From Clostridia bacterium (GTDB taxonomy: Bacteria; Bacillota; Clostridia; Acetivibrionales; JAFADI01), in NCBI GenBank assembly GCA_026418695.1, contig JAOAAU010000069.1:1-64000 (forward strand): a stretch of DNA of 64,000 bases. Reading direction: 5' to 3'. The position numbers were made by a program, and so were the translations under genes. Positions within the stretch are counted from its first letter, which is position 1, and every line of letters starts with the position of its first letter. The notes under the pieces are model-generated. The model searched no databases. It had not been told where the DNA came from and was given only the letters and a program-made list of their open reading frames with translations. Shown here one piece after another: positions 1 through 64,000 of the stretch.

Positions 1-1055
1 GCAATGACTCATCCCTGTCCATTCTTCCCCTACACCATACCTATGGCTGTACCACCGATCTCCTGGTCATACTTTATAACGGTTGTTCTGTTTCTTTTAA
101 TGAAGGCTTGAAGCATATTGCGAAAAATCTGAAGGAGACAAAACCAACCTTATTGTTTTTGGTTCCTTTAATTCTCGAAAGCATGTACAAAAAGATCTGG
201 GATCAGGCCAAGAAAAAGCCGGGTCAGAAAACAAAATTGAAGATTGCGATGGCCGTCAGTGACTTTTTACTGAATGTCCTGAAAATTGATATCCGAAGAA
301 AACTCTTCAAGCAAATCCATGAAAATATCGGAGGCCGGGTACGGTTGATCGTATCCGGTGCTGCCGGAATCAATCCGGAGGTTTCGAAGGGTTTTCATTC
401 CATGGGTCTTAGAGTAATCCAAGGATACGGGCTTACGGAATGCTCTCCCATTGTGGCTGTAAATACGGATAAAATGTTTAAACATGCTTCTATCGGTCCC
501 GCCTTGCCAGGTGTTGAGATGAGAATAGAAAACCCTTCCAGGGAAGGTATCGGTGAATTGGTAGTCAAGGGCGATAATGTGATGCTGGGATACTATAAAA
601 ACGAACTGGCAACCCAAAAGGTTTTGAAGGACGGATGGCTTTATACCGGTGATCTTGGTCATATGGACAGCGACGGCTTCTTCTATATTACCGGCCGAAA
701 GAAGAATGTCATTGTCACAAAAAACGGAAAGAACATTTTCCCCGAAGAGGTTGAAGCTTATCTCAATAAAAGTCCGTTTATACTGGAATCTCTTGTTTGG
801 GGCAAGTATGATGAGACTTCCGGAGAAACCTATGTGAACGCCCAGATTGTGCCTGCTTTTGATGAAATCAAGCAAAAGTTGAGGGTTGAAGAGGTTTCCA
901 TGGAAGAAGTTCATAGAATCATTGCTTTTGAAGTAAAAGCCATCAACAGAACTATGCCCTTATACAAGCATATCCGCGGATTTTCAATCCGTGAAGACGA
1001 ATTTGCCAAAACCACCACCAGAAAAATCAAACGCTACGTGGAAAAAACAGGCTAA
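1..1055 (+). CDS. Long-chain acyl-CoA synthetase (AMP-forming), 5' truncated by window edge
   Basis: The reading frame is open from base 3 to the stop at 1053-1055, so the start lies left of the window. The visible product is about 350 residues, the C-terminal 60 percent of an ANL-superfamily enzyme. It aligns almost residue for residue with the complete paralogue at 1188-2906: HHTY core, QGYGLTE substrate-loop motif, YTGDLGH motif with the ribose-binding Asp, GRKKN hinge, and the catalytic-Lys region near the C-terminus (KTTTRKIKRY). The family activates fatty acids with ATP and CoA through an acyl-adenylate at the membrane or in the cytosol. The real substrate cannot be told. A tandem duplication with the next gene is clear; function is inferred from family only. 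Confidence 0.93.
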   Translation, partial: NDSSLSILPLHHTYGCTTDLLVILYNGCSVSFNEGLKHIAKNLKETKPTLLFLVPLILESMYKKIWDQAKKKPGQKTKLKIAMAVSDFLLNVLKIDIRRKLFKQIHENIGGRVRLIVSGAAGINPEVSKGFHSMGLRVIQGYGLTECSPIVAVNTDKMFKHASIGPALPGVEMRIENPSREGIGELVVKGDNVMLGYYKNELATQKVLKDGWLYTGDLGHMDSDGFFYITGRKKNVIVTKNGKNIFPEEVEAYLNKSPFILESLVWGKYDETSGETYVNAQIVPAFDEIKQKLRVEEVSMEEVHRIIAFEVKAINRTMPLYKHIRGFSIREDEFAKTTTRKIKRYVEKTG

Positions 1056-1187
1056 TATGAAAATAAAACGGAATAATAAAATATATACACCGATATACAC
1101 CCAAGCACACTGAAAATATTGACTATATAAATATAAGCTTTATTTGTTTACTGAAAAATTATTCTTAGGACATGGGAGCGTTAGGTT

Positions 1188-2906
1188 ATGGAACTTACCC
1201 TTAATTACAAGGTTAGGGCAATCTCAGACTTAAAAGACATGCTGGACCAAAGCTTTCGCTTGTTTGGCGAAAAAAATGCTTTTTTGGTCAAAAGCATTAA
1301 TGAAATCAAAGGGATCACCTACCATCAATTCAAAAGTGCCGTCGATGCACTGGGTACAGCCTTTATTCACCTGGGACTAAAAGATACAATGATTGCTGTT
1401 ATCGGTGAAAACCGATATGAATGGTGTGTATCCTATCTTGCTACAGTTAATGGAACCGGAGTGGTTGTCCCTCTCGACAAAGACCTTCCGCCTTCTGAAG
1501 TGGAAAACCTGCTGCAAGCCTCGGAGGCTAAAGCCATCGTGTTTTCCGGAAAGCATTCCGGTATCATCGAAAAAATATCCTCTTCCCTCAGATCAGTTAA
1601 ATACTTTATTGATATGGATGCACAGGAAGACAACAACAATATCCTTTCCTTCCATCGGCTTGTTGAGAAAGGAAAACAGCTTCTGCTTTCAGGGGACAAG
1701 TCCTTTATCGATGCAAAAATTAACCCGACGGCAATGAACATGCTTTTGTTTACTTCCGGCACAACCAGTCATGCAAAAGGTGTCATGCTGTCTCACAAAA
1801 ATATTTGTTCGAATATTACCGCAGTTATGTCCACCGTCCATGTGGACAGCAATGATGCTTCCCTATCCATTCTGCCCATTCATCACACCTATGAGTGCAC
1901 GCTTGGTATTCTTGCCATGCTGTACAGCGGCGGAACCATTGCTTTCAATGAAGGCTTAAGGCACATTGCGAAGAATTTCAAGGAATTCAAACCTACGATC
2001 CTGTTTGCCGTTCCCCTTTTACTTGAGAACATGTACAAAAAGATCTGGGAGCAGGCAGAAAAACAAAAAGGTTTAAAAACCAAGCTGAAGCTTGCTATGC
2101 GTGTAAGTGATACCTTATTCAATACACTTAGAATTGACCTTCGCAGAAAACTTTTCAAGCAGATCCATGAAACCTTCGGGGGCAGACTTCGACTGATTCT
2201 GACCGGCGCAGCCGCCATTGACCCCGATGTTTCCAAAGGATTGAGAACCTTTGGGATAAAGGTCTTGCAGGGATATGGTCTTACGGAGTGTTCACCTTTG
2301 GTCATCGGCAATACCGATACTGCATTTAAGGATGCTTCGATCGGTCTCCCCCTCCCCGGTGTCAGCGTCAGACTGGAGGATGTGGATGAGAACGGAATCG
2401 GTGAACTGGTAGTAAAAGGTGACAACGTCATGCTTGGATATTATAAAAATGAAGAGGCAACCCGTAAAGTCTTAAAGGATGGCTGGTTCTATACCGGAGA
2501 TTTGGGATATGCCGATAAGTCCGGCTTTTACTATATCTCCGGAAGGAAGAAAAATGTCATTGTCACGAAAAACGGTAAAAATATTTACCCTGAAGAAGTT
2601 GAAGCTTATCTCAATAAAAGTCCTTTCATCCTTGAGTCCTTAGTCTGGGGCCAATTGGATGAAAAGTCCGGAGAAACCTTTGTCAACGCTCAGATCGTCC
2701 CGGATTTTGAAAGCATCCGGCAGTATCTTGGCTCAGAGCAGCTGACCGATGATGAATGTCTGAGATTGATTGATTCCGAAGTACGAAATGTCAATAAAAA
2801 TATGCCGTTATACAAGCGAATCTATGACTTTTCCATCCGCGAAACCGAATTTGTAAAGACAACCACGAAGAAAATCAAAAGATATATTGAAGAGAAGATC
2901 AAATAA
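1188..2906 (+). CDS. Long-chain acyl-CoA synthetase (AMP-dependent ligase), tandem paralogue
   Basis: A complete 572-residue AMP-forming ligase. Visible motifs are the phosphate loop LFTSGTTSHAKGV near residue 188, HHTYE near 228, QGYGLTECSP near 363, YTGDLGY near 436 and SGRKKN near 450, with a lysine-rich C-terminal lid. The start ATG is preceded by GGGAG at about 12 bases. It is about 60 amino acids shorter than eukaryotic FadD relatives but normal for clostridial FAA1-like proteins. No signal or membrane segment is seen. It lies 132 bases after its paralogue and ends at an intrinsic terminator, so the two may share a transcript. Probable role: activation of exogenous or recycled fatty acids for membrane lipid synthesis (inferred). 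Confidence 0.93.
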   Translation: MELTLNYKVRAISDLKDMLDQSFRLFGEKNAFLVKSINEIKGITYHQFKSAVDALGTAFIHLGLKDTMIAVIGENRYEWCVSYLATVNGTGVVVPLDKDLPPSEVENLLQASEAKAIVFSGKHSGIIEKISSSLRSVKYFIDMDAQEDNNNILSFHRLVEKGKQLLLSGDKSFIDAKINPTAMNMLLFTSGTTSHAKGVMLSHKNICSNITAVMSTVHVDSNDASLSILPIHHTYECTLGILAMLYSGGTIAFNEGLRHIAKNFKEFKPTILFAVPLLLENMYKKIWEQAEKQKGLKTKLKLAMRVSDTLFNTLRIDLRRKLFKQIHETFGGRLRLILTGAAAIDPDVSKGLRTFGIKVLQGYGLTECSPLVIGNTDTAFKDASIGLPLPGVSVRLEDVDENGIGELVVKGDNVMLGYYKNEEATRKVLKDGWFYTGDLGYADKSGFYYISGRKKNVIVTKNGKNIYPEEVEAYLNKSPFILESLVWGQLDEKSGETFVNAQIVPDFESIRQYLGSEQLTDDECLRLIDSEVRNVNKNMPLYKRIYDFSIRETEFVKTTTKKIKRYIEEKIK

Positions 2907-2916
2907 CCCATTATTT

Positions 2917-2958
2917 AAAATGAAGCTTGGAGTTTAATCGTTCCGGGCTTCATTTTTT
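2917..2958 (+). terminator. Intrinsic terminator after acyl-CoA synthetase pair
   Basis: A 10-bp perfect stem (2917-2926 with 2947-2956, containing ATGAAGC/GCTTCAT) is followed by T6. It lies 11 bases after the stop. The rest of the gap up to 3154 shows no further gene. Confidence 0.85.
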
Positions 2959-3154
2959 GTATCCGTTTTTAGAAGATTTATACTTTCAGTGTTCTGATCT
3001 CATGGGATATTTTCAGCCGCATTTGGTTCATTTTAGAACTCCCCGGCATATTACTTGTAATCAAAGTTAAGGTCACCGAACGACTTCCTCCTTTTTCCTT
3101 CATTTCTTCAAATATTCCTTTCTAAACTTTTTTGTAAATAAACAAACGCTTCTA

Positions 3155-3208
3155 TTGACATATACTTACATTAGTAATATACTACATTACATAAGTAATG
3201 TAGTATAT
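3155..3208 (+). promoter_or_regulatory. Sigma-A promoter and palindromic operator for the GntR/ABC operon
   Basis: TTGACA at 3155-3160 and TATACT at 3178-3183 are separated by exactly 17 bases. A perfect 14-bp inverted repeat (3177-3190 and 3195-3208, core ACTACATTAC / GTAATGTAGT, 4-base ATAA centre) covers the -10 box and the start region. A shorter copy of the same half-sites with an ATTA centre (TTAC-N4-GTAA, 3166-3177) sits in the spacer. This is the layout of an autorepressed GntR operon. The binder is inferred to be the gene product that follows. Confidence 0.85.
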
Positions 3209-3221
3209 AGGTGGTGAATGA

Positions 3222-3599
3222 ATGAAAATTGAACTGAATAGTTTAAAACCTATTTACATTCAAATTGCTGAAGGAATCGAAGATGATATCCTAAACGGGA
3301 TTCTGGCAGAGGAAGAGCAAGCTTACTCCCAATACCAGATTGCCAGGCTTTTTAATGTGAATCCCGCTACTGCTGCCAAAGGGATCAACCTGCTGGTGGC
3401 CGAAGGAATTTTGTATAAGAAAAGAGGGTTAAGCATGCATGTATCCATCGGTGCAAAGGAAATGATCCAGGAAAAGAAGAAGAAGGTATTCTTCTCCAGT
3501 TTACTCAGGGATCTGTTTCTGGAAGCAAAAAAACTGAACATTACCAAAGACGAGATAAAGAAGATGATTGATGAATTAGGAAAGGAGGAACAAGAATGA
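3222..3599 (+). CDS. GntR-family transcriptional regulator, YtrA subfamily
   Basis: 125 residues: an N-terminal winged helix (about residues 10-75, with YSQYQIARLFNVNPATAAKGINLL as the recognition region) and a short helical C-terminal tail. There is no large effector domain, which defines the YtrA type. The ribosome site GGTGGTGA lies just before the ATG. YtrA regulators usually repress their own ABC-transporter operon in response to envelope stress or antimicrobials. Here the ATP-binding gene overlaps by 4 bases, and the promoter carries a perfect palindrome over its -10, so autoregulation is likely. The inducer is unknown. Confidence 0.93.
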   Translation: MKIELNSLKPIYIQIAEGIEDDILNGILAEEEQAYSQYQIARLFNVNPATAAKGINLLVAEGILYKKRGLSMHVSIGAKEMIQEKKKKVFFSSLLRDLFLEAKKLNITKDEIKKMIDELGKEEQE

Positions 3600-4489
3600 A
3601 CGTAATTGAATGCAGAAAACTTTCCAAACAGTTCGGCAGCAAAACTGCATTGAAAGAACTTTCCTTTACCGTCAATGACAACAAGATCATTGGGTTCATC
3701 GGAAGAAACGGCGCAGGAAAGACAACCTTTCTCAAAACCTGTGCCGGCTTTCTAAAGCCAACCTCCGGAGAACTGACTTTATGGGGAGAAAAGGTTTTTG
3801 ACAACCTCAACGTGATCTCCAATATCACTTTTATTGATGAAGAAATCCAATACGAAAAAGAATGGGAATTGGGTAAAATCCTCATGCTGGGCTCGCTTTA
3901 CTATAAGCATTGGGACCATGTTTATGCCCAAAAGCTGCTCAAGCATTTTGAACTCAATGAAAAGCTGAAATACAGCAAGCTTTCCAGGGGCATGAAGACA
4001 CAATTCAACATTATCATGGGTCTGGCCAGCAGATCTCCCCTTACTCTGATGGATGAACCTACCCTGGGTCTGGATGCTGCTGTACGAAAGGAATTTTACA
4101 GTATCCTTCTTAAGGACTATGCGGAGAATCCGAGAACAATTCTCATCTCCAGCCATTTGCTTAGTGAACTGGAAAACCTTTTGGAAGAGATCGTTTTAAT
4201 CCATGAAGGCTCGGCCGTACTGCACAAACCCATTGAAGAAATGCAGGAATACGGCATTTATCTGAACGGAAAAAAGGAAATCCTTCTTCCTTTCATTGAG
4301 AAAAAGGAAGTGTTCAGTACTGAGGTTCTAGGGAACAGCGTTATTGCCGGGATAAAAAACGATTTAAGCCAAAATGAATTTTCCTACTTGAAAGAAAACA
4401 ACACAGACATCAGTAAAATCAGTGTTCAGGACATTTGTATCTACCTGACCAAAAGTGATAGGGGTGAAGTACTTCATGAGATTGGATAA
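3596..4489 (+). CDS. ABC transporter ATP-binding protein
   Basis: 297 residues. Walker A is GRNGAGKTT near residue 37, the signature region is SRGMKTQ near 129, and Walker B is LTLMDEPTLGLD near 146-157, followed by the switch-His region SSHLLSEL. The C-terminal about 80 residues are variable, as in exporters of the YtrB/BcrA class. It is translationally coupled to the regulator (ATGA overlap) and overlaps the permease gene by 14 bases. Probable role: energising an exporter of an antimicrobial, lipid or peptide. The substrate cannot be inferred. Confidence 0.93.
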   Translation: MNVIECRKLSKQFGSKTALKELSFTVNDNKIIGFIGRNGAGKTTFLKTCAGFLKPTSGELTLWGEKVFDNLNVISNITFIDEEIQYEKEWELGKILMLGSLYYKHWDHVYAQKLLKHFELNEKLKYSKLSRGMKTQFNIIMGLASRSPLTLMDEPTLGLDAAVRKEFYSILLKDYAENPRTILISSHLLSELENLLEEIVLIHEGSAVLHKPIEEMQEYGIYLNGKKEILLPFIEKKEVFSTEVLGNSVIAGIKNDLSQNEFSYLKENNTDISKISVQDICIYLTKSDRGEVLHEIG

Positions 4490-5207
4490 TAACTTTAAAA
4501 GAGCTTTAAAAGGCTTGGTCATCAATAAACTAGTCAGCTACAAGCATACCTTTGTTGTCTACCCGCTCATCGTTCTGGGAATCTCGCTGCTGGGCATGAT
4601 GCTGACTTTTATTCTCAACAGGATGAATATTCCGACCGGAAGCGTTTCAGGGGTATTGTCCTTTGGTATCACCTTCACTTATATTATTATGATCATCCTC
4701 ACCATCAGCTCCAGTACCCGGAGTGAAATCAAAAAAAGGTTTGTCTATCCCATCAACCGGAAGGTATATGCTGCCGGGAACTTCATCATCCTGACCATCT
4801 GCAGCTTTATGCTTCTGGCAGGAATGCTGGCAGCCAGTATGGTTGAAATGCTTGCGGCAAAATTAATCGCAGTTTTTTACCCATCTACCATCCTTGTCGA
4901 TACGGTTACAATAACAAGCCTGCTTGCCGGGCTTTGGGTTACCTTTAGTTATGCGATGCTTCTTTTATCGGTGATTTACCTGATTAATATGTTCATTCTG
5001 AGGTTTAAAATACGTACAGCAGCAATCCTGATCGTTTTTGGTTTGATGTTTATTATCCCGTGGTGGAGAAGCTTTACTTTTGATATTTTGTCCTTCTTTA
5101 TCTTTGAGCAGTCTGTGATTATACTCAGCATCAAGCTTTTGCTCACCAGCAGCATTGTCTATTGGATTGGCTGCCTTCCTCTGAAAGAAATGGAGGTGAA
5201 TATATGA
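4476..5207 (+). CDS. ABC transporter permease, multi-pass membrane protein
   Basis: 243 residues with about six hydrophobic segments (around residues 23-48, 60-85, 105-130, 150-175, 182-203 and 213-237). No recognised catalytic motif is present, as is usual for ABC-2-like permeases. The frame is open from GTG 4455, but ATG 4476 has GGGGTG nine bases upstream and is the better start. It overlaps the upstream ATPase gene by 14 bases and the downstream gene by 4 (ATGA), so all four genes form one operon. It should form the membrane channel of the transporter. Confidence 0.85.
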   Translation: MRLDNNFKRALKGLVINKLVSYKHTFVVYPLIVLGISLLGMMLTFILNRMNIPTGSVSGVLSFGITFTYIIMIILTISSSTRSEIKKRFVYPINRKVYAAGNFIILTICSFMLLAGMLAASMVEMLAAKLIAVFYPSTILVDTVTITSLLAGLWVTFSYAMLLLSVIYLINMFILRFKIRTAAILIVFGLMFIIPWWRSFTFDILSFFIFEQSVIILSIKLLLTSSIVYWIGCLPLKEMEVNI

Positions 5208-5854
5208 TGAAAAAAATATTGATTCCTATAATTTTAACACTTTGCCTATCTGTTGTTGCACTTATTTTTCCGGCTGGACAGAATACTACCTCCCTATATA
5301 AATCGTACAAACTTGAAATTGACCCCGCCAAGCCATTGACCTTGGATTTTGAAAAAGCCAGAATCAGGGTCTTGAATTGGGAAGAGTTTTACGGAACTGA
5401 TAGAGAGTATGTAGAAGTCAAAGTATACGACTATCTGCTATCACAAAAATCTGACCGCTATGTTGACGCTGATACCGCTCATATTAAGCTCAAGAACTTT
5501 GTTGAGTTTAAGAAAACTTCGGATAATCAGCCATTTGTATACCAGATGAGACCCTGGATTTCATTGTTCCAGTTTGATAAATACAAGGATCAGGTAGTCT
5601 ATGATGAGCTTGCGGAAGGTAGGGATGTTGAAATCTTTGTCCCCAGAAATATTCCATTGAATATCGCTGCCGAGGATATCATCGCCAAAGGATGTTTGCT
5701 GAAATCTGCAAAGAGTTCAACCGCTTATATCAAACGGTGTCGGGTTATGGATAACTTTTCGGGTGAAGGGAAAGCCGTACAAATCGAAAAGAGCAGTGTT
5801 GGTAAAAACGCAGCGTTAAAGTATGACTCTGTTAAGATAGAGGCAGAAGATTGA
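5204..5854 (+). CDS. Membrane-anchored extracytoplasmic protein of the ABC operon, unknown function
   Basis: About 216 residues. I chose ATG 5204, which overlaps the permease stop and has GGAGGTGA just upstream, over an earlier in-frame start at 5162 inside the permease gene. An N-terminal hydrophobic stretch (about residues 5-24) after MMKK acts as a signal or anchor, and the rest is polar and should lie outside the membrane. I recognise no domain. Its place as last gene of a GntR/ABC operon suggests an accessory or sensor subunit for the transporter (inference only). Confidence 0.75.
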   Translation: MMKKILIPIILTLCLSVVALIFPAGQNTTSLYKSYKLEIDPAKPLTLDFEKARIRVLNWEEFYGTDREYVEVKVYDYLLSQKSDRYVDADTAHIKLKNFVEFKKTSDNQPFVYQMRPWISLFQFDKYKDQVVYDELAEGRDVEIFVPRNIPLNIAAEDIIAKGCLLKSAKSSTAYIKRCRVMDNFSGEGKAVQIEKSSVGKNAALKYDSVKIEAED

Positions 5855-5907
5855 GAATTTCCCCTGTGATTGATATTTATCGTATATAGGTATTAAGGAG
5901 CAGTATT

Positions 5908-6990
5908 ATGAAATTTATAAAAAAGCATTTTAAATGGATACTTCCATTGATGACCCTGATGATCCTTGCTGCCCTCTTCATGCTCCCCCGTGGTTATACT
6001 TCACCGATCAAGGACGCCAGTGGCAATACCCTCCCTAACAGTGTCGCATCTCTTGAAAAGGTAAAGATCGGCGGAGTCGATCAATGGCTCTTGATCCGGG
6101 GACAAAACAAGGATAATCCGGTACTTCTATTCCTGCATGGCGGGCCGGGTACATCGGAAATGGCCTTTGTGAAACACTTTAACGCAGACTTGGAGAAATA
6201 TTTTGTTGTTGTGAATTGGGACCAGCGCGGTGCAGGCAAATCATTTTTCAGCTCGTCGCCGAAGGACTCCTTTAATCTGGAGCAATATATCTCCGATACC
6301 CATGAGGTTGCAGAACTTTTAAAAAAGCGCTTTCATAAGGAAAAAATATATTTGTTGGGTCACTCCTGGGGAAGTTTTCTCGGAATGTCTACCATACACA
6401 GATATCCAGAATCCTTCATTGCTTATATCGGAACAGGTCAGTGTTCTGATGGACCCGAAAGTGAAGAAGATGGCTATCGCTTCGTCATAGAAGCCGCAGA
6501 AAATACCAATAACCAGAAAGCGCTCAAAGAGTTACGGGCGATAGGCTATCCTGAAAACGGAAGTTATGAGGGCGGACATTCTTCAACTGAGGTTCAGCGC
6601 AAATGGAATATGGAATTCGGCGGCTTTGTTTATGGAAAGCGCAATGCCAATGATATTTTAAAATACGCACTATTCGCTAAGGAATATCATCTAAAAGACC
6701 TTTTAAGCTATGTTCTTATCGAGCATAACTCAATCGGTGAATTGATTGATCACACCCGGTTTAGTGAAAAGATCCCGGAGGTGAAGGTCCCTGTGTACTT
6801 CTTGCTTGGAAGGTATGATCACTGTACCTCTTCTGCCGTTGCAGAAAAATACTTTCAAAAGCTGAAAGCGCCTAGGAAGGAACTTGTGTGGTTCGAAAAG
6901 TCGGCGCACTCCCCCTGTTTTGAAGAATCAGAAAAATTTAACAATGTACTGATTTCGCAAGTACTGAAGGAAACCGATCCGGTGAAATGA
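5908..6990 (+). CDS. Alpha/beta-hydrolase, proline iminopeptidase-like, membrane-anchored
   Basis: 360 residues. A basic N-terminus and one hydrophobic segment (about 9-27) suggest a signal anchor. Next come the oxyanion motif HGGPGTSE near residue 76, the NWDQRGAGKS strand, the nucleophile elbow GHSWGS near 150, a late Asp (GRYDHCTS) and the catalytic His region KSAHSPCFE near 331. HGGPG plus GxSWG is typical of the prolyl aminopeptidase branch, but many members have other substrates. It follows the ABC operon after 53 bases with its own AAGGAG site, and ends at a shared terminator. Confidence 0.88.
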   Translation: MKFIKKHFKWILPLMTLMILAALFMLPRGYTSPIKDASGNTLPNSVASLEKVKIGGVDQWLLIRGQNKDNPVLLFLHGGPGTSEMAFVKHFNADLEKYFVVVNWDQRGAGKSFFSSSPKDSFNLEQYISDTHEVAELLKKRFHKEKIYLLGHSWGSFLGMSTIHRYPESFIAYIGTGQCSDGPESEEDGYRFVIEAAENTNNQKALKELRAIGYPENGSYEGGHSSTEVQRKWNMEFGGFVYGKRNANDILKYALFAKEYHLKDLLSYVLIEHNSIGELIDHTRFSEKIPEVKVPVYFLLGRYDHCTSSAVAEKYFQKLKAPRKELVWFEKSAHSPCFEESEKFNNVLISQVLKETDPVK

Positions 6991-7063
6991 GCTAAACTGC
7001 ATTATTAAATTGACCCTACCTATTATCAGTATTTTTATCTATTCACATAAACATCTGTTAAAC

Positions 7064-7102
7064 AGAAAAACCAGTATGAAGCGCTTCATGCTGGTTTTTC
7101 TT
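7064..7102. terminator. Bidirectional intrinsic terminator
   Basis: A 19-bp near-perfect stem (AGAAAAACCAG / CTGGTTTTTCT at its base, one G.T position) has A- and T-rich flanks. It lies between the convergent hydrolase (+) and HAD phosphatase (-) genes. Confidence 0.85.
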
Positions 7103-7130
7103 TGTCATATATAGAACTTTTATATCGATT

Positions 7131-7784
7131 TCATTCAATATATTCTATCAGTTTAGACATCTCATCAATAAAAAAGTTCGGCGCTGATTTCACAAGCTCA
7201 TCTCGATCCCCCAGCCCGTATGTCACTCCGCAGGTAATCGTTCCTGCGCTTCTCCCTGCCTCCACATCGGTATGAGAATCACCCACCATTACTGCCAATT
7301 CAGTCTTAACACCGAATTCGCGAACTACTTTAAGAATTCCTTCCGGATCGGGTTTCATTTTTTTTACTGATTCAGGACCAATCACGCTGTCAAAATATTC
7401 TTCCACCTCTAGCCCCTTAAGAATCTTCAGTGCCAGATCCTCGGGCTTATTGGTGACTAAAGCAATCTTCTTTTTCCTGTCTTTTAATGCTGTAAGGGTC
7501 TCTTTAACATTGAGGTATAGTTTGGTTTCGACAATGGCATGTTCCAGATAATAGTTTTTGTAAACTGGAAATGCTTCCTCGATCATTTGCTCACTACAGC
7601 CCTTAAAAGACTTTCTAATCAATTCTTTAGCGCCATGACCTACATACCCTATGATTTCATTATAAGGCAACTCCGGCTGTTTAAACTGCCGCAAAGTATA
7701 TTGAACAGCATTGACAATATCCGCACCGGAGTCAACAATCACACCGTCAAAATCAAAAATCACAGCTTCTATGTCATATTTCAT
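7131..7784 (-). CDS. HAD-superfamily phosphatase, phosphoglycolate phosphatase-like
   Basis: 217 residues. Motif I is FDFDGVIVDSG near the N-terminus, motif II is LVTNK, and motif III/IV is KPDPEG...MVGDSHTDVEAG, with an alpha-helical cap between motifs I and II (subfamily IA, Gph/PpaX-like). An upstream in-frame start at 7817 exists, but AAAGGTGG is six bases before ATG 7784, so that start is chosen. It probably removes phosphate from 2-phosphoglycolate, pyrophosphate or a similar small metabolite. It follows leuS on the same strand, beyond a hairpin. Confidence 0.85.
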   Translation of the reverse strand: MKYDIEAVIFDFDGVIVDSGADIVNAVQYTLRQFKQPELPYNEIIGYVGHGAKELIRKSFKGCSEQMIEEAFPVYKNYYLEHAIVETKLYLNVKETLTALKDRKKKIALVTNKPEDLALKILKGLEVEEYFDSVIGPESVKKMKPDPEGILKVVREFGVKTELAVMVGDSHTDVEAGRSAGTITCGVTYGLGDRDELVKSAPNFFIDEMSKLIEYIE

Positions 7785-7826
7785 AAGCATCCACCTTTTA
7801 ACTTCGCCAATCTCCATAAACTATAA

Positions 7827-7846
7827 CAGGGGGCTTTCGCCCCCTG
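7827..7846 (-). terminator. GC-rich hairpin after leuS
   Basis: A perfect 8-bp stem CAGGGGGC / GCCCCCTG closes a 4-base loop that reads GAAA on the minus strand. The downstream T-run is weak, so termination may be partial. Confidence 0.6.
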
Positions 7847-7867
7847 CTGCTATTTACATCCTAATTC

Positions 7868-10276
7868 CTATTTAACAACGATATTCACAAGTTTTCCTGG
7901 AACAGCGATGACCTTTACCACTGTCATCCCCTGGATAAGCGCCTTTACATTATCACTCTGCAATGCTGCTTCTTCCGTCTGCTGTTTATCAAGACCTGAA
8001 GCAACCATGACTTTCTCTTTGACTTTGCCATTCAACTGAACTGCAATTTCAATCTGATCCTCAATGGTCTTGCTTTCATCCCAGGCAGGCCATCCCTGCT
8101 GGTTCAACATACCCTCAAAGCCATTCAGCTGCCAGAGTTCTTCCGTGATATGCGGTGCTACCGGATTCAACAAGATCAGGAAGGTTCTGAACTCCGCCTT
8201 GTTGACAGTTCCCTTGGCATAGAAATCATTGATTAAAGCCATCATGCTGGCAATCGCAGTATTGAACTTGAGGTTCTCAAGATCTTCGCTGACCTTTTTG
8301 ATGGTCTTATTCATACTGATTTCCAGTTCCTTTGAGTACTCTGCTCCATCCGCCAGCATCTCCTGGACTCTCCACACTCGATCCAGGAATCTTCTGCAGC
8401 CTTTCACACCGTTTTGGGACCAGGGTACTGCCTTCTCAAAGTCCCCGATAAACATTTCGTACATTCTTAAAGTATCTGCACCAAATTCTTCAATAACTTC
8501 GTCAGGATTGACAACATTGCCTCTGGATTTGGACATTTTTTCATTGTTTTCCCCGAGAATCATTCCATGGGAAGTACGCTTCTGATATGGCTCACAGCTT
8601 GGCACCACGCCGTAATCAAACAGGAACTTGTGCCAGAACCTGGAGTACAACAAGTGAAGCGTGGTATGCTCCATACCCCCATTGTACCAGTCAATCGGTG
8701 TCCAGTAGTCAAGATTTTCCTTGCTTGCAAGGGCATCGGGGTTTTTAGGATCGGTATATCTTAAGAAATACCAGGAAGAGCCTGCCCACTGCGGCATGGT
8801 ATCGGTTTCTCGAGTACCGTGACCGCCACATTTCGGGCAAGTAGTGTTCACCCAATCTGTCATTTTTGCTAACGGTGACTCACCATTGTCCGTCGGCTCA
8901 TAGGACTCAACCTCAGGCAAAAGCAATGGAAGTTCGTTCTCCGGTACAGGAACCCATCCGCATTTTTCGCAGTAAACTAGCGGAATAGGCTCACCCCAGT
9001 ATCTCTGGCGGGAGAACACCCAGTCTCTCAGCTTATAATTAACCTTCCTCTTTCCGATTCCTTTTTCTTCGAGCCAGTCACTTACTTTTTCCTTAGCTTC
9101 CTTCACTTGCAGGCCATTCAGGAATCCGGAATTCACCATGGTTCCGTTTTCTATATCAGTGAAAGCTTCTTCTTCAACATTTCCTCCCGCAACCACCTCA
9201 ATGATCGGAAGGTTAAACTTCTTTGCAAATTCCCAGTCTCTTGTATCATGACCTGGAACCGCCATGATGGCACCGGTTCCGTAGGACATCAGCACATAGT
9301 CGGAAACCCAGATCGGAATTTCCTTTCCGGTAACAGGGTTGATCGCCTGGATGCCGTCAATGGCAACCCCGGTCTTTTCCTTGGCCATCTCTGTTCTTTC
9401 AAAGTCTGATTTTTTACTCGCAAATTCCCTGTATTCCATGATTGCATCAAGGTTCTTGATTTGATCCTTGAGCTTGTCAATCATCGGATGTTCGGGAGAA
9501 ATAACCATATAAGTGGCACCAAAGAGGGTATCGGGCCTTGTGGTATAAACCCTTAAAGCGTCTCCCCCATTGATCTTGAAGTCTACCTCCATCCCTTCCG
9601 AACGGCCGATCCAGTTTTTCTGCTGAATCTTGACCCTTTCAATATAATCCACCAGATCAAGGTCTGTAATGAGTCTTTCCGCATACTCTGTGATCTTCAA
9701 CATCCACTGATTCTTGACTTTTCTCACAACTTCGCTTCCGCAGCGCTCACAGACACCATTGACAACTTCTTCATTGGCAAGGCCTACCTTACAATCGGTA
9801 CACCAGTTGATGGCACTTTCCTTCTTGTAAGCCAGTCCCTTTTCGAACAATTTTAAAAAGATCCACTGTGTCCATTTATAATACTCAGGATCCGTGGTAT
9901 TGACTTCTCTGGACCAGTCGAAGGAAAAACCCAAAGCCTTCAGCTGGGACTTGAACCTTGCAATATTTCTTTCCGTAACCACTGCCGGGTGAATTTTATT
10001 TTTAATGGCATAATTTTCAGTCGGTAATCCAAATGCGTCCCAGCCTATGGGGTACAACACGTTATATCCCTGCAGCCTTCTTTTTCTGGCTACGATATCT
10101 AGTGCAGTATAAGGTCTCGGATGTCCAACATGGAGGCCTTGCCCGGAAGGATAGGGGAACTCGATTAAAGCATAAAACTTCTCTTTGGATTTGTCTTCAG
10201 AAGCAAAGAATGTTCCCTTTTCGTCCCAAATACCCTGCCACTTCTTTTCAATTTCCTTCGGATTGTATTCCGTCAT
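7868..10276 (-). CDS. leuS: Leucyl-tRNA synthetase
   Basis: 802 residues, normal for bacterial LeuRS. The class I signature is HVGH within [13 protein letters not shown] near residue 45. The KMSKS loop is [10 protein letters not shown] near 575. The CP1 editing domain with the threonine-rich region [11 protein letters not shown] lies around 240-255. Two Cys pairs (CTDC...CERC near 155-175, CEKC...CPKC near 420-480) suggest zinc or structural ribbons. It charges tRNA-Leu. It follows rsfS after 88 bases with no T-box between them, so it probably shares the nadD-yqeK-rsfS transcript or uses a local promoter. Confidence 0.98.
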
Positions 10277-10364
10277 TTACTTCCACTTCCTTAATCAAAT
10301 AGTTTATGTAAAATTGGGAGCAGCGCTCCCGTATTGTTCCAAATCATAAAACTAAATAAAAAGC

Positions 10365-10703
10365 TTACCTATGAGTCAGTACGCCATCTCTCCATAACCT
10401 CTCCAGATTATAGAAGCTGCGGTCCTCTTCATGGAATATGTGAACAATCACATCACCATAATCCAACAAGATCCAACGGGCAGTGTCATAGCCTTCCTTG
10501 TGGAAGTGGCTGACACCGGCTTCTGAAAGTTTGAATTCAACTTCGTCCGCCAGAGCTTTAATATGCGTTGTAGAGGTTCCGTTACAAACCACGAAATAAT
10601 CTCCTAGACTGGAGATCTCCTGTATGTCGATGGTATTGATATCCTTCGCTTTTTTATCTTCCAACGCTTTTACTATGATTTCAACCATTGCTTTTGCTTC
10701 CAA
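10365..10703 (-). CDS. rsfS: Ribosomal silencing factor RsfS (Iojap/YbeB family)
   Basis: 112 residues beginning MEAKAMVEIIVKALEDKKA. The start is TTG 10703 with AAGGAG seven bases upstream. The family core is clear: IDIQEISSLGDYFVVCNGTSTTHIKAL and WILLDYGDVIVHIFHEEDRSFYNLERLW. RsfS binds ribosomal protein L14 and blocks subunit joining when nutrients are scarce. The nadD-yqeK-(LytR_C)-rsfS order is the usual Firmicute arrangement. Confidence 0.95.
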   Translation of the reverse strand: MEAKAMVEIIVKALEDKKAKDINTIDIQEISSLGDYFVVCNGTSTTHIKALADEVEFKLSEAGVSHFHKEGYDTARWILLDYGDVIVHIFHEEDRSFYNLERLWRDGVLTHR

Positions 10704-10826
10704 TGAACTGCTCCTTCCTAATAAACAAATAAACAAAAAATGTTGATATACGGATTAATATTATACACTGAAACCAGGTCTTTGTGAAGTACCCGTTTCA
10801 GTTCTGAAGTTCCTCTTTGCGCTTTC

Positions 10827-11405
10827 TTATGGCTTGTAGTCATCTCCGATTCTTATAGTAACATCAAATCTTGACGTCGGATCCGGGGCTTTTGTGACAG
10901 GTGCGATCTTTAAAATCTTCTGAATCGCTGCTCCAGCCTTTTTGTCATTTCGTTCGATGATTTCAGTTCTTACAGGTTTATTGGATTTTTCGTTACCGGC
11001 ACTCACTTCATACCCGCTGGCTTCAAGAGTTGTCTTAATGTCTTCCGCCACGCGCTTGATTCCGGAATAATTGATGACCTCTACCTTAACCTTTTCTTTC
11101 TTTTCATCCTTTGCAGGTTCGGTTGTTTTTTTAGGTTCCGTTTCCTCCGGCTTTACTGATTTCTCGATTTTGATGGTTCCGGAAATTTTAGGATCCTGTT
11201 TTCCATCGTCTTTGTCCCCATTGCCTGCTTTTTGGGCTGCCGGCTTGTCCGTTTTAGCTTCAGGATCCTGTACTGCAGTAGCAACGGACTCCTGAAAAAT
11301 TCTCGCATCTTTCACAAAATTCAGTGATACGATTACAATCAGAGTGACTAGGATAAATGTACCCGTCAGCATAAAAACAATATTAAAAAACTTACCCTTA
11401 TTCAT
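10827..11405 (-). CDS. LytR C-terminal-domain membrane protein
   Basis: About 192 residues. A single membrane segment (about residues 8-29) is followed by a low-complexity Lys/Glu/Pro/Asp-rich linker (30-100) and a LytR_C-like domain at 100-192 (VEVINYSGIKRVAEDIKTTL, then VTIRIGDDYKP). ATG 11405 with a GGGGG ribosome site is preferred over an in-frame TTG at 11432. The domain is often found at the end of LytR-CpsA-Psr cell-wall glycopolymer ligases. Here it stands alone outside the membrane and probably binds a wall component. It sits between yqeK and rsfS, a common clostridial order. Confidence 0.85.
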   Translation of the reverse strand: MNKGKFFNIVFMLTGTFILVTLIVIVSLNFVKDARIFQESVATAVQDPEAKTDKPAAQKAGNGDKDDGKQDPKISGTIKIEKSVKPEETEPKKTTEPAKDEKKEKVKVEVINYSGIKRVAEDIKTTLEASGYEVSAGNEKSNKPVRTEIIERNDKKAGAAIQKILKIAPVTKAPDPTSRFDVTIRIGDDYKP

Positions 11406-11456
11406 GCGATTTTTCCCCCGTTTACGCAACAAATAAAATTGAGTTTATAGTTTATA

Positions 11457-12041
11457 TCATTTAGCGATACTGTTCTTTTTGTCCAGAATAAGATAATTCC
11501 TAGCTTCAATAGTATCCGGATGAATCAATGCCCCTTTTGAAATCACGTACTTAATTGTTCTGTCCAGCGCCATCATTACCGCGTGATCCATTTGGTTAAA
11601 AGCTGTCTTACGCAATTCCTCCACACCCGGAAATGTTCTATTGGGCTCTATGCTGTCTGCTATAAATACAATCTTATCCAACAGGCTCATATCTCTTCCC
11701 CCTGTCGTGTGGTATCGGATCGCCTTTAATATCGCAGGATCCTCAACACCATAGTGTTCTCTGGCAATCTCCACTCCCAGCTGTCCATGCAGTAATTCCG
11801 GCTGTATTCGATCTATATCATCAATATGAATATGATACTTTTTGCACTGGTTAAAAAGCTCTTCGCCGCGTATTTCTCTGGCACAGTCGTGTAAAAGTCC
11901 CGCTATTGCGGCTTTCTCTTTGTCTTCACCATATTTTTGTGCCAGTTCCATAGAAGTTTTCATCACATTCAAGGAGTGTACAAAACGCTTGGCTGTAAGA
12001 ACACCCTCCAGCTTTTTTCTCATTTCCTCTCTGCTTACCAT
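11457..12041 (-). CDS. yqeK: HD-domain hydrolase YqeK, Ap4A hydrolase-like
   Basis: 194 residues of HD fold: RFVHSLNV near residue 19 (first His), LLHDCAREIRG near 48 (HD pair), HGQLGVEIA and RYHTTGG near 109 (later His), and DKIVFIADSIEPNR near 121. YqeK enzymes split diadenosine tetraphosphate symmetrically and are usually next to nadD, as here. The start has only a weak ribosome site. Confidence 0.93.
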   Translation of the reverse strand: MVSREEMRKKLEGVLTAKRFVHSLNVMKTSMELAQKYGEDKEKAAIAGLLHDCAREIRGEELFNQCKKYHIHIDDIDRIQPELLHGQLGVEIAREHYGVEDPAILKAIRYHTTGGRDMSLLDKIVFIADSIEPNRTFPGVEELRKTAFNQMDHAVMMALDRTIKYVISKGALIHPDTIEARNYLILDKKNSIAK

Positions 12042-12176
12042 GTCCTAAATACTCCGATTCCCAGTAAATTAAATGTTTCTTGATCGCAATGCTTTCTAAA
12101 AAATACCTTTACATTTTCACTCCTGGTTCTAGTGCTTTATAATATAAAGTAATAAACTGCGAATAACTATCATTAC

Positions 12177-12809
12177 TCAAGCTTCTGTCTTCTTTAAGTA
12201 AATGCCATGTGTTTTTATATATTCCTCCACACATTCCGGAACCAGATATTTTATCGTTTTTCCTTCCTTGGCTCTGCTTCGAATCTCCGTAGACGAAATA
12301 TCAATTAACGGAACCTCCGCAGTATGAATTTTTGCCATATATTCCGTTTCTAACCTGTGAATCTCATCTGAAAAAGCGTTTTTGTTACTCCCAGGCCGGA
12401 ATACTGCAATAAACTCACAAAGGGTAAATACCTTTTGAAAGTTTCTCCAGGTCACCAAATCCGGTACTACATCTGCTCCGATAATAAAGAAGATTTTTGT
12501 ATGCGGGTTATAAACATTCCTCAATTGGGAGAGGGTATCTACCGTAAAGGTATAGCCCTCTCTTTCGATTTCAATCCGAGATACTTCAAAAAAGGGATTG
12601 GATCCAGCCGCCGCTTTCAGAATATGAAACCTGTGTTCCGCAGGCAAAACCCTTGAGTTGTCTTTATGCGGAGGCTGCCCCGATGGAATAAACAGCACTT
12701 TGTCAAGCTGAAAAGCCTCCCTGACGGTTTCCGCAGTAATCAAATGTCCGTAATGAACAGGGTCAAAGGTTCCGCCGAGGATTCCAATACGCTTATAAGT
12801 TTCCTGCAT
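12177..12809 (-). CDS. nadD: Nicotinate-nucleotide adenylyltransferase
   Basis: 210 residues. The nucleotidyltransferase signature GILGGTFDPVHYGHL lies at residues 8-22 (HxGH-type), with FIPSGQPPHK near 41, FIIGADVVPDLVTW near 106 and the C-terminal motif ISSTEIRSR near 170. It transfers AMP from ATP to nicotinate mononucleotide in NAD synthesis. It is the first gene of the nadD-yqeK-LytR_C-rsfS-leuS run, starting just downstream of the purine operon terminator on the same strand. Confidence 0.97.
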   Translation of the reverse strand: MQETYKRIGILGGTFDPVHYGHLITAETVREAFQLDKVLFIPSGQPPHKDNSRVLPAEHRFHILKAAAGSNPFFEVSRIEIEREGYTFTVDTLSQLRNVYNPHTKIFFIIGADVVPDLVTWRNFQKVFTLCEFIAVFRPGSNKNAFSDEIHRLETEYMAKIHTAEVPLIDISSTEIRSRAKEGKTIKYLVPECVEEYIKTHGIYLKKTEA

Positions 12810-12930
12810 TGTATGTCTACCTTTTTAATACAATAAATTAGTGATTTTGCTCATTATACCACAATCATCTGCAATCATAAAGTCGTACTTGATAGTTGAA
12901 ATTTTTCCCGATAAACCCCGAAAAATATTC

Positions 12931-12962
12931 ATAAAGCCTTTGGCTACTGCCAAAGGCTTTAT
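12931..12962 (-). terminator. Strong terminator at the end of the purine operon
   Basis: A perfect 14-bp stem (ATAAAGCCTTTGGC and its complement, TACT loop) is followed on the minus strand by a T-rich run (ATATTTTTC). It lies about 90 bases after the purD stop and separates the purine operon from nadD. Confidence 0.9.
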
Positions 12963-13050
12963 TTCTATTAGTGGTAATAAGGCTTACAATCACGGGGAGT
13001 ATGAATGTAGCTGCTTTATCACCTTGAATATTTCAAAGATACGATCTTTT

Positions 13051-14310
13051 CTACTTTCTTCCGATATCCTTCCGATAGTGCCGGTCAGCAAAATGGATCT
13101 TGTCTACTCCCTCATAAGCTTTAGCAATTGCCGCCTCCAGGGTTGAATCCATGGCAGTCACGCCCAAAACACGTCCTCCGGCTGTTAGGAACTTTTCGTT
13201 CTCCTTTTTTGTACCGGCATGGAATACTACTACATTGGCATCGCGTTCTGCATCTTCAAGACCGCTGATTTCATACCCTGTCTTGTATTGTTGAGGGTAT
13301 CCGCCGGAAGCCATAATGACGCAAACAGCAGCACCATTATTCCATTGGATATCCGTAGCATCCAATTTCTCATCAATTACGGCGTTAAATATTTCAACAA
13401 GGTCATTTTCCAGCCTTGGAAGCACCACCTGTGTTTCAGGATCTCCAAACCTTGCGTTATATTCCAGTACTTTCGGTCCTTCCTTTGTAAGCATCAATCC
13501 GAAGTACAGAACTCCCTTGAATTTTCTTCCCTCTTTGTTCATGGCCTCGACAGTAGGTTTGTAAACATGCTCCATGCAGTATTCAGCGATTTCGGGAGTA
13601 TAGATGCGGCTCGGAGAGAAGGTACCCATTCCGCCGGTATTCAGGCCCTGGTCGTTATCTAAAGCACGTTTATGATCCTGGGAGCTCACCATGGGAATGA
13701 CACTCTTTCCATCAGTGAAAGCCAGAACAGAAACTTCCGGACCCACCATAAACTCTTCGATAACAACCTTATTCCCAGCGTCTCCAAAAACCTTGTCCTG
13801 CATGATATTATTTACTGCTTCCTGGGCCTGTTCAAAGCTTTGAGCGATGATGACACCTTTTCCCAGTGCAAGTCCATCGGCCTTCACAACGATAGGATAT
13901 TCCTGATGTTTTAAATATTCGATGGCATGCTCACTGTTATCAAAAACTTCGTATTTGGCTGTAGGAATGCCGTATTTTTTCATCAGGTCCTTTGAAAAGG
14001 ATTTGCTGGCTTCCAGAATGGCTGCGTTTTTGCGCGGACCAAAAGCTCTTATACCTGCTTCTTCAAGCGCATCCACCATGCCGGCTGCAAGAGGATCATC
14101 CGGTGCTACAACCACCATATCGATCTGATTGTCTTTTGCAAACCTTACCATTCCTTCTATATCCATGGCCTTTATGGGAACACATTCAGCCAGTGTCGAA
14201 ATCCCGCCATTGCCCGGAGCACAATAGAGCTTTTCAACTAAAGGGCTCTGAGCAAGCTTCCACACGATGGCATGTTCACGTCCACCGCTTCCAACAACTA
14301 ATATCCTCAT
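13051..14310 (-). CDS. purD: Phosphoribosylamine-glycine ligase (GARS)
   Basis: 419 residues, the usual length for monofunctional PurD. The N-terminal strand-loop is ILVVGSGGREHAI. ATP-grasp features are YPIVVKADGLALGKGV near 140, LNTGGMGTFSPS near 223 and EYNARFGDPETQ near 285. It makes glycinamide ribonucleotide from phosphoribosylamine, glycine and ATP. GGAGG lies just before ATG 14310. It is the last gene of purE-F-M-N-H-D, 9 bases after purH. Confidence 0.98.
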   Translation of the reverse strand: MRILVVGSGGREHAIVWKLAQSPLVEKLYCAPGNGGISTLAECVPIKAMDIEGMVRFAKDNQIDMVVVAPDDPLAAGMVDALEEAGIRAFGPRKNAAILEASKSFSKDLMKKYGIPTAKYEVFDNSEHAIEYLKHQEYPIVVKADGLALGKGVIIAQSFEQAQEAVNNIMQDKVFGDAGNKVVIEEFMVGPEVSVLAFTDGKSVIPMVSSQDHKRALDNDQGLNTGGMGTFSPSRIYTPEIAEYCMEHVYKPTVEAMNKEGRKFKGVLYFGLMLTKEGPKVLEYNARFGDPETQVVLPRLENDLVEIFNAVIDEKLDATDIQWNNGAAVCVIMASGGYPQQYKTGYEISGLEDAERDANVVVFHAGTKKENEKFLTAGGRVLGVTAMDSTLEAAIAKAYEGVDKIHFADRHYRKDIGRK

Positions 14311-14319
14311 AATTTCCTC

Positions 14320-15864
14320 CTAGTGTTTGAAATGGCGCATTCCGGTGAATATCATCGCAATCCCGTGCTTGTTGCACGCATCAATGGATTCCTGGTCCTT
14401 TACGGATCCGCCGGGCTGAATAATTGCTTTGATTCCAGCCTGAGCCGCAGCTTCAACACAGTCCGCGAACGGGAAGAATGCATCCGAAGCCAGAACAGCA
14501 CCTTGAGTTCTTTCACCGCCATATTCAATCGCAATCTTTGCAGCCATGATTCTGTTGGTTTGTCCCGGTCCAACACCGAGAGACTGCTTGTTTTTCGCAA
14601 TGGCAATTCCATTGGATTTTGTATGTTTGACTACCTTCATGGCAAATAAAAGATCTTCCATTTGCTCCTTTGTAGGTTTAACCTCTGTTACGTACTTGAT
14701 TTCCTCCATGTTTACAAGCTCATTATTATAATTCTGGACCAGCAGTCCGCCAGCAACCTTCTTCATATCATAGGTTCCAGCAGGGAGCTTGGCCGAGATA
14801 TTATCGAGCTGCAGCAGTCTGATATTCTTCTTTTGAGAAAGAATCTTCAATGCATCTTCAGAAAAGGAAGGTGCAATCACGATCTCAACAAAGATCTTGT
14901 TGATTTCTTCCGCTGTTTTTGCATCAATCTCCCTATTGGCAGCAATGATTCCGCCGAATATAGATACAGGATCGGATTCATACGTCTTTACGTAAGCCTC
15001 ATGAATATTGCTTGCACTGGCAACCCCGCAAGGGTTTGCATGCTTTACAGCTACCACTGTCGGTTCATCGAATTCCTTTAACAGTTCAAGGGCACCATTG
15101 GCATCGTTGATATTATTAAAGGACAATTCCTTGCCATGAAGCTGCTTTGCAGCAGGGATACTTCCAATATTTGCTCCGACTTCACGATAGAATACAGCCT
15201 TCTGATGAGGGTTCTCTCCGTATCTCATTTCCTGTACCTTTTCAAAGGTCAGGGACAGCGCTTCTGGGAAGAATTCTTCGCCCAGTTTGTCTCTTAAATA
15301 CTTGGCGATCAAGGTATCATAATGGCTGGTATGCTCAAATACCTTGTACATCAACTTGAACTTTGTCTTAATGGATATTTCCTTTGAAGATTTCAATTCG
15401 TCCATGACAATGGAATAATCCGAAGGATCTACAATAACAACGACATCCTGATAATTCTTTGCCGCTGCACGAAGCATGGTCGGACCGCCGATGTCGATGT
15501 TTTCGATGGCTTCCTCCAGTTCTACATGACCTTTCAGGATGGTCTGCTTGAAGGGATAAAGGTTGATGATCACCAGGTCTATGGGTTCTATGCCCAGTTC
15601 CTTGATCTGCTTCATATGATCCGGATTGCTTCTCATGGCGAGAAGACCGCCGTGTACATTGGGATGAAGGGTCTTAACCCTGCCGTCGAGGCATTCCGGA
15701 AAACCTGTGATATCAGAAATGTTGATCACTTTAATTCCCGCATCACTCAAGGTTTTAGCAGTTCCTCCGGTAGAAATGATCTCTACCCCCATGCTGCTTA
15801 GTTCTTTTGAAAGTTCTACGATTCCGGTTTTATCGGATACACTGATCAGTGCACGTTTTATCAT
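14320..15864 (-). CDS. purH: Bifunctional AICAR transformylase / IMP cyclohydrolase
   Basis: 514 residues starting [17 protein letters not shown] 15864 is used because the in-frame GTG at 15876 lies inside the GGAG ribosome site. The N-terminal cyclohydrolase half has STGGTAKTL and GGLLAMR; the transformylase half has [10 protein letters not shown] near 205, [10 protein letters not shown] near 267 and a late IQPGGS motif. It performs the last two steps to IMP. Confidence 0.98.
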
Positions 15865-15977
15865 TTTATGATTCACTCCTTCAGAAAAATTTATATTGAA
15901 AGTTTATCTTCTATGTCTTTTCTCGCAGGATGACTCCTTTTGTCAAATCAAAAAGAAGGATTGGCGCTTTGGGTTGA

Positions 15978-16604
15978 TCACCCTAAAATTTTGACTCTCC
16001 GTCCCTCAATGACCAGCTTGTTTTCAGCGAAGAGCCGGATGGCCTCCGGGAGGATCTCCCATTCAGCCTCTTCCATAACTCTCTTTTGAAGCGTCTCAGG
16101 GGTGTCGTCATCTTTTATGTATATAGCTTTCTGCAGAATAATCGGTCCTGCATCGGCTTCAAGCTCAACAAAGTGGACTGTTGCTCCTGTTACCTTTACC
16201 CCATACTCCAATGCCTTCTGATGGGGAATAAGGCCATAGAAACCTTTCCCACAGAAGGAAGGGATCAATGCCGGATGGACATTGATGATCCGATTCTCAT
16301 ACTTTTTTATGAAAGTTTCTCCCAGAATGGAAAGGAAACCCGCCAGAACCACCAGTTCAACCCCGTTGCTTTCAAGGTGTTCAATCAGCGCTTTGTCATA
16401 CTCTTCCATAGAGGCATAATCTTTTCTGCAAATGCTGATCCCCGGAATATCATACTTCCTTGCCCTCTCCAAAGCATAAGTTCCCGCCTTGCTTGAGACA
16501 ACGGTAACAATTTTGCAATTTTTGATGTAACCGCTTTCAAGCTTGTCGATCACCGCCTGAAGATTTGTTCCGCCTCCGGATACGAGAACTCCGACCTTTA
16601 GCAT
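15978..16604 (-). CDS. purN: Phosphoribosylglycinamide formyltransferase
   Basis: 208 residues. [12 protein letters not shown] at 9-20 is the substrate-binding loop. The formyl-transfer core has [18 protein letters not shown] near 107-124 (Asn and His of the catalytic set) and [19 protein letters not shown] near 137 (His, Asp). It uses 10-formyl-THF. Its ATG overlaps the purM stop by 7 bases, so the two are translationally coupled. Confidence 0.97.
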
Positions 16605-17620
16605 AGATCCACCCCGGCCTCTCCTTTAATTACTTCTCCGATCAGATAGGCCTGTTCTGATTCCTGGTTCAGGTATTTTACAACTTCATCCGCGATCTCA
16701 CTGTCAACAGCTAAAACCATTCCGATTCCCATATTAAAGGTATTGTAGATATCCTGCTCCTTAATATCCCCCAACTTTTGAAGCAGGCTGAATATCGGCA
16801 GTACAGGCCATGTACCCTTGTTGATTTTTACTCTGAGCCCCTCTGGAATCATCCTTGGGATATTCTCAATGAATCCGCCCCCGGTGATATGGGAAATCCC
16901 CTTAATATCATATTTCCCGATCAGATCCAAAACTGTCTTCACGTAGAGTTTTGTTGGTGTAAGAAGTACATCCCCCAATTTTGCTCCTAAGGCTTCCACA
17001 TACTCGGTCATTTTTTCCGGCTTTGGATTTAAGAGTTTTCTCACCAGGGAATATCCATTGCTGTGCAAGCCTGAGGATGCCAAGCCAATCAGCTTGTCAC
17101 CTTCCTTAATGTTTTTGCCGTCGATAATCTTGCTCTTATCTACGATTCCAACAGCAAATCCAGCAACATCGTATTCTTCTTCCGGATAAAAGCCCGGCAT
17201 TTCAGCAGTTTCCCCGCCAATAAGAGAGCACCCCGACTGAACACAGCCTTCCGCAACCCCCTTAACGATTTCTGCAACCTTTTCCGGACGATTTTTGCCT
17301 ACAGCCACATAGTCCAGGAAGAATAACGGCTCTGCACCGCTGCAGACAATATCATTCACACACATGGCTACACAATCGATTCCGATGGTATCATGCTTGT
17401 CCATTAAAAACGCAATCTTCAGCTTGGTTCCTACGCCATCGGTTCCGGAAACAAGTACAGGCTCATTGTATTTGTCCTTGTTCAGTGCAAATAATCCCCC
17501 GAAACCTCCAATATCTGCGACTACCTCCGGTCTGAAAGTCTTCTTCACGTGTGTCCGCATCAATTTAACAGCCTCATACCCTGCTTCAACATCTACACCT
17601 GCATCTTTATACGTAGTCAT
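16598..17620 (-). CDS. purM: Phosphoribosylformylglycinamidine cyclo-ligase (AIR synthetase)
   Basis: 340 residues of the PurM/SelD fold: [15 protein letters not shown] near 57, [25 protein letters not shown] near 80, [15 protein letters not shown] near 131 and [15 protein letters not shown] near 242. It closes the imidazole ring with ATP. GGGAGGG precedes ATG 17620. It is separated from purF by 226 bases that may hold an extra promoter or a dispersed repeat. Confidence 0.98.
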
Positions 17621-17846
17621 CCTAACCCTCCCGTAATCAGTTGAGAATTGACAGTGTACAACGTACAGTTACACCGTCAAGACCCAGCAATCCTATAAAT
17701 TATTATTAATAGTAATCTAAAATCCCGAACTATACTTTTCAAAACGACAATTATGTTTTCTATTCTAATACCAAATTCGCGATTTAGTTTATGTGTCATT
17801 GGATTCAATAGACTTCAACTTAAAAACGCACTTTACTCCAGCTAAC

Positions 17847-19262
17847 TTATCCGCATGAATTTTTAACTCCCTCAGCAGGCACATCCATAGGATATTCTCC
17901 ATGGAAGCAGGCTGTACAGAAGCCGCACTTTGAACCAACCGGAGTTGCAAGCAAACCCTCAAGACTGAGATATCCAAGGCTGTCTGCTCCAATCAGTTCT
18001 CTGATCTCTTCGATAGAATGCTTAGAAGCAACCAACTGTTGTCTCGAAGGAGTATCAATCCCAAAATAACATGGGAATTTGATTGGAGGAGAACTCACCC
18101 TCATATGGACTTCCTTCGCCCCAGCAGCCTTCAGAATCTGCACAATTCTCCTTGTGGTGGTTCCCCGGACGATGGAATCATCAATCATGACCACCCTTTT
18201 CCCTTCAATTGAGCTCTTGATGGCATTCAGCTTGATTCGGACACCGGTTTCACGCTGGCTTTGATCAGGCTGTATAAAGGTTCTTCCCACATAGCGGTTT
18301 TTTAACAAGCCCTGACCATATGGAATCCCTGACTGTCTGGAATATCCGAGGGCAGCAGTCAGCCCTGAGTCCGGCACACCGATGACAAGATCTGCCTCTA
18401 CAGGATGCTCTTTTGCCAGTCTGACTCCGGCTTCAATCCTTGCCTGATGTACACTGGCGCCATCAATATAGCTGTCCGGCCTTGCAAAGTATACATATTC
18501 AAATATACAAACTTTTGATTCTTCAGTTACTTCGGTCTGGATCGACTTTAATCCGTCCTCCGTAATGATTACAATCTCACCGGGGTTTACATCTCTTACG
18601 AACTCCGCACCTACAGCATCTAAGGCACAGGTTTCGGAAGCCAAAACAAAAGAGTTGTCCAACAGCCCGATGCAAAGCGGTCTTAATCCTAAAGGATCCC
18701 TGACTCCAATCAACTTTCTGGGTGTCATCAGGATCAGGGCATAAGACCCCCGGATTTCCTTCATCATTTTTTCGATGGCTTCTTCAATGTTATTACTGGA
18801 AATTCTGAATCTTGAGATCAGGTTTACAATGACCTCCGAGTCAATGGTTGACTGGAAAACGGTACCGGACTCTTCCAAACGGTTACGAATTTCAGCAGCA
18901 TTCACAAGATTCCCGTTATGGGCCAACGCCATTTGACCGTTTCTGTACTTGATGACCATCGGTTGAGCATTTTCTCTCAGGCTGGCTCCCGTGGTTGAAT
19001 AGCGGACATGTCCTACTGCAACCTTACCTTTCAAATGATCCAGTACAACTTTATTAAATATCTCAGGAACCAACCCCATATCCTTTTGATACAGAATGGT
19101 GCCATTATCATTCACAGCAATCCCCGCGCTTTCCTGTCCTCTGTGCTGCAGCGCATATAGACCGTAGTAAGTCAGATGGGCAACGTCATGATGATCATTA
19201 TTGAAAACTCCAAAAACGCCGCACTCTTCATTTAATTTATCCAATCTGAAATCCATTTCCAT
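17847..19262 (-). CDS. purF: Amidophosphoribosyltransferase
   Basis: About 471 residues. The catalytic N-terminal Cys lies in NEECGVFGVF after a short propeptide, as in B. subtilis-type PurF. The glutaminase loop is ALQHRGQESAGIA; the PRPP loop is VVMIDDSIVRGTT near 350. Late Cys residues (CGFCTACF near 450) plus an earlier Cys (KFPCYFGID) fit a [4Fe-4S] cluster of the Firmicute type. ATG 19262 is chosen (GGGGA site); a TTG at 19283 has no site. It commits PRPP to purine synthesis and is probably feedback-inhibited by nucleotides (family knowledge). Confidence 0.97.
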   Translation of the reverse strand: MEMDFRLDKLNEECGVFGVFNNDHHDVAHLTYYGLYALQHRGQESAGIAVNDNGTILYQKDMGLVPEIFNKVVLDHLKGKVAVGHVRYSTTGASLRENAQPMVIKYRNGQMALAHNGNLVNAAEIRNRLEESGTVFQSTIDSEVIVNLISRFRISSNNIEEAIEKMMKEIRGSYALILMTPRKLIGVRDPLGLRPLCIGLLDNSFVLASETCALDAVGAEFVRDVNPGEIVIITEDGLKSIQTEVTEESKVCIFEYVYFARPDSYIDGASVHQARIEAGVRLAKEHPVEADLVIGVPDSGLTAALGYSRQSGIPYGQGLLKNRYVGRTFIQPDQSQRETGVRIKLNAIKSSIEGKRVVMIDDSIVRGTTTRRIVQILKAAGAKEVHMRVSSPPIKFPCYFGIDTPSRQQLVASKHSIEEIRELIGADSLGYLSLEGLLATPVGSKCGFCTACFHGEYPMDVPAEGVKNSCG

Positions 19263-19311
19263 AAAGTCCCCTTCAAATATCAATGGTAGATTTTTTAACC
19301 ATCCATCATCT

Positions 19312-19824
19312 TTAGATTTCTTTTAATTTTTCCTGTAAAGCAGCGTTTTTTTCTTCAACTTTTCTTCCCAATTCCTGTTTGTATTCCTTCATTTTATCTC
19401 GCAAGCCAGGATATCCCACAGATAAAATCTGGACTGCCAGTAACGCAGCATTGTCCGCACCATCAATGGCTACGGTAGCTACGGGAATTCCGCTTGGCAT
19501 CTGAACAATGGACAAAAGTGAGTCCAACCCATCCATGGTGGATGATTTAATCGGTACGCCAATGACCGGCAATGGAGTAAATGCTGCCATAACGCCGGGA
19601 AGATGTGCTGCTTTTCCTGCTGCAGCAATGATCACATCCACACCGTTCTCTTCTGCATTTTTTGCAAATTCAGCAGCCTTTTCAGGAGTTCTGTGTGCCG
19701 AACAAACCATCACTTCAACCTGAACACCGAAATCCTTCAGAATCTTTATACAGCCCTTCAGCGTAGGAAAATCCGAATCGCTTCCCATTACAATCGCTAC
19801 CTTGGCATCTTTTGAAATACACAT
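19312..19824 (-). CDS. purE: N5-carboxyaminoimidazole ribonucleotide mutase
   Basis: 170 residues. GSDSDFPTLKGC near 15, CSAHRTPEKAAEF near 40 and AAAGKAAHLPGV near 67 are the class I PurE signatures. It moves the carboxyl group of N5-CAIR to give CAIR. GGAGG lies seven bases before ATG 19824; an upstream in-frame ATG at 19839 includes that site and is rejected. It is the first purine gene after the permease, preceded by two overlapping hairpins. No purK, purC, purB or purL is in the window. Confidence 0.97.
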   Translation of the reverse strand: MCISKDAKVAIVMGSDSDFPTLKGCIKILKDFGVQVEVMVCSAHRTPEKAAEFAKNAEENGVDVIIAAAGKAAHLPGVMAAFTPLPVIGVPIKSSTMDGLDSLLSIVQMPSGIPVATVAIDGADNAALLAVQILSVGYPGLRDKMKEYKQELGRKVEEKNAALQEKLKEI

Positions 19825-19922
19825 GATATCAACCTCCATAAAAAATTTTTCTATTTTTTCACTTCACTAAAACCATACACTTAATCCTATCCATGTCTTA
19901 AGTGAAATGTTTTTGATTTATT

Positions 19923-20000
19923 GACAAACTCCAGATTTTTAACCTGAGCTCCGTAGTCTCAGGCTAAAAATCTGAAGTCCGTCTTTTCAGGCGGACTTCA
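19923..20000 (-). terminator. Permease terminator overlapping a second, longer hairpin
   Basis: Hairpin A (19973-19981 pairing 19992-20000, TGAAGTCCG / CGGACTTCA) with T-rich flanks on both strands is an ordinary terminator for the permease gene. Hairpin B uses A's 3' arm on the minus strand: 19923-19948 pairs with about 19958-19983 over some 26 positions with a few G.T pairs and a 9-base loop. A and B cannot form together. See findings. Confidence 0.75.
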
Positions 20001-20015
20001 ATTTTTAATGGTATT

Positions 20016-21413
20016 CTACATCGCTGCGAAGATAAAGTTCAGTATGAAGAGAATCGTTACGATATACATAATCGGATGAACCTCTTTCGCTTTGCCTTTT
20101 ACGACCTTGGTGATTACATAGAAGAGGAATCCTGCAGCTACACCATTGGCGATGCTATAAGTAAACGGCATGATTACTGCCGTAAAGAAGGCGGATGCAG
20201 CTTCTTCGAATTCTTCCCATTTTACTTTCGCTATGGATTCCATCATGAGAATCCCCACTGCAATCAGAGCCGGCGCAGTAGCAGCTGCAGGCACCATTCC
20301 TGCAAAAGGAGCAATGAAGAGGCACGCAAGGAACAAAATACCGGTTACAACAGAAGTAAGTCCTGTTTTTCCGCCTACGGAAATACCTGCAGCGCTTTCA
20401 ATATAGGTAGTCGTATTGCTTGTTCCAAGCAAAGCACCTACGGAAGTTGCGGTTGCATCTGCAATCAACGCCCTATCCAGCTTGGAGGAAACACCTTGAC
20501 CTTTATGGAGTGCTTCTTCGTCCTTGGCATCAAATATACCGGTTTTCCTTCCGGTTCCAAGGAAAGTTCCAATAGTATCAAAAGTATCTGCAAGGCTGAA
20601 AGCTAGGATCGTTGTTAATACCAGAAAGATTCTTCCGGGATCTGCGAACAATCCGCCAAGATCCAGTTTAAAGAAGGTTGGATTCAGGCTTGGAACTGCT
20701 AAAGAGAAGGATGTAGGCACCTGTGTCACACCCAGTGGAATCCCGATAATGGTTGTGAGTAAAACCCCGATAAGAATGGAACCTCTAATATTTAACAGCA
20801 TTAATACAACAGTAATAACTACGCCGATTAAAGCAAGCTGCGAAACGGGGTCAGTAAAGTTTACAATTGCAGGAATAATGTCCTTTCCGACAACGCCTCC
20901 ATCCGGAAGCTTGACAGCTACGTTGGGCGCTTCTACAGTGAAGCTCAGGAAATGAGCTTCCTTGATTCCGATATAAGCGATAAACAGACCAATACCTCCG
21001 CTGATTGCATACTGCAGTGATTGCGGAATGGAATTGATCAGCATCTTTCTGATCTGGGTAACCGTAATTACAATGTTAATGAGACCGCAAATAAATACAA
21101 TTGCCAATGCCTGCTGCCACGTGAATTTCAATGCGAGACAAACCGTAAAAGTAAACAAAGCATTCAAGCCCATACCGGGAGCTTGAGCATAAGGTACATT
21201 TGCGTACAGACCCATGATCAGCGTTCCTATAACCGCTGCCAGGATTGTGGCAACAAACACCGCTCCTTTATCCATGCCTGTAATGGAAAGAATATTAGGG
21301 TTGACGAAAATTATGTATGCCATGGTGATGAATGTAGTAATACCTGCTACGATTTCTGTTCTGACTGTTGTGCCATGTTCTTTGAGTTTAAAAAACTTTT
21401 CCATAGAATGCAT
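20016..21413 (-). CDS. pbuG: NCS2-family hypoxanthine/guanine permease (PbuG/AzgA type)
   Basis: 465 residues with about 12-14 hydrophobic segments. Family marks are GITTFITMAYIIFVNPNIL near 24, YAQAPGMGLNALF near 75, a DTFDTIGTFLGTGR stretch near 275 and GTSNTTTYIESAAGI near 318. It imports hypoxanthine, guanine or adenine with protons. The start is uncertain between the ATGs at 21413 and 21404, both close to AAGGAGGGG. It is followed by purE, joining salvage and synthesis in one block. The 386-base upstream gap contains no purine riboswitch that I can recognise. Confidence 0.93.
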   Translation of the reverse strand: MHSMEKFFKLKEHGTTVRTEIVAGITTFITMAYIIFVNPNILSITGMDKGAVFVATILAAVIGTLIMGLYANVPYAQAPGMGLNALFTFTVCLALKFTWQQALAIVFICGLINIVITVTQIRKMLINSIPQSLQYAISGGIGLFIAYIGIKEAHFLSFTVEAPNVAVKLPDGGVVGKDIIPAIVNFTDPVSQLALIGVVITVVLMLLNIRGSILIGVLLTTIIGIPLGVTQVPTSFSLAVPSLNPTFFKLDLGGLFADPGRIFLVLTTILAFSLADTFDTIGTFLGTGRKTGIFDAKDEEALHKGQGVSSKLDRALIADATATSVGALLGTSNTTTYIESAAGISVGGKTGLTSVVTGILFLACLFIAPFAGMVPAAATAPALIAVGILMMESIAKVKWEEFEEAASAFFTAVIMPFTYSIANGVAAGFLFYVITKVVKGKAKEVHPIMYIVTILFILNFIFAAM

Positions 21414-21692
21414 ACCCCTCCTTAAAACAATAAATTATGCTTGTATTCCTTACGGGTTAGTCGAAGACTCCCCGGGCAAGCCTTTTGAGATTGGTTAGAA
21501 GTTTAAAAACCGGATTTTGAGTCAAACAATAATTCATAGTTTACAACAATTATAAGGTTTTATGCCTCAATTCGAACTTTTATTGAGCCCTGCAGCCCTT
21601 GTGTTCCGATAAGATTTTAAAGGAAGAATTAAATGCTAAATTCACATAATTATACTATCAGACTTCAGAACAGTTTGTCAATGAAAGTAGAC
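21414..21692 (-). promoter_or_regulatory. Leader and promoter region of the purine permease
   Basis: TTGACA (21676-21681 read on minus) and TAGTAT (21652-21657, 18-base spacer) or an overlapping TATAAT (21-base spacer) form a probable promoter. That leaves a leader of about 240 bases. It holds a modest hairpin near 21450-21475 (AGTC-TTC-GACT flanked by CGGG/CCCG) but no recognised riboswitch core and no terminator before the gene. Confidence 0.5.
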
Positions 21693-21742
21693 AAAAAACA
21701 CGAACATTTTAACGGCTTGTCCGTAAAACATTCGTGTTTTCT
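21693..21742. terminator. Intrinsic terminator of the AEC transporter gene
   Basis: A long stem with AACACGAA / TTCGTGTT at the base and CGG...CCG at the tip (21697-21738). It is followed on the minus strand by T6 and on the plus strand by TTTTCTTT. Confidence 0.85.
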
Positions 21743-21799
21743 TTAGATTTCTATAATTTTTATGGTTTTTTAGAATTCTTTTATCCGATAATTCAGGTT

Positions 21800-22795
21800 T
21801 TACCCAAACAATAGAATCATGTTCAAAATAACCGGCAGCGTGACCATCCCCAGTAAAGTTGAGATGAAGACTCCTTCCGTGGCAAACTTGTAATCAGAAT
21901 CATACTGGGCAGCCAAAGCAGGTACAATGGTACCGCAAGGCATGGCAAGCTGCAAAACAACAATGGCTTTGACAAAAGGGTCGATCACGCCACCCGCCAG
22001 ATTCAACATCAGAAATGCGACCACAGGAACAAGGAGCAGCTTAAAAAGTGAAAGTATCATCAATGGATACCGCTTCATCAAATCTGCAAAGCTGCTGATT
22101 TTGACTTCTGATAAGATCAATCCGATAAAAAGCATCGAAAGGTAAATCGTCGTCTTTCCAAGCGGGTTGAAGGTATTGAAAAGCAAATTGTAGATGTCTT
22201 TGGCCAAAGGACCGCTGTGATTGATCACAGTTCTCAAATTTGTCAGGACAAAGAGCACACCAATGGAAAAAGCGATGGTATTGCCGTTGATCAAGTGTTT
22301 CAGGTTGCTTTTCCACTCCATGGTATGATGCCTGTTCACTAAATAAACCCCAAGGGTCCAGAGCAGCGTGTCATTGGACAAATTAAAAAACACCGCATAG
22401 ATAATCCCTTTTTCACCATATATAGAACTAAGCAGCGGATAGGCTAGAAAGATGACATTCCCGAACATTGAAAGCATCACGTACATATTGCTTGCAGCGC
22501 CCTGGAGCCTGAGACCTTTTGATGTCAGTGTTCCAAAGAGCATTGCAAGCAATAGGAAAAGAATACCCAATATATAAATGGTTAAGCCATCCCGTAATGT
22601 TTTGCTGTCAAAATCATAGTTGGCCATGGTTGTAACTATTAAGAGCGGCGCTGTCAGTTTGATGACGATTCTTGAAAGAATCACCCCGGCATCTTCAGGC
22701 AGATACTTGCTCTTTCCAGAAATATACCCTGTAAATCCAAGCAGGGCAAGGGTGATGATTTGGTATATTACTTTGATGACTGCTTCCTGCTGCAT
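21800..22795 (-). CDS. AEC-family (auxin efflux carrier-like) transporter
   Basis: 331 residues with about ten membrane segments in two five-helix halves. Conserved features are LLGFTGYISGKSKYLPEDAG near the start, VIKLTAPLLIVTTMA near 45 and LQLAMPCGTIVPALAAQYDSD near 290 (crossover proline region). Bacterial members move malate, other dicarboxylates or unknown solutes. ATG 22795 after GGAGGTTGAA is preferred over 22807. The substrate is not inferable. It lies between guaA and the purine permease. Confidence 0.88.
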   Translation of the reverse strand: MQQEAVIKVIYQIITLALLGFTGYISGKSKYLPEDAGVILSRIVIKLTAPLLIVTTMANYDFDSKTLRDGLTIYILGILFLLLAMLFGTLTSKGLRLQGAASNMYVMLSMFGNVIFLAYPLLSSIYGEKGIIYAVFFNLSNDTLLWTLGVYLVNRHHTMEWKSNLKHLINGNTIAFSIGVLFVLTNLRTVINHSGPLAKDIYNLLFNTFNPLGKTTIYLSMLFIGLILSEVKISSFADLMKRYPLMILSLFKLLLVPVVAFLMLNLAGGVIDPFVKAIVVLQLAMPCGTIVPALAAQYDSDYKFATEGVFISTLLGMVTLPVILNMILLFG

Positions 22796-22948
22796 TTCAA
22801 CCTCCATCTTCCGGATATTTACTACAATGATCCAGAATAAATTTTCCCATAATAAGAATGAAGGTTAAGATCAAGCTTCCGGGAAAGCTCCTCTTAACCC
22901 TGATTATCTATAGTTTAATTAATTTACAATAATATACCTGTCGGGAAC

Positions 22949-24484
22949 TTATTCCCATTCAATGGTTGCCGGCGGCTTGCTGGTGATATCGTATACAATT
23001 CTGTTGATATGCTTTACTTCGTTTACGATTCTATTTGAGATCTTTTCCAGCAAGTCATAAGGAATTCTGGCCCAGTCCGCAGTCATGAAGTCTGTTGTGG
23101 TCACAGCACGCAGAGCAAGGGTATAATCATAGGTTCTTTCATCTCCCATTACTCCAACGCTTCTCATTCCTGTCAATACCGTAAAGTACTGGTTGATCTG
23201 TCTGTCTAGTCCAGCATTGGCGATCTCTTCTCTGAATATATGATCTGAGTCTCTTAATATTTCAAGCTTCTCTCTGGTAATGTCTCCGATAATTCTGATT
23301 GCAAGACCCGGTCCCGGGAATGGCTGTCTCCATACGATATCAGCCGGAATGCCCAATTCTTCCCCAACCTTACGTACTTCATCCTTAAACAGATTGCGAA
23401 GAGGCTCAATGATTTCCTTAAAATCTACATGTTCCGGCAAGCCTCCTACGTTGTGATGGCTTTTGATTACCGCAGCATCCCCTGCACCGCTTTCGATGAC
23501 ATCGGGATAGATGGTTCCCTGTACAAGGAAGTCTACTGTGCCAATCTTTTTTGCCTCGTCTTCGAAAACTCTGATAAACTCTTCTCCGATGATCTTTCTC
23601 TTTGTCTCAGGCTCAGTTACTCCTGCAAGTTTTTCCAAAAAGCGATCTTCAACATTTGCTCTAACTAAATTAATATCAAATTGGTTCCTGAAAACCTGTT
23701 CTACCTGATCGCCTTCATTTTTTCTCAGCAAACCATGATCTACAAAAATACAAGTCAGCTGCTTACCGACTGCTTTATGAATCAGTACCGCAGCTACGGA
23801 TGAATCTACACCTCCGGATAAACCGCAGAGAACCTTCTTGTCTCCTACCTTTTCCCTGATGGCTGCGATGGACTGTTCTACGAAGGAAGACATCTTCCAA
23901 TCACCGGAACATCCACAGATCTTATACAGGAAGTTATTCAAGATTTCCTTTCCTCTTGGAGTATGCAATACTTCTGGATGGAATTGAACGCCGTAGAAGT
24001 TCTTTTCCGGATTCTCCATGGCTACATTTGCGCAATTTGCTGAAGTTGAGATATTGGTAAATCCTTCAGGCAGCTTATTCACAAAGTATGTATGACTCAT
24101 CCAGCAGGTGGTATCACATTCAACGCCTTCAAAAAGTTTGCTGGAATTGTTTACTTTGATTTCCGCCTTACCGTACTCTCTTTGTGCAGCTCTTTCTACA
24201 CTTCCCCCAAGCATTACTCCCATTAGCTGCATGCCATAACAAATTCCCAGAATCGGCACTCCCAGTTCAAATACTTCCTTGCAGCAGAACGGAGCTTTCG
24301 GATCAAGTACGGAAGCTTGTCCGCCTGTAAATATAATCCCCTTCGGATTCATGGCCTTAATTCTATCTATGGAAGCATTGTAAGGAATAACCTCACAATA
24401 CACGTTTGCTTCTCGAACCCTTCTTGCAATCAACTGATTGTATTGTGCGCCAAAATCCAGTACAAGCACTATCTCATTTTTCAA
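22949..24484 (-). CDS. guaA: GMP synthase (glutamine-hydrolysing)
   Basis: 511 residues. The N-terminal class I amidotransferase has [13 protein letters not shown], the nucleophile Cys in GICYGMQL near 83 and the catalytic FHPEVLHT near 168. The ATP-pyrophosphatase loop is [11 protein letters not shown] near 223, and the C-terminal dimerisation domain ends KPPATIEWE. It converts XMP to GMP. The start is TTG 24484 with AAAGGAG eight bases upstream; no ATG is better placed. Divergent from the PilZ gene. Confidence 0.98.
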
Positions 24485-24616
24485 ATTAACAACTCCTTTT
24501 AAAAATATTATGTAATATTATAACTAATCCATGCAGGTTTTGCAAAATAAAATTTCAGATTCAAAACACGTCAAATGTATGGTATGATATTTGTATGACA
24601 GGTCCAGAGGTGGAAT

Positions 24617-25237
24617 ATGAACTTTAACATTGGAGACGCAGTTTTCGTTCGTCACTATTCAGATCAAAATCCTATCCGAAGTGTTATAAGAAGCATTCAA
24701 GGTGAAAACCTTTCGTTAAAACTAACCATGAATTTTGCATCCAACAACTTTTATGAAGGCGATCCCGTGGTCATCGGGTATGAACGGGATGGAGAAGTAT
24801 TCCTGGTCAGCGGCAATTTAACCGAGGTCAGTCTCAGGCAAGGAATTATCAGTTTGAAAGCAGATAAGTCAGAGCAAATCTCCGACAAAAGAAAGTACGA
24901 ACGCTTTTTTGTTTCCCTCCATGCAGACGTAAGACCAAAGGGAGCACGCAACAATTCCGTCGCCGTAATCAAAAACATCAGTTTCAACGGGATGATGTTT
25001 ACTACAAAATCGGATTTCCGAATCGAACAAGAGCTGGAGTTCGATGTTAACATCGGAAACAGGCTGATATTTCTCAATTCCGAGGTAATCTGGAAGGTCA
25101 ATCATCAGCAGCATTCCGAATACGGCGTGGAAATAAAATATAAAAATCAAAGAGCTTCCGACCAGGTAAAACAGTATCTTCAGCAGCTCACTGACGAGCA
25201 GCAGTCTTTCATAAAACAGTTACGAGAACTCATATAA
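24617..25237 (+). CDS. PilZ-domain c-di-GMP-binding protein
   Basis: 206 residues. An N-terminal YcgR-like barrel (about 1-85) is followed by a PilZ domain (about 90-200). The binding motif is DKRKYERFFV near 92 (RxxxR-like) and NISFNGMMF near 120, where the usual first Asp of DxSxxG is Asn. Such proteins bind cyclic di-GMP and adjust motility, polysaccharide or cell-wall processes. GAGGTGG precedes ATG 24617, and a TATGAT -10 lies upstream. It is 59 bases from glgA and probably co-transcribed. Confidence 0.88.
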   Translation: MNFNIGDAVFVRHYSDQNPIRSVIRSIQGENLSLKLTMNFASNNFYEGDPVVIGYERDGEVFLVSGNLTEVSLRQGIISLKADKSEQISDKRKYERFFVSLHADVRPKGARNNSVAVIKNISFNGMMFTTKSDFRIEQELEFDVNIGNRLIFLNSEVIWKVNHQQHSEYGVEIKYKNQRASDQVKQYLQQLTDEQQSFIKQLRELI

Positions 25238-25296
25238 TTTTTCCGGTAGTTCATCCACATTCCCCAACAAACTAAAAAACATACCAGGAGGACAAA

Positions 25297-26739
25297 ATGA
25301 GTAACATCAAAATACTTTTTGCAGCTTCTGAAGCTGTACCTTTTGCTAAAACCGGCGGGTTGGCCGACGTCGCCGGCTCCCTTCCGAAGGCATTGAAAAA
25401 AGCCGGTGCAGACATTCGTGTTGTGATGCCAAAGTACAAAGGGATCTCTAAAAGCTACACCGAGCAAATGCAGTTTATCGGAAGCATTTATGTAGATTTG
25501 GGCTGGAGACATCAGTACTGCGGTATTCTAAAGCTTGAATATGAAGATGTCATTTTCTATTTCCTCGATAATGAATACTACTTCAATCGAGATGGGCTTT
25601 ACGGGCATTACGACGAAGCAGAACAATTTACTTTCTTCTGCAAGTCCTTGATCGAAATGCTTCCGGCCATCGATTTCCAACCGGACATTATCCATTGCAA
25701 TGATTGGCAAACCGGTGTGGTAAGCTTACTTTTAGACGCTCGGTACAAGAAAAACAGCTATTTTAAAAACATCAAGACAATATATACGATACATAATCTC
25801 AAATATCAGGGCGTTTTCCCCAAAGAAATCCTGACTGATTTACTGAATGTTGGCTGGGAGTATTTTACCGTAAACGGTATTGAGTTTTATGACCAGGTGA
25901 ACTTTATGAAAGCCGGTTTAGCTTTTTCAGATATTATCAGCACCGTCAGCAAAACCTATGCCGAAGAAATCAAGTATGATTTCTTCGGAGAAAACCTCTC
26001 TGAAATGGTGAGAAGACGCTCCGGTGATCTTTATGGCATCATTAACGGCATTGATTTTGAAGAAAATAATCCAGCCACGGATAAAAGACTTTTTGCAAAC
26101 TATGACGTCGACCATCTTGACGGTAAATCTGCAAACAAGAGAATGCTTCAGGAAAGTCTGGGCTTACCCGTTAACAATGATGTTCCAGTCATCGGCATCA
26201 TATCAAGGTTGGTAGACCAAAAGGGATTCGACCTCATCGCCTGTGTATTCGATGAAATCTTGAAAGAAAATGTTCAATTGGTTATTCTGGGCTCAGGTGA
26301 AGCAAAATATGAGCATATGTTTAGTGAAGCTGCAAGCCATCATCCTGACAAAGTTTCCAGCAGCATAAAATATGATGCCGTTCTGGCTCAAAGGATTTAT
26401 GCCGGTTCAGACATGTTCCTGATGCCGTCTCTGTTTGAGCCTTGCGGATTGAGCCAATTGTTCAGCCTGCGCTACGGTACTATTCCGATTGTCAGGGAAA
26501 CCGGAGGACTGAAGGATACAATTCAGCCATATAATGAATATACCGGAGAAGGCAACGGCTTCAGTTTTACAAATTATAACGCCCATGAAATGCTGCATAT
26601 TCTCCGGAAGGCTATTTATTACTATCACAATCATGACATCTGGAACATGCTGGTCCGAAGAGGTATGACGCTGGATTTCAGTTGGGAGAAATCCGCTAAG
26701 GAGTATATGGATATATATCAAAAAATGCTGTGCAAATAA
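25297..26739 (+). CDS. glgA: Glycogen (starch) synthase, ADP-glucose type
   Basis: 480 residues, GT5 family. AKTGGLADVAGSLPKAL near 19-35 holds the nucleotide-sugar Lys. HCNDWQTG near 134 and IYTIHNLKYQG near 163 follow, then the C-terminal SLFEPCGLSQLFSLRYGTIPIVRETGGLKDT (E-x7-E type) near 379-409. It extends alpha-1,4-glucan. AGGAGG precedes ATG 25297. glgB and glgC are not in the window; a glucan phosphorylase lies at 48678. Confidence 0.97.
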   Translation: MSNIKILFAASEAVPFAKTGGLADVAGSLPKALKKAGADIRVVMPKYKGISKSYTEQMQFIGSIYVDLGWRHQYCGILKLEYEDVIFYFLDNEYYFNRDGLYGHYDEAEQFTFFCKSLIEMLPAIDFQPDIIHCNDWQTGVVSLLLDARYKKNSYFKNIKTIYTIHNLKYQGVFPKEILTDLLNVGWEYFTVNGIEFYDQVNFMKAGLAFSDIISTVSKTYAEEIKYDFFGENLSEMVRRRSGDLYGIINGIDFEENNPATDKRLFANYDVDHLDGKSANKRMLQESLGLPVNNDVPVIGIISRLVDQKGFDLIACVFDEILKENVQLVILGSGEAKYEHMFSEAASHHPDKVSSSIKYDAVLAQRIYAGSDMFLMPSLFEPCGLSQLFSLRYGTIPIVRETGGLKDTIQPYNEYTGEGNGFSFTNYNAHEMLHILRKAIYYYHNHDIWNMLVRRGMTLDFSWEKSAKEYMDIYQKMLCK

Positions 26740-26758
26740 AAAGAGTATGAATAAGTAT

Positions 26759-26789
26759 AAAGAGGAAGAACTAAAAATTCTTCCTCTTT
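26759..26789. terminator. Bidirectional terminator between glgA and the radical SAM gene
   Basis: A perfect 12-bp stem AAAGAGGAAGAA / TTCTTCCTCTTT with a 7-base loop. The first base of the convergent gene's stop codon (26789-26791) is the last base of the stem. Confidence 0.9.
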
Positions 26790-27730
26790 TAAATGTTTTT
26801 CAAACATCGACTTCCATTTAGATATCCGAACCTGTTTCCCTGACTTCTTCCTTCCCTGTCCATCTTTTCTTCAATATAATCTTTAATCTTCCACCAGCTT
26901 GTGCCCCAGTTGCAAAAAAGAGTTCTCTCTTCAGGAGCGCGACCGATGAGCCTTTGAATGACAATTTCCGGATCAAGATACTCCAGAAAACTAATGGTAC
27001 GCTCTATATAGGATTCCAGGGGAAGCGGTTCAATCTCTTCTCTTTCAAACATATTTCCAAGAACCGTGTCCTTTAAAATATACATCGAATGACATTTCAC
27101 CTGGTTTACCCCAAGTGCCGAAAGGATCCTGGCTCCTTCAACCACATCATCGAAATTATCCATTGGCAGGTCGCTGATATAATGTGCACAGGATTCAAGC
27201 CCATATCTTCGGATTCTTATAACAGCATCGATGAATTCCGCCAAGCCGTGTCCCCTGTTCAGATACTTCAAGTTATGATAATTCACGGTTTGCAAACCCA
27301 ACTCCAAAACGATATCGATACCTTTTTCCTCTTTAATGGTCTTTAACAGCTCCAGATATCGATCATGGATACAGTCCGGCCGTGTAGAAATATAAATCGC
27401 CACAACACCTTCAACACAAGCCTCATGGATATACTTACTAAAGTTATCATAGGACAAATAGGTGTTGGAATAATTCTGAAAATAGATGATGAATCTCTCC
27501 GATTTATAATTTTCTCCGATATATTTGGAGTTTTGCCGGATCTGTTCGGAAACGCTCAGGGAATTAGGGAGGTTCTCAAATCCGGCCCCTTCCTCTCCGC
27601 AAAAAATACAGCCATTCCTGCTTACTTTTCCGTCACGGTTCGGGCAGGTAACCGGGATATTTACAGGCAGTTTGTACACCTTGGTTCCGTATTTCATTTT
27701 CAAGTAATCGGAAAATTTGTTGTAAAGCAT
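26789..27730 (-). CDS. Radical SAM protein, YhcC/TIGR01212 family
   Basis: 313 residues. Cys positions in PVTCPNRDGKVSRNGCIFCGE near 28-47 give the family's widely spaced cluster motif, CxxC preceded by a distant Cys. YFQNYSNTY near 85, ELGLQTVNY near 143 (SAM or substrate region) and SDLPMDNFDD near 181 are present. The E. coli relative YhcC and Firmicute homologues have no agreed substrate. GAAGGTGA precedes ATG 27730. No functional partner is evident. Confidence 0.9.
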   Translation of the reverse strand: MLYNKFSDYLKMKYGTKVYKLPVNIPVTCPNRDGKVSRNGCIFCGEEGAGFENLPNSLSVSEQIRQNSKYIGENYKSERFIIYFQNYSNTYLSYDNFSKYIHEACVEGVVAIYISTRPDCIHDRYLELLKTIKEEKGIDIVLELGLQTVNYHNLKYLNRGHGLAEFIDAVIRIRRYGLESCAHYISDLPMDNFDDVVEGARILSALGVNQVKCHSMYILKDTVLGNMFEREEIEPLPLESYIERTISFLEYLDPEIVIQRLIGRAPEERTLFCNWGTSWWKIKDYIEEKMDREGRSQGNRFGYLNGSRCLKNI

Positions 27731-27790
27731 TGTTCACCTTCTTAAACAAAAATCAGGGTAAATTCTCCTTTTCGGAAAACTCACCCCTAG

Positions 27791-27813
27791 CCCCTCTCTT
27801 TACAGAAGAGGGG
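27791..27813. repeat. Short GC-rich palindrome, probably a dispersed repeat
   Basis: CCCCTCT and AGAGGGG pair around a 9-base loop within CCCCTAGCCCCTC-type sequence in the larC-radical SAM gap. It lacks a good T-run on either strand. Sequences of this type are familiar as dispersed repeats in Firmicute genomes (recollection, not tested). Confidence 0.45.
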
Positions 27814-27836
27814 AACAGCTTGTCTGCTCATACTGC

Positions 27837-29144
27837 TTAGTATAGCCCTTTTGCGCTCTCGTATGCAGCTTTATATACCTTGTCGAGCTCTACTCCGGTC
27901 TTTTTGGCAATTTCCCGGCAGTCTTCATATTCCGGCGAAAACTTTTTAAATCCATCCCGGGAAGCAATTTTTATGCTTACCTCCCCGTATTCCGTTTTCA
28001 CCTTTACAATTTCCCTGTTCATACAATATCTTTTTTTTGTACTTCTTCTGATTCCGAGGGAGGTTGTCTGCCTTAAGATAATATCTATAAGTTTTTCTTC
28101 CTCTGTCTTTTTTGCCAAAACCGTCATCATCACCGCTGGCCTGTTCTTTTTCATATAGATCGGTGTATAAAAAACATCCAATGCTCCGGCTTCAAACAAG
28201 TTTTCCATAGTAAATCCAAGGATTTCCGGGCTCATATCATCGATATTGGTCTCCAGCACTGTAATCTCTTCCAGGGCGTCGTTATCTTCCATAAGGGATC
28301 CCATAACTACTCTCAAAGCATTAAACCGCCCCGTATTCCGTTTCCCCATCCCATAACCGACCTTATCAATCGTCACCGCAGGCATATTGCCAAACTCCGA
28401 TGCCAGGCACTTGATAATTCCCATCCCTGTAGGAGTAACAAGTTCTGTATTGACCTCTTCGGTAATCAGAGGAATCTTACTGTCCGATAACATTTCCATC
28501 ACCGCCGGTACCGGGACAGGAATGATTCCATGCTGGCACTTGATAAAGCCTTTTCCGTCATGCAGCGGAGAGGAGTACACCTTCTCAACACCTAGAATCT
28601 CAAGGCAAATGGCAGTTCCTACGATATCTACAATGGAATCAACCGCTCCCACCTCGTGAAAATGAACTTCATGGATCGCTTTATGATGGACTTTTGCTTC
28701 TGCTTTTGCGATTTCCCTGAAAACCTGCTTGCTAAAATTCTTAACGCTTTGTTTGAGGTCGCTTGCATCGATTAAAGCTTCAATGTCCATTAGATTTCTT
28801 GCATGATGATCGTGCTGGTGATGGTGACGATGGTTTTGATGCTCGTGATCCGGATGTTCATGGTGATGATGACCGTGGTGATGGTGATGATCGTCATGAT
28901 CTTCATGCTCATGACGGTGTTGTTCACTCTTCAATTGATCCAAATCTTGATGGAGAATCACATGCACGTCTGTTCCAGTGATTCCGTTTACAATTTTTTT
29001 ATCAATCACTATATCGTACCCGGCCAGGTTTAGCTTATCCAATTCACTTTTAACCAGTTCCTTATCGATTCCCAGGTCAATGAGTGCACCCAGGGTCATG
29101 TCGCCGCTGATACCGGAAAAACAGTCAAAATATAAAACCTTCAT
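27837..29144 (-). CDS. larC: Nickel-pincer cofactor cyclometallase LarC
   Basis: 435 residues. The N-terminus has FDCFSGISGDMTLGALIDLG, the core HEVGAVDSIVDIVG near 158-171, GKGFIKCQHGIIPVPVPA near 205 and ETNIDDMSPE near 289. Residues about 77-115 are a histidine/aspartate stretch with dozens of His, expected to bind nickel. LarC inserts Ni into the pincer nucleotide using CTP. In some lactobacilli larC is split by a frameshift; here it is one uninterrupted frame. It ends the larE-DUF2520-larB-larC run, 364 bases after larB. Confidence 0.96.
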   Translation of the reverse strand: MKVLYFDCFSGISGDMTLGALIDLGIDKELVKSELDKLNLAGYDIVIDKKIVNGITGTDVHVILHQDLDQLKSEQHRHEHEDHDDHHHHHGHHHHEHPDHEHQNHRHHHQHDHHARNLMDIEALIDASDLKQSVKNFSKQVFREIAKAEAKVHHKAIHEVHFHEVGAVDSIVDIVGTAICLEILGVEKVYSSPLHDGKGFIKCQHGIIPVPVPAVMEMLSDSKIPLITEEVNTELVTPTGMGIIKCLASEFGNMPAVTIDKVGYGMGKRNTGRFNALRVVMGSLMEDNDALEEITVLETNIDDMSPEILGFTMENLFEAGALDVFYTPIYMKKNRPAVMMTVLAKKTEEEKLIDIILRQTTSLGIRRSTKKRYCMNREIVKVKTEYGEVSIKIASRDGFKKFSPEYEDCREIAKKTGVELDKVYKAAYESAKGLY

Positions 29145-29199
29145 ATAAATGAATATTCCTTTCTTAACTCAATTTCTACAACACAAAAAAACAATTACC

Positions 29200-29440
29200 A
29201 ATTCTTTTCCTTCCACTTTTGAGCGACCAAAAGCGGCCAAAAGTCGTCATTCAATCGCCATGAGGGCTTCTACAGGTCAAATGAAAACCTTCTATGCACT
29301 TGACGATCATAAAACATTTCTTTGGCGGTCGGTGCAAATTCGCATCCATGGCTCAATTGCACCTAAAATGAACCTCCCTGTTCATTTTACCGCGTCGTTT
29401 GTTTTATAATCGAGTGCAACACGAAGCTTTTCAAACGCTA
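29200..29440. repeat. Possible dispersed element between larB and larC
   Basis: The 364-base gap is not AT-rich spacer. It has ordered features: a tandem GACCAAAAGC / GGCCAAAAGT motif near 29223-29246, a hairpin AAAATGAAC / GTTCATTTT near 29368-29391, and higher GC than other gaps. An 86-codon open frame crosses it but has no ribosome site. I suspect a repeated non-coding element, not a gene. Confidence 0.4.
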
Positions 29441-29508
29441 ATAAGCGTCTTTGGAGCCTTGAAATCACTTATGGATAATTATCAGTAGCCTATCGATATC
29501 CCCATAAC

Positions 29509-30255
29509 CTATAACTTATTGATCATACTGGCGAGATATCCTGCCCCGAACCCATTATCAATGTTAACAACACCGATACCGCTGGCACAGCTGTTCAGCA
29601 TGGTCAGCAGCGCTGAAAGACCGCCGAAATTAGCCCCATATCCAACGCTGGTCGGCACAGCGATGACCGGCTTATCTACCATACCGCCGACTACACTAGC
29701 CAGAGCGCCTTCCATCCCTGCTGCGACAATCAGGACATTGGCTTCCATCAAAACTTCTGCTTGTGCAAACAACCTGTGGATTCCTGCTACTCCGACATCA
29801 TAAACACGCCGGACCGTATTCCCCATGGTTTCCGCAGTTACAGCCGCCTCTTCAGCCACAGGAATATCGGATGTTCCTGCCGTTACAACCGCAATCACCT
29901 TTTTCGTTTTTTGGATTTCTCGTCTATTCACAACAACGATTCTGGCCATTTCATAGTAAACAGCGTCTTCCGTCACTTCTCTGATTCCTTCAAAAACCTC
30001 TCTGCCGGCTCTTGTTGCCATGATATTGTTGTTTCTGGTCATCAGCTTTTCGACGATCCCTTTTGTTTGCTCAACCGTCTTTCCCTGGCAGTAGATTACT
30101 TCGGGATATCCGTTGCGAAGGTGTCTGTGATGGTCCACCTTGGCAAAGCCCAGATCTTCAAAGGGCAAAGTCCTCAATTTTCCCATGGCCTCATCCACGT
30201 CAACCTGTCCATTTTTTACATTCTCAAGCAGTTGCCTGATTGCTTCCATTTCCAT
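29509..30255 (-). CDS. larB: Pyridinium-3,5-biscarboxylate synthase LarB
   Basis: 248 residues of the PurE-like LarB family. The N-terminal helical part carries DHHRHLRNGYPEVIYC near 41. The C-terminal Rossmann-like PurE domain has VTAGTSDIPVAEEAA near 124, VAAGMEGALASVVGG near 172 and PTSVGYGANFGGL near 200. It carboxylates and hydrolyses nicotinic acid adenine dinucleotide to start nickel-pincer synthesis. GGAG lies before ATG 30255, four bases after the previous gene, so it is co-translated with it. Confidence 0.96.
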   Translation of the reverse strand: MEMEAIRQLLENVKNGQVDVDEAMGKLRTLPFEDLGFAKVDHHRHLRNGYPEVIYCQGKTVEQTKGIVEKLMTRNNNIMATRAGREVFEGIREVTEDAVYYEMARIVVVNRREIQKTKKVIAVVTAGTSDIPVAEEAAVTAETMGNTVRRVYDVGVAGIHRLFAQAEVLMEANVLIVAAGMEGALASVVGGMVDKPVIAVPTSVGYGANFGGLSALLTMLNSCASGIGVVNIDNGFGAGYLASMINKL

Positions 30256-30259
30256 AGGC

Positions 30260-31138
30260 TTAACACTCCATTACAGAATTTAATCTATTTGCTGTTTCTT
30301 CACTGATTGTTCCTTTAGACCGGGCAATTTCAACAGTTATTTTACCCAATACTCTGTATACCTTTTCGTACTTCGCATCCAGTTTTTTCATCGCTGCCAG
30401 GTGGCTTTCCACAACAGCAATATCTCCTCTTGATATAGGTCCTGTCAATGCTTTGACACTCCCGAGCCCGCCGATGTTTTGAACTGATTTCTCGAGCAGC
30501 GGTAAAAATACCTTATGAGCATCTCCGGAATCAAAACCGATTTCATGAAGCAATCCTCCGGCAAGGAAGGATAATGCAGCGACATAATTGGATACAAAGC
30601 AGGCAGCGGCATGGTATAAGGGCTTTTGCCCCTTGTCCATTACCAGAAGTTTGCTGTTGAAGCAATCTGCAATATTCTCTGCGATTTGTTGCGCTTCTAT
30701 GGACCCTTCAAACCCAAAATAAATATTGTTTAAACCCTTCCATCCATCCTCCAAATCCGCAAAGGTTTGCAGCGGATGCATCGAAGCAGTGTATGCTCCA
30801 ATTAATCTGAGAGGCTTCAACACATCTGATGAAGCAGCACCGCTGCAGTGGATAAAGGTTTTACAGCAGATATGGCTATGCTCAACTTCTGCCGCAATTC
30901 TCAAGGAAATCTCCTCAATGCATGCATCCGGAACTGTAATGAAAATCATGTCGGATTCCTTGACTACATCCTGAAAATCGGTTCGGAAATCAAAACCGAG
31001 TGTATTCTTGAGGAAATCAACCACACTACTGTTTCTTGTACAAACTCCTGAAATTTTATATCCCTTTTCTTTTAAGCCAATGGTCAAAGCACAGCCGACT
31101 CGACCTGCGCCGATGATACCAATTTTTTTATTAAGCAT
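30260..31138 (-). CDS. Rossmann-fold oxidoreductase with DUF2520 domain
   Basis: 292 residues. IGIIGAGRVGCALTIGL near the N-terminus is an NAD(P)-binding loop. FITVPDACIEEIS near 68 and HCSGAASSDVLKPL near 98 follow, then the helical DUF2520 part with MHPLQTFADLE and FVSNYVAALSFLA. It resembles ketopantoate-reductase-like and F420-dependent-reductase-like proteins. The reaction is unknown. It lies inside the lar run (4 bases before larB, about 60 after larE), so a link to the cofactor or simple co-expression are both possible. Confidence 0.88.
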   Translation of the reverse strand: MLNKKIGIIGAGRVGCALTIGLKEKGYKISGVCTRNSSVVDFLKNTLGFDFRTDFQDVVKESDMIFITVPDACIEEISLRIAAEVEHSHICCKTFIHCSGAASSDVLKPLRLIGAYTASMHPLQTFADLEDGWKGLNNIYFGFEGSIEAQQIAENIADCFNSKLLVMDKGQKPLYHAAACFVSNYVAALSFLAGGLLHEIGFDSGDAHKVFLPLLEKSVQNIGGLGSVKALTGPISRGDIAVVESHLAAMKKLDAKYEKVYRVLGKITVEIARSKGTISEETANRLNSVMEC

Positions 31139-31197
31139 GATAACCAATCCCTATGTACCCTATATTTATTGACGCATCCGCTGCAATGCAGCACAGA

Positions 31198-32013
31198 TCA
31201 CGCATTCACATCGATGGTTTCATTCATGCTGCCTGTCCTGTATCCCTTTAAGTCAAGAGATACATAAGTAAACCCGATCTCTTTGAACCTCTTGTTGACG
31301 TTATCCATCAATTCTTCATCAAAGAATTTGCTGCGCTCTTTGGTTGAAACCTCAATTCTTGCAATATCTCCATGATGACGAACACGAACCTGCTTGAAGC
31401 CGAGATCCAGCAGGAATTGCTCTGCTTTATCCACCATTTCAAGCTTTTCCCTCGTAATTTTGTGTCCATAAGGGAATCTGGAAGACAGGCAAGCAAAGGC
31501 AGGTTTATCCCAGGTGGGAAGATCCATTTCCCTGGACAGAATCCGGATATCTTCCTTTGTCATTCCGACCTCTTTTAAAGGACTGATGACCCCCAGCTCC
31601 TTTACAGCCTTCATTCCCGGCCTGTAATCTCCGAGGTCATCCACATTGGAACCGTCAGCAACATACTCAATGTCATACTCTTTGGCTACATCCAGAATTT
31701 TAGTAAACAACTCATTCTTGCAAAAATAGCATCTGTTTACAGGATTGTCGGCAAATCCTTCAATATCAAGCTCCTCAGATGTTATGACTACATGTTTGGT
31801 GCCAAGAGAACCTGCAAAATTCACCGCTTCCCGGAATTCTCTTTCAGGATATGTAGAAGATCGCGCTGTAACAGCAATCACCCTGTCTCCCAAAACTTCA
31901 TGAGCTACCTTTAAAAGGAATGTACTGTCCACACCCCCGGAAAACGCTATGGCCAAACCATTGGTTTTCTTAATATTAGACTTAAGTTTTTCCAGCTTTT
32001 CATTGAGCATCAT
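31198..32013 (-). CDS. larE: Pyridinium-3,5-bisthiocarboxylate synthase LarE
   Basis: About 271 residues. The PP-loop is IAFSGGVDSTFLLK near 23-36. NRCYFCKNELF holds Cys95 and Cys98, and FACLSSRFPYG holds Cys175 (numbered from ATG 32013, after AGGTGG). LarE sulfurates the pincer carboxylates. Single-Cys LarE enzymes sacrifice the Cys at about 176. The extra CxxC here fits the form that holds a [4Fe-4S] cluster on three Cys and could turn over (inference). First gene of the lar run. Confidence 0.95.
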   Translation of the reverse strand: MMLNEKLEKLKSNIKKTNGLAIAFSGGVDSTFLLKVAHEVLGDRVIAVTARSSTYPEREFREAVNFAGSLGTKHVVITSEELDIEGFADNPVNRCYFCKNELFTKILDVAKEYDIEYVADGSNVDDLGDYRPGMKAVKELGVISPLKEVGMTKEDIRILSREMDLPTWDKPAFACLSSRFPYGHKITREKLEMVDKAEQFLLDLGFKQVRVRHHGDIARIEVSTKERSKFFDEELMDNVNKRFKEIGFTYVSLDLKGYRTGSMNETIDVNA

Positions 32014-32483
32014 GTTAACCACCTGTTATTCATTTTTTTATATCCGCAGCTATTACTACGATAAAAATCAAGTTTTGTTTATATAAAATCTATATAAGAT
32101 CATACCACATTTTGTATCACTTTTAAAATGTGTAAGTTGAATATATTTTAACACTAGAATTGCTGCTTCTTTTATAATGAATGCAGTTTTTAGTTCATAC
32201 TAAATGGCAAAATGCTAACTGCGGAATTTTGTAGATAGCTACCTTATTTTAGTTTTAAAGAGTATTATAGATACAGTAAATTAACGATTTGACTTCAAAA
32301 AATTAAATTTAACATAAAGCATTTACTTACATTTAAGATTTCTTTTTTATAGACATATTTCATTTGTTTTACAAGTAGTTTACAAATATTGTTTCCTTGC
32401 ACTCATTCTGCTAATATTAATTTACATGGCACAAAGGGATTTATTCTATTCATTTTGGTATATTATGTAAATTTGGAGAGACT
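32014..32483. promoter_or_regulatory. AT-rich divergent promoter region, larE / exported protein
   Basis: 470 bases with no gene. An 8-bp inverted repeat CACATTTT / AAAATGTG at 32106-32132 could be an operator or weak hairpin upstream of larE. The + side has long A/T runs and a GGAGAG ribosome site before 32484. I see no riboswitch. Confidence 0.5.
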
Positions 32484-35441
32484 ATGAAAAAACTGATATT
32501 TTCTCTTACAATTTTAATAATCACTCTATTTACAATAGGAAATTGCTATAGCGAAAATACTGCAAAGCTGTTTCTTGATGGCAAAGTGTTTGAACTCAAA
32601 GAGCCGATTTTGTTCATGAATGATGACTACTATTTTGATGCCAATGAGCTTTCCCGTATATTGAATATGAGTGTTGAGTCCTCATCTTCTGATACGGTTA
32701 TAATCAGCTATAAAGGAACCAAGTCTACCTATACACTCCCTTCCAGGCAGTTAACAGCAAAGAATCCTTCTGTTGATCATCGCTCACCGGAAACGATTGA
32801 TTCAAAGTTATATTTTCCGTTCAGTTTTTTAAAAAGTACATATAATGTGATCATTAAATTTAACCAGGACCGTCAGATTATTTATATTTATTCCAGAAAC
32901 TCCGCTACTATAACGGACTTTGTCAATCTGACTTTTGACTATTCCCTGAATGCAAATTCAAACTATAAAGTGAATGCCACTGAGTCAGAAAACAAATTTG
33001 AGGACAGTGCAATCTCCTTCACGCATAAGGATGGGAGAATCTCTGCTGTCGTCACCTGCGATCAATTGGATAAAGACTCCATGAACAATATGCGCAGATA
33101 TCTGAATGACTTTTCTTCCAAGGATGAAGCGATTTTCAATAAGTTCGTAGAATACAAAATGAGTTATTTCAGTGCTATGCAGGACTACTATCAGCGGGAT
33201 TTTCTATATGGGATCAGCAGTACGCAGTCTGATGAGCTGAATATGAAAGTAATCTCCCAGTATAAGGAAAACGTTTTTAGTCAGGAATCCGAGATTGCAT
33301 TGTATAATGTCATAAAGTCAGATCACCTGGCCTCCAAGGAAGAAACTCACTTGAACATCGCAATTCCCTTGGCTTCCAACAGAACCGTTTATTCAATAAA
33401 CTTCTCTCTCCCAAAGGGGGAGCTGGATGCTTCCAATATCAAGGAAATCAACAATTTTATCAAAAACCTCAGGATTTCCAACCTGCCAAAACAGGAAAAC
33501 TACTTGAAAGTTTTCTATGACAGCAAATCCATTTATGGAGCAAATAATGGAATTTATCCCTTATTGGATCAGCAGGCTGAACCGGCTTTCTCAACGCTGT
33601 CCAATCCCGATGAAGGCTATGAGATTGAACTCCCGTCTACATTTGTTCCCTACAGACAAAACAATCTCATCCTCTCGTACGGATATAAAAGCTTCAAGAT
33701 TGACTCCAACCAGTTTTTCAGCATCACTTCCCAACGAATCAGTGATGAAAAGACTGCAATCAAAGAAAGGATCAATTTTATCAAAGAGCTTCACAAGGGA
33801 AAGATCAGCGATATTGAAGAAGGTTCTGAAATTGTATCCGACAAGCTGTATTGGTATATGAAATACAGCATTTCCGATGGAAATACAAAAGTGTTTGTCC
33901 AGGACTATTTTGTTGTTTTCAATTCCAGACTCTTCAATCTTCAGTTGAACAGCCGCACCTACAGCCCTTCACAGAACATCCTGAAGGCAATGGTCAGGAT
34001 TTTGGGGTCTGCCAAGTTTTACCCTTCATCCGTCTCCGAGCTCAAACTTCAGCCCCCATTTGCAAAGTTTATCAATAAAGAGGAAGGGTACTCCATCCTC
34101 TGTCCAAACCAGTGGAAAAGCGCCGAAACAGATAACAAGGATATTCAGTACGATTCCTATACGATCAAGAACAGCGATTATTCAGGCCCTATTGAAGTGG
34201 TCATCAATGAAGGCGAACTGAACACCGGCCTTCCCCCCATGGATATTCTCAAATTTGTTACAGGATCAAGTGCACCTGAACTTAAAAAGTATTTCAAAAA
34301 ATACAGCGCCCCCTACTTCAACAGAATCAGTCAACCTGTAGCTTTTAGCTACCGACAGGAGAACGGAACACTATATTTGTATAAATTGGTAAACTTTTTA
34401 GATTCCAGCAACCGAGGAAAGCTGTGTTACTCCGTTGATATCGTCCGGGACAGGAAAATCTATTCTCTTTTCATCACAGTCAGCGATTATATGGCCACCA
34501 ACGGAAGAATTTTCAATAAAAGCTTGAGTTCCGATTTAAATATCATCGCCGGTTCTTTCGGGCTCGAAAATGCCCAGGAATACCTGCTTAGAAAGAACAA
34601 GGGTGAAACTCGGAATAAAAAGATCGTCCTGATCGAGGACTTTTTAAAGCAAAGCCTTAACCGAAATATCAATATCGATTCAATTGAATGTCTTGATTCC
34701 AAGCAAAATCTTCTGGTCAGCGCCGACACGGGAAACGATGCCATGATTTACTGGATCAAAGCGGACTATGATAAAAAGGAATTCATAATTCAGGAAAGCA
34801 TGAATAAGAAAGAGATTTTAAAGTCTATTTCTGAAGGATTGAAGCAGATATACAGCGACAAGACCATTGATGAGATCAAACCCGATGAACGTACGATGTC
34901 TATTGAAGTAAAATTCCATGATGCCGGCCAATTGTCTTCGACAACCAGGAATTTCCAGATCACCGGCTACCTCCGGAACAATTCAATCCAGTGGAAATTG
35001 GATCGCAAGAACTATTCCAGTGCCATTAAGAATGACTGCAAGGAATATATCGAAAAACTCCTCGGAACCAAAGCCAGGGTTTATTTTGATCCGGAACAGG
35101 ACTTCAATGAATACGGCAAAGCCAAGGAAAAGAGTCAGCCTTACTATGTCACCGTTTATACGCAATTTGGAGAGCTTTCCGGGTATTTTGTCTTAAAAGT
35201 GGCTCCGTACAACGATGCGATCAGCCTGGACTCCTATGTACCTATTGAAGTAATCCACGACAAGATCAACAAGCTGTATTCTATTCCAAGCACCGACTTT
35301 ATCCTCTACAACATCGGTATGAGTGAATCCAACAAATTTGAATTTCAGGTGTTCCTCACTTCAAAGTACAGCATTTCTTACAAGATTAGCAAGGCTAAAG
35401 TGATTTTGAACCAGGAAACACATAGAATAGAAATAAAATAG
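32484..35441 (+). CDS. Large exported protein with copper-amine-oxidase-N (stalk) domain
   Basis: 985 residues. A cleavable signal peptide is likely at 1-22 (MKK, hydrophobic core, then CYS-E). Residues about 28-135 look like a Cu_amine_oxidN/stalk domain: KLFLDGKVFEL, the YYFDANELSRIL beta-alpha unit, and YFPFSFLKSTYNV. Two later blocks start NPDEGYEIELP near 372 and NKEEGYSILCP near 530, each followed by about 140 residues with similar beta-rich spacing, which suggests PsbP-like repeats. The C-terminal 250 residues are polar and unassigned. It probably sits outside the membrane on the wall. Function unknown; a monocistronic unit with its own terminator. Confidence 0.85.
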   Translation: MKKLIFSLTILIITLFTIGNCYSENTAKLFLDGKVFELKEPILFMNDDYYFDANELSRILNMSVESSSSDTVIISYKGTKSTYTLPSRQLTAKNPSVDHRSPETIDSKLYFPFSFLKSTYNVIIKFNQDRQIIYIYSRNSATITDFVNLTFDYSLNANSNYKVNATESENKFEDSAISFTHKDGRISAVVTCDQLDKDSMNNMRRYLNDFSSKDEAIFNKFVEYKMSYFSAMQDYYQRDFLYGISSTQSDELNMKVISQYKENVFSQESEIALYNVIKSDHLASKEETHLNIAIPLASNRTVYSINFSLPKGELDASNIKEINNFIKNLRISNLPKQENYLKVFYDSKSIYGANNGIYPLLDQQAEPAFSTLSNPDEGYEIELPSTFVPYRQNNLILSYGYKSFKIDSNQFFSITSQRISDEKTAIKERINFIKELHKGKISDIEEGSEIVSDKLYWYMKYSISDGNTKVFVQDYFVVFNSRLFNLQLNSRTYSPSQNILKAMVRILGSAKFYPSSVSELKLQPPFAKFINKEEGYSILCPNQWKSAETDNKDIQYDSYTIKNSDYSGPIEVVINEGELNTGLPPMDILKFVTGSSAPELKKYFKKYSAPYFNRISQPVAFSYRQENGTLYLYKLVNFLDSSNRGKLCYSVDIVRDRKIYSLFITVSDYMATNGRIFNKSLSSDLNIIAGSFGLENAQEYLLRKNKGETRNKKIVLIEDFLKQSLNRNINIDSIECLDSKQNLLVSADTGNDAMIYWIKADYDKKEFIIQESMNKKEILKSISEGLKQIYSDKTIDEIKPDERTMSIEVKFHDAGQLSSTTRNFQITGYLRNNSIQWKLDRKNYSSAIKNDCKEYIEKLLGTKARVYFDPEQDFNEYGKAKEKSQPYYVTVYTQFGELSGYFVLKVAPYNDAISLDSYVPIEVIHDKINKLYSIPSTDFILYNIGMSESNKFEFQVFLTSKYSISYKISKAKVILNQETHRIEIK

Positions 35442-35449
35442 TAAAAAAG

Positions 35450-35489
35450 AACGGAGTGGGTATACCGCGGTATATCCACTCCGTTTTAA
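35450..35489. terminator. Bidirectional terminator
   Basis: A 17-bp near-perfect stem AACGGAGTGGGTATACC / GGTATATCCACTCCGTT with A-rich and T-rich flanks, between the convergent exported-protein gene and prfB. Confidence 0.9.
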
Positions 35490-35499
35490 ATTTACCTGT

Positions 35500-36607
35500 T
35501 TATTTATTCAGTCCTGCCGCCAAATATGCATTGATAAAGCCGTCCAGTTCTCCGTCCATCACTGAGTTTACATCCCCCATCTCATGATTGGTGCGATGGT
35601 CCTTTACCAGTGTATAAGGACAGAATACATAGGATCTGATTTGGCTTCCCCACGCAATCTCCATCTGGACACCTTTCAGGTCCTCAATCTTCTCTTTTTG
35701 TTCCCGCTCCTTCAATTCAAAAAGCTTTGCTTTCAGCATTTTCATCGCTGTATCCCTGTTTTGGAACTGGGAGCGCTCTGTCTGGCACGCTACGACAACC
35801 CCGGTGGGTATATGAGTAATTCTTACCGCAGATTCCGTCTTGTTGATATGCTGTCCGCCGGCCCCGCTGGCCCGATACGTATCAACTCTCAAATCTTCAG
35901 GGTTGATGTCAATCTTGATATCATCATCGAGTTCAGGCATTACATCCATCGATGCAAATGAAGTATGCCTTCTTCCGGAAGCATCAAAGGGAGATATCCT
36001 GACCAATCGGTGAACACCCTTTTCTGATTTCAGGTATCCGTAAGCATTTTCTCCGATGACATGAATGGTGACACTTTTCACTCCTGCCTCATCTCCGGGT
36101 AGGATATCAAGAATTTTCGCTGTGAAATTCCTGCTTTCAGCCCACCTCGTATACATTCTCAGCAGCATTTGGACCCAGTCCTGAGCCTCTGTTCCTCCAG
36201 CTCCGGCATGCAGTGTAAGAATCGCATTATTTTTATCATATTCACCTGTCAGAAGGGTTTCAAGCCTCAGTTTGTATAAATCATCCTTCAGCTTTTTCAG
36301 ACCCTCACCCACCTCGGGAATGACACTTTCATCCTGCTCTTCCAACCCAAGCTCGGTTAGAGTTTTTAAGTCCTCCCATTCATTCTCAAGGTTTTGAAAC
36401 CTTTCTACCTTGCTTTTCAGCACCTTTGTCCTTTGCAAAACCTTCTGCGAGTTTTCGATGTTATCCCAGAAGTTCGGTTCCGATGCTTTCTGCTCCAGCT
36501 CTCCTATCTCATCGTTCAGTCTAGCGATGTCAAAGAGAAGCCCCCATTTCACCTAATTCAGCTTTGACTGTTTCAATTTCAAGCTTATACTGCTCTAATT
36601 CCAGCAC
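35500..36607 (-). CDS. prfB: Peptide chain release factor 2, with programmed +1 frameshift
   Basis: The main frame has the RF2 marks: RISPFDASGRRHTSF (SPF recognition tripeptide) and GAGGQHINKTESAVR (GGQ catalytic loop). It is open only from 36552. The true N-terminus is in another frame: GTG 36607, with AAAGGA nine bases upstream, gives 25 codons (VLELEQYKLE...GEMGASL). The in-frame TGA at codon 26 is in the context CTT TGA C. A +1 slip at CTT restores DIARLNDE. TGA at codon 26 matches the E. coli site. RF2 reads UGA and UAA, so the site gives autogenous control. Predicted full product is about 368 residues. Confidence 0.95.
36529..36545 (-). promoter_or_regulatory. prfB +1 frameshift site
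   Basis: On the minus strand, GGGGG (36545-36541), then five bases CTTCT, then CTT TGA C (36535-36529). The slippery codon and poor-context stop are canonical; the internal Shine-Dalgarno is two bases farther from CTT than in E. coli. Confidence 0.92.
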
Positions 36608-36692
36608 TTTCATCATTCCTTTCACAATAAGTTAATAGGTTTTACACCCATAACATCTCTATTATCCTTATAAAATCAAATATTGTCAAACA

Positions 36693-36720
36693 ATAAAAGC
36701 CGCAGATTTCCTTCTGCAGC
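36693..36720 (-). terminator. Terminator of the ANTAR regulator gene
   Basis: GCTGCAGA / TCTGCGGC stem (one T.G pair) with a six-base loop, followed on the minus strand by TTTTATTG, about 50 bases after the stop. Confidence 0.8.
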
Positions 36721-36770
36721 CATTTCATCATACTCCACTCCGATATTTCCCTTTATCATAGCAATTTTAC

Positions 36771-37355
36771 TTACTTATTAGTAATCTCATAAGTAAATAT
36801 GATGGCCTCGGCGATTGCCTTCATGGATAGCCGGGAATCCATACTCTTTTTCCTCATTCTTTCATAGGCTTCATTCTCACTGATTCCATCCCTCTCAATG
36901 AGAATCCACTTAGCACGCTCTACAACCTTCCTCGTCTCATAGTTCTCTGTCATTTCCTTAAGCTTCCGGTCCAGTTCATAGATGCGCTGATAGTTCATAT
37001 TGGCCATCTCAACCGAATGCAATAAGATTTCCCTGTTCAGCGGTTTGGGACAAAAGGACAGCGCTTTGGATTTCTTCAGCAGGCTGATGACTTCAACATC
37101 CTTATAATCTCCAACGGCAATGCATGCACAAAGCATCTCATCGTCTATCGTCTCAAGGGTGGTCCGAAGCTCCCGTAACTGCATGCCAAGGTCCACCACA
37201 ACAAAATCCGGACTGTAGCTTCTGATTAATCGAAGAAGTGTTGTTGAGTCACTGCAGTTTCCCAAGAATATATATCCGTTCGGATTCAAAATATTTCGTA
37301 TCGCTATTTGCATGGGGTTTTCTAAAGAAGCTACTACATATTTCTCCCCGGGCAT
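36771..37355 (-). CDS. ANTAR-domain response regulator (RNA-binding antiterminator)
   Basis: 194 residues from ATG 37355 (AAAGGCGGT site; TTG 37373 rejected). Residues 1-120 are receiver-like: the phosphate-site Asp (FVVVDLG, Asp55) and the KP motif (FCPKPLN, Lys104) are present, but the acidic pair at the end of strand 1 is missing (YVVASLEN), so phosphorylation may be altered. A coiled-coil stretch (120-145) leads into the ANTAR three-helix domain: VVERAKWILIERDGISENEAYERM then SMKAIAEAII. ANTAR proteins bind paired hexaloop hairpins in nascent RNA and stop terminator formation. Its likely target is the amtB leader, about 700 bases away. Confidence 0.93.
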   Translation of the reverse strand: MPGEKYVVASLENPMQIAIRNILNPNGYIFLGNCSDSTTLLRLIRSYSPDFVVVDLGMQLRELRTTLETIDDEMLCACIAVGDYKDVEVISLLKKSKALSFCPKPLNREILLHSVEMANMNYQRIYELDRKLKEMTENYETRKVVERAKWILIERDGISENEAYERMRKKSMDSRLSMKAIAEAIIFTYEITNK

Positions 37356-38039
37356 CCAATGACCGCCTTTCAATCATAATTACACTATATTATTCTCTTC
37401 CCTTGTTAGAATAAATTCACACAAAAAATCTACAATTAAATATTCTCACACAACAGGCCTAAATCAATTGATCAATGCACAGCTATTTTTGACTTATTCC
37501 TACGTTTTCGAGTAATACTGAATGTGAAAAAAGCCCCCCGACTGCAAGCTAACCACTTCAGCGAAGGACTTCATCGTCCCAAGTTCTAAACCCTCTGTTT
37601 ACTATTGCACCTGCTATTCAAATACACTCGTACTAAAGTTGAATTTTATTGACCATTGAAATCAGTACAAAAAACAGGCTCATTCATTTATTTTAGTATA
37701 TCAGACATTAAAATCAAATGAAAGTGCTATTCTACTGCTTTTTTAATAAATTCCTACATATATAAACTATTCGCAAGATACTCCTTCGGTCCATGTGCTC
37801 TCTTATGAGACGAATACCTTAAGAAGCATATGCTGTCAATCCGTTCAATGGCTTTGCGAAAATTCACATGGATATCGTAGCATATCGTTTTCCGTTTTGC
37901 AAGTTTGTTTTTCTTTTCCTTCATTTTATTTTTATTATAATCCATCAGCATTGTTAAAGCAGTCGTATTCTGCAACCTTTATCCATTGAAGCCAGTTACC
38001 GCTAGGTATATTTTTTTTTGAATAATTTCACTTTTCATA
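37356..38039. other. Intergenic region upstream of the amtB leader
   Basis: About 680 AT-rich bases. A GC-richer island at 37530-37600 reads on the minus strand as small hairpins (GGAC-GATGAA-GTCC, CTTC-GCT-GAAG) and then GGGGGGC followed by TTTTTT. It could be a small structured RNA or a remnant. A 60-70-codon frame on the minus strand near 37754-37951 lacks a ribosome site and is not called. Confidence 0.4.
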
Positions 38040-38068
38040 TTGCATTTTAAAAAATTCCATGCTATACT
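38040..38068 (+). promoter_or_regulatory. Sigma-A promoter of amtB-glnK
   Basis: TTGCAT (38040-38045), a 17-base spacer and TATACT (38063-38068). Transcription should start near 38075, immediately before the first hairpin of the leader. Confidence 0.7.
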
Positions 38069-38076
38069 GAGGTTAA

Positions 38077-38224
38077 TTAACAATGATGAAAATAAGTAAG
38101 GACGCTTATCTTGAGATTGTTTTCTCTCGATTTGCGTCTTTTTTGTTTTTATCTAATCTATGAATCTCACTGATGCGATTCATTTTTAGGAGCTCCTATA
38201 TCCTATATTATCAGAGTTGATAAT
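38077..38224 (+). promoter_or_regulatory. ANTAR-type antitermination leader of amtB-glnK
   Basis: Four hairpins have hexaloops with A at 1 and G at 4. H1 is 38077-38092, loop AATGAT, weak stem closed by C-G. H2 is 38092-38109, AUAAGU/GCUUAU stem, loop AAGGAC. H3 is 38161-38182, loop ACTGAT, TGAATC/GATTCA stem with one mismatch. H4 is 38207-38224, loop AGAGTT, perfect ATTATC/GATAAT stem. H1 and H2 are adjacent, as in known ANTAR sites. The 3' arm of H2 overlaps the 5' arm of the terminator at 38101. The A1/G4 rule is established for ANTAR targets; assignment here is by reading. Confidence 0.78.
38101..38144 (+). terminator. Conditional terminator in the amtB leader
   Basis: GACGC (38101-38105) pairs GCGTC (38134-38138), with inner ATC/GAT and GAGA/TCTC pairs and a TTGTTT loop, followed by T6. 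It cannot coexist with hairpin H2 (38092-38109). Confidence 0.85.
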
Positions 38225-38310
38225 TCTATACTTCCATCTTTAACTTAATTCAGTAAAAAAACTCATGAAAAAGCATGAGAACAAAAATTTTATTATGGAG
38301 GAATCGAATT

Positions 38311-39648
38311 ATGAGTAAAAAATTATTCGCAGTTTTATTAAGTTTATTAACTTTTGTATGTTTGCCCCTGGTATCTTTTGCTGAAGAAGCAGCAAAAGTA
38401 GATTCCGGCGATACCGCATTCATGTTTGTATCCACCGCATTGGTTTTCCTGATGACACCGGGTTTAGCCCTATTCTACGGCGGTATGGTAAGAAAGAAAA
38501 ACGTTTTGAACACAATGATGAATTCTTTTATCATCATCGCATTAATCTCGATACAATGGGTACTTTTCGGATATACATTGTCTTTCGGGCCTGACAAAGG
38601 CGGCCTCATCGGCGGTCTTGACTGGATGGGCTTCAGGGGAGTGGGCGGAACACCAAATGCAGATTATGCAGGAACAATTCCTCATAGTGCATTTGCAATG
38701 TTCCAACTGATGTTTGCCATCATTACTCCTGCTTTGATCACAGGAGCCTTTGCAGAAAGAATGCGTTTTCCAGCATTTCTCGCCTTCACACTGCTCTGGT
38801 CCACACTGGTTTATGATCCTCTTGCACATTGGGTCTGGGGTGTCGGCGGCTGGTTGAGAAACCTTGGCGCACTGGATTTCGCCGGAGGTACAGTCGTTCA
38901 TATCAGTTCGGGTATTGCCGGTCTTGTTGCAGCCATCGTCATTGGCAAACGTAAAGGTTATAAGGTTACACCAATGATTCCGCACAATATTCCTTTCGTA
39001 TTAATTGGTGCCGGTCTTCTCTGGTTCGGTTGGTTCGGATTTAACCCTGGAAGCGCGCTCGCTTCAAACGGTTTGGCTTTCAGTGCTTTTGTAGCTACAA
39101 ATACTTCTGCAGCAGCAGCTGTTCTTTCCTGGGTCATCATTGAGTGGATGCATCATGGCAAACCTACATTGCTTGGAGCTGCAACCGGTGGAGTTGTTGG
39201 TCTTGTTGCCATCACACCTGCGGCCGGCTATGTTGATCCCCTTTGTTCCATTATCATCGGCTTACTGGTCAGCCCGATCTGTTACTTCGCAGTCAGCGTA
39301 GCAAAATCCAAACTTGGCTATGACGATTCACTGGACGCTTTCGGATGCCATGGTATCGGAGGTATTTGGGGAGCTTTGGCAACCGGCTTGTTTGCATCCA
39401 AGAGTGTAAATCCTGCAGGAGCCGACGGTTTATTCTTCGGTAACGCATCACTTCTTGGAGTTCAAGCACTCAGCGTTATTGTAACCATTGTGCTTTCCGC
39501 GGTAGCCAGCTTTATCATTCTGAAAGTGATCTCAATATTTACAAAGCTTCGCGTAGATGCCAAAGACGAAGATGAAGGTCTTGATATTGCGCAGCACGGA
39601 GAAGATGCTTATCCTGATTTTGCAACAGAAGAAGGAATTTCACTGTAA
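38311..39648 (+). CDS. amtB: Ammonium transporter AmtB
   Basis: 445 residues from ATG 38311 (GGAGG site; the upstream in-frame start at 38275 is rejected). A cleaved signal sequence (1-25) is followed by the Amt core with 11 expected membrane helices: TPGLALFYGGMVRKKN, GAFAERMRF, DFAGGTVVHISSGIAGLV (first pore His) and FGCHGIGGIWG (second pore His). It imports ammonium. It is paired with glnK 61 bases downstream and preceded by an antitermination leader of about 235 bases. Confidence 0.97.
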   Translation: MSKKLFAVLLSLLTFVCLPLVSFAEEAAKVDSGDTAFMFVSTALVFLMTPGLALFYGGMVRKKNVLNTMMNSFIIIALISIQWVLFGYTLSFGPDKGGLIGGLDWMGFRGVGGTPNADYAGTIPHSAFAMFQLMFAIITPALITGAFAERMRFPAFLAFTLLWSTLVYDPLAHWVWGVGGWLRNLGALDFAGGTVVHISSGIAGLVAAIVIGKRKGYKVTPMIPHNIPFVLIGAGLLWFGWFGFNPGSALASNGLAFSAFVATNTSAAAAVLSWVIIEWMHHGKPTLLGAATGGVVGLVAITPAAGYVDPLCSIIIGLLVSPICYFAVSVAKSKLGYDDSLDAFGCHGIGGIWGALATGLFASKSVNPAGADGLFFGNASLLGVQALSVIVTIVLSAVASFIILKVISIFTKLRVDAKDEDEGLDIAQHGEDAYPDFATEEGISL

Positions 39649-39709
39649 ATGGTGAATACTTAATAAAATCTACGACTTTAGTTTAGTCGAAGGACAGGAG
39701 TGAAAAGTT

Positions 39710-40048
39710 ATGAAAAAGATCGAGGCAATTATCCGGCCCGGAAAATTGGAAGAAATCAAGGAATCCCTCAGCAAATTTAATATCCACGGTCTAACCATCA
39801 GCCAGGTTATGGGTTGTGGCCATCAAAAGGGAAGAAAGGAATTCTATAGAGGAACTGAAGTAACATTGAACCTTCTTCCTAAAATAAAAATTGAAATCGT
39901 AACCAAAGATGAGCACCTGGAAGAAATTCTTAAGCTGATCATGGATGAAGCAAAAACCGGTGAAGTTGGTGATGGAAAAATCTTTATTTATGAAGTTAAG
40001 GATGCTATCAGAATTAGAACCGGTGAAAGAGGAGAAAGTGCAATATAA
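39710..40048 (+). CDS. glnK: P-II nitrogen regulatory protein GlnK/GlnB
   Basis: 112 residues. MKKIEAIIRPGKLEEIK start, T-loop GRKEFYRGTEVTL at 41-53, B-loop GEVGDGKIFIYEV near 84-96, and C-terminal IRIRTGERGESAI. Tyr46 is kept, but the uridylylation Tyr51 is Val, so control is probably by ATP, ADP and 2-oxoglutarate binding and not by uridylylation. Such proteins plug AmtB. The amtB-glnK pairing is universal. Confidence 0.97.
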   Translation: MKKIEAIIRPGKLEEIKESLSKFNIHGLTISQVMGCGHQKGRKEFYRGTEVTLNLLPKIKIEIVTKDEHLEEILKLIMDEAKTGEVGDGKIFIYEVKDAIRIRTGERGESAI

Positions 40049-40051
40049 TTC

Positions 40052-40080
40052 AAAAACGGCCGTGTACAACGGCCGTTTTT
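40052..40080 (+). terminator. Terminator of amtB-glnK
   Basis: A perfect 11-bp stem AAAAACGGCCG / CGGCCGTTTTT with a 7-base loop and more T residues after it. Confidence 0.93.
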
Positions 40081-40157
40081 TTGTTTACACTAATAATATT
40101 ACGTTTACTTTTATTTTACATTTATGTAAAATTTTATAAATACATTCAAAGCTATCA

Positions 40158-40823
40158 CTATACTTTCCTGCTATTTTTTACACTTTCGATTAACGGGATC
40201 AGAACGGAGGGTTTTAATTCAGCTTCCTTTATTTCCTTTGCAAGCTTGATATATTCGATGTTTTCGTCTTGCAATGCCCATTGTTTAATCTGAAGGTCTG
40301 CGATTTCCGCTTCCGGGGTCGTGGTTCTTATGGATTGAACTGCTGCCAGCTCATATTCCCTTCTGCAGAGCTCTTTTTCCTTCTGGTAGCCTTCTATGGT
40401 ATTGTGAATATAAAAGAAGGATTCTCGAATTCCAGCATACCGTGCTAATATTTTCATTGTTCCTATATAGGGAACCTTTTCCCCCTTGCAGTACAATTCA
40501 AGGAGCTCAGGATAAATCAGGGTCCCGGTTTTGGTACTGATATCCTGGGAAAATTCTTTAAAGGACATGCCTTCCCGGATTAAATCAATATTCTTACCAA
40601 TGGTAACTGCATTCATTTCCTTGCAATGAACCCTGCCAAGCAAATAGTCAATTGAAACGCCGAAATAATCCGCCAGCCTTCTTAAAATCTGGTAATCGGG
40701 TTCTCTTTTACCCAGTTCGTAGAAGGCTACGGCTTGACGAGTAATCCCTAAATGTTCAGCTATATCCTTTTGTGACAAGCCTCTCTCATCCCGAAGCTGC
40801 TTTAGAACAAATGAAAACTCCAC
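40158..40823 (-). CDS. XRE-family HTH transcriptional regulator
   Basis: 221 residues from GTG 40823 (GAGGTGA five bases upstream; ORF extension to 40892 rejected). The HTH is at about 5-60: LKQLRDERGLSQKDIAEHLGITRQAVAFYELGKREPDYQIL in two helix pairs. The middle region (about 75-145) looks like a second, weaker helix-turn-helix (MSFKEFSQDISTKTG). The C-terminal helical region is unassigned. It is divergent from the Spo0E-like gene, with a palindrome in that promoter, so it may regulate that gene. Confidence 0.88.
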   Translation of the reverse strand: MEFSFVLKQLRDERGLSQKDIAEHLGITRQAVAFYELGKREPDYQILRRLADYFGVSIDYLLGRVHCKEMNAVTIGKNIDLIREGMSFKEFSQDISTKTGTLIYPELLELYCKGEKVPYIGTMKILARYAGIRESFFYIHNTIEGYQKEKELCRREYELAAVQSIRTTTPEAEIADLQIKQWALQDENIEYIKLAKEIKEAELKPSVLIPLIESVKNSRKV

Positions 40824-40922
40824 TACTTTCACCTCAGGGAATTTAATAGACAAATTACTAATAGAATTCCAATAATTCCCATTTAATTCCAAATATTCGA
40901 CTACATTTTTTGCTGTTTAATA

Positions 40923-40951
40923 TTGACAGCAACAATCTGTTGCTATAAAAT
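40923..40951 (+). promoter_or_regulatory. Promoter with internal operator for the Spo0E-like gene
   Basis: TTGACA (40923-40928), 17-base spacer, TAAAAT (40946-40951). The spacer is almost filled by a perfect 7-bp inverted repeat AGCAACA-ATC-TGTTGCT (40928-40944). A protein bound here would block RNA polymerase. The neighbouring XRE protein is the obvious candidate. Confidence 0.75.
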
Positions 40952-41042
40952 ATGTATATACGATGCATTATATTCAATATTAGCATAAACTGTGAAATTT
41001 TTGAATAAGAAACTTTATTTTTTTCTTATTGGGGGTCATTCT

Positions 41043-41192
41043 GTGAGTCAGATAGAGCTTTTGAGACAACTGCTTTACAAAGAAATCGAACTTGGTAATC
41101 TGGAAAAAATTCTTTGTGTTAGTCAGCAGCTCGATGAACTTATTCTATGTTACACCTTGAACCAGGTTGACTTACACAGATCCGTAGTTTAA
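41043..41192 (+). CDS. Spo0E-like aspartyl-phosphate phosphatase
   Basis: 49 residues from GTG 41043 with GGGGGT upstream (the longer frame from 40992 is rejected). Two short helices carry the family motif VSQQLDELILCY (SQxLDxLIxxY). Family members remove phosphate from Spo0A~P and delay sporulation. In clostridia this acts directly on Spo0A. Small size and motif match the family well. Confidence 0.9.
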   Translation: MSQIELLRQLLYKEIELGNLEKILCVSQQLDELILCYTLNQVDLHRSVV

Positions 41193-41263
41193 TCGAGTCC
41201 TTTGTGTATTTATATAAATTTGACAATGAGGTATTTCAATCCTGAATACCTCATTTTTGTTTT

Positions 41264-42085
41264 CTACAATTTGATGTATTTTCTGATTACTTCAGCAACA
41301 CCGCACTCCTCATTGGCTTTCGTCACATACTGTGATATTCTTTTTATCGAGTCTTCTGCGTTACCCATGGCTACACCCAATCCTGCGAAGCGGATCATCG
41401 AGTCGTCATTTTCGTTATCCCCGATAGCGATGGTTTCTTCTCTCTTAATTCCCAGGATCTCTGAAATAAATTTTAACGCCGCCCCTTTATTTACCCCGGA
41501 ATTCATTACCTCGAAATTGTCATAATTGGAACTTACAACCTCTACTCCGGAAATTTTCTGAACCTTGGACCGCAAATTACGAAGAACCCTTTGCTCCTCA
41601 GAGATAGCAACAAGTTTGTACGGCAAGTCCGTTTCTGCCCGTAAAACCTGGCCTACATTGTCTACAATCCGTATCTTGATCCGTTCCTCCTCCGGAAGAA
41701 ATTCATTTCTTTTTTGATAAAACAAAGAAGAAAACTCCAGCTTTTCCGCAAGCATCGTTTCTCCCGCATATACATGGAAATAAATACCTTCCTCCCGGCA
41801 AAGCTCAATGACACGGATGCAGTCCTCAACTTTTAACGGATTAGAATACAGGATATCTCCTGTCTCTGCATCTGAGATCAAAGCCCCATTGCAAGCAATG
41901 ATGGGGCCTTTGATCTCCAACTGCCGGGCAAAGATTTTTACCCCGGCAAAAATCCTCCCCGAACAGATGACAATCTTAACACCTTGAGCGATAGCAAATC
42001 TTATTGCATCCTTATCTTCCTGTGAGATGTGTTTCTTTGAGTTCAGCAATGTTCCGTCCAGATCAATTGCAATTAGTTTGTACAT
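41264..42085 (-). CDS. HAD-superfamily Cof-type phosphatase
   Basis: 273 residues. Motif I is AIDLDGTLLNSKK, motif II is IVICSGR, and the C-terminal GDNENDDSMIRFAGLGVAMGNA holds the metal Asp. A large C2B cap lies between (subfamily IIB, Cof/YidA). Likely substrates are sugar phosphates or cofactors such as FMN or PLP. Last gene of the T-box-led operon, 5 bases after the aminotransferase. Confidence 0.92.
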   Translation of the reverse strand: MYKLIAIDLDGTLLNSKKHISQEDKDAIRFAIAQGVKIVICSGRIFAGVKIFARQLEIKGPIIACNGALISDAETGDILYSNPLKVEDCIRVIELCREEGIYFHVYAGETMLAEKLEFSSLFYQKRNEFLPEEERIKIRIVDNVGQVLRAETDLPYKLVAISEEQRVLRNLRSKVQKISGVEVVSSNYDNFEVMNSGVNKGAALKFISEILGIKREETIAIGDNENDDSMIRFAGLGVAMGNAEDSIKRISQYVTKANEECGVAEVIRKYIKL

Positions 42086-42090
42086 GACTC

Positions 42091-43260
42091 TTACTTCCTG
42101 TTTTTCTCCATAAAATTGTGAATTCTTCTCATTGCCTCATTGATATTGTCAATAGAACTTGCATAACAAGCTCTTACAAAGCCCTCTCCGCTTTCTCCGA
42201 AGGCAGTACCGGGAACAACTGCAACCCGTTCCTCCATGAGCAGTTTTTCGCAGAATTCTTCTGATCTCATTCCGCTGGATTTAATACAAGGAAACACATA
42301 GAAAGCGCCCAAAGGCTCAAAGCATTCAAGTCCGGCTTTTCTAAAGCCATCCAGCATAACTCTCCTTCTCCGGTTATATTCCCTGGCCATAAATTCAATA
42401 TCATCATCACTCTTTTTCAACGCTTCGACCGCAGCAAACTGTGCCATAGTAGGAGCAGACATGATACAAAACTGATGAATTTTTGTCATGGCAGCTATCA
42501 AGTCGGGATGTCCGCAAGCATAGCCCAATCTCCAGCCTGTCATGGCATATGCTTTTGAAAAGCCGTTGATGACCAGGGTTTTATCCTTCATTTCAGGATA
42601 GCTGGCAATGGATACATGCTTTTTATCATACGTAAGCTCTGCATAGATTTCGTCGGAAATCACCACAATATCTTTGTCTCTCAGCACTTCTACAATCTTG
42701 TCAAGGTCTTCCTTCGTCATGATGGCCCCTGTGGGATTATTCGGGAAAGGAAGGACTAAAACCTTGGTTTTATCCGTAATTGCCGCTTTCAGCAATTCCG
42801 GGGTTAAGCGGAACTGATCTTCTGCCCGGAGGTTGATAATCACCGGAGTAGCTCCTGTTAGAACAGCGCAGGGCTTGTATGCTACAAAGGACGGCTCCGG
42901 AATAATAACTTCATCGCCCGGCCCCACCAAGGCTCTCAGGGCAATATCAATCCCCTCACTGCCGCCTACTGTCACGGTAATCTGATTTTTAGGGTTGTAT
43001 TCCACTTTATATTTTCTTTTCATGAACTTTGCGATTTCTTCTCTCAGTTCAGCAAAGCCTGCATTGGGTGAATAATGAGTATGACCTTTTTCCAGAGAAT
43101 AAATACCCGCTTCTCTGATATTCCAAGGCGTATCAAAATCGGGTTCTCCGATGCTTAGTGAAATCGCATCTTTCATTTCATTGATCAAATCGAAAAACTT
43201 TCTGATCCCCGAAGGCGGAATTCCGCGTACCGTCGGAGAAATCATTTCTGCCATGTTCAT
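42091..43260 (-). CDS. PLP-dependent class I aminotransferase
   Basis: 389 residues, fold type I. SIGEPDFDTPWNIREAG near 37, NNPTGAIMT near 174, SDEIYAELTYD near 207 and the PLP Lys in NGFSKAYAMTGWRLGYACG near 236. This resembles the aspartate/alanine/aromatic aminotransferase group common behind Lrp genes in Firmicutes. It overlaps the Lrp gene by 4 bases. The T-box upstream, if alanine-specific, would point to alanine formation; the substrate is not proved. Confidence 0.92.
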   Translation of the reverse strand: MNMAEMISPTVRGIPPSGIRKFFDLINEMKDAISLSIGEPDFDTPWNIREAGIYSLEKGHTHYSPNAGFAELREEIAKFMKRKYKVEYNPKNQITVTVGGSEGIDIALRALVGPGDEVIIPEPSFVAYKPCAVLTGATPVIINLRAEDQFRLTPELLKAAITDKTKVLVLPFPNNPTGAIMTKEDLDKIVEVLRDKDIVVISDEIYAELTYDKKHVSIASYPEMKDKTLVINGFSKAYAMTGWRLGYACGHPDLIAAMTKIHQFCIMSAPTMAQFAAVEALKKSDDDIEFMAREYNRRRRVMLDGFRKAGLECFEPLGAFYVFPCIKSSGMRSEEFCEKLLMEERVAVVPGTAFGESGEGFVRACYASSIDNINEAMRRIHNFMEKNRK

Positions 43261-43736
43261 AGAACGATAGCCTCCCTGTCATCCCTCGATTTTTCTTCAA
43301 AAACAGTTCCCTTGTCTTTGTATTTCTTCAGAACGAAATGAGTTGCCGTGCTTAGAACGGATTCCAATGGAGCAAGCTTTTCTGCAACAAAAAGCGCAAC
43401 CTCTTTCATGGTCTTCCCTTCAATAATAACCGTCAAATCAAACCCACCAGACATAAGATAGCACGCATTGACTTCAGGGTACCTGTAGATCCGCTCAGCT
43501 ACTTTATCAAAGCCTTCTCCTCTCTGAGGCGTTACTTTTACTTCAATCAGTGCAGTAACTGTTTCCCTGGATGTTTTTTCCCAATTGATCATGGTATGAT
43601 ATCCCAGGATAATGTTTTCTTCCTCATACTTATTTATGGCCGCTCGTACTTCCTCAACATTTTTATTGAGCATCACTGCAATCTGCTCCGGACTCACTCT
43701 ATTGTCCTTTTCCAAGATTTCCAAGATTTCTTCCAT
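43257..43736 (-). CDS. Lrp/AsnC-family transcriptional regulator
   Basis: About 159 residues. An N-terminal winged HTH (MEEILEILEKDNRVSPEQIAVMLNKNVEEV) is followed by an effector/RAM domain with YHTMINWEKTS and EVNACYLMSGGFDLTVIIEG (about 85-105). ATG 43736 is preferred; 43742 is an alternative, both near AAAGGAG. Lrp-like proteins sense amino acids. It is co-transcribed with the aminotransferase and downstream of a T-box. Confidence 0.92.
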   Translation of the reverse strand: MEEILEILEKDNRVSPEQIAVMLNKNVEEVRAAINKYEEENIILGYHTMINWEKTSRETVTALIEVKVTPQRGEGFDKVAERIYRYPEVNACYLMSGGFDLTVIIEGKTMKEVALFVAEKLAPLESVLSTATHFVLKKYKDKGTVFEEKSRDDREAIVL

Positions 43737-43814
43737 TCTCATCCTTCTCCTTTCATATTGGGGGTTGAATCCACCTTTGGATTGAACCTGCTTCAAGTAC
43801 TAATTTATTCCTAG

Positions 43815-43857
43815 AAAAAAAACAAAGTCTTGAAATACAATTTTGATGAAGACTTTG
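43815..43857 (-). terminator. Second terminator between T-box and the Lrp gene
   Basis: A perfect 9-bp stem CAAAGTCTT / AAGACTTTG followed on the minus strand by T8. It lies about 80 bases before the Lrp start, beyond the T-box terminator. Confidence 0.8.
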
Positions 43858-43858
43858 G

Positions 43859-43896
43859 TACCAAACTTCTGAAAAATTAAGAATGATAGTTTGGTA
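43859..43896 (-). repeat. Inverted repeat 2 of the post-T-box hairpin trio
   Basis: TACCAAACT / AGTTTGGTA, 9 bp perfect with a 20-base loop. Confidence 0.7.
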
Positions 43897-43899
43897 ATA

Positions 43900-43949
43900 C
43901 AGCTTAAGGAAAGCATAAAAAATAATAAAGAATTGATGCTTTCCAGCTG
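43900..43949 (-). repeat. Inverted repeat 1 of the post-T-box hairpin trio
   Basis: GGAAAGCAT / ATGCTTTCC (9 bp), extended by CAGCT / AGCTG after a 3-base bulge; 19-base loop. Confidence 0.7.
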
Positions 43950-44011
43950 TGAAAGAAATGCTTTTAACGGAAATTGACTAATTAAGGTAGAATTATAATT
44001 TCCCAAGCATT

Positions 44012-44275
44012 ATAAAAACTCCTTCATCCCGAAAGGGACGAAGGAGTAATTCGCGGTACCACCCTAATTAGCGCTTCACAGCACTCTCTCAGCCGGTGCA
44101 AACACACCGTTCCTTTGTAACGTAAGGAAACGTCTTCCTCTAATTAGAACCTCCGTGAATGAAAAGGTTCATATTTCTCAAGGAGATGCTCAAGGGCTGC
44201 CTTCCATAAAATCCTTTGTTAGACTTCCACCATTCTCTAACTCGCTGTAAAAATCTTATATGTACTCTTCCCTAT
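44012..44275 (-). promoter_or_regulatory. T-box leader upstream of the Lrp-aminotransferase operon
   Basis: On the minus strand: Stem I with GAAGAGTA (AGTA S-turn) near 44270, GTTAGAGAATGGTGGAAG in the distal loops, GAAGGCAGCCC near 44204-44194 (specifier region), and TTGAGC after it. The T-box AGGGTGGTACCGCG is at 44065-44052, then a terminator stem CTCCTTC...GAAGGAG (44019-44046) followed by TTTTTAT. The specifier reads GGC (Gly) or GCA (Ala), one base apart. The T-box base after UGG is U, which pairs with discriminator A and favours Ala. Promoter TTGTAA-17-TATAAT or similar lies near 44290-44335. Confidence 0.93.
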
Positions 44276-44373
44276 CATAGCATTTGATCTATTATATTGT
44301 ATTCCATTATACTAAAAAGGTGTGTGGATTACAATATACTTTTTTTGGAACAAAGTCTCTTTTATGAAAATTC

Positions 44374-44841
44374 TCATTCCGCAGCAGCTGCAGCCTCTTC
44401 TTCTGCTTCCACCACTTCAATGATATCTCCCAGCTGTCCTTCGTATTTCTTCAAAGTATTTACAACTTCCGACTTCAATATCTTCAGCTCTTTTTTAATG
44501 TCTACCAGCTTTTCTTTTTCCTGTTCAACCATACTTTCCAGCTTCTTCTTCTCTTCAATGGCTTGAAGTCTGGCATCTTCAATCATCAGCTGGCCTTTTT
44601 CCTGGGCTTTGATAAGGACATCAGCGATTTTAGCCCTGTCCTCATTGATCTGGTCGGCTTTCCTTGCCAGATCCTCATACTTGATCCTGATTTCTTTGTT
44701 CTGGTTCTTCAATGCTGCGATTTCATCTTCTTTTTCCTTTAATTTATCGTCAAATTCCTTCAGCATTTTTTCAATATACGTGTTCACATCCGATTTATTA
44801 AACCCAAAAAGGGAAGTCCTGAAACGTTTTTCTCCTGCCAT
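44374..44841 (-). CDS. DivIVA-like coiled-coil protein
   Basis: 155 residues from ATG 44841 (GGGGG site; an upstream frame to 44877 is rejected). The N-terminal RTSLFGFNKSDVNTYIEKML matches the DivIVA/GpsB membrane-curvature motif. A long coiled coil (about 30-135) and an acidic Glu/Ala tail follow. DivIVA proteins mark poles and septa. This copy lies next to thioredoxin, not in the usual sepF-ylmH cluster, so its role could be a specialised one. Confidence 0.85.
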   Translation of the reverse strand: MAGEKRFRTSLFGFNKSDVNTYIEKMLKEFDDKLKEKEDEIAALKNQNKEIRIKYEDLARKADQINEDRAKIADVLIKAQEKGQLMIEDARLQAIEEKKKLESMVEQEKEKLVDIKKELKILKSEVVNTLKKYEGQLGDIIEVVEAEEEAAAAAE

Positions 44842-44939
44842 CCCTATCCCCCTTAACAAAATATTGTTGTTAAACAAACACCTTTTATATATTCAATACC
44901 TGCTGAAGAAAATCCTCTTTTTTCTGCAAAAATAGGCAC

Positions 44940-44972
44940 AAAAAAAGCCATATCCTGATTAATATGACTTTT
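44940..44972 (-). terminator. Terminator of the thioredoxin gene
   Basis: AAAAGTCATAT / ATATGGCTTTT stem (one mismatched position) followed on the minus strand by more T residues. Confidence 0.75.
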
Positions 44973-44999
44973 GATGGTTCTGATTTTAGTTCAACAGCC

Positions 45000-45329
45000 C
45001 TATAGATTTTTATCCAACAGTTTTGAAAATTCATCCTTGGACCTTGCTCCGATAACTTTTTCAACAACCTGTCCGCCTTTATACATAATGATGGTCGGAA
45101 TGCTCATCACACGGAACTTAGCTGCAAGCTCGCCCTCTTCATCCACGTTTACCTTGCAGATCTTTGCCTTTCCATCGTACTCATTGGCAAGTTCGTCCAT
45201 GATAGGTCCTACCGCTCTGCATGGTCCGCACCATGGCGCCCAGAAATCAACAACTACCGGCATATCTCCTGTAGACACTTCATTTTCAAAATTATCTTTG
45301 TTTAAGACTACGATTTTCTCACTTGCCAT
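45000..45329 (-). CDS. trxA: Thioredoxin
   Basis: 109 residues. WAPWCGPCRAVGP holds the active site CGPC near 31-36, and SIPTIIMYKGGQVVEKVIGA holds the cis-Pro. GGAGGAG precedes ATG 45329. It reduces cytoplasmic disulfides with thioredoxin reductase (not in the window). Confidence 0.97.
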   Translation of the reverse strand: MASEKIVVLNKDNFENEVSTGDMPVVVDFWAPWCGPCRAVGPIMDELANEYDGKAKICKVNVDEEGELAAKFRVMSIPTIIMYKGGQVVEKVIGARSKDEFSKLLDKNL

Positions 45330-45445
45330 AAAAACTCCTCCTAATTATGTCTAATCCTTATGATATATTTATTATTCACATATTGAATATTTTTTACCCA
45401 TTTATATGTTTTTGAAACACAAATACAAATCATGGGTTTTCACAA

Positions 45446-46477
45446 TTATTTTATTACTTTCAAGCGGAGTTCGTTACCATTTAATGATACAACATACCCT
45501 TTGATGATTTCAATATACTTTCCTTTATATTCAACCTTTTTACCGCTCTGGACATCTGTGATCATATTTTGCTCGGCATTGAGTTCATATACAATATCAT
45601 CCGGAGACAACAGGATGTTTTCAACAGGCAGAGGTCTTTCCAGGCTGATTTGGCTCCATGACTTCAATGTGCTGTCAGTCAGTTTACCCATATGAATTTT
45701 GAATACCTTATTCTCTTTATTTAGCTCACCAATATAAGGTTTATCCTCTGAATCCAGTCCTAATATAGCAACCTTGTTTTTAAAAGGAATCTGCCATGTC
45801 TTTCCTTTAATACTGTCATTTACAAAGACCCTCTTTTTATTGTCCTGATAAATCAGTTTGTCCGAATAATTGGTTTCCTTGATCTCCGTGTCTATACTCG
45901 TACTCATGACATGACTCAGGTTGTTGTTGATATTGTATTTATAGATGGATGCATTCGTGTCGCTTGTTTTCAGTTTTATATACACTACGTTTGTCAGCGG
46001 AGAAAGTTCAATATCAACCACTTCACTCTGTTTGGAAAGCTTCAGGATTGGAGGATAGCTCGTATTGTCCCCGGAATCAACATTGTGGCTGGTTACCTTT
46101 ACGCCGACCTTTTCGTCCCCAGTGCTTTTTTCAGCGTAAATCAGCATGTTTCTGTCCGGCAGCCATTTAAAATAGGAAATGCTGTCCCCCTCATGCTTGA
46201 TGGTTTCTTTGTTTTTTTTCTTTTGAAGGTCAAGGATTTCAAGTCTGCCATCGATCAGGTATGCCGCAAAGGAAGCATCAAAGGAAACCTTCACATCGGC
46301 CGCTCCGGAGGGCAGTTTGACATTCAGGTCCTCTTTCACGACGCCTTCGGTATCAATACTGGTTACTTTCACCTCTCCTTTTCTCGCGAAAAAGTAGTTA
46401 TTAAAGAATAAAAGAATCAATAGTTGCAGTATTACAGAAATCAGTATCCATTTATATACACGAGCGATTACTCTCAT
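45446..46477 (-). CDS. Membrane-anchored beta-propeller-like protein, unknown function
   Basis: 343 residues. One hydrophobic segment at about 10-28, then an outside domain of repeating beta-rich units (for example SYFKWLPDRNMLIYAEKS and VEYKGKYIEIIKGYVV) that reads like a TolB/WD-type propeller. No catalytic motif seen. Its start overlaps the stop of the upstream phosphodiester-glycosidase gene (TAATG), so the two act together at the envelope. Confidence 0.75.
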   Translation of the reverse strand: MRVIARVYKWILISVILQLLILLFFNNYFFARKGEVKVTSIDTEGVVKEDLNVKLPSGAADVKVSFDASFAAYLIDGRLEILDLQKKKNKETIKHEGDSISYFKWLPDRNMLIYAEKSTGDEKVGVKVTSHNVDSGDNTSYPPILKLSKQSEVVDIELSPLTNVVYIKLKTSDTNASIYKYNINNNLSHVMSTSIDTEIKETNYSDKLIYQDNKKRVFVNDSIKGKTWQIPFKNKVAILGLDSEDKPYIGELNKENKVFKIHMGKLTDSTLKSWSQISLERPLPVENILLSPDDIVYELNAEQNMITDVQSGKKVEYKGKYIEIIKGYVVSLNGNELRLKVIK

Positions 46478-47496
46478 TATTTCCCACCTTTCTTTGAAGG
46501 CATTACCATAAAGGTTGTCGGAACAGAACGCTCTCCTAGAACATCAGACGGCTTGTTGATGACCTTGCCGTTAAAGTACATGGTTGTTGATGAGCCACCG
46601 TCCAGATTGACCGCATTGACAGCTTTATACTCAAGAAGGATGTCCTGTACGTCTCTAAGAGTTGCCCCTAAAGAACCCAGCCTTCTTCCGTCAATAACCA
46701 GGAAAAGCACAGCTCCGTCTGCACGTTGACCCATGGCCGTTCTGGGTGCGATCCCCCATCCCCCGTCTCCTTTTTTTATGGTAGGCTTTCCGTTTACAAT
46801 TAAAGGCGGTCCAAAGCTTACGCCCTCCTTGACGCCATATTTCTTCAACTGGCTGATGGAATGTCTTCCGACAATCAGCATCCCTTTATCTGTAAAAGCG
46901 GCTGTATCTGCTTTTGCATTTTCATCTTTCGACTGGCTGTACAGCAATTTGCCTCCGCTGAAAATATAGCCCATCGGGGCCCCTCCGGTTCCAGCCCAGG
47001 CAAGGTCCATAAATCCGCCCGCATTGATTGCTGCTACAGCCCCATTCCTTTTTGCAATCGTGCTGGTAGTTTCCCCGGCTTTAGGCATCTGGCTGGAATA
47101 TCCCACGACAATTCTCGTAGGATCGTGTACAATCATCAGCTTTCCGGAATAATCTCCTCCATCCACATTAAAGACTTCGATCACATCATCATGATTTTGT
47201 CCCAGTTTCAGTATCTGAAGGTCTTCCCCGGCGGTTGACGGGTCCACGGCATATCCGTTCCCTAATATTCTAGCGATGGCCTGATCCGATAAAAACATCT
47301 TGGATACATACTGCGTTCTAAAGGAATTCCACGAAGCCCCCACGACTATTTTTTTTATGTTATCAAAAGGTCCGTAAAAAACCAAAAAAGGCATTGTGAG
47401 TGCAGAAAAAAAGAATTCAAAAATGAAGAATATTAAAAACTTGTTCCATATAGACACTTTATTGCTGTGCTTTTGCACATTCTCATTCGTATTCAA
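46477..47496 (-). CDS. Phosphodiester glycosidase (NAGPA-domain) family protein
   Basis: 339 residues. N-terminal membrane segment (about 18-40), then the NAGPA domain at about 120-330: AAINAGGFMDLAWAGTG, PRTAMGQRADGAVLFLVIDGRR and AVNAVNLDGGSSTTMYFNGK. Relatives hydrolyse phosphodiester-linked sugars and occur in exopolysaccharide and wall contexts. Probably outside the membrane. It forms a two-gene operon with the beta-propeller-like protein. Confidence 0.88.
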   Translation of the reverse strand: MNTNENVQKHSNKVSIWNKFLIFFIFEFFFSALTMPFLVFYGPFDNIKKIVVGASWNSFRTQYVSKMFLSDQAIARILGNGYAVDPSTAGEDLQILKLGQNHDDVIEVFNVDGGDYSGKLMIVHDPTRIVVGYSSQMPKAGETTSTIAKRNGAVAAINAGGFMDLAWAGTGGAPMGYIFSGGKLLYSQSKDENAKADTAAFTDKGMLIVGRHSISQLKKYGVKEGVSFGPPLIVNGKPTIKKGDGGWGIAPRTAMGQRADGAVLFLVIDGRRLGSLGATLRDVQDILLEYKAVNAVNLDGGSSTTMYFNGKVINKPSDVLGERSVPTTFMVMPSKKGGK

Positions 47497-47642
47497 GTTT
47501 CAAACCCTTCCTCTTAACAAAATACATTTTCTTTGATAATAAACCATACATCAATAATAATCGATTTTATTATGTTTTTAAACGATTTACGATAAAAATT
47601 AATATATTATTAAAATTTCATTGTCAAAAAAAGTATGAAAGA

Positions 47643-47673
47643 AGCTGGGTACATCTATTCCGGCAACCCAGCT
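47643..47673 (-). terminator. Terminator after the small minus-strand gene
   Basis: A perfect AGCTGGGT / ACCCAGCT stem; on the minus strand a T-rich stretch ending in T7 follows. Confidence 0.75.
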
Positions 47674-47693
47674 CATAAGCATTCCAATAATAT

Positions 47694-47837
47694 TTATTCT
47701 TTAATGTTTTGTCTTCCTTCCCCTTCCTGGGCTTTGATTTCCTTCTCAGATTTTTTGTAGAACCTTTTTATATATTCCTTATTTTTTGGAAGATTGTCAT
47801 CCCATGGATGTCCTGCACCTTTTAAATTGTCCGTCAT
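47694..47837 (-). CDS. Small hydrophilic protein, unknown
   Basis: 47 residues from ATG 47837, with AAAGGAGG upstream (a strong site). The frame is open much further upstream, but that part is not protein-like. It begins MTDNLKGAGHPWDDNLPKN and is rich in Lys and Glu, with no membrane part. The reading frame, site and terminator support a real gene. Size and makeup recall small spore or coat-associated proteins, but I recognise no family. Divergent from the small gene at 47949. Confidence 0.7.
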   Translation of the reverse strand: MTDNLKGAGHPWDDNLPKNKEYIKRFYKKSEKEIKAQEGEGRQNIKE

Positions 47838-47852
47838 GTCTTTTCCTCCTTT

Positions 47853-47890
47853 TAATAACATTGTTGGGTGATGAATCTTTAATGTTATTA
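47853..47890. promoter_or_regulatory. Inverted repeat between the divergent small genes
   Basis: TAATAACATT / AATGTTATTA, 10 bp perfect with an 18-base centre. One end touches the ribosome site of the minus-strand gene. Could be an operator or 5'-UTR hairpin. Confidence 0.5.
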
Positions 47891-47948
47891 GTATAACCAC
47901 GATTGCAAATACAAAAAATATAGCAGATGAAATCACAGGAGGTATTCC

Positions 47949-48101
47949 ATGAAAACAAGAAAAACGAAAGCCATTACACGGAATGCTGGTTTTAAAGGTG
48001 AGTTGGTTCCTGACAAGGATCCGATGGATCACGATCCCACAGGAAGATATATGGTAAAGAACCCCTATAAAACACCCCCGAACAACTTGACAACCAAGTA
48101 G
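47949..48101 (+). CDS. Small basic protein, unknown (50 residues)
   Basis: ATG 47949 with an AGGAGG site six bases upstream; stop TAG 48099-48101. The product begins MKTRKTKAITRNAGFKGE and ends NPYKTPPNNLTTK. It is very basic and Pro/Asn-rich, with DPMDHDPTGRY in the middle and no hydrophobic part. A strong terminator follows at 48143. It resembles small spore proteins in composition only; no family recognised. Confidence 0.72.
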   Translation: MKTRKTKAITRNAGFKGELVPDKDPMDHDPTGRYMVKNPYKTPPNNLTTK

Positions 48102-48142
48102 ACATCCTCCGGTCAGATGCTTTTAAATAACTTCGAAATCCA

Positions 48143-48186
48143 CAATTAACCTAGGTATATACCAAGTACTTAGGTTAATTGTTTTT
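48143..48186 (+). terminator. Terminator after the 50-residue gene
   Basis: A perfect 11-bp stem CAATTAACCTA / TAGGTTAATTG, with 17 bases between the arms, then T5. Confidence 0.85.
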
Positions 48187-48677
48187 GACTATCAAACGAT
48201 CAAAATCCTATACCATGTTTATATAAGGTAACTCGTACATCTCCTTATCACTCGAGCTTGAGCTGCGGAAAACAACGCACCCTGCACATAAGAACAATGT
48301 ATAATCTCGCAGTGCAAAGCATACCTTTTATATTACGAGAAGGAAATACCTTACAGAACAGAAATGGCCATACTTTGGAAAGATACCCTGCACAAGAATG
48401 AATACACTATGGATTTGACTGCTGAGTTTAACTTACAAATTGAGCCTGAATAAATTCAACATATTTCTAATTTTTTAGACATATTTAAACAAAACTCTAC
48501 CAAACCCAATGTATATATGCTACTATATATAAAAGAATATCCAGGTAACATTATCCAGCCATTTCTATTTTATTTCATTTTTTGTTTTCATTTTTTAAGT
48601 TATTAAAATCTATTTTTATGTTATTTCTTTTTTAAATAGGGATAATAATATAAGACAAAACGAATTGGAGGTTCAAT
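48187..48677. other. AT-rich gap upstream of glgP, possible gene remnant
   Basis: No intact gene. A stop-free frame at about 48296-48453 (+) encodes about 52 residues with protein-like makeup (YRTEMAILWKDTLHKNEY, then LTAEFNLQIEPE) but no start with a ribosome site; it may be a decayed gene. The rest is AT-rich and probably holds the glgP promoter. Confidence 0.35.
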
Positions 48678-51245
48678 ATGTATCTTTTAGGAAAAATAAA
48701 AGTAACAGCAGTGATTCCAGAACAACTGAAACGATTAAAAGACATAGCGAATAACCTTTGGTGGTCTTGGAACTCGGAAGCGATTGATCTGTACCGGGAA
48801 ATTGATCTTGCTCTTTGGGAAAAGCTGAACAAGAATCCAGTAAGATTTTTACTCGAAGTGAGCCAGAAAAAACTAGAGGAAAAGCTCAATGATTCCGACT
48901 ATATGCGTCGTTACCATGAGATTGTTCAGCGTTTTGATTCATATATCAACAATACCGATACCTGGTTTTCCAAAAATCATCCGGATAGAAAGGATCATTT
49001 GGTTGCTTATTTTTCAGCTGAATATGGCCTGAATGAAGTGCTGCCAATATATTCCGGCGGATTGGGCGTCCTTTCAGGAGATCACTGCAAATCTGCCAGT
49101 GACCTTGGAATTCCTTTCGTCGGCATCGGCTTGTTTTATAAACAGGGTTATTTCAGCCAGCGGTTAAACCGGGATGGTTGGCAGGAAACCGTATTCAACG
49201 ATTTGAACGTGTCTTACCTTCCTATTAAACCTGCATTGAACTCCAACGGTGAAGAAGTATTTATCAGTGTTGAACTTCCTGGAAGGGTGGTATACGCCAA
49301 AGTTTGGCAGGTCCGTGTTGGAAGGGTATCCATTTACTTTATGGATACCGATGTTGAACAAAACAACCCTTCCGATCGCGGTCTGACTGCCAGACTTTAC
49401 GGCGGCGATCAGGAAACAAGAATACAGCAGGAGATTTTCCTTGGCATCGGCGGTATCCGTGTATTGGATGCGCTAGGATTAAATCCGACAGTATATCATA
49501 TGAATGAGGGTCACTCCTCCTTCATGGGCCTTGAACTTATCCGCAAGCTTGTTCAAGGGAAAGGGCTATCCTTTAGAGTGGCTAAAGAAGTGGTATCTTC
49601 CGCTTCCATTTTCACAACCCATACTCCCGTACCGGCAGGTAATGACGTGTTCCCTTTACACCTCATTGACAAATACTTCAGCAACTACTGGGGTTCTCTG
49701 GGCGTCAGCCGCCATGAGTTCCTCGATTTGGGATTGAAGATCGGGGATCACCAGAACTTCAACATGACCGCACTGGCTTTAACCATTGCAGGAAGGAAGA
49801 ACGGCGTAAGCGAATTGCATGGTGCAGTTTCCCGGAATATCTTCAACAATATCTGGCCCGGTGTTCCTGAAGACGATGTTCCTATCGGACATATTACCAA
49901 TGGAATACATACGCTGACCTGGCTGTCCCCAAGCTTCAAGGACCTTTACAACAGGTATCTGGATAAGGACTGGCAGGAAAGATTGTATGAAAAGGAAATA
50001 TGGGATAAGATCGACGATATTCCGGATGAGGAACTCTGGAAAACCCACTGTGTATTGAAAACAAAGATGATTGGCTTCGTACGTGACAAGCTGCGTGAGC
50101 AAAGATCTGCCAATAGTGAATCCATGGAAAGTGTCCGGGAGATTGATACTCTCTTTGATTCCAACGCTTTGACCATCGGTTTTGCTCGCAGATTTGCCAC
50201 CTATAAGAGAGCAAACCTCATCTTCAGAAATGTAGCAAGAATTCAAAGAATTTTAAACAATCCTGAGATGCCCGTGCAAATCATTTTCGCCGGTAAGGCA
50301 CACCCTGCAGACGGGCCTGCTCACGAAGTTATCAAAAATATCAATGATATTGCAAGACAAGAAGGTTTCAGAGGGAAAGTCATCCTGGTGGAGAACTATA
50401 ACATGACCCTTGCAAGAAATCTGGTTCAGGGTGTGGACATCTGGTTGAACAACCCTAGAAGGCCGTTGGAAGCCAGCGGTACCAGCGGACAAAAAGTATG
50501 TATCAATGGCGTCATCAACTTCAGCGTACTCGACGGCTGGTGGTGCGAAGGATACAACGGCAAAAACGGTTGGTCGATCGGCGACGATACCTTCTATGAC
50601 AATGAATATCACCAGGACAACGCCGACAGTGAGTCCATTTATGAAACACTGGAAAAGCAGATTGTTCCTTTATTCTATGATAGAAATGAAAAAGGTGTCC
50701 CTGTAAGATGGGTGCAGGTAATGAAACAATCTATAAAAACATTATTGTATCAGTACAGTACTCACCGCATGGTTCAGGAATACAACAATAAGTTCTATGT
50801 ACCTTCCATGTCCAGGGTGGATAAAATCCTGTCCACAGGGTACAGCTATGCTGCCAACCTCTCTGACTGGAAAGCCTTTATTGAGAAAAACTGGCCTCAG
50901 GTACAGCTGATTGCTGATAAAACCCATAACCAGCTGAAGGAGCAGAAATCAATCTCCGGAGAGACCCTCAGCATCAGTACTTCCGTTCACCTTGGCAGTA
51001 TTGACCCTTCGAGTGTGAAAGTAGAAGTATACTATGGTCCTATTGGCAGGAATGGCATGATCGAAAACCCTGAAGTTGCAGAAATGAGCCTTGAGGAAAA
51101 AACGGACACTGCAACCTACCGCTACTCAACAAGTATCAGAATCCTTGAGGGCGGAGAATACGGGTATACTTTCAGGGCACTGCCTTATCATCCTGAATTA
51201 ATCAACAAGTTTGATATGGGATTAATCCGCTGGGTAGTGCAGTAA
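48678..51245 (+). CDS. glgP: Alpha-glucan phosphorylase
   Basis: 855 residues, GT35, of the shorter 'more distant' branch. IANNLWWSWNSEAIDLYREID near 25 is typical of that branch. YFSAEYGLNEVLPIYSGGLGVLSGDH near 112, HMNEGHSSFMGLEL near 275 and the PLP-Lys region GTSGQKVCINGVINFSVLDGWW near 604 are clear. It frees glucose-1-phosphate from glycogen or maltodextrin. GGAGG precedes ATG 48678. Together with glgA at 25297 it covers glycogen turnover. Confidence 0.96.
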   Translation: MYLLGKIKVTAVIPEQLKRLKDIANNLWWSWNSEAIDLYREIDLALWEKLNKNPVRFLLEVSQKKLEEKLNDSDYMRRYHEIVQRFDSYINNTDTWFSKNHPDRKDHLVAYFSAEYGLNEVLPIYSGGLGVLSGDHCKSASDLGIPFVGIGLFYKQGYFSQRLNRDGWQETVFNDLNVSYLPIKPALNSNGEEVFISVELPGRVVYAKVWQVRVGRVSIYFMDTDVEQNNPSDRGLTARLYGGDQETRIQQEIFLGIGGIRVLDALGLNPTVYHMNEGHSSFMGLELIRKLVQGKGLSFRVAKEVVSSASIFTTHTPVPAGNDVFPLHLIDKYFSNYWGSLGVSRHEFLDLGLKIGDHQNFNMTALALTIAGRKNGVSELHGAVSRNIFNNIWPGVPEDDVPIGHITNGIHTLTWLSPSFKDLYNRYLDKDWQERLYEKEIWDKIDDIPDEELWKTHCVLKTKMIGFVRDKLREQRSANSESMESVREIDTLFDSNALTIGFARRFATYKRANLIFRNVARIQRILNNPEMPVQIIFAGKAHPADGPAHEVIKNINDIARQEGFRGKVILVENYNMTLARNLVQGVDIWLNNPRRPLEASGTSGQKVCINGVINFSVLDGWWCEGYNGKNGWSIGDDTFYDNEYHQDNADSESIYETLEKQIVPLFYDRNEKGVPVRWVQVMKQSIKTLLYQYSTHRMVQEYNNKFYVPSMSRVDKILSTGYSYAANLSDWKAFIEKNWPQVQLIADKTHNQLKEQKSISGETLSISTSVHLGSIDPSSVKVEVYYGPIGRNGMIENPEVAEMSLEEKTDTATYRYSTSIRILEGGEYGYTFRALPYHPELINKFDMGLIRWVVQ

Positions 51246-51286
51246 GCCAATTAAGAATTAAGAAGTAAGAGTTAAGAATTATTGAA

Positions 51287-51314
51287 GAAGCCTGCCGCTA
51301 AAACGGCAGGCTTC
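51287..51314 (+). terminator. Terminator of glgP
   Basis: A perfect 11-bp stem GAAGCCTGCCG / CGGCAGGCTTC with a 6-base loop. Short TTAAGAATTAAGA-type repeats flank it. Confidence 0.85.
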
Positions 51315-51440
51315 AATTTATTCACATATTTCCTCATTTGCAATTTTTGTTATACCTTTTAGATTATATCTATTCAATTATTGGTATGATTCTTCATTCT
51401 TGATTCTTGATTCTTCTTTCTTGATTTTTAGCTTTCATTT

Positions 51441-52316
51441 TCATGCCAATGACTCCTGGGTTTCTCCGATCCCATTCCTTTTCCCAAGGTATCTCCTGTT
51501 CAGAACGCTGTTTTCCTTTTCAAGATAATCCCCGAGAATCTTCTTCAGATTGATCACATCGTTCATTTCAAAGTACCCGGTTTTACCGAAGATAAACTTA
51601 ATTGCCTTGATCGCACCCACTGCAAAAGCTTTTCTTGAAAAAGACTCATGAGAAATTTGGATTTTATCATTCTCCCCAATGATCATCACTTCATGCTTTC
51701 CTATCACACCACCTGCCCGTACAGCATGGATCGGAATATCCACCTCTTCCTTTTCAGGTTGGGATGCTTTAATTCCCTTTTCAATCTCAACAGCAATTTT
51801 TAATGCAGTCCCTGAGGGTGCATCCTTTTTGTTTTTATGATGAATTTCTGTTACCTGGAAATCATATTCATTCAGAATATTGGCAGCCAAATTGGAAAAA
51901 AGCATCAGTACATTCACCCCCAGCGTAATATTTGGGGCGTAAACGATCGCATTGTGATACTTACGTGTCAGAACAAAGAGCTTTTTCATCGCGAATTTTG
52001 TAAAACCAGTGGTACCTACAACGATATTGACTTTCATTTTAGAGAACACCTTCGCATTTTTTATGGTAGCCTTCGGACTGGAGAAATCCAGTACCACATC
52101 GGGTTTTGCTTTAAATATGACCTCTTCTAGATGATTGGCACCATCGACTTTTATTCCGGTTTCTCCGATTTCAATAATCTCCCCGAGATCTTTCCCTACT
52201 TTATCACTATCCGCACTGCAAATCACAGCTACAAGTTTGATATCCTCCTGTTTTAGCAGGAAGTTGGCAATTTCCCTTCCGGTCTTTCCTAAACCAATCA
52301 GGCATACTCTAATCAT
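51441..52316 (-). CDS. dapB: 4-hydroxy-tetrahydrodipicolinate reductase (DapB family)
   Basis: 291 residues. IRVCLIGLGKTGREIANFL is the NAD(P) loop, DFSSPKAT near 97 and GTTGF near 120 follow, and EIHHKNKKDAPSGTALKIA near 177-195 is the DapB catalytic motif (His-His, Lys, DAPSGTA). It reduces the dihydrodipicolinate precursor towards diaminopimelate, for lysine and peptidoglycan. It is 20-30 residues longer than E. coli DapB at the C-terminus. GGAGGG precedes ATG 52316. A c-di-AMP riboswitch and terminator lie upstream, so it is controlled by that second messenger. Confidence 0.93.
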   Translation of the reverse strand: MIRVCLIGLGKTGREIANFLLKQEDIKLVAVICSADSDKVGKDLGEIIEIGETGIKVDGANHLEEVIFKAKPDVVLDFSSPKATIKNAKVFSKMKVNIVVGTTGFTKFAMKKLFVLTRKYHNAIVYAPNITLGVNVLMLFSNLAANILNEYDFQVTEIHHKNKKDAPSGTALKIAVEIEKGIKASQPEKEEVDIPIHAVRAGGVIGKHEVMIIGENDKIQISHESFSRKAFAVGAIKAIKFIFGKTGYFEMNDVINLKKILGDYLEKENSVLNRRYLGKRNGIGETQESLA

Positions 52317-52373
52317 ATGATTCCCTCCATTTCTGAATCATGGTCTCAGCTTCCACATTTCCTCCAGAAAATG

Positions 52374-52402
52374 AAAAAAGCTGCAGAGAAGCAACTGCAG
52401 CT
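52374..52402 (-). terminator. Riboswitch expression-platform terminator
   Basis: AGCTGCAG / CTGCAGCT, 8 bp perfect with an 8-base loop, then T6 on the minus strand, 58 bases before the dapB start. Confidence 0.88.
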
Positions 52403-52454
52403 ACATAATCCTACCTTGAAAGACATCATGGCATATGCATACAACATTCCTCCC

Positions 52455-52712
52455 CTTCAACGCTTACGAGGTTAGCTGACGGATTCGGGTCGCAAGAGAT
52501 TAACCCTACCGTTCTGGAAGTGGGAGGTGAGAGGTGGGAAGTGAGATTTAAGAACAGCTATGAAGTTAATAAAAGTTCTCACTTTACACTTTTCTCCGCT
52601 CACATTCAGAATGGATTCACCCCATGGATATTGGGTCCCCCGCTCTGCAGCAGAAATCATTAAATTGCATATGATATTTAAAACCAATGATTGATGATAA
52701 ATTCGTTGAAGT
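52455..52712 (-). promoter_or_regulatory. c-di-AMP riboswitch (ydaO-yuaA class)
   Basis: On the minus strand: P1 is a perfect 8-bp helix CTTCAACG...CGTTGAAG joining 52712-52704 and 52462-52455. Inside it are GAGCGGGGGACCCA, GGGGTGAATC, GTAGGGTTAATCT and the very conserved CCGAATCCGTCAGCTAACCT end. These are the marks of the ydaO class, which senses c-di-AMP and usually turns genes off. The middle variable arm (about 52515-52600) is unusually long and carries a GTGGGAGGTGAGAGG-type repeat. Confidence 0.93.
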
Positions 52713-52931
52713 TTTGATTTGCAATTGAACTTCCTGCTTTTCAGATTAAGCGTTTGCTGTACTTATTCAGTTTTCATCGTGGCTATTATCAATTGTATTC
52801 AATAGATTCCGGTATTATCACTCCTTATAAATAACCGGATACAGAACCCCAAATTATGGATATTTCTATATTATAATACTATGTCCGTTATTTCAAATAA
52901 TTCCCGCTATTTCCCGAGACTTTTCAATATA

Positions 52932-54110
52932 TTATCCCTCAATTTTCCCGTACACTCCGCCGCCGCCTACTTCAATTCCCAATTTCCCTTCTCGTGCCAG
53001 GATAATATTTTTTGCGATATCTTCCTTTACTACTTCCGAGAGTTCGTCCAACGTCGCATTATGGAGAATTCTCATTTCATTTCCAAACTTACTGATCAGC
53101 TTATCAATGGTTTTTGGTCCGACTTTAGGAAGAAATTCAAGTGGAATCTGGTAGTGATACGGTGCCCTCCCCTCCATCTTCTCGACCTCCCGATCCTGAA
53201 TTATCTCAAGGCGGTCCCGAACACCGACAACTACAGAATGATTTTCTGATACCGGACACTTCAGAACCGGCGGTTCTCCCTCGATCACTGTATCGCAGAT
53301 TTCACAGTAGCTCCGGTGATATTTTCCCAATTTGGGATTCAGGCCATAATTGGCTACAACCCTTCTTCCGTCTTGATTTTTCAAAGCTTTTAAGATGTCC
53401 TCATAGGTTGGTTCCTCCATCTCGAAGATGTTGTATTCCCTTCCCATTTTGGGGAGAGAGTGAGCATCCGAATTGCTGATAAAGGTTTTCCCATCCAGTT
53501 CACTCAGATGACTGGCCATCATGGAGTCTGCACTTAAGCCCAGTTCGACGGTCGGTATTTTTTCATAGGCTGGATCATTGAAGATTTCGTGAAGGGAATT
53601 GCAGCAATTTCCATAGAAGCTTTTATGGGGAGTAAAAGCATGGGCAGGAATAAAGACACCGCCATGGGCGTCCACAATATCAAAAAGCTGCTGCCCTGTG
53701 AGTCTGGACTGGATGGCACTGAAACGGATGTTCCGGATATGCTTGCTCATTTCCTCCGAGAATTCCTTAATTTGCGTTAGGGTCGGGAAGAAGCATAATG
53801 AGTGGGAACTGCAGCCATGTTTTTCGTGGGTTTCAATCTCCGCCCCCAGAATGAGGGTTTGCCCCCCTCTGTACTCCATTCCCCCGGCCCTTTTTTCTAC
53901 AAGTTCTCCGCGCTCAAGGAGGCTGTCGATATCTTCAATTACATAGGGTGAAATGCAATCCACGACTCCAATCACATGAATTCCTTTACGGTAATAGGAT
54001 TCAAAAGCGATATTCTCAAAAGTCAGGTTGTTTGCCGTGGCTTTCTTGATTTCCCTGCCGCCCGAAGAGCGGCCAATATGCACATGCAGATCGACGTAAT
54101 ACTGAGCCAT
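52932..54110 (-). CDS. Endonuclease Q-like PHP-domain protein
   Basis: 392 residues. PHP N-terminus YYVDLHVHIG, later GAEIETHEKHGCSSHSLCFFP, PAHAFTPHKSFYG and SNSDAHSLPK metal motifs. A Cys-containing insert near 265 (CEICDTVIEG and LKCP) may bind zinc. The end has helix-hairpin-helix features (LPKVGPKTIDKLI). This order matches EndoQ, which cuts DNA 5' of deaminated bases, known in archaea and some bacteria. Distant homologues are called UvrD-like-associated PHP proteins, so the activity is inferred. Confidence 0.86.
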   Translation of the reverse strand: MAQYYVDLHVHIGRSSGGREIKKATANNLTFENIAFESYYRKGIHVIGVVDCISPYVIEDIDSLLERGELVEKRAGGMEYRGGQTLILGAEIETHEKHGCSSHSLCFFPTLTQIKEFSEEMSKHIRNIRFSAIQSRLTGQQLFDIVDAHGGVFIPAHAFTPHKSFYGNCCNSLHEIFNDPAYEKIPTVELGLSADSMMASHLSELDGKTFISNSDAHSLPKMGREYNIFEMEEPTYEDILKALKNQDGRRVVANYGLNPKLGKYHRSYCEICDTVIEGEPPVLKCPVSENHSVVVGVRDRLEIIQDREVEKMEGRAPYHYQIPLEFLPKVGPKTIDKLISKFGNEMRILHNATLDELSEVVKEDIAKNIILAREGKLGIEVGGGGVYGKIEG

Positions 54111-54205
54111 GTAGATTACCTTCTTTTTTGTTATAAGCTTAATAAAAGAATTTTGCAGCTAATGAATAAAGCAAATCACATTTCAACTCCGGAGCTTTTC
54201 AATGA

Positions 54206-55198
54206 CTATCCTACAACCTCGCTGGCTTTCCCCAGGCTGCTCCATTTGCCGCATCGGTCTCCCCAGCGTGCAAGTACATCGCCATTGGAGTATATCTCAA
54301 TCACTTCGCAAAGATTGGAGCAATCATGACACTCCACGCTCTTTGCCTGATACTCGTTGTCTGCTGTTTGGAAACCATAGAAGTTTGTGGGACTTGATCC
54401 GGCGGCCATCTTTTCCTTTGCGATGAGCGCTGCTCCGTAAGCCCCCATCACATCGTGATATTCCGGAATAACGATCTTGATACCCAAAGCTTTTTCGAAG
54501 GCGGCGACGATTCCAATATTGGCCGCAACCCCGCCCTGGAAAACAACAGGTTCCTTGATCTCCTTGGATTTTGCAAGGTTGTTCAAGTAGTTTCGCACCA
54601 GTGCCTCGCACAATCCGCTGATGATGTCCTCCAGAGTATGTCCTGTCTGCTGTTTGTGAATCATATCGGATTCAGCAAAAACAGCACATCTCCCTGCAAT
54701 TCTTACCGGCGTCTGTGATCGCAGTGCATAGGCCCCAAATTCACTAATGGGAATGTTCAGTCTTGCTGCCTGTCTGTCCAAAAATGAACCTGTACCCGCA
54801 GCACAGACGGTATTCATGGCAAAATCGTAGACAACTCCATTCCTCAAGATGATGATTTTTGAATCCTGCCCTCCAATTTCAAGGATGGTCTTAACCCCCG
54901 GTATGACTTTTTGGGCAGCGACTGCATGAGAAGTAATCTCATTCTTTACGATATCAGCCCCAATAATGACACTGGCAAGCTGTCTTCCGCTTCCTGTTGT
55001 CCCAACCCCCTTGATTCTTACCTTGTCATCAAGCTTTTCAGCAAGGATTTTCATCCCATCCCGCATTGCATTAATGGGCTGTCCGCCGGTACGCAGATAT
55101 AGTTTTTCTATGACATGATCCTTTTCATCAATCACTACAAGATTGGTACTCACAGATCCGACATCAATTCCCAAATAGCACGGTTGCTTCTCCAACAT
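54206..55198 (-). CDS. Acyl-CoA dehydratase activase-like ATPase (BadF/BcrA family)
   Basis: 330 residues of ASKHA fold: LGIDVGSVSTNLVVID phosphate loop near 9, GVGTTGSGRQLA near 64, TILEIGGQDSKII near 99, and the cluster-Cys region TVCAAGTGSFLDRQAARL with a second Cys in IAGRCAVFAESD. In known activases the two Cys from each monomer bind one [4Fe-4S] at the dimer face and pass electrons to a dehydratase. No dehydratase A/B subunit is present. Its start overlaps the preceding gene by 35 bases. Confidence 0.9.
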   Translation of the reverse strand: MLEKQPCYLGIDVGSVSTNLVVIDEKDHVIEKLYLRTGGQPINAMRDGMKILAEKLDDKVRIKGVGTTGSGRQLASVIIGADIVKNEITSHAVAAQKVIPGVKTILEIGGQDSKIIILRNGVVYDFAMNTVCAAGTGSFLDRQAARLNIPISEFGAYALRSQTPVRIAGRCAVFAESDMIHKQQTGHTLEDIISGLCEALVRNYLNNLAKSKEIKEPVVFQGGVAANIGIVAAFEKALGIKIVIPEYHDVMGAYGAALIAKEKMAAGSSPTNFYGFQTADNEYQAKSVECHDCSNLCEVIEIYSNGDVLARWGDRCGKWSSLGKASEVVG

Positions 55199-56279
55199 TT
55201 TTTCTCTCCCTTCTTCGTTTCAGCAGATCAACAAATGCTTCAATTCTTGTATCATATCCGGCTTCACCGGTCATTTCATCAATAATCAATGTCAATACTG
55301 AGATATCATAATCCCTCTCAACGGCAGGAAGTATACTCTCTGCTACGATTTCCGGCATGCAGGTCAGGGGATACACCTGGATCACACCATCATATCCTTC
55401 TTTTGCATACAGCACCGTATGCCCTAGGGTTTCCTGGGCATGCCCGCCGATCATGGTTCCAAGATACGGCCGGGCAGCTTCTGCATACCGCAGGTCCCGT
55501 GGAAGATGCAGTGCGTTTTTAATGATATGCTCAATGATCCATCCGCTGACAGTAACCTGCCGATCAACCTCTATTCCCATATTCCCGAGCTTTGAGGCAA
55601 TATTGTTGTTTGTAAAAGGATCAATGGTTGTATAGATTTCTCCCACGATGCCAACCTTTAGCGGAACAAAGTCTCGGTCCATGTCGATACTGAGAAGCTC
55701 ACTGGTAGCATCCCGGATCAACTTTTTTATTTCTGAACTTCCAGCAGTTTTAAGGACCTTGTTTAAAAAAGCTTTATAAATCCTGTCGGTATCTCCCTTA
55801 TGCACTTCTCTGGGCCGCACTCTGAAAGAGAGCCTCTCAAAGTCATCCATCATCTTTGCGATCTGTGTTACATCCTTAAGGACCCTGCTGATTTTGACTA
55901 CATTCAAGCCTCCGGTTAGCTTCTTCACCCTCCGGAGGAACTCAGGCAGTCCTTGATCCGGCCATTCCAGCGCAATCACGTCCAGTTCGCAGCCGATATC
56001 CTTGAGAATCTCTCTGTTCATCTCACTATAGTATCCGAATCTGCAGGGTCCACAGCCGCCGGTGATAATCATGGTATCTGCACCTTGCCTGTGTGCCTGG
56101 ACAAAATTGCCGATATTGATTTTCAGGGGAAGGCAGGCAAGCTCCGGAGCATATTTTGTGCCGATCTCCAGCGTCTTTTTACTGTTAAAAGGCGGAATTA
56201 CATAGTCAATGCCGAAATCATCCATCAGCGCTTTGGCACAAATATATGTATTACCCATATGCGGGAATGTTACTTTCAT
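55164..56279 (-). CDS. Activase-associated DUF2229 (HgdB-like) protein, copy 2
   Basis: 371 residues. MKVTFPHMGNTYICAKALMDDFGIDYVIPP opening, PELACLPLKINIGNF near 48, MIITGGCGPCRFGYYSEM near 73, and late HAQETLGHT and MTGEAGYDTRIEAF. Several conserved Cys suggest an iron-sulfur cluster. The family is related to 2-hydroxyacyl-CoA dehydratase D subunits, but no reaction is proved. It overlaps both neighbours (29 and 35 bases), so it is part of a tightly coupled three-gene unit. Confidence 0.85.
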   Translation of the reverse strand: MKVTFPHMGNTYICAKALMDDFGIDYVIPPFNSKKTLEIGTKYAPELACLPLKINIGNFVQAHRQGADTMIITGGCGPCRFGYYSEMNREILKDIGCELDVIALEWPDQGLPEFLRRVKKLTGGLNVVKISRVLKDVTQIAKMMDDFERLSFRVRPREVHKGDTDRIYKAFLNKVLKTAGSSEIKKLIRDATSELLSIDMDRDFVPLKVGIVGEIYTTIDPFTNNNIASKLGNMGIEVDRQVTVSGWIIEHIIKNALHLPRDLRYAEAARPYLGTMIGGHAQETLGHTVLYAKEGYDGVIQVYPLTCMPEIVAESILPAVERDYDISVLTLIIDEMTGEAGYDTRIEAFVDLLKRRRERKNVGEATVLFGN

Positions 56280-57243
56280 TGAGTTTCCTCCATCGTATCA
56301 TATCAATAAATGCTTCCAGCCTTGTATCCATTCCGGCTTCTCCGGAATGCTCATCCAACGTCAGAACAATGAACGGGATATCGCTGTTTTGCCGGATCCT
56401 CCTCTCTACCATATCGCAGACGAAGGAATCCACCCCGCATCCAAAAGACATGACGTAGATGACCCCGTCCATGCCCTCTCTACCCAAAAAATGAAGCGCA
56501 CTTCCTACCGCACGCCTTCCAAAATTCCAGAACATCCTCTTTCGAAGAGCCTTGTGCATCTGATTAATATCCGACTCGTCCACCATATCGATCGTATGAA
56601 TGTTGATGTTATTCTTCCTCAGCTTTGCCAGCATCTCCATGCTCACATAACTGTCAAACAGGTTGTAAGCATGTCCGATGACTGCAATATCCAGCGTCAA
56701 TTCCTTCTTCGGATGGATCCTTGCTGATTTCTTACTGAATATTTCATCCGGAAGGATTCCGCTTTTTAATTTCTCCTTGTGCGCTTCATGACTTTGCAAT
56801 GCTTTTTTATAGGCTTTTCTGATTTCCGTACTGTTACTGCTAAAATTCATTCCGATTTCATAGGCAGCTTTGTACGCATTGCTGCTTGACTTCCTTAAAT
56901 TGATTTCCGTATCAATGATCCGGGGTAAACCTTGCAGCGTGTGCTTTATCATATCCGGCAAACCGCCGATTTTAGGACAAATATATTCGTTTTTTGAAAC
57001 ACTTGTCAGCCGGGGTATAAATAAATAGTCCACTTTTCCAACCAAATTGAGAACATGTCCGTGAAACACCTTCAACGGCAGGCAAGCCTCATCCACACAG
57101 GATTTCACGCCTGCGTCCAGAATCTGTTTGGAGGTAGGCTCCGATAAGATTACTTGTGCCCCCAATTCTTCGAAAAAACGCTTCCAAAGCGGATAATACT
57201 CATAAAAGAATAAACCTCTGGGAATTCCAACGGTTTTTGGCAT
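56251..57243 (-). CDS. Activase-associated DUF2229 protein, copy 1
   Basis: 330 residues. KTVGIPRGLFFYEYYPLWKRFFEELGA opening, SCVDEACLPLKVFHGHV near 48-64 (Cys pair), LFIPRLTSVSKNEYICPKIGG near 74, and the closing DEHSGEAGMDTRLEAFIDM. It shares the Cys/His pattern and the SGEAG-DTR motif with the next gene, so they are paralogues. AGGTG precedes ATG 57243. Function unknown; inferred partner of the activase. Confidence 0.85.
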   Translation of the reverse strand: MPKTVGIPRGLFFYEYYPLWKRFFEELGAQVILSEPTSKQILDAGVKSCVDEACLPLKVFHGHVLNLVGKVDYLFIPRLTSVSKNEYICPKIGGLPDMIKHTLQGLPRIIDTEINLRKSSSNAYKAAYEIGMNFSSNSTEIRKAYKKALQSHEAHKEKLKSGILPDEIFSKKSARIHPKKELTLDIAVIGHAYNLFDSYVSMEMLAKLRKNNINIHTIDMVDESDINQMHKALRKRMFWNFGRRAVGSALHFLGREGMDGVIYVMSFGCGVDSFVCDMVERRIRQNSDIPFIVLTLDEHSGEAGMDTRLEAFIDMIRWRKLNESNIPAYG

Positions 57244-57435
57244 CCATCAACACCTCGAAAGATATTATTGTCCTTTGATTTTTAATTTATACTTTTAAAC
57301 GCTTTCGTTAAACTGCACTCAAGTGTTGAATTTCACGGTTTATAGACAACTATTTACAAGATTTTTCACTTTTTCAGCTCCGAGGTATGGCGTTTTATCT
57401 GGAAAAAAAATATAATTTGATATTGTGAGGTGAAA

Positions 57436-58875
57436 ATGTTGAAAGAAAAAAAGTTTTTTGATATCCACTGCCATGCAATGAATTTAAGCCACCCGTATTT
57501 TCTCTCTTTTATCAAGCAGTTTAATATTCCTCTTTTGCTTGCGGCAAATTCCCTTTTCGGGCCGCTCAGTTCCTTTATTATAGGAAAAAAGATCAATAAG
57601 GTTGAAAACCTGATGTCTGTTATGGAAAATGACGTTGGTAACATCTTTTTCCTCATGGAAAGCTGTATCAAGAATTGCCAGCCCCCCCTCGTCCGAAACG
57701 GGAAAGTGAACATTGGGGGAAATGAGTATTCAAAAATCGTACTTACCCCCCTGTTAATTGATTTCGGGTATAAAGGAATGGCTTCTGCCGCAATCCATTA
57801 CAATGAACCTTCCCATAAGCCCGTTGTTGAACAGGTCATTGATGTTTTCAACGGAATCAAGGCCTATAAAGAGAAATATGAAAACGGTGGTAATCTTTTT
57901 GAGATTTTTCCGTTTTTGGGAATCAATACCCAGAACTATCCCTTGGGAAAGGAAACGACTGAGAAAGTCGGCAGTGAACCGCCCCTTCACTTTCTGCCCC
58001 GCGAACTTCAACGGAAGGTTCTTTATAGAAAAAAGTCGGGAAAGCTTGTATTTAGAGGCGAAATGCGTCCTGACGAAAAAAATGCGCTGGCTGAACTTTT
58101 TATCCGATCGGAGGACAAAAACGCTGTTGAACGATTATTTAAGAATTCTCAGGACCTTAAGAAAAGAAATACCATTCCCAAAATGCTTGAGAAGTATTTT
58201 GCACAGTATCACAGAAATCCTAATGAATTGTTGTCCAAGATGGGCGCTTTCGATGGGAATATTGAAAACCTGACTTCAAACTTTTTTTCCGGTATCAAGG
58301 TCTACCCTCCGCTAGGATTTGATCCTTGGCCGGAAGGCGATAAGGAAGAACTGCGAAAGGTCAAATATCTTTATCGCTACTGCTGCAAAAAGAAGATTCC
58401 CATTACAGCCCACTGTAATGAAAGCGGATTTGTTGTGCTGAATAAGAAGCAGGTACAGACCTACACTTCCCCTGATCAATGGGAAAAAGTCCTGAAACGA
58501 TATCCAGAACTCAAACTGAATCTGGCGCATATGGGAAGGCAGAATAAATTTCTTGGGATCTTGAATATGCATCAATGGTCAAGAAAGGCATTAAAATTGG
58601 CGCTGAAATACGAAAATGTATACATTGATTTTTCTTGTCGCGGAGATGAAGACAAATTCTATAAGCTTCTTAAAAAACTTATTGCAGAATTTCCAGAAAA
58701 ACAAAGAGAGAAGTTAATGAAAAGAATACTCTTCGGTTCGGATTTTTCCATCAACCTGATGTGGTGCAGTTCCTATAATGAATATATGAACTGTTTCTCC
58801 AACACCCCGGTTTTAAGTCCCCAGGAAAAAGATCTCTTTGGAAGCATGAATCCGGAGAAATTCCTTTTTGACTAG
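57436..58875 (+). CDS. Amidohydrolase-family metal-dependent hydrolase
   Basis: About 479 residues. FFDIHCHAMN near 8-16 (HxH metal site), a long insert (residues 50-290), then ITAHCNESGFV near 325, LNLAHMGRQNKF near 360 and RILFGSDFSINLMW near 435-448 (metal Asp). This is the TIM-barrel amidohydrolase_2 pattern. The GAGGTGA site fits ATG 57436. The substrate is unknown. It sits alone on the + strand between two minus-strand clusters. Confidence 0.8.
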   Translation: MLKEKKFFDIHCHAMNLSHPYFLSFIKQFNIPLLLAANSLFGPLSSFIIGKKINKVENLMSVMENDVGNIFFLMESCIKNCQPPLVRNGKVNIGGNEYSKIVLTPLLIDFGYKGMASAAIHYNEPSHKPVVEQVIDVFNGIKAYKEKYENGGNLFEIFPFLGINTQNYPLGKETTEKVGSEPPLHFLPRELQRKVLYRKKSGKLVFRGEMRPDEKNALAELFIRSEDKNAVERLFKNSQDLKKRNTIPKMLEKYFAQYHRNPNELLSKMGAFDGNIENLTSNFFSGIKVYPPLGFDPWPEGDKEELRKVKYLYRYCCKKKIPITAHCNESGFVVLNKKQVQTYTSPDQWEKVLKRYPELKLNLAHMGRQNKFLGILNMHQWSRKALKLALKYENVYIDFSCRGDEDKFYKLLKKLIAEFPEKQREKLMKRILFGSDFSINLMWCSSYNEYMNCFSNTPVLSPQEKDLFGSMNPEKFLFD

Positions 58876-58899
58876 AAAAAAGAAAAATAATGCTTTGTG

Positions 58900-58934
58900 A
58901 AAATAGGATTCATTTCTTAAATGAATCCTATTTT
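58900..58934. terminator. Very long bidirectional terminator
   Basis: A perfect 16-bp stem (AAAATAGGATTCATTT and complement) with a 3-base loop. The stop codon of the convergent PHP gene (58917-58919) lies in the loop. Confidence 0.93.
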
Positions 58935-59654
58935 TTTATAAGAATTCTTTTTTAGCGCCCGTATCAACCCCTCAGAACTTAACTCTTCAACCTCGATAAA
59001 GCTTTCTCTCTCAAGGATGTCCCAAAGGTAATGCGCATCCGATGATCGTATAAAAGAATACCTGTCCAGATAGGGATGCTGAATCTGGAAGCTTTCGCAG
59101 CTGCACATTTTTGAAATCTCGACACAGGTAATATTCAGATAATCCGGGATCATCCCAAGATTTGAAATAATACTGTAGGATTCTCGATCAATATGTGCCG
59201 GAATTGCCACTCCGCCAAGTTCCTCAACCTTGCTAAACACATCATCAACACTGATATCCGCAGCTGTTATCAAAAATCTTCTTTCCTGTTCAAGAGGATT
59301 ATCCTCATCATCCAGTACCAACTGCTGTCCGAATATTTCTTCCCGATTTTCTCTGACCGGAAGAGCTGAATATACGATTTCCTGCATTTTTTTTGCTTCC
59401 TCGAGAGTTGGAAACAGGCAGACCACATGCACCTCTTCCTTGGTTTCCACTTCCATTCCCGGAACAACCACAATTCCCTTTTTGCAGGCACAATTGATCA
59501 CCGCTTCACAATTTTTTACAGAATTATGATCGGTGATCGCTATGATATCAAGTCCTTTAAGAAATGCCATGTTGGCGATGTTATTAGGGGTCATGTCATT
59601 ATCCCCGCACGGCGAAAGCGCGGTATGAATATGCAAATCTACGGCAACCTTCAT
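58917..59654 (-). CDS. PHP-domain phosphoesterase
   Basis: 245 residues. DLHIHTALSPCGD (first metal motif), ITDHNSVKNCEAV, VVVPGMEVETKEEVHVVCLFP, PAHIDRESYS and SDAHYL: the full set of PHP metal ligands. Such stand-alone PHP proteins hydrolyse phosphoester or nucleotide bonds; exact substrate unknown. AAGGAG precedes ATG 59654. Last gene of the hydrogenase-like cluster, 15 bases after a DRTGG protein. Confidence 0.9.
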   Translation of the reverse strand: MKVAVDLHIHTALSPCGDNDMTPNNIANMAFLKGLDIIAITDHNSVKNCEAVINCACKKGIVVVPGMEVETKEEVHVVCLFPTLEEAKKMQEIVYSALPVRENREEIFGQQLVLDDEDNPLEQERRFLITAADISVDDVFSKVEELGGVAIPAHIDRESYSIISNLGMIPDYLNITCVEISKMCSCESFQIQHPYLDRYSFIRSSDAHYLWDILERESFIEVEELSSEGLIRALKKNSYKKIGFI

Positions 59655-59669
59655 GGTGCATCTCCTTGG

Positions 59670-60002
59670 CTAAACTTTGAATTCATGGGCCAAACAGCAT
59701 ATTTCATATGCACTCTTATCAGAACTTAATATTGCTATGCCTTCTTCCATTGCTTTATTGACTGTAGGTTCTTCTACATGGATTCCTTCCGGAATGATGA
59801 CACACGCAACTTCGGTCAGTAGCGCTACTGCAACAACATTAAGATGCGTGTGTACTGTGATCCATGCATTGTTTTTATTGGCATGAGACATCACCCAACT
59901 GAGAAGATCACAAACATAGGCTCCCGCTAGTTCCTTATCCAGTCCCTTGTCGCCAGTCAGCACCTTCATTCCGGTTTTTTCAGCAAATTCTCTAACATTC
60001 AT
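59670..60002 (-). CDS. DRTGG-domain protein (downstream copy)
   Basis: 110 residues from ATG 60002 (GGGGG site; 60029 rejected). The fold is VREFAEKTGMKVLTGDKGLDKELAGAYVCDLLSWVM then AWITVHTHLNVVAVALLTEVACVII and EGIAILSSDKSAYEICCL. DRTGG domains sit beside CBS or kinase domains as small-ligand sensors. It overlaps the hydrogenase-like gene by 11 bases. Paralogue of 61922-62275. Confidence 0.85.
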   Translation of the reverse strand: MNVREFAEKTGMKVLTGDKGLDKELAGAYVCDLLSWVMSHANKNNAWITVHTHLNVVAVALLTEVACVIIPEGIHVEEPTVNKAMEEGIAILSSDKSAYEICCLAHEFKV

Positions 60003-61332
60003 CTTCAATTCCCCCTTTTGTCGGTTCACTTTCCTTGTCCAGTACCGGAGGCATTTTCTTCTCCAGTTCCATCATCTGAATTGCCAGGTCACGGACCTTT
60101 TCTCTAAGCTTGAATATGCAGTCCGTCTCATTGGCATTTTCTCTTACGATATCTTCCGCCAGCGCTCTGCAGCTGGGAGCACCGCATGCTCCGCAATCCA
60201 GCCCGGGGAGTTCCTTATGGATCAATTCCAGCGTTTCCAGTTTCTTCATAGCTTTGACCATATCCTTGTCAAGCTTCATGACCGGTTTATACTCAACATT
60301 TCCCGTCCAGACCAAATCATCATACTTGTCAATTTCCTTCTGAGGAAGGTCTTTATCCTTTGCCTGGTCAATATATTTCTTCAATCTGGTTTTTGCCACA
60401 TAAAGATTCTCTACCGTCAGCGGGCCGCCCAAGCAACCGCCATTGCAAGCAAGGGCTTCAATGAAATCAACATCTTCAATCCGGTCATTTTCTATTTCAT
60501 CAAGAATCGTAATCACATTGTGAATACCGTCTACTGCCAAAAACTTCTCGGTGCCCAAAGCCAGGCTTTCACCGCCTGAATTTGCCCAGCGGATCCCCTC
60601 AAATCCTGCCTGTTCCAAGTCCTCCGCATTTTTTATCTTTCCGAGACTGTTTAATATCTTAAGATAAATATCCTTTATGGATAAAACGCCGTCTACATTG
60701 GAATTTTCCTTCTCGTAAGGAGCCTTTACGCTCGTAACCTTTGCTGCGCAAGGCGTAATGAAAAACACACCGATATCCTCACTGGACAGCTTGAGACTGT
60801 CCATCACTTCTTTCCTGACAATCTTGGCGGCAACCTCCATAGGAGATTCCAGCTTGACAATATTATCAATAAGGCTTGGAAATCTAACTTGGATCAGCCG
60901 GACCACAGCCGGGCATGCAGAAGAAATCAGGGGTTTATTTACCCATTCTTCCTGGATCAGTTTTCTGGTGGCATCCGAAACGATTTCTGCAGCCTTCGCC
61001 ACCTCATAGACGCGATGAAATCCCATTCCCTTCAAAGCTGTCAGGATATGATTCCTGGATGCGGCATTCTTAAACTGCCCATATAAGGATGGCGCAGGTA
61101 CGGCTACCCTATATTTGAATGAATAGATCAGGTTGAAGGGATCCGAAATTGCTTGTTTAGCATGATATGGGCAGACCCGGATGCATTCTCCGCAGTCGAT
61201 ACATCTTTCATTGATGATTCTTGCCTTGCTTTTTCGAACTCTGATGGCTTCCGTAGGACATCTTTTGATACAGTTGGTGCAGCCTCTGCACCTGCTTTCA
61301 TCCAGTGTAACAGAATGAAAATATGTCCCCAT
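59992..61332 (-). CDS. Sensory [FeFe]-hydrogenase-like protein
   Basis: 446 residues from ATG 61332. Two [4Fe-4S] ferredoxin motifs at Cys15/18/21/25 and Cys44/47/50/54. H-cluster Cys are Cys140 (SSACPAVV), Cys195 (ITPCAAK), Cys296 and Cys300 (ALACNGGCLGG), all four kept. The proton-transfer Cys that precedes Cys140 in catalytic enzymes is Ala, as in HydS-type sensors. A C-terminal FeS domain has Cys380/383/388/405. Probably a slow or sensing hydrogenase that passes a redox signal. Partners: HATPase, two DRTGG proteins and PHP. Confidence 0.9.
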   Translation of the reverse strand: MGTYFHSVTLDESRCRGCTNCIKRCPTEAIRVRKSKARIINERCIDCGECIRVCPYHAKQAISDPFNLIYSFKYRVAVPAPSLYGQFKNAASRNHILTALKGMGFHRVYEVAKAAEIVSDATRKLIQEEWVNKPLISSACPAVVRLIQVRFPSLIDNIVKLESPMEVAAKIVRKEVMDSLKLSSEDIGVFFITPCAAKVTSVKAPYEKENSNVDGVLSIKDIYLKILNSLGKIKNAEDLEQAGFEGIRWANSGGESLALGTEKFLAVDGIHNVITILDEIENDRIEDVDFIEALACNGGCLGGPLTVENLYVAKTRLKKYIDQAKDKDLPQKEIDKYDDLVWTGNVEYKPVMKLDKDMVKAMKKLETLELIHKELPGLDCGACGAPSCRALAEDIVRENANETDCIFKLREKVRDLAIQMMELEKKMPPVLDKESEPTKGGIEDEC

Positions 61333-61496
61333 TAAAACACCCCGTTCTATTTTCAAAATGGTTATAGGAGTATGTTTGAAAATGTATGCTTTATTTTTGT
61401 AAATTCGCTAATTGTATTTGAACTTATTCATAGTGTCCGTAACTTACGATATTCTCTAGAAATATAAATATCGATATGCACACGTTAAATCTTGCA

Positions 61497-61931
61497 TTAG
61501 TAAAAATTCACAATAATCTTTACCGAGGTTCCTTTTCCAACCTCTGAATGTATGATCAACTCATCCGAATACCTTTTCATATTCGGTAAACCCATCCCGG
61601 CGCCAAAACCCATTTCTCTGATCTCGTCGCTGGCAGTGGAATATCCTTCCTGCATAGCTAGTTCCAGATCCGGGATCCCGGGACCTTCATCCCTAATGAG
61701 GATTTCAATCTTTTGTCCATCAATGATAATATCTGCTATACCACCGCCCCCATGAATCACGGCATTGATTTCCGCTTCATACATTGCTATGGCGGCCTTT
61801 TTCACCAGCTGCGGGCTCACCCCCAACTGGTTCAGCATTTTCTTCATGCTGCTGGAGGCTTCTCCTGCAGCGGTCAAATCATCCGGCAAAATCGTAAAAC
61901 TCATCTTGATGGTACCATCACTCAATCCCAT
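61497..61931 (-). CDS. Anti-sigma-factor-like ATP-binding protein (HATPase_c)
   Basis: 144 residues. The N-box is AAIAMYEAEINAVIHGG near 46-62. G1 is IRDEGPGIPDLELAMQEGYSTAS near 93, and G2 is GFGAGMGLPNMKRYSDEL near 124. This is the GHKL fold of RsbW/SpoIIAB-like serine kinases, without a histidine-kinase dimer part. It overlaps the upstream DRTGG gene by 10 bases. It could phosphorylate an anti-sigma antagonist or act with the hydrogenase-like protein. Regulated by the cluster promoter upstream of 62275. Confidence 0.9.
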   Translation of the reverse strand: MGLSDGTIKMSFTILPDDLTAAGEASSSMKKMLNQLGVSPQLVKKAAIAMYEAEINAVIHGGGGIADIIIDGQKIEILIRDEGPGIPDLELAMQEGYSTASDEIREMGFGAGMGLPNMKRYSDELIIHSEVGKGTSVKIIVNFY

Positions 61932-62275
61932 ACACCTCTTCCGATCATTCCCTGACTATACAACTTCCCGCAGGATATAAACATAGGGTGCTTCGTTCTT
62001 AAAACGGTGATCCCTTTTTCCTTCGCAAGGTCAATGATATTTTGAGGCGGGTTTTTCCCGCGGACGAAAACGATCACTTTGATATCCATCATTTCCGCAG
62101 TTCGTATCACCTGTGGGCTGACAAGTCCGGTTAAAAGCAGAACATGGTCTTTCACAAAAGCCATAACATCACTCATCAAGTCTGCACCGCAGGCCGAGTT
62201 GATTTCCATGTCCAGATTTTCTTCCCCTGCCAGAAGTTCTGCCTCCAAAAGCTTCATAATCTCTCTAACTTTCAT
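61922..62275 (-). CDS. DRTGG-domain protein (upstream copy)
   Basis: 117 residues. KVREIMKLLEAELLAGEENLDMEINSACGADLMSDVMAFVKD, then VLLLTGLVSPQVIRTAEMMDIKVIVFVRGKNPP and a Cys near the end (FISCGKLY). AGGTG precedes ATG 62275. First gene of the five-gene cluster (DRTGG, HATPase, hydrogenase-like, DRTGG, PHP). Its two-copy arrangement around the hydrogenase-like gene suggests two partner states. Confidence 0.87.
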   Translation of the reverse strand: MKVREIMKLLEAELLAGEENLDMEINSACGADLMSDVMAFVKDHVLLLTGLVSPQVIRTAEMMDIKVIVFVRGKNPPQNIIDLAKEKGITVLRTKHPMFISCGKLYSQGMIGRGVWD

Positions 62276-62593
62276 ATGAACACCTCATGTAAAAATAATC
62301 AGAACTGTTATGAAATACAGCGAATTGGTAATATCGGATGTATTATAGATTCATGATAGATGTATTATATCATATTGTTCCCCAATAAAGAATCTATTAG
62401 CAAAATTTGTACTAATATTAATACATCTATTCTATTCTGAGAAGCTTACTTCTGCACATGTTTCCAACGATATCTTTTAAGATGAAATCTTTAAGGAAAT
62501 AAATACTCCCTTCTCCTATATGGAGAAGGGAGTATAAAAGCTAGTATTCACAAATCCCGCATGCAATTCACACAAACATGTTGATTAATTCGC
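62276..62593. other. Intergenic region between the hydrogenase cluster and a stalk-domain gene
   Basis: 318 AT-rich bases. It holds the promoter side of the hydrogenase-like cluster and the terminator at 62503-62535. No gene or riboswitch seen. Confidence 0.5.
62503..62535 (-). terminator. Terminator of the stalk-domain gene
   Basis: A perfect 14-bp stem ATACTCCCTTCTCC / GGAGAAGGGAGTAT with a 5-base loop; on the minus strand TTATTT follows. Confidence 0.85.
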
Positions 62594-63697
62594 TTATTGT
62601 TTGATATCTTCAGGCAGTGGTACTGAAAAATCTCCATTATATTCCGAGTAGGTACAGCGGATGGTTTCCGTTATCTTCTGGCTGCCTGAAGCGGATTTAG
62701 CATTGGCTTCTGCAGTGACTGCCGCCGTTTTCAGCAAATAGGTGTTCCTGTCTACAGCCAACTCAAGATTCATTTTACTGAAGTCGATCCCCAAAATGCC
62801 CACCGAGGCTGTAGCCTGGTTGAACAAATCATCAATAAACAGGTCGCCTTTCAGCTTTAAATCACCAAAGCTGTCTCCCTCCTGAAGCACCAATCCTGCC
62901 GCAAGAGTATCAACCCGTCCTTTGATGATCAGCTGTCCATTCAGCAATTTCTCGAATTGTTCTTTACTGATGCTTTTCTTTTGCCAATTTTCCGCCGGCA
63001 TCACTTTTGAAAATACGGTGTTTTGGGCAAGTACAGTTTCAGTAATTGTTTCCTTCCCCAGGAGATTAAACCGCATTTTCGTATGCAGGATCTGCTTTCC
63101 CAGATCCGTTTCGCCTTCACCACTTATGACTGCTTCCTTAGCAGCAATAATCATTCTGGTTTCCATCCCGAATTTGAATCTGCATATTGGCTGCATTGCT
63201 GCGCTAATTTTATCCAAAACTTCTTTTGTCCGATTGAATTCGCTTTCTTCTCTCACAAATACCGTAAAAGTTGCCCCATCCCAAACTACTTTCTTCCCCA
63301 AACTTTGGGATACAAACCGTACCGGGATGAAGACCCTGGAGTTGTAGTTTACCGGAGCCGCATCCAGCCTGATCTCCTGATCATTGATAAAAGCATTGCT
63401 CTGTCCGACCTTCAGAATTATTTTCGTCTGGTCCTTATAAATCGTAACACTCTTATCTGCGTCATTCCAGAGGATATGTTCCGGATCATCCTTAACTCCC
63501 AGCTTCGTCAGGATCTCTCTTAAGGGCAGCATTACTCGTTCGTTAACCGTAACGGGGGTATTGGAAAATGTCACCTGAGTACCATCTATGACAATCCTAA
63601 CATTAGGGCTTTCAATCACATTTCCCGCTGCAAAGCTTACCGGCATACTAAGTAAGACAATCAGTATGCTAACGATGAATAACCATAGTTTTTTCAT
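62594..63697 (-). CDS. Exported stalk-domain (copper amine oxidase N) protein
   Basis: 367 residues from ATG 63697 (GGAGG site). Signal peptide 1-23 (MKKLW...SFA). Residues about 32-135 have the Cu_amine_oxidN pattern: IDGTQVTFSNTPVTVNERVMLPLREIL, then FINDQEIRLDAAPV and RVFIPVRFVSQSLG. The C-terminal 220 residues are beta-rich and unassigned, resembling lipid-binding or DUF6612-like lipoprotein domains. Probably on the cell surface. It is preceded by a structured leader with a terminator, so it is likely controlled by RNA. Confidence 0.85.
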   Translation of the reverse strand: MKKLWLFIVSILIVLLSMPVSFAAGNVIESPNVRIVIDGTQVTFSNTPVTVNERVMLPLREILTKLGVKDDPEHILWNDADKSVTIYKDQTKIILKVGQSNAFINDQEIRLDAAPVNYNSRVFIPVRFVSQSLGKKVVWDGATFTVFVREESEFNRTKEVLDKISAAMQPICRFKFGMETRMIIAAKEAVISGEGETDLGKQILHTKMRFNLLGKETITETVLAQNTVFSKVMPAENWQKKSISKEQFEKLLNGQLIIKGRVDTLAAGLVLQEGDSFGDLKLKGDLFIDDLFNQATASVGILGIDFSKMNLELAVDRNTYLLKTAAVTAEANAKSASGSQKITETIRCTYSEYNGDFSVPLPEDIKQ

Positions 63698-63711
63698 ATG
63701 TTTTCCTCCGT

Positions 63712-63742
63712 AAAAAAAATAATATGGCAGTGCCATATTATT
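63712..63742 (-). terminator. Leader terminator upstream of the stalk-domain gene
   Basis: A perfect 12-bp stem AATAATATGGCA / TGCCATATTATT with a very small loop, then T7 on the minus strand. The ribosome site and ATG 63697 follow at once, so this is an attenuator position. Confidence 0.85.
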
Positions 63743-64000
63743 CTATTAACGGTACCCCCAGGATATGACTGGTATCTTGGGTTATCGGGGTACGTTATTC
63801 CAGGTTTGTATGCCTTGATCTCATTTACCGCTTACTGCATCTCACCTTTTCAGCAAGTTGAATTACGCTGTATTCTTCCATCATCAGCTGTGATTGCTCA
63901 AACAAACATAAAAGGCAGGAAAACGGAAAACCTTTTTACCCGGCAATCCCTTTACCTGCCCAGATCTAATTGACTAGTTACACTTTTTTGGATTTTGCTG
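63743..64000 (-). promoter_or_regulatory. Structured leader of unassigned class, cut by window edge
   Basis: On the minus strand: GGCAGG...CCTGCC encloses 63960-63915, with an inner GGGTAAAAAGGTTTTCC turn. A second domain near 63797-63750 has AACGTACCCC pairing GGGGGTACCGTT, with an alternative CCCAAGATA / TATCCTGGG pair that uses the same G run. It ends at the attenuator. I cannot match it to any riboswitch family I know. Confidence 0.55.

Follow-up and report, generated by a model that had tools for sequence, protein, structure and literature searches.

The general mechanism of antitermination by ANTAR proteins has been established for EutV (PMC3369931; PMC8934654), for which a single hexaloop is sufficient for binding (PMC8934654). 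ANTAR targets upstream of ammonium-transporter and P-II genes have already been listed by Ramesh et al. (2012, PMC3369931), who described 13 ANTAR targets distributed over six transcription units in one species. Here we analysed a window of 64,000 nucleotides from a Clostridia bacterium (contig JAOAAU010000069.1, positions 1 to 64,000 of the forward strand), in which an ANTAR gene is divergent from an amtB-glnK operon, with the amtB leader in between. This leader resembles the attenuators of the EutV-eut, NasR-nasF and AmiR-amiE systems in having a P2 hexaloop with A at position 1 and G at position 4 (A1/G4) that overlaps the 5' arm of a terminator, in having nitrogen genes as its target, and in its association with an ANTAR protein that carries the RNA-contact residues. 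It differs from them in that P1 is an almost stemless loop motif 10 nt from the P2 loop, in that leaders of this type have a purine, rather than strictly an A, at position 1, and in the presence of two extra, amtB-specific hairpins, H3 and H4, past the terminator. The clostridial glnA-linked ANTAR (NitR type), as it is cited in PMC4676874, likewise combines Clostridia, a nitrogen gene and an attenuator and also occurs in the window genome, but its paralog group is a distinct one, whose P2 stems differ. The mechanism of the core amtB-glnK attenuator is already known; what goes beyond the description by Ramesh et al. is the amtB-specific hexaloop pair past the terminator, the near-stemless P1 at a fixed spacing and the purine at position 1. 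A literature search covering the main texts of openly accessible papers returned nothing on this amtB leader.

The regulator, the attenuator and the operon are arranged in the window as follows:

36771-37355, minus strand: ANTAR response-regulator-like protein, predicted antiterminator (194 aa, ATG start)
38041-38070, plus strand: probable promoter TTGCAT-17-TATACT, identified by eye; transcript start expected near 38077
38082-38087, plus strand: H1 (P1) hexamer AATGAT closed by C-G, a loop motif with no stable stem
38092-38109, plus strand: H2 (P2) antiterminator hairpin ATAAGT[AAGGAC]GCTTAT, dG -2.3 kcal/mol
38100-38145, plus strand: intrinsic terminator, stem 38100-38139 followed by a U-tract, dG -17.5 kcal/mol, z -6.6
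38297-38301, plus strand: amtB Shine-Dalgarno sequence GGAGG, identified by eye; start codon at 38311
38311-39648, plus strand: amtB, ammonium transporter (Pfam 438 bits, TIGR00836 484 bits)
39710-40048, plus strand: glnK, P-II signal protein (Pfam P-II 106 bits)

As the original prediction had proposed, the gene at 36771-37355 encodes an ANTAR-domain protein: the domain scores 70.4 bits in Pfam, well above the curated cut-off of 27.3, and the protein aligns with EutV (6wsh) at an E-value of 1.7e-22. In this alignment, the EutV residues R142, K143, E160, Y164, R168, M172 and R175 are kept, and N173 is replaced by D, K147 by R and R177 by S. The receiver part scored below the Pfam Response_reg cut-off. 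As had been read from the sequence earlier, it retains Asp55 and Lys104 but is missing the acidic pair, in whose place the alignment to EutV shows S10-L11, and a Gly occupies the switch Thr/Ser position, so that the full residue set of a phosphorylatable receiver is not present. Since a phosphorylatable receiver is a trait of EutV-type members and not of all ANTAR proteins, control by EutV-like phosphorylation is less supported, leaving membership of the ANTAR family unaffected. The acidic pair is absent from the orthologs of this protein as well; because of this, and because of the Gly at the switch position, phosphorylation control appears doubtful and control by a partner protein plausible, with GlnK from the same operon as a candidate. 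By eye, the T-loop of the window GlnK reads YRGTEV, in which Val presumably stands where the enteric P-II protein has the uridylylated Tyr51.

Ten bases (38100-38109) are common to H2 and the 5' arm of the terminator, so that only one of the two structures can form. This mutual exclusivity had been predicted originally with somewhat narrower boundaries and is borne out here, and the folding energy of the terminator lies far beyond chance. The H2 loop, AAGGAC, has the A1/G4 of an ANTAR P2, with purine1/G4 in relatives. All four hexamers of the window leader, those of H1, H2, H3 and H4, have A1 and G4. The earlier description of four such hairpins thus holds for H2, H3 and H4, which fold, and not for H1: its flanks form one C-G pair followed by two A/A mismatches, and with an MFE of 0 kcal/mol we rejected it as a true hairpin in the window. 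As a loop motif, H1 is nevertheless recurrent, with G4 in 12/12 and A1 in 11/12 of the leaders that have one; in 9 of these 12, it stands 10 nt away from the loop of H2. Its stem varies from absent in the window to 4 pairs in leader L015 and is without stability in most leaders; in the G037 leader, H1 is apparently missing and the -10 box abuts H2. An Rfam search of the whole window, extended to the leader at low threshold, returned no ANTAR target, the matches in the leader being at chance level only. Above Rfam thresholds, the same window contains, on the minus strand, a TwoAYGGAY RNA (29280-29435), a T-box leader (44031-44287) and a c-di-AMP riboswitch (52446-52662).

A simple scanner listed no sigma-70 consensus match in the window leader. 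Because the TTGCAT-17-TATACT element is present, and because a TTGCAT/TATAAT-like box is found at the equivalent place in most relatives' amtB leaders, the amtB transcript very probably starts upstream of the attenuator. A start downstream of 38145, which would have spoken against the original prediction, therefore did not come out, the promoter-like site at 38041-38070 preceding the attenuator. Further along the leader, the hairpin CTCATG-AAAAAG-CATGAG (window 38262-38279) reads on the minus strand as a well-formed intrinsic terminator followed by TTTTTTT, as would suit the end of an antisense transcript coming from amtB.

The comparison of the leader took in about a dozen genomes from the order of the window genome, in which amtB orthologs were found, together with a partial one in G011. 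The leaders of these relatives carry H2 as AAGY[RARGRY]GCUU, or near it, with a terminator behind, and the hexaloop always has G at position 4 and either A or G at position 1. When 13 genomes were searched for the exact H2 signature followed by a terminator, at most one occurrence per genome was found, always before amtB or glnK (in G021 before glnK, not amtB). Three further exact matches to the signature lie in G028 and G016, and the two that were inspected were both without a terminator. Orthologs of the window ANTAR, taken as those scoring over 250 bits, are divergent to amtB in the window genome and in G005, G008, G011, G017, G026, G028, G033 and G034, and divergent to glnK in G021; in G037 the ortholog lies 31 kb away. 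Since the orthologs are divergent to amtB or glnK in most genomes that have the leader, the sequence comparison indicates that the pairing of this ANTAR type with the amtB leader is old and dedicated, with few exceptions, which may be assembly gaps. The layout originally described for the window, in which amtB-glnK follows an ANTAR-type attenuator and the regulator gene is divergent alongside, is thereby found to be kept across families.

Taken together, we consider it likely that this locus serves amtB-glnK as a dedicated transcription attenuator of the ANTAR type, with H3/H4 standing outside it and acting after read-through. A transcript starting near 38077 would by default form the terminator at 38100-38145, leaving amtB off. 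When active, the neighbouring ANTAR protein would hold the loop motif of H1 together with the hexaloop of H2, so that H2 captures the terminator 5' arm and the polymerase reads through into amtB-glnK; this mode of action is proposed by analogy with the EutV system (PMC3369931, PMC8934654). From the genes controlled, we infer that nitrogen shortage would be the signal that turns the operon on. The read-through RNA would then carry H3 and H4, two more purine1/G4 hexaloop hairpins outside the attenuator, which appear to go with amtB and whose most probable role, once read-through has occurred, lies in the translation of amtB or in offering the same protein a docking or decoy site.

The window genome contains two more ANTAR proteins, either of which might act on the amtB leader in place of the neighbour. 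The glnA-linked ANTAR (L001 1483-2058; L226; contig C36 of the window genome) adjoins glnA and a glutamine amidotransferase-like gene, and the corresponding leaders have GAAC[RNNGNN]GTTC hairpins with a terminator. The other, on contig C35 (L003 1069-1674 and 1790-1930), precedes a second glnK-amtB operon, and its orthologs in relatives precede glnK-amtB or nifH (group loci L003, L014, L144-L149, L154, L156-L159 and L235). In leaders of this C35 type, P1 is exemplified by AAATTC[CTGGAT]GAATTT and P2 by GGC[TGAGAC]GCC; the loops keep G4, and in nearly all of them position 1 is C or U. In a profile alignment, the position of EutV Met172, whose change to Ala abolishes RNA binding (PMC8934654), is Arg in 15 ANTAR sequences, all of the C35-type group; the other sequences have Met in 76 cases and Cys in one, with one cut off. 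The glnA-linked group keeps Met together with purine1 loops. This match of Met with A1 and of Arg with a pyrimidine at position 1 is a correlation across paralogs and not a test. In G021 (L014, L188), the amtB ortholog has a leader of the pyrimidine1 type and the window-type leader stands before glnK alone, suggesting a swap of both leader type and ANTAR partner.

That another cellular ANTAR, for example the glnA-linked one, regulates the amtB leader gains some support from the presence of three ANTAR proteins in the window genome, and from G016 and G029, which keep the leader but in which a glnA-type ANTAR is the sole one found; in these two genomes, either the ortholog is missing from the assemblies or another ANTAR is able to act. 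Against this, the divergent neighbourhood is kept in most genomes, glnA-type targets have P2 stems of a different kind (GAAC[..]GTTC), and the third paralog combines Arg in place of Met172 with pyrimidine1 targets, which together make regulation by a protein other than the neighbour improbable.

Turning to the region past the terminator, the features that concern H3 and H4 are:

38160-38183, plus strand: H3 hairpin ATGAATC-T-C[ACTGAT]G-C-GATTCAT, dG -6.1
38188-38197, plus strand: palindrome AGGAGCTCCT between H3 and H4, found in seven leaders
38207-38224, plus strand: H4 hairpin ATTATC[AGAGTT]GATAAT, dG -3.3
38219-38237, plus strand: H4 3' arm and flank, complementary to the amtB start region; predicted duplex with 38295-38312

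Both hairpins are conserved as structures. The H3 helix is 94% paired with 3 pairs altered on both sides, and its relatives keep the mismatch beneath the closing pair and a constant G at loop position 4, with A or, in about half of the leaders, G at position 1. The H4 helix, 96.7% paired with 2 pairs altered on both sides, is nearly invariant in sequence. In an alignment of both hairpins from ten leaders, 95.4% of cells are paired, and their covariation score was reached in 0/500 shuffles, with slid controls being 28 to 52% paired. For H2, by comparison, 96.7% of pairs are kept in 10 leaders with one pair altered on both sides, and the covariation is weak taken alone, its score being reached by 36/500 shuffles. 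The compensatory changes anticipated in the original prediction were thus found in five pairs of H3/H4 and in only one of H2, and of the fixed A1/G4 that it expected, G4 held and position 1 proved to be A or G. Neither a lack of covariation nor a loss of loop conservation, the outcomes that would have weighed against it, was observed, since paired changes were found and G4 was constant across leaders. All 11 H3 and H4 hairpins inspected keep G4 and a C-G closing pair, and both elements have the paired stem and G4 hexaloop of the single-hexaloop ANTAR definition (PMC8934654). The palindrome next to H3, NGGAGCTCCN, also occurs in L005, L006, L011, L012, L013 and G011, and its outer pair is swapped symmetrically among leaders (T..A or A..T).

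A covariance model of H3-linker-H4 (R1) gave convincing matches within the order (E 1e-7 to 1e-11) solely before this amtB, including the G011 leader (9.6e-8), which was outside the training set; a scan of 391 genomes of the class gave no other convincing match. Weak matches were the only sign of H3/H4 elsewhere in the genomes, and the few inspected gave no result. On the plus strand, H4 is not followed by a U-tract terminator, nor does it overlap one; the H3-H4 linker varies in length, with L015 (a few nt) and L011 (about 110 nt) as the extremes. With no overlapping terminator and a free linker length, a second attenuator was rejected. The losses observed in two genomes are of interest here. 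In G021, H1, H2 and the terminator precede glnK, amtB is gone from the site, H3 has decayed and H4 is absent; in G026 (Anaerobacterium chartisolvens), H2, the terminator and H3 are gone, and H4 and the GGAGCUCC palindrome remain. On the strength of these losses, H3/H4 seem to go with amtB rather than with antitermination, although one case each way is suggestive and not proof. The proposal that H3/H4 make the leader a tandem antitermination target is therefore not upheld, given the absence of a terminator at H4, the variable linker and the independence from the attenuator in loss and retention. Nor are tandem targets as unusual as had been supposed, given the 13 targets in six transcription units in PMC3369931 and the two units seen in Sporomusa and Pelosinus. 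In these genera and their relatives (L054, L056, L062, L091, L111), two serial hexaloop/terminator units, or signs of them, precede amtB.

H3/H4 might instead constitute a second, translational ANTAR switch, through which one protein would control amtB at two levels: without protein, the H4 3' arm and UUCC would pair with the Shine-Dalgarno sequence and start codon of amtB, and binding of ANTAR to H4 would free the start. The duplex of 38219-38237 with 38295-38312 is predicted at -14.6 kcal/mol, and about 1% of 300 shuffles were as good. Six leaders with GGAGGRRUCGA (the window, L005, L006, L011, L012 and G011) show this pairing at -10.9 to -14.7 kcal/mol, where it beats 93-99% of shuffles, and the AUCGA spacer after the Shine-Dalgarno sequence is conserved for no other evident reason. 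In an exchange matrix, the H4 segment of the window forms its strongest pairing with the native start region (-14.6 versus -6 to -12), as do those of L005 and L006, whereas the native pairing of L012 is not its best. The absence of H4 where amtB is absent (G021) fits as well. However, four other leaders tested are without such pairing, and L007-L010 have H3/H4 without complementarity. In the window itself, the best predicted fold keeps H4 yet pairs the Shine-Dalgarno sequence with 38231-38237, so that H4 formation alone would free the start-codon side only, and forcing H3/H4 leaves the predicted Shine-Dalgarno accessibility unraised. H3 is also left unexplained by a switch of this kind; pairing of its 3' arm with the start region is possible by eye and no better than shuffles in most leaders. 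The actinobacterial ANTAR RNAs that act on translation (PMC8164766) are, like H3/H4, 5' UTR hexaloop hairpins without a terminator, but they overlap the ribosome-binding site and their binding represses, whereas H3/H4, which come after an attenuator and are placed about 90-140 nt upstream, could act only at a distance. We regard a translational switch as possible, if on the unlikely side.

In RNAs of the EutX / Rli55 type, hexaloops sequester EutV, and H3/H4 resemble them in offering hexaloops that could hold an ANTAR protein. Those are separate RNAs with a riboswitch, whereas H3/H4 are part of the target mRNA, where they could serve as a cis decoy or feedback site: read-through transcripts would hold ANTAR dimers and so limit further antitermination. 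Such a role would tolerate the free H3-H4 spacing, and it suits two purine1/G4 hexaloops with C-G closing pairs, given that one hexaloop suffices for EutV binding (PMC8934654). It gives no reason, however, for their loss with amtB in G021 or their retention without the attenuator in G026, and a single copy per genome makes little sponge, so that a decoy is rather improbable. Finally, H3/H4 may be unrelated to ANTAR, forming a 5' mRNA stability element or the site of another RNA-binding protein, with G4 coincidental. The near invariance of H4 beyond the loop rule and the G at position 1 in about half of the H3 loops would fit this, but the G4 and C-G closing pair common to all the hairpins inspected do not, and G1 also occurs in H2 loops of the same leader group, so that a purine at position 1 fits the same protein; a role unrelated to ANTAR is conceivable without being the favoured outcome. 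Our preferred reading remains the dedicated attenuator with H3/H4 acting after read-through. Its most extended form, in which two separable ANTAR-type elements let the same protein also control amtB translation, alongside a second, Arg172/pyrimidine1 ANTAR code in the clade, is one that we put forward tentatively and consider unlikely to hold in full.

For ammonium-transporter genes, ANTAR attenuators have been predicted by a covariance search, and few of them have a regulator beside a single target that can be traced across families. The amtB leader and its neighbouring ANTAR provide a clean pair of one protein and one leader for binding and reporter tests. The contrast between Met/A1 and Arg/pyrimidine1 paralogs offers a direct route to ANTAR target choice, a question left open by the EutV structure, and the pyrimidine1 loops form a class that is missed by searches demanding A1. 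The hexaloop pair past the terminator is not accounted for by antitermination as currently modelled, and binding of ANTAR there, if it occurs, would extend the model; the natural gains and losses in G021 and G026 make its link to amtB testable.
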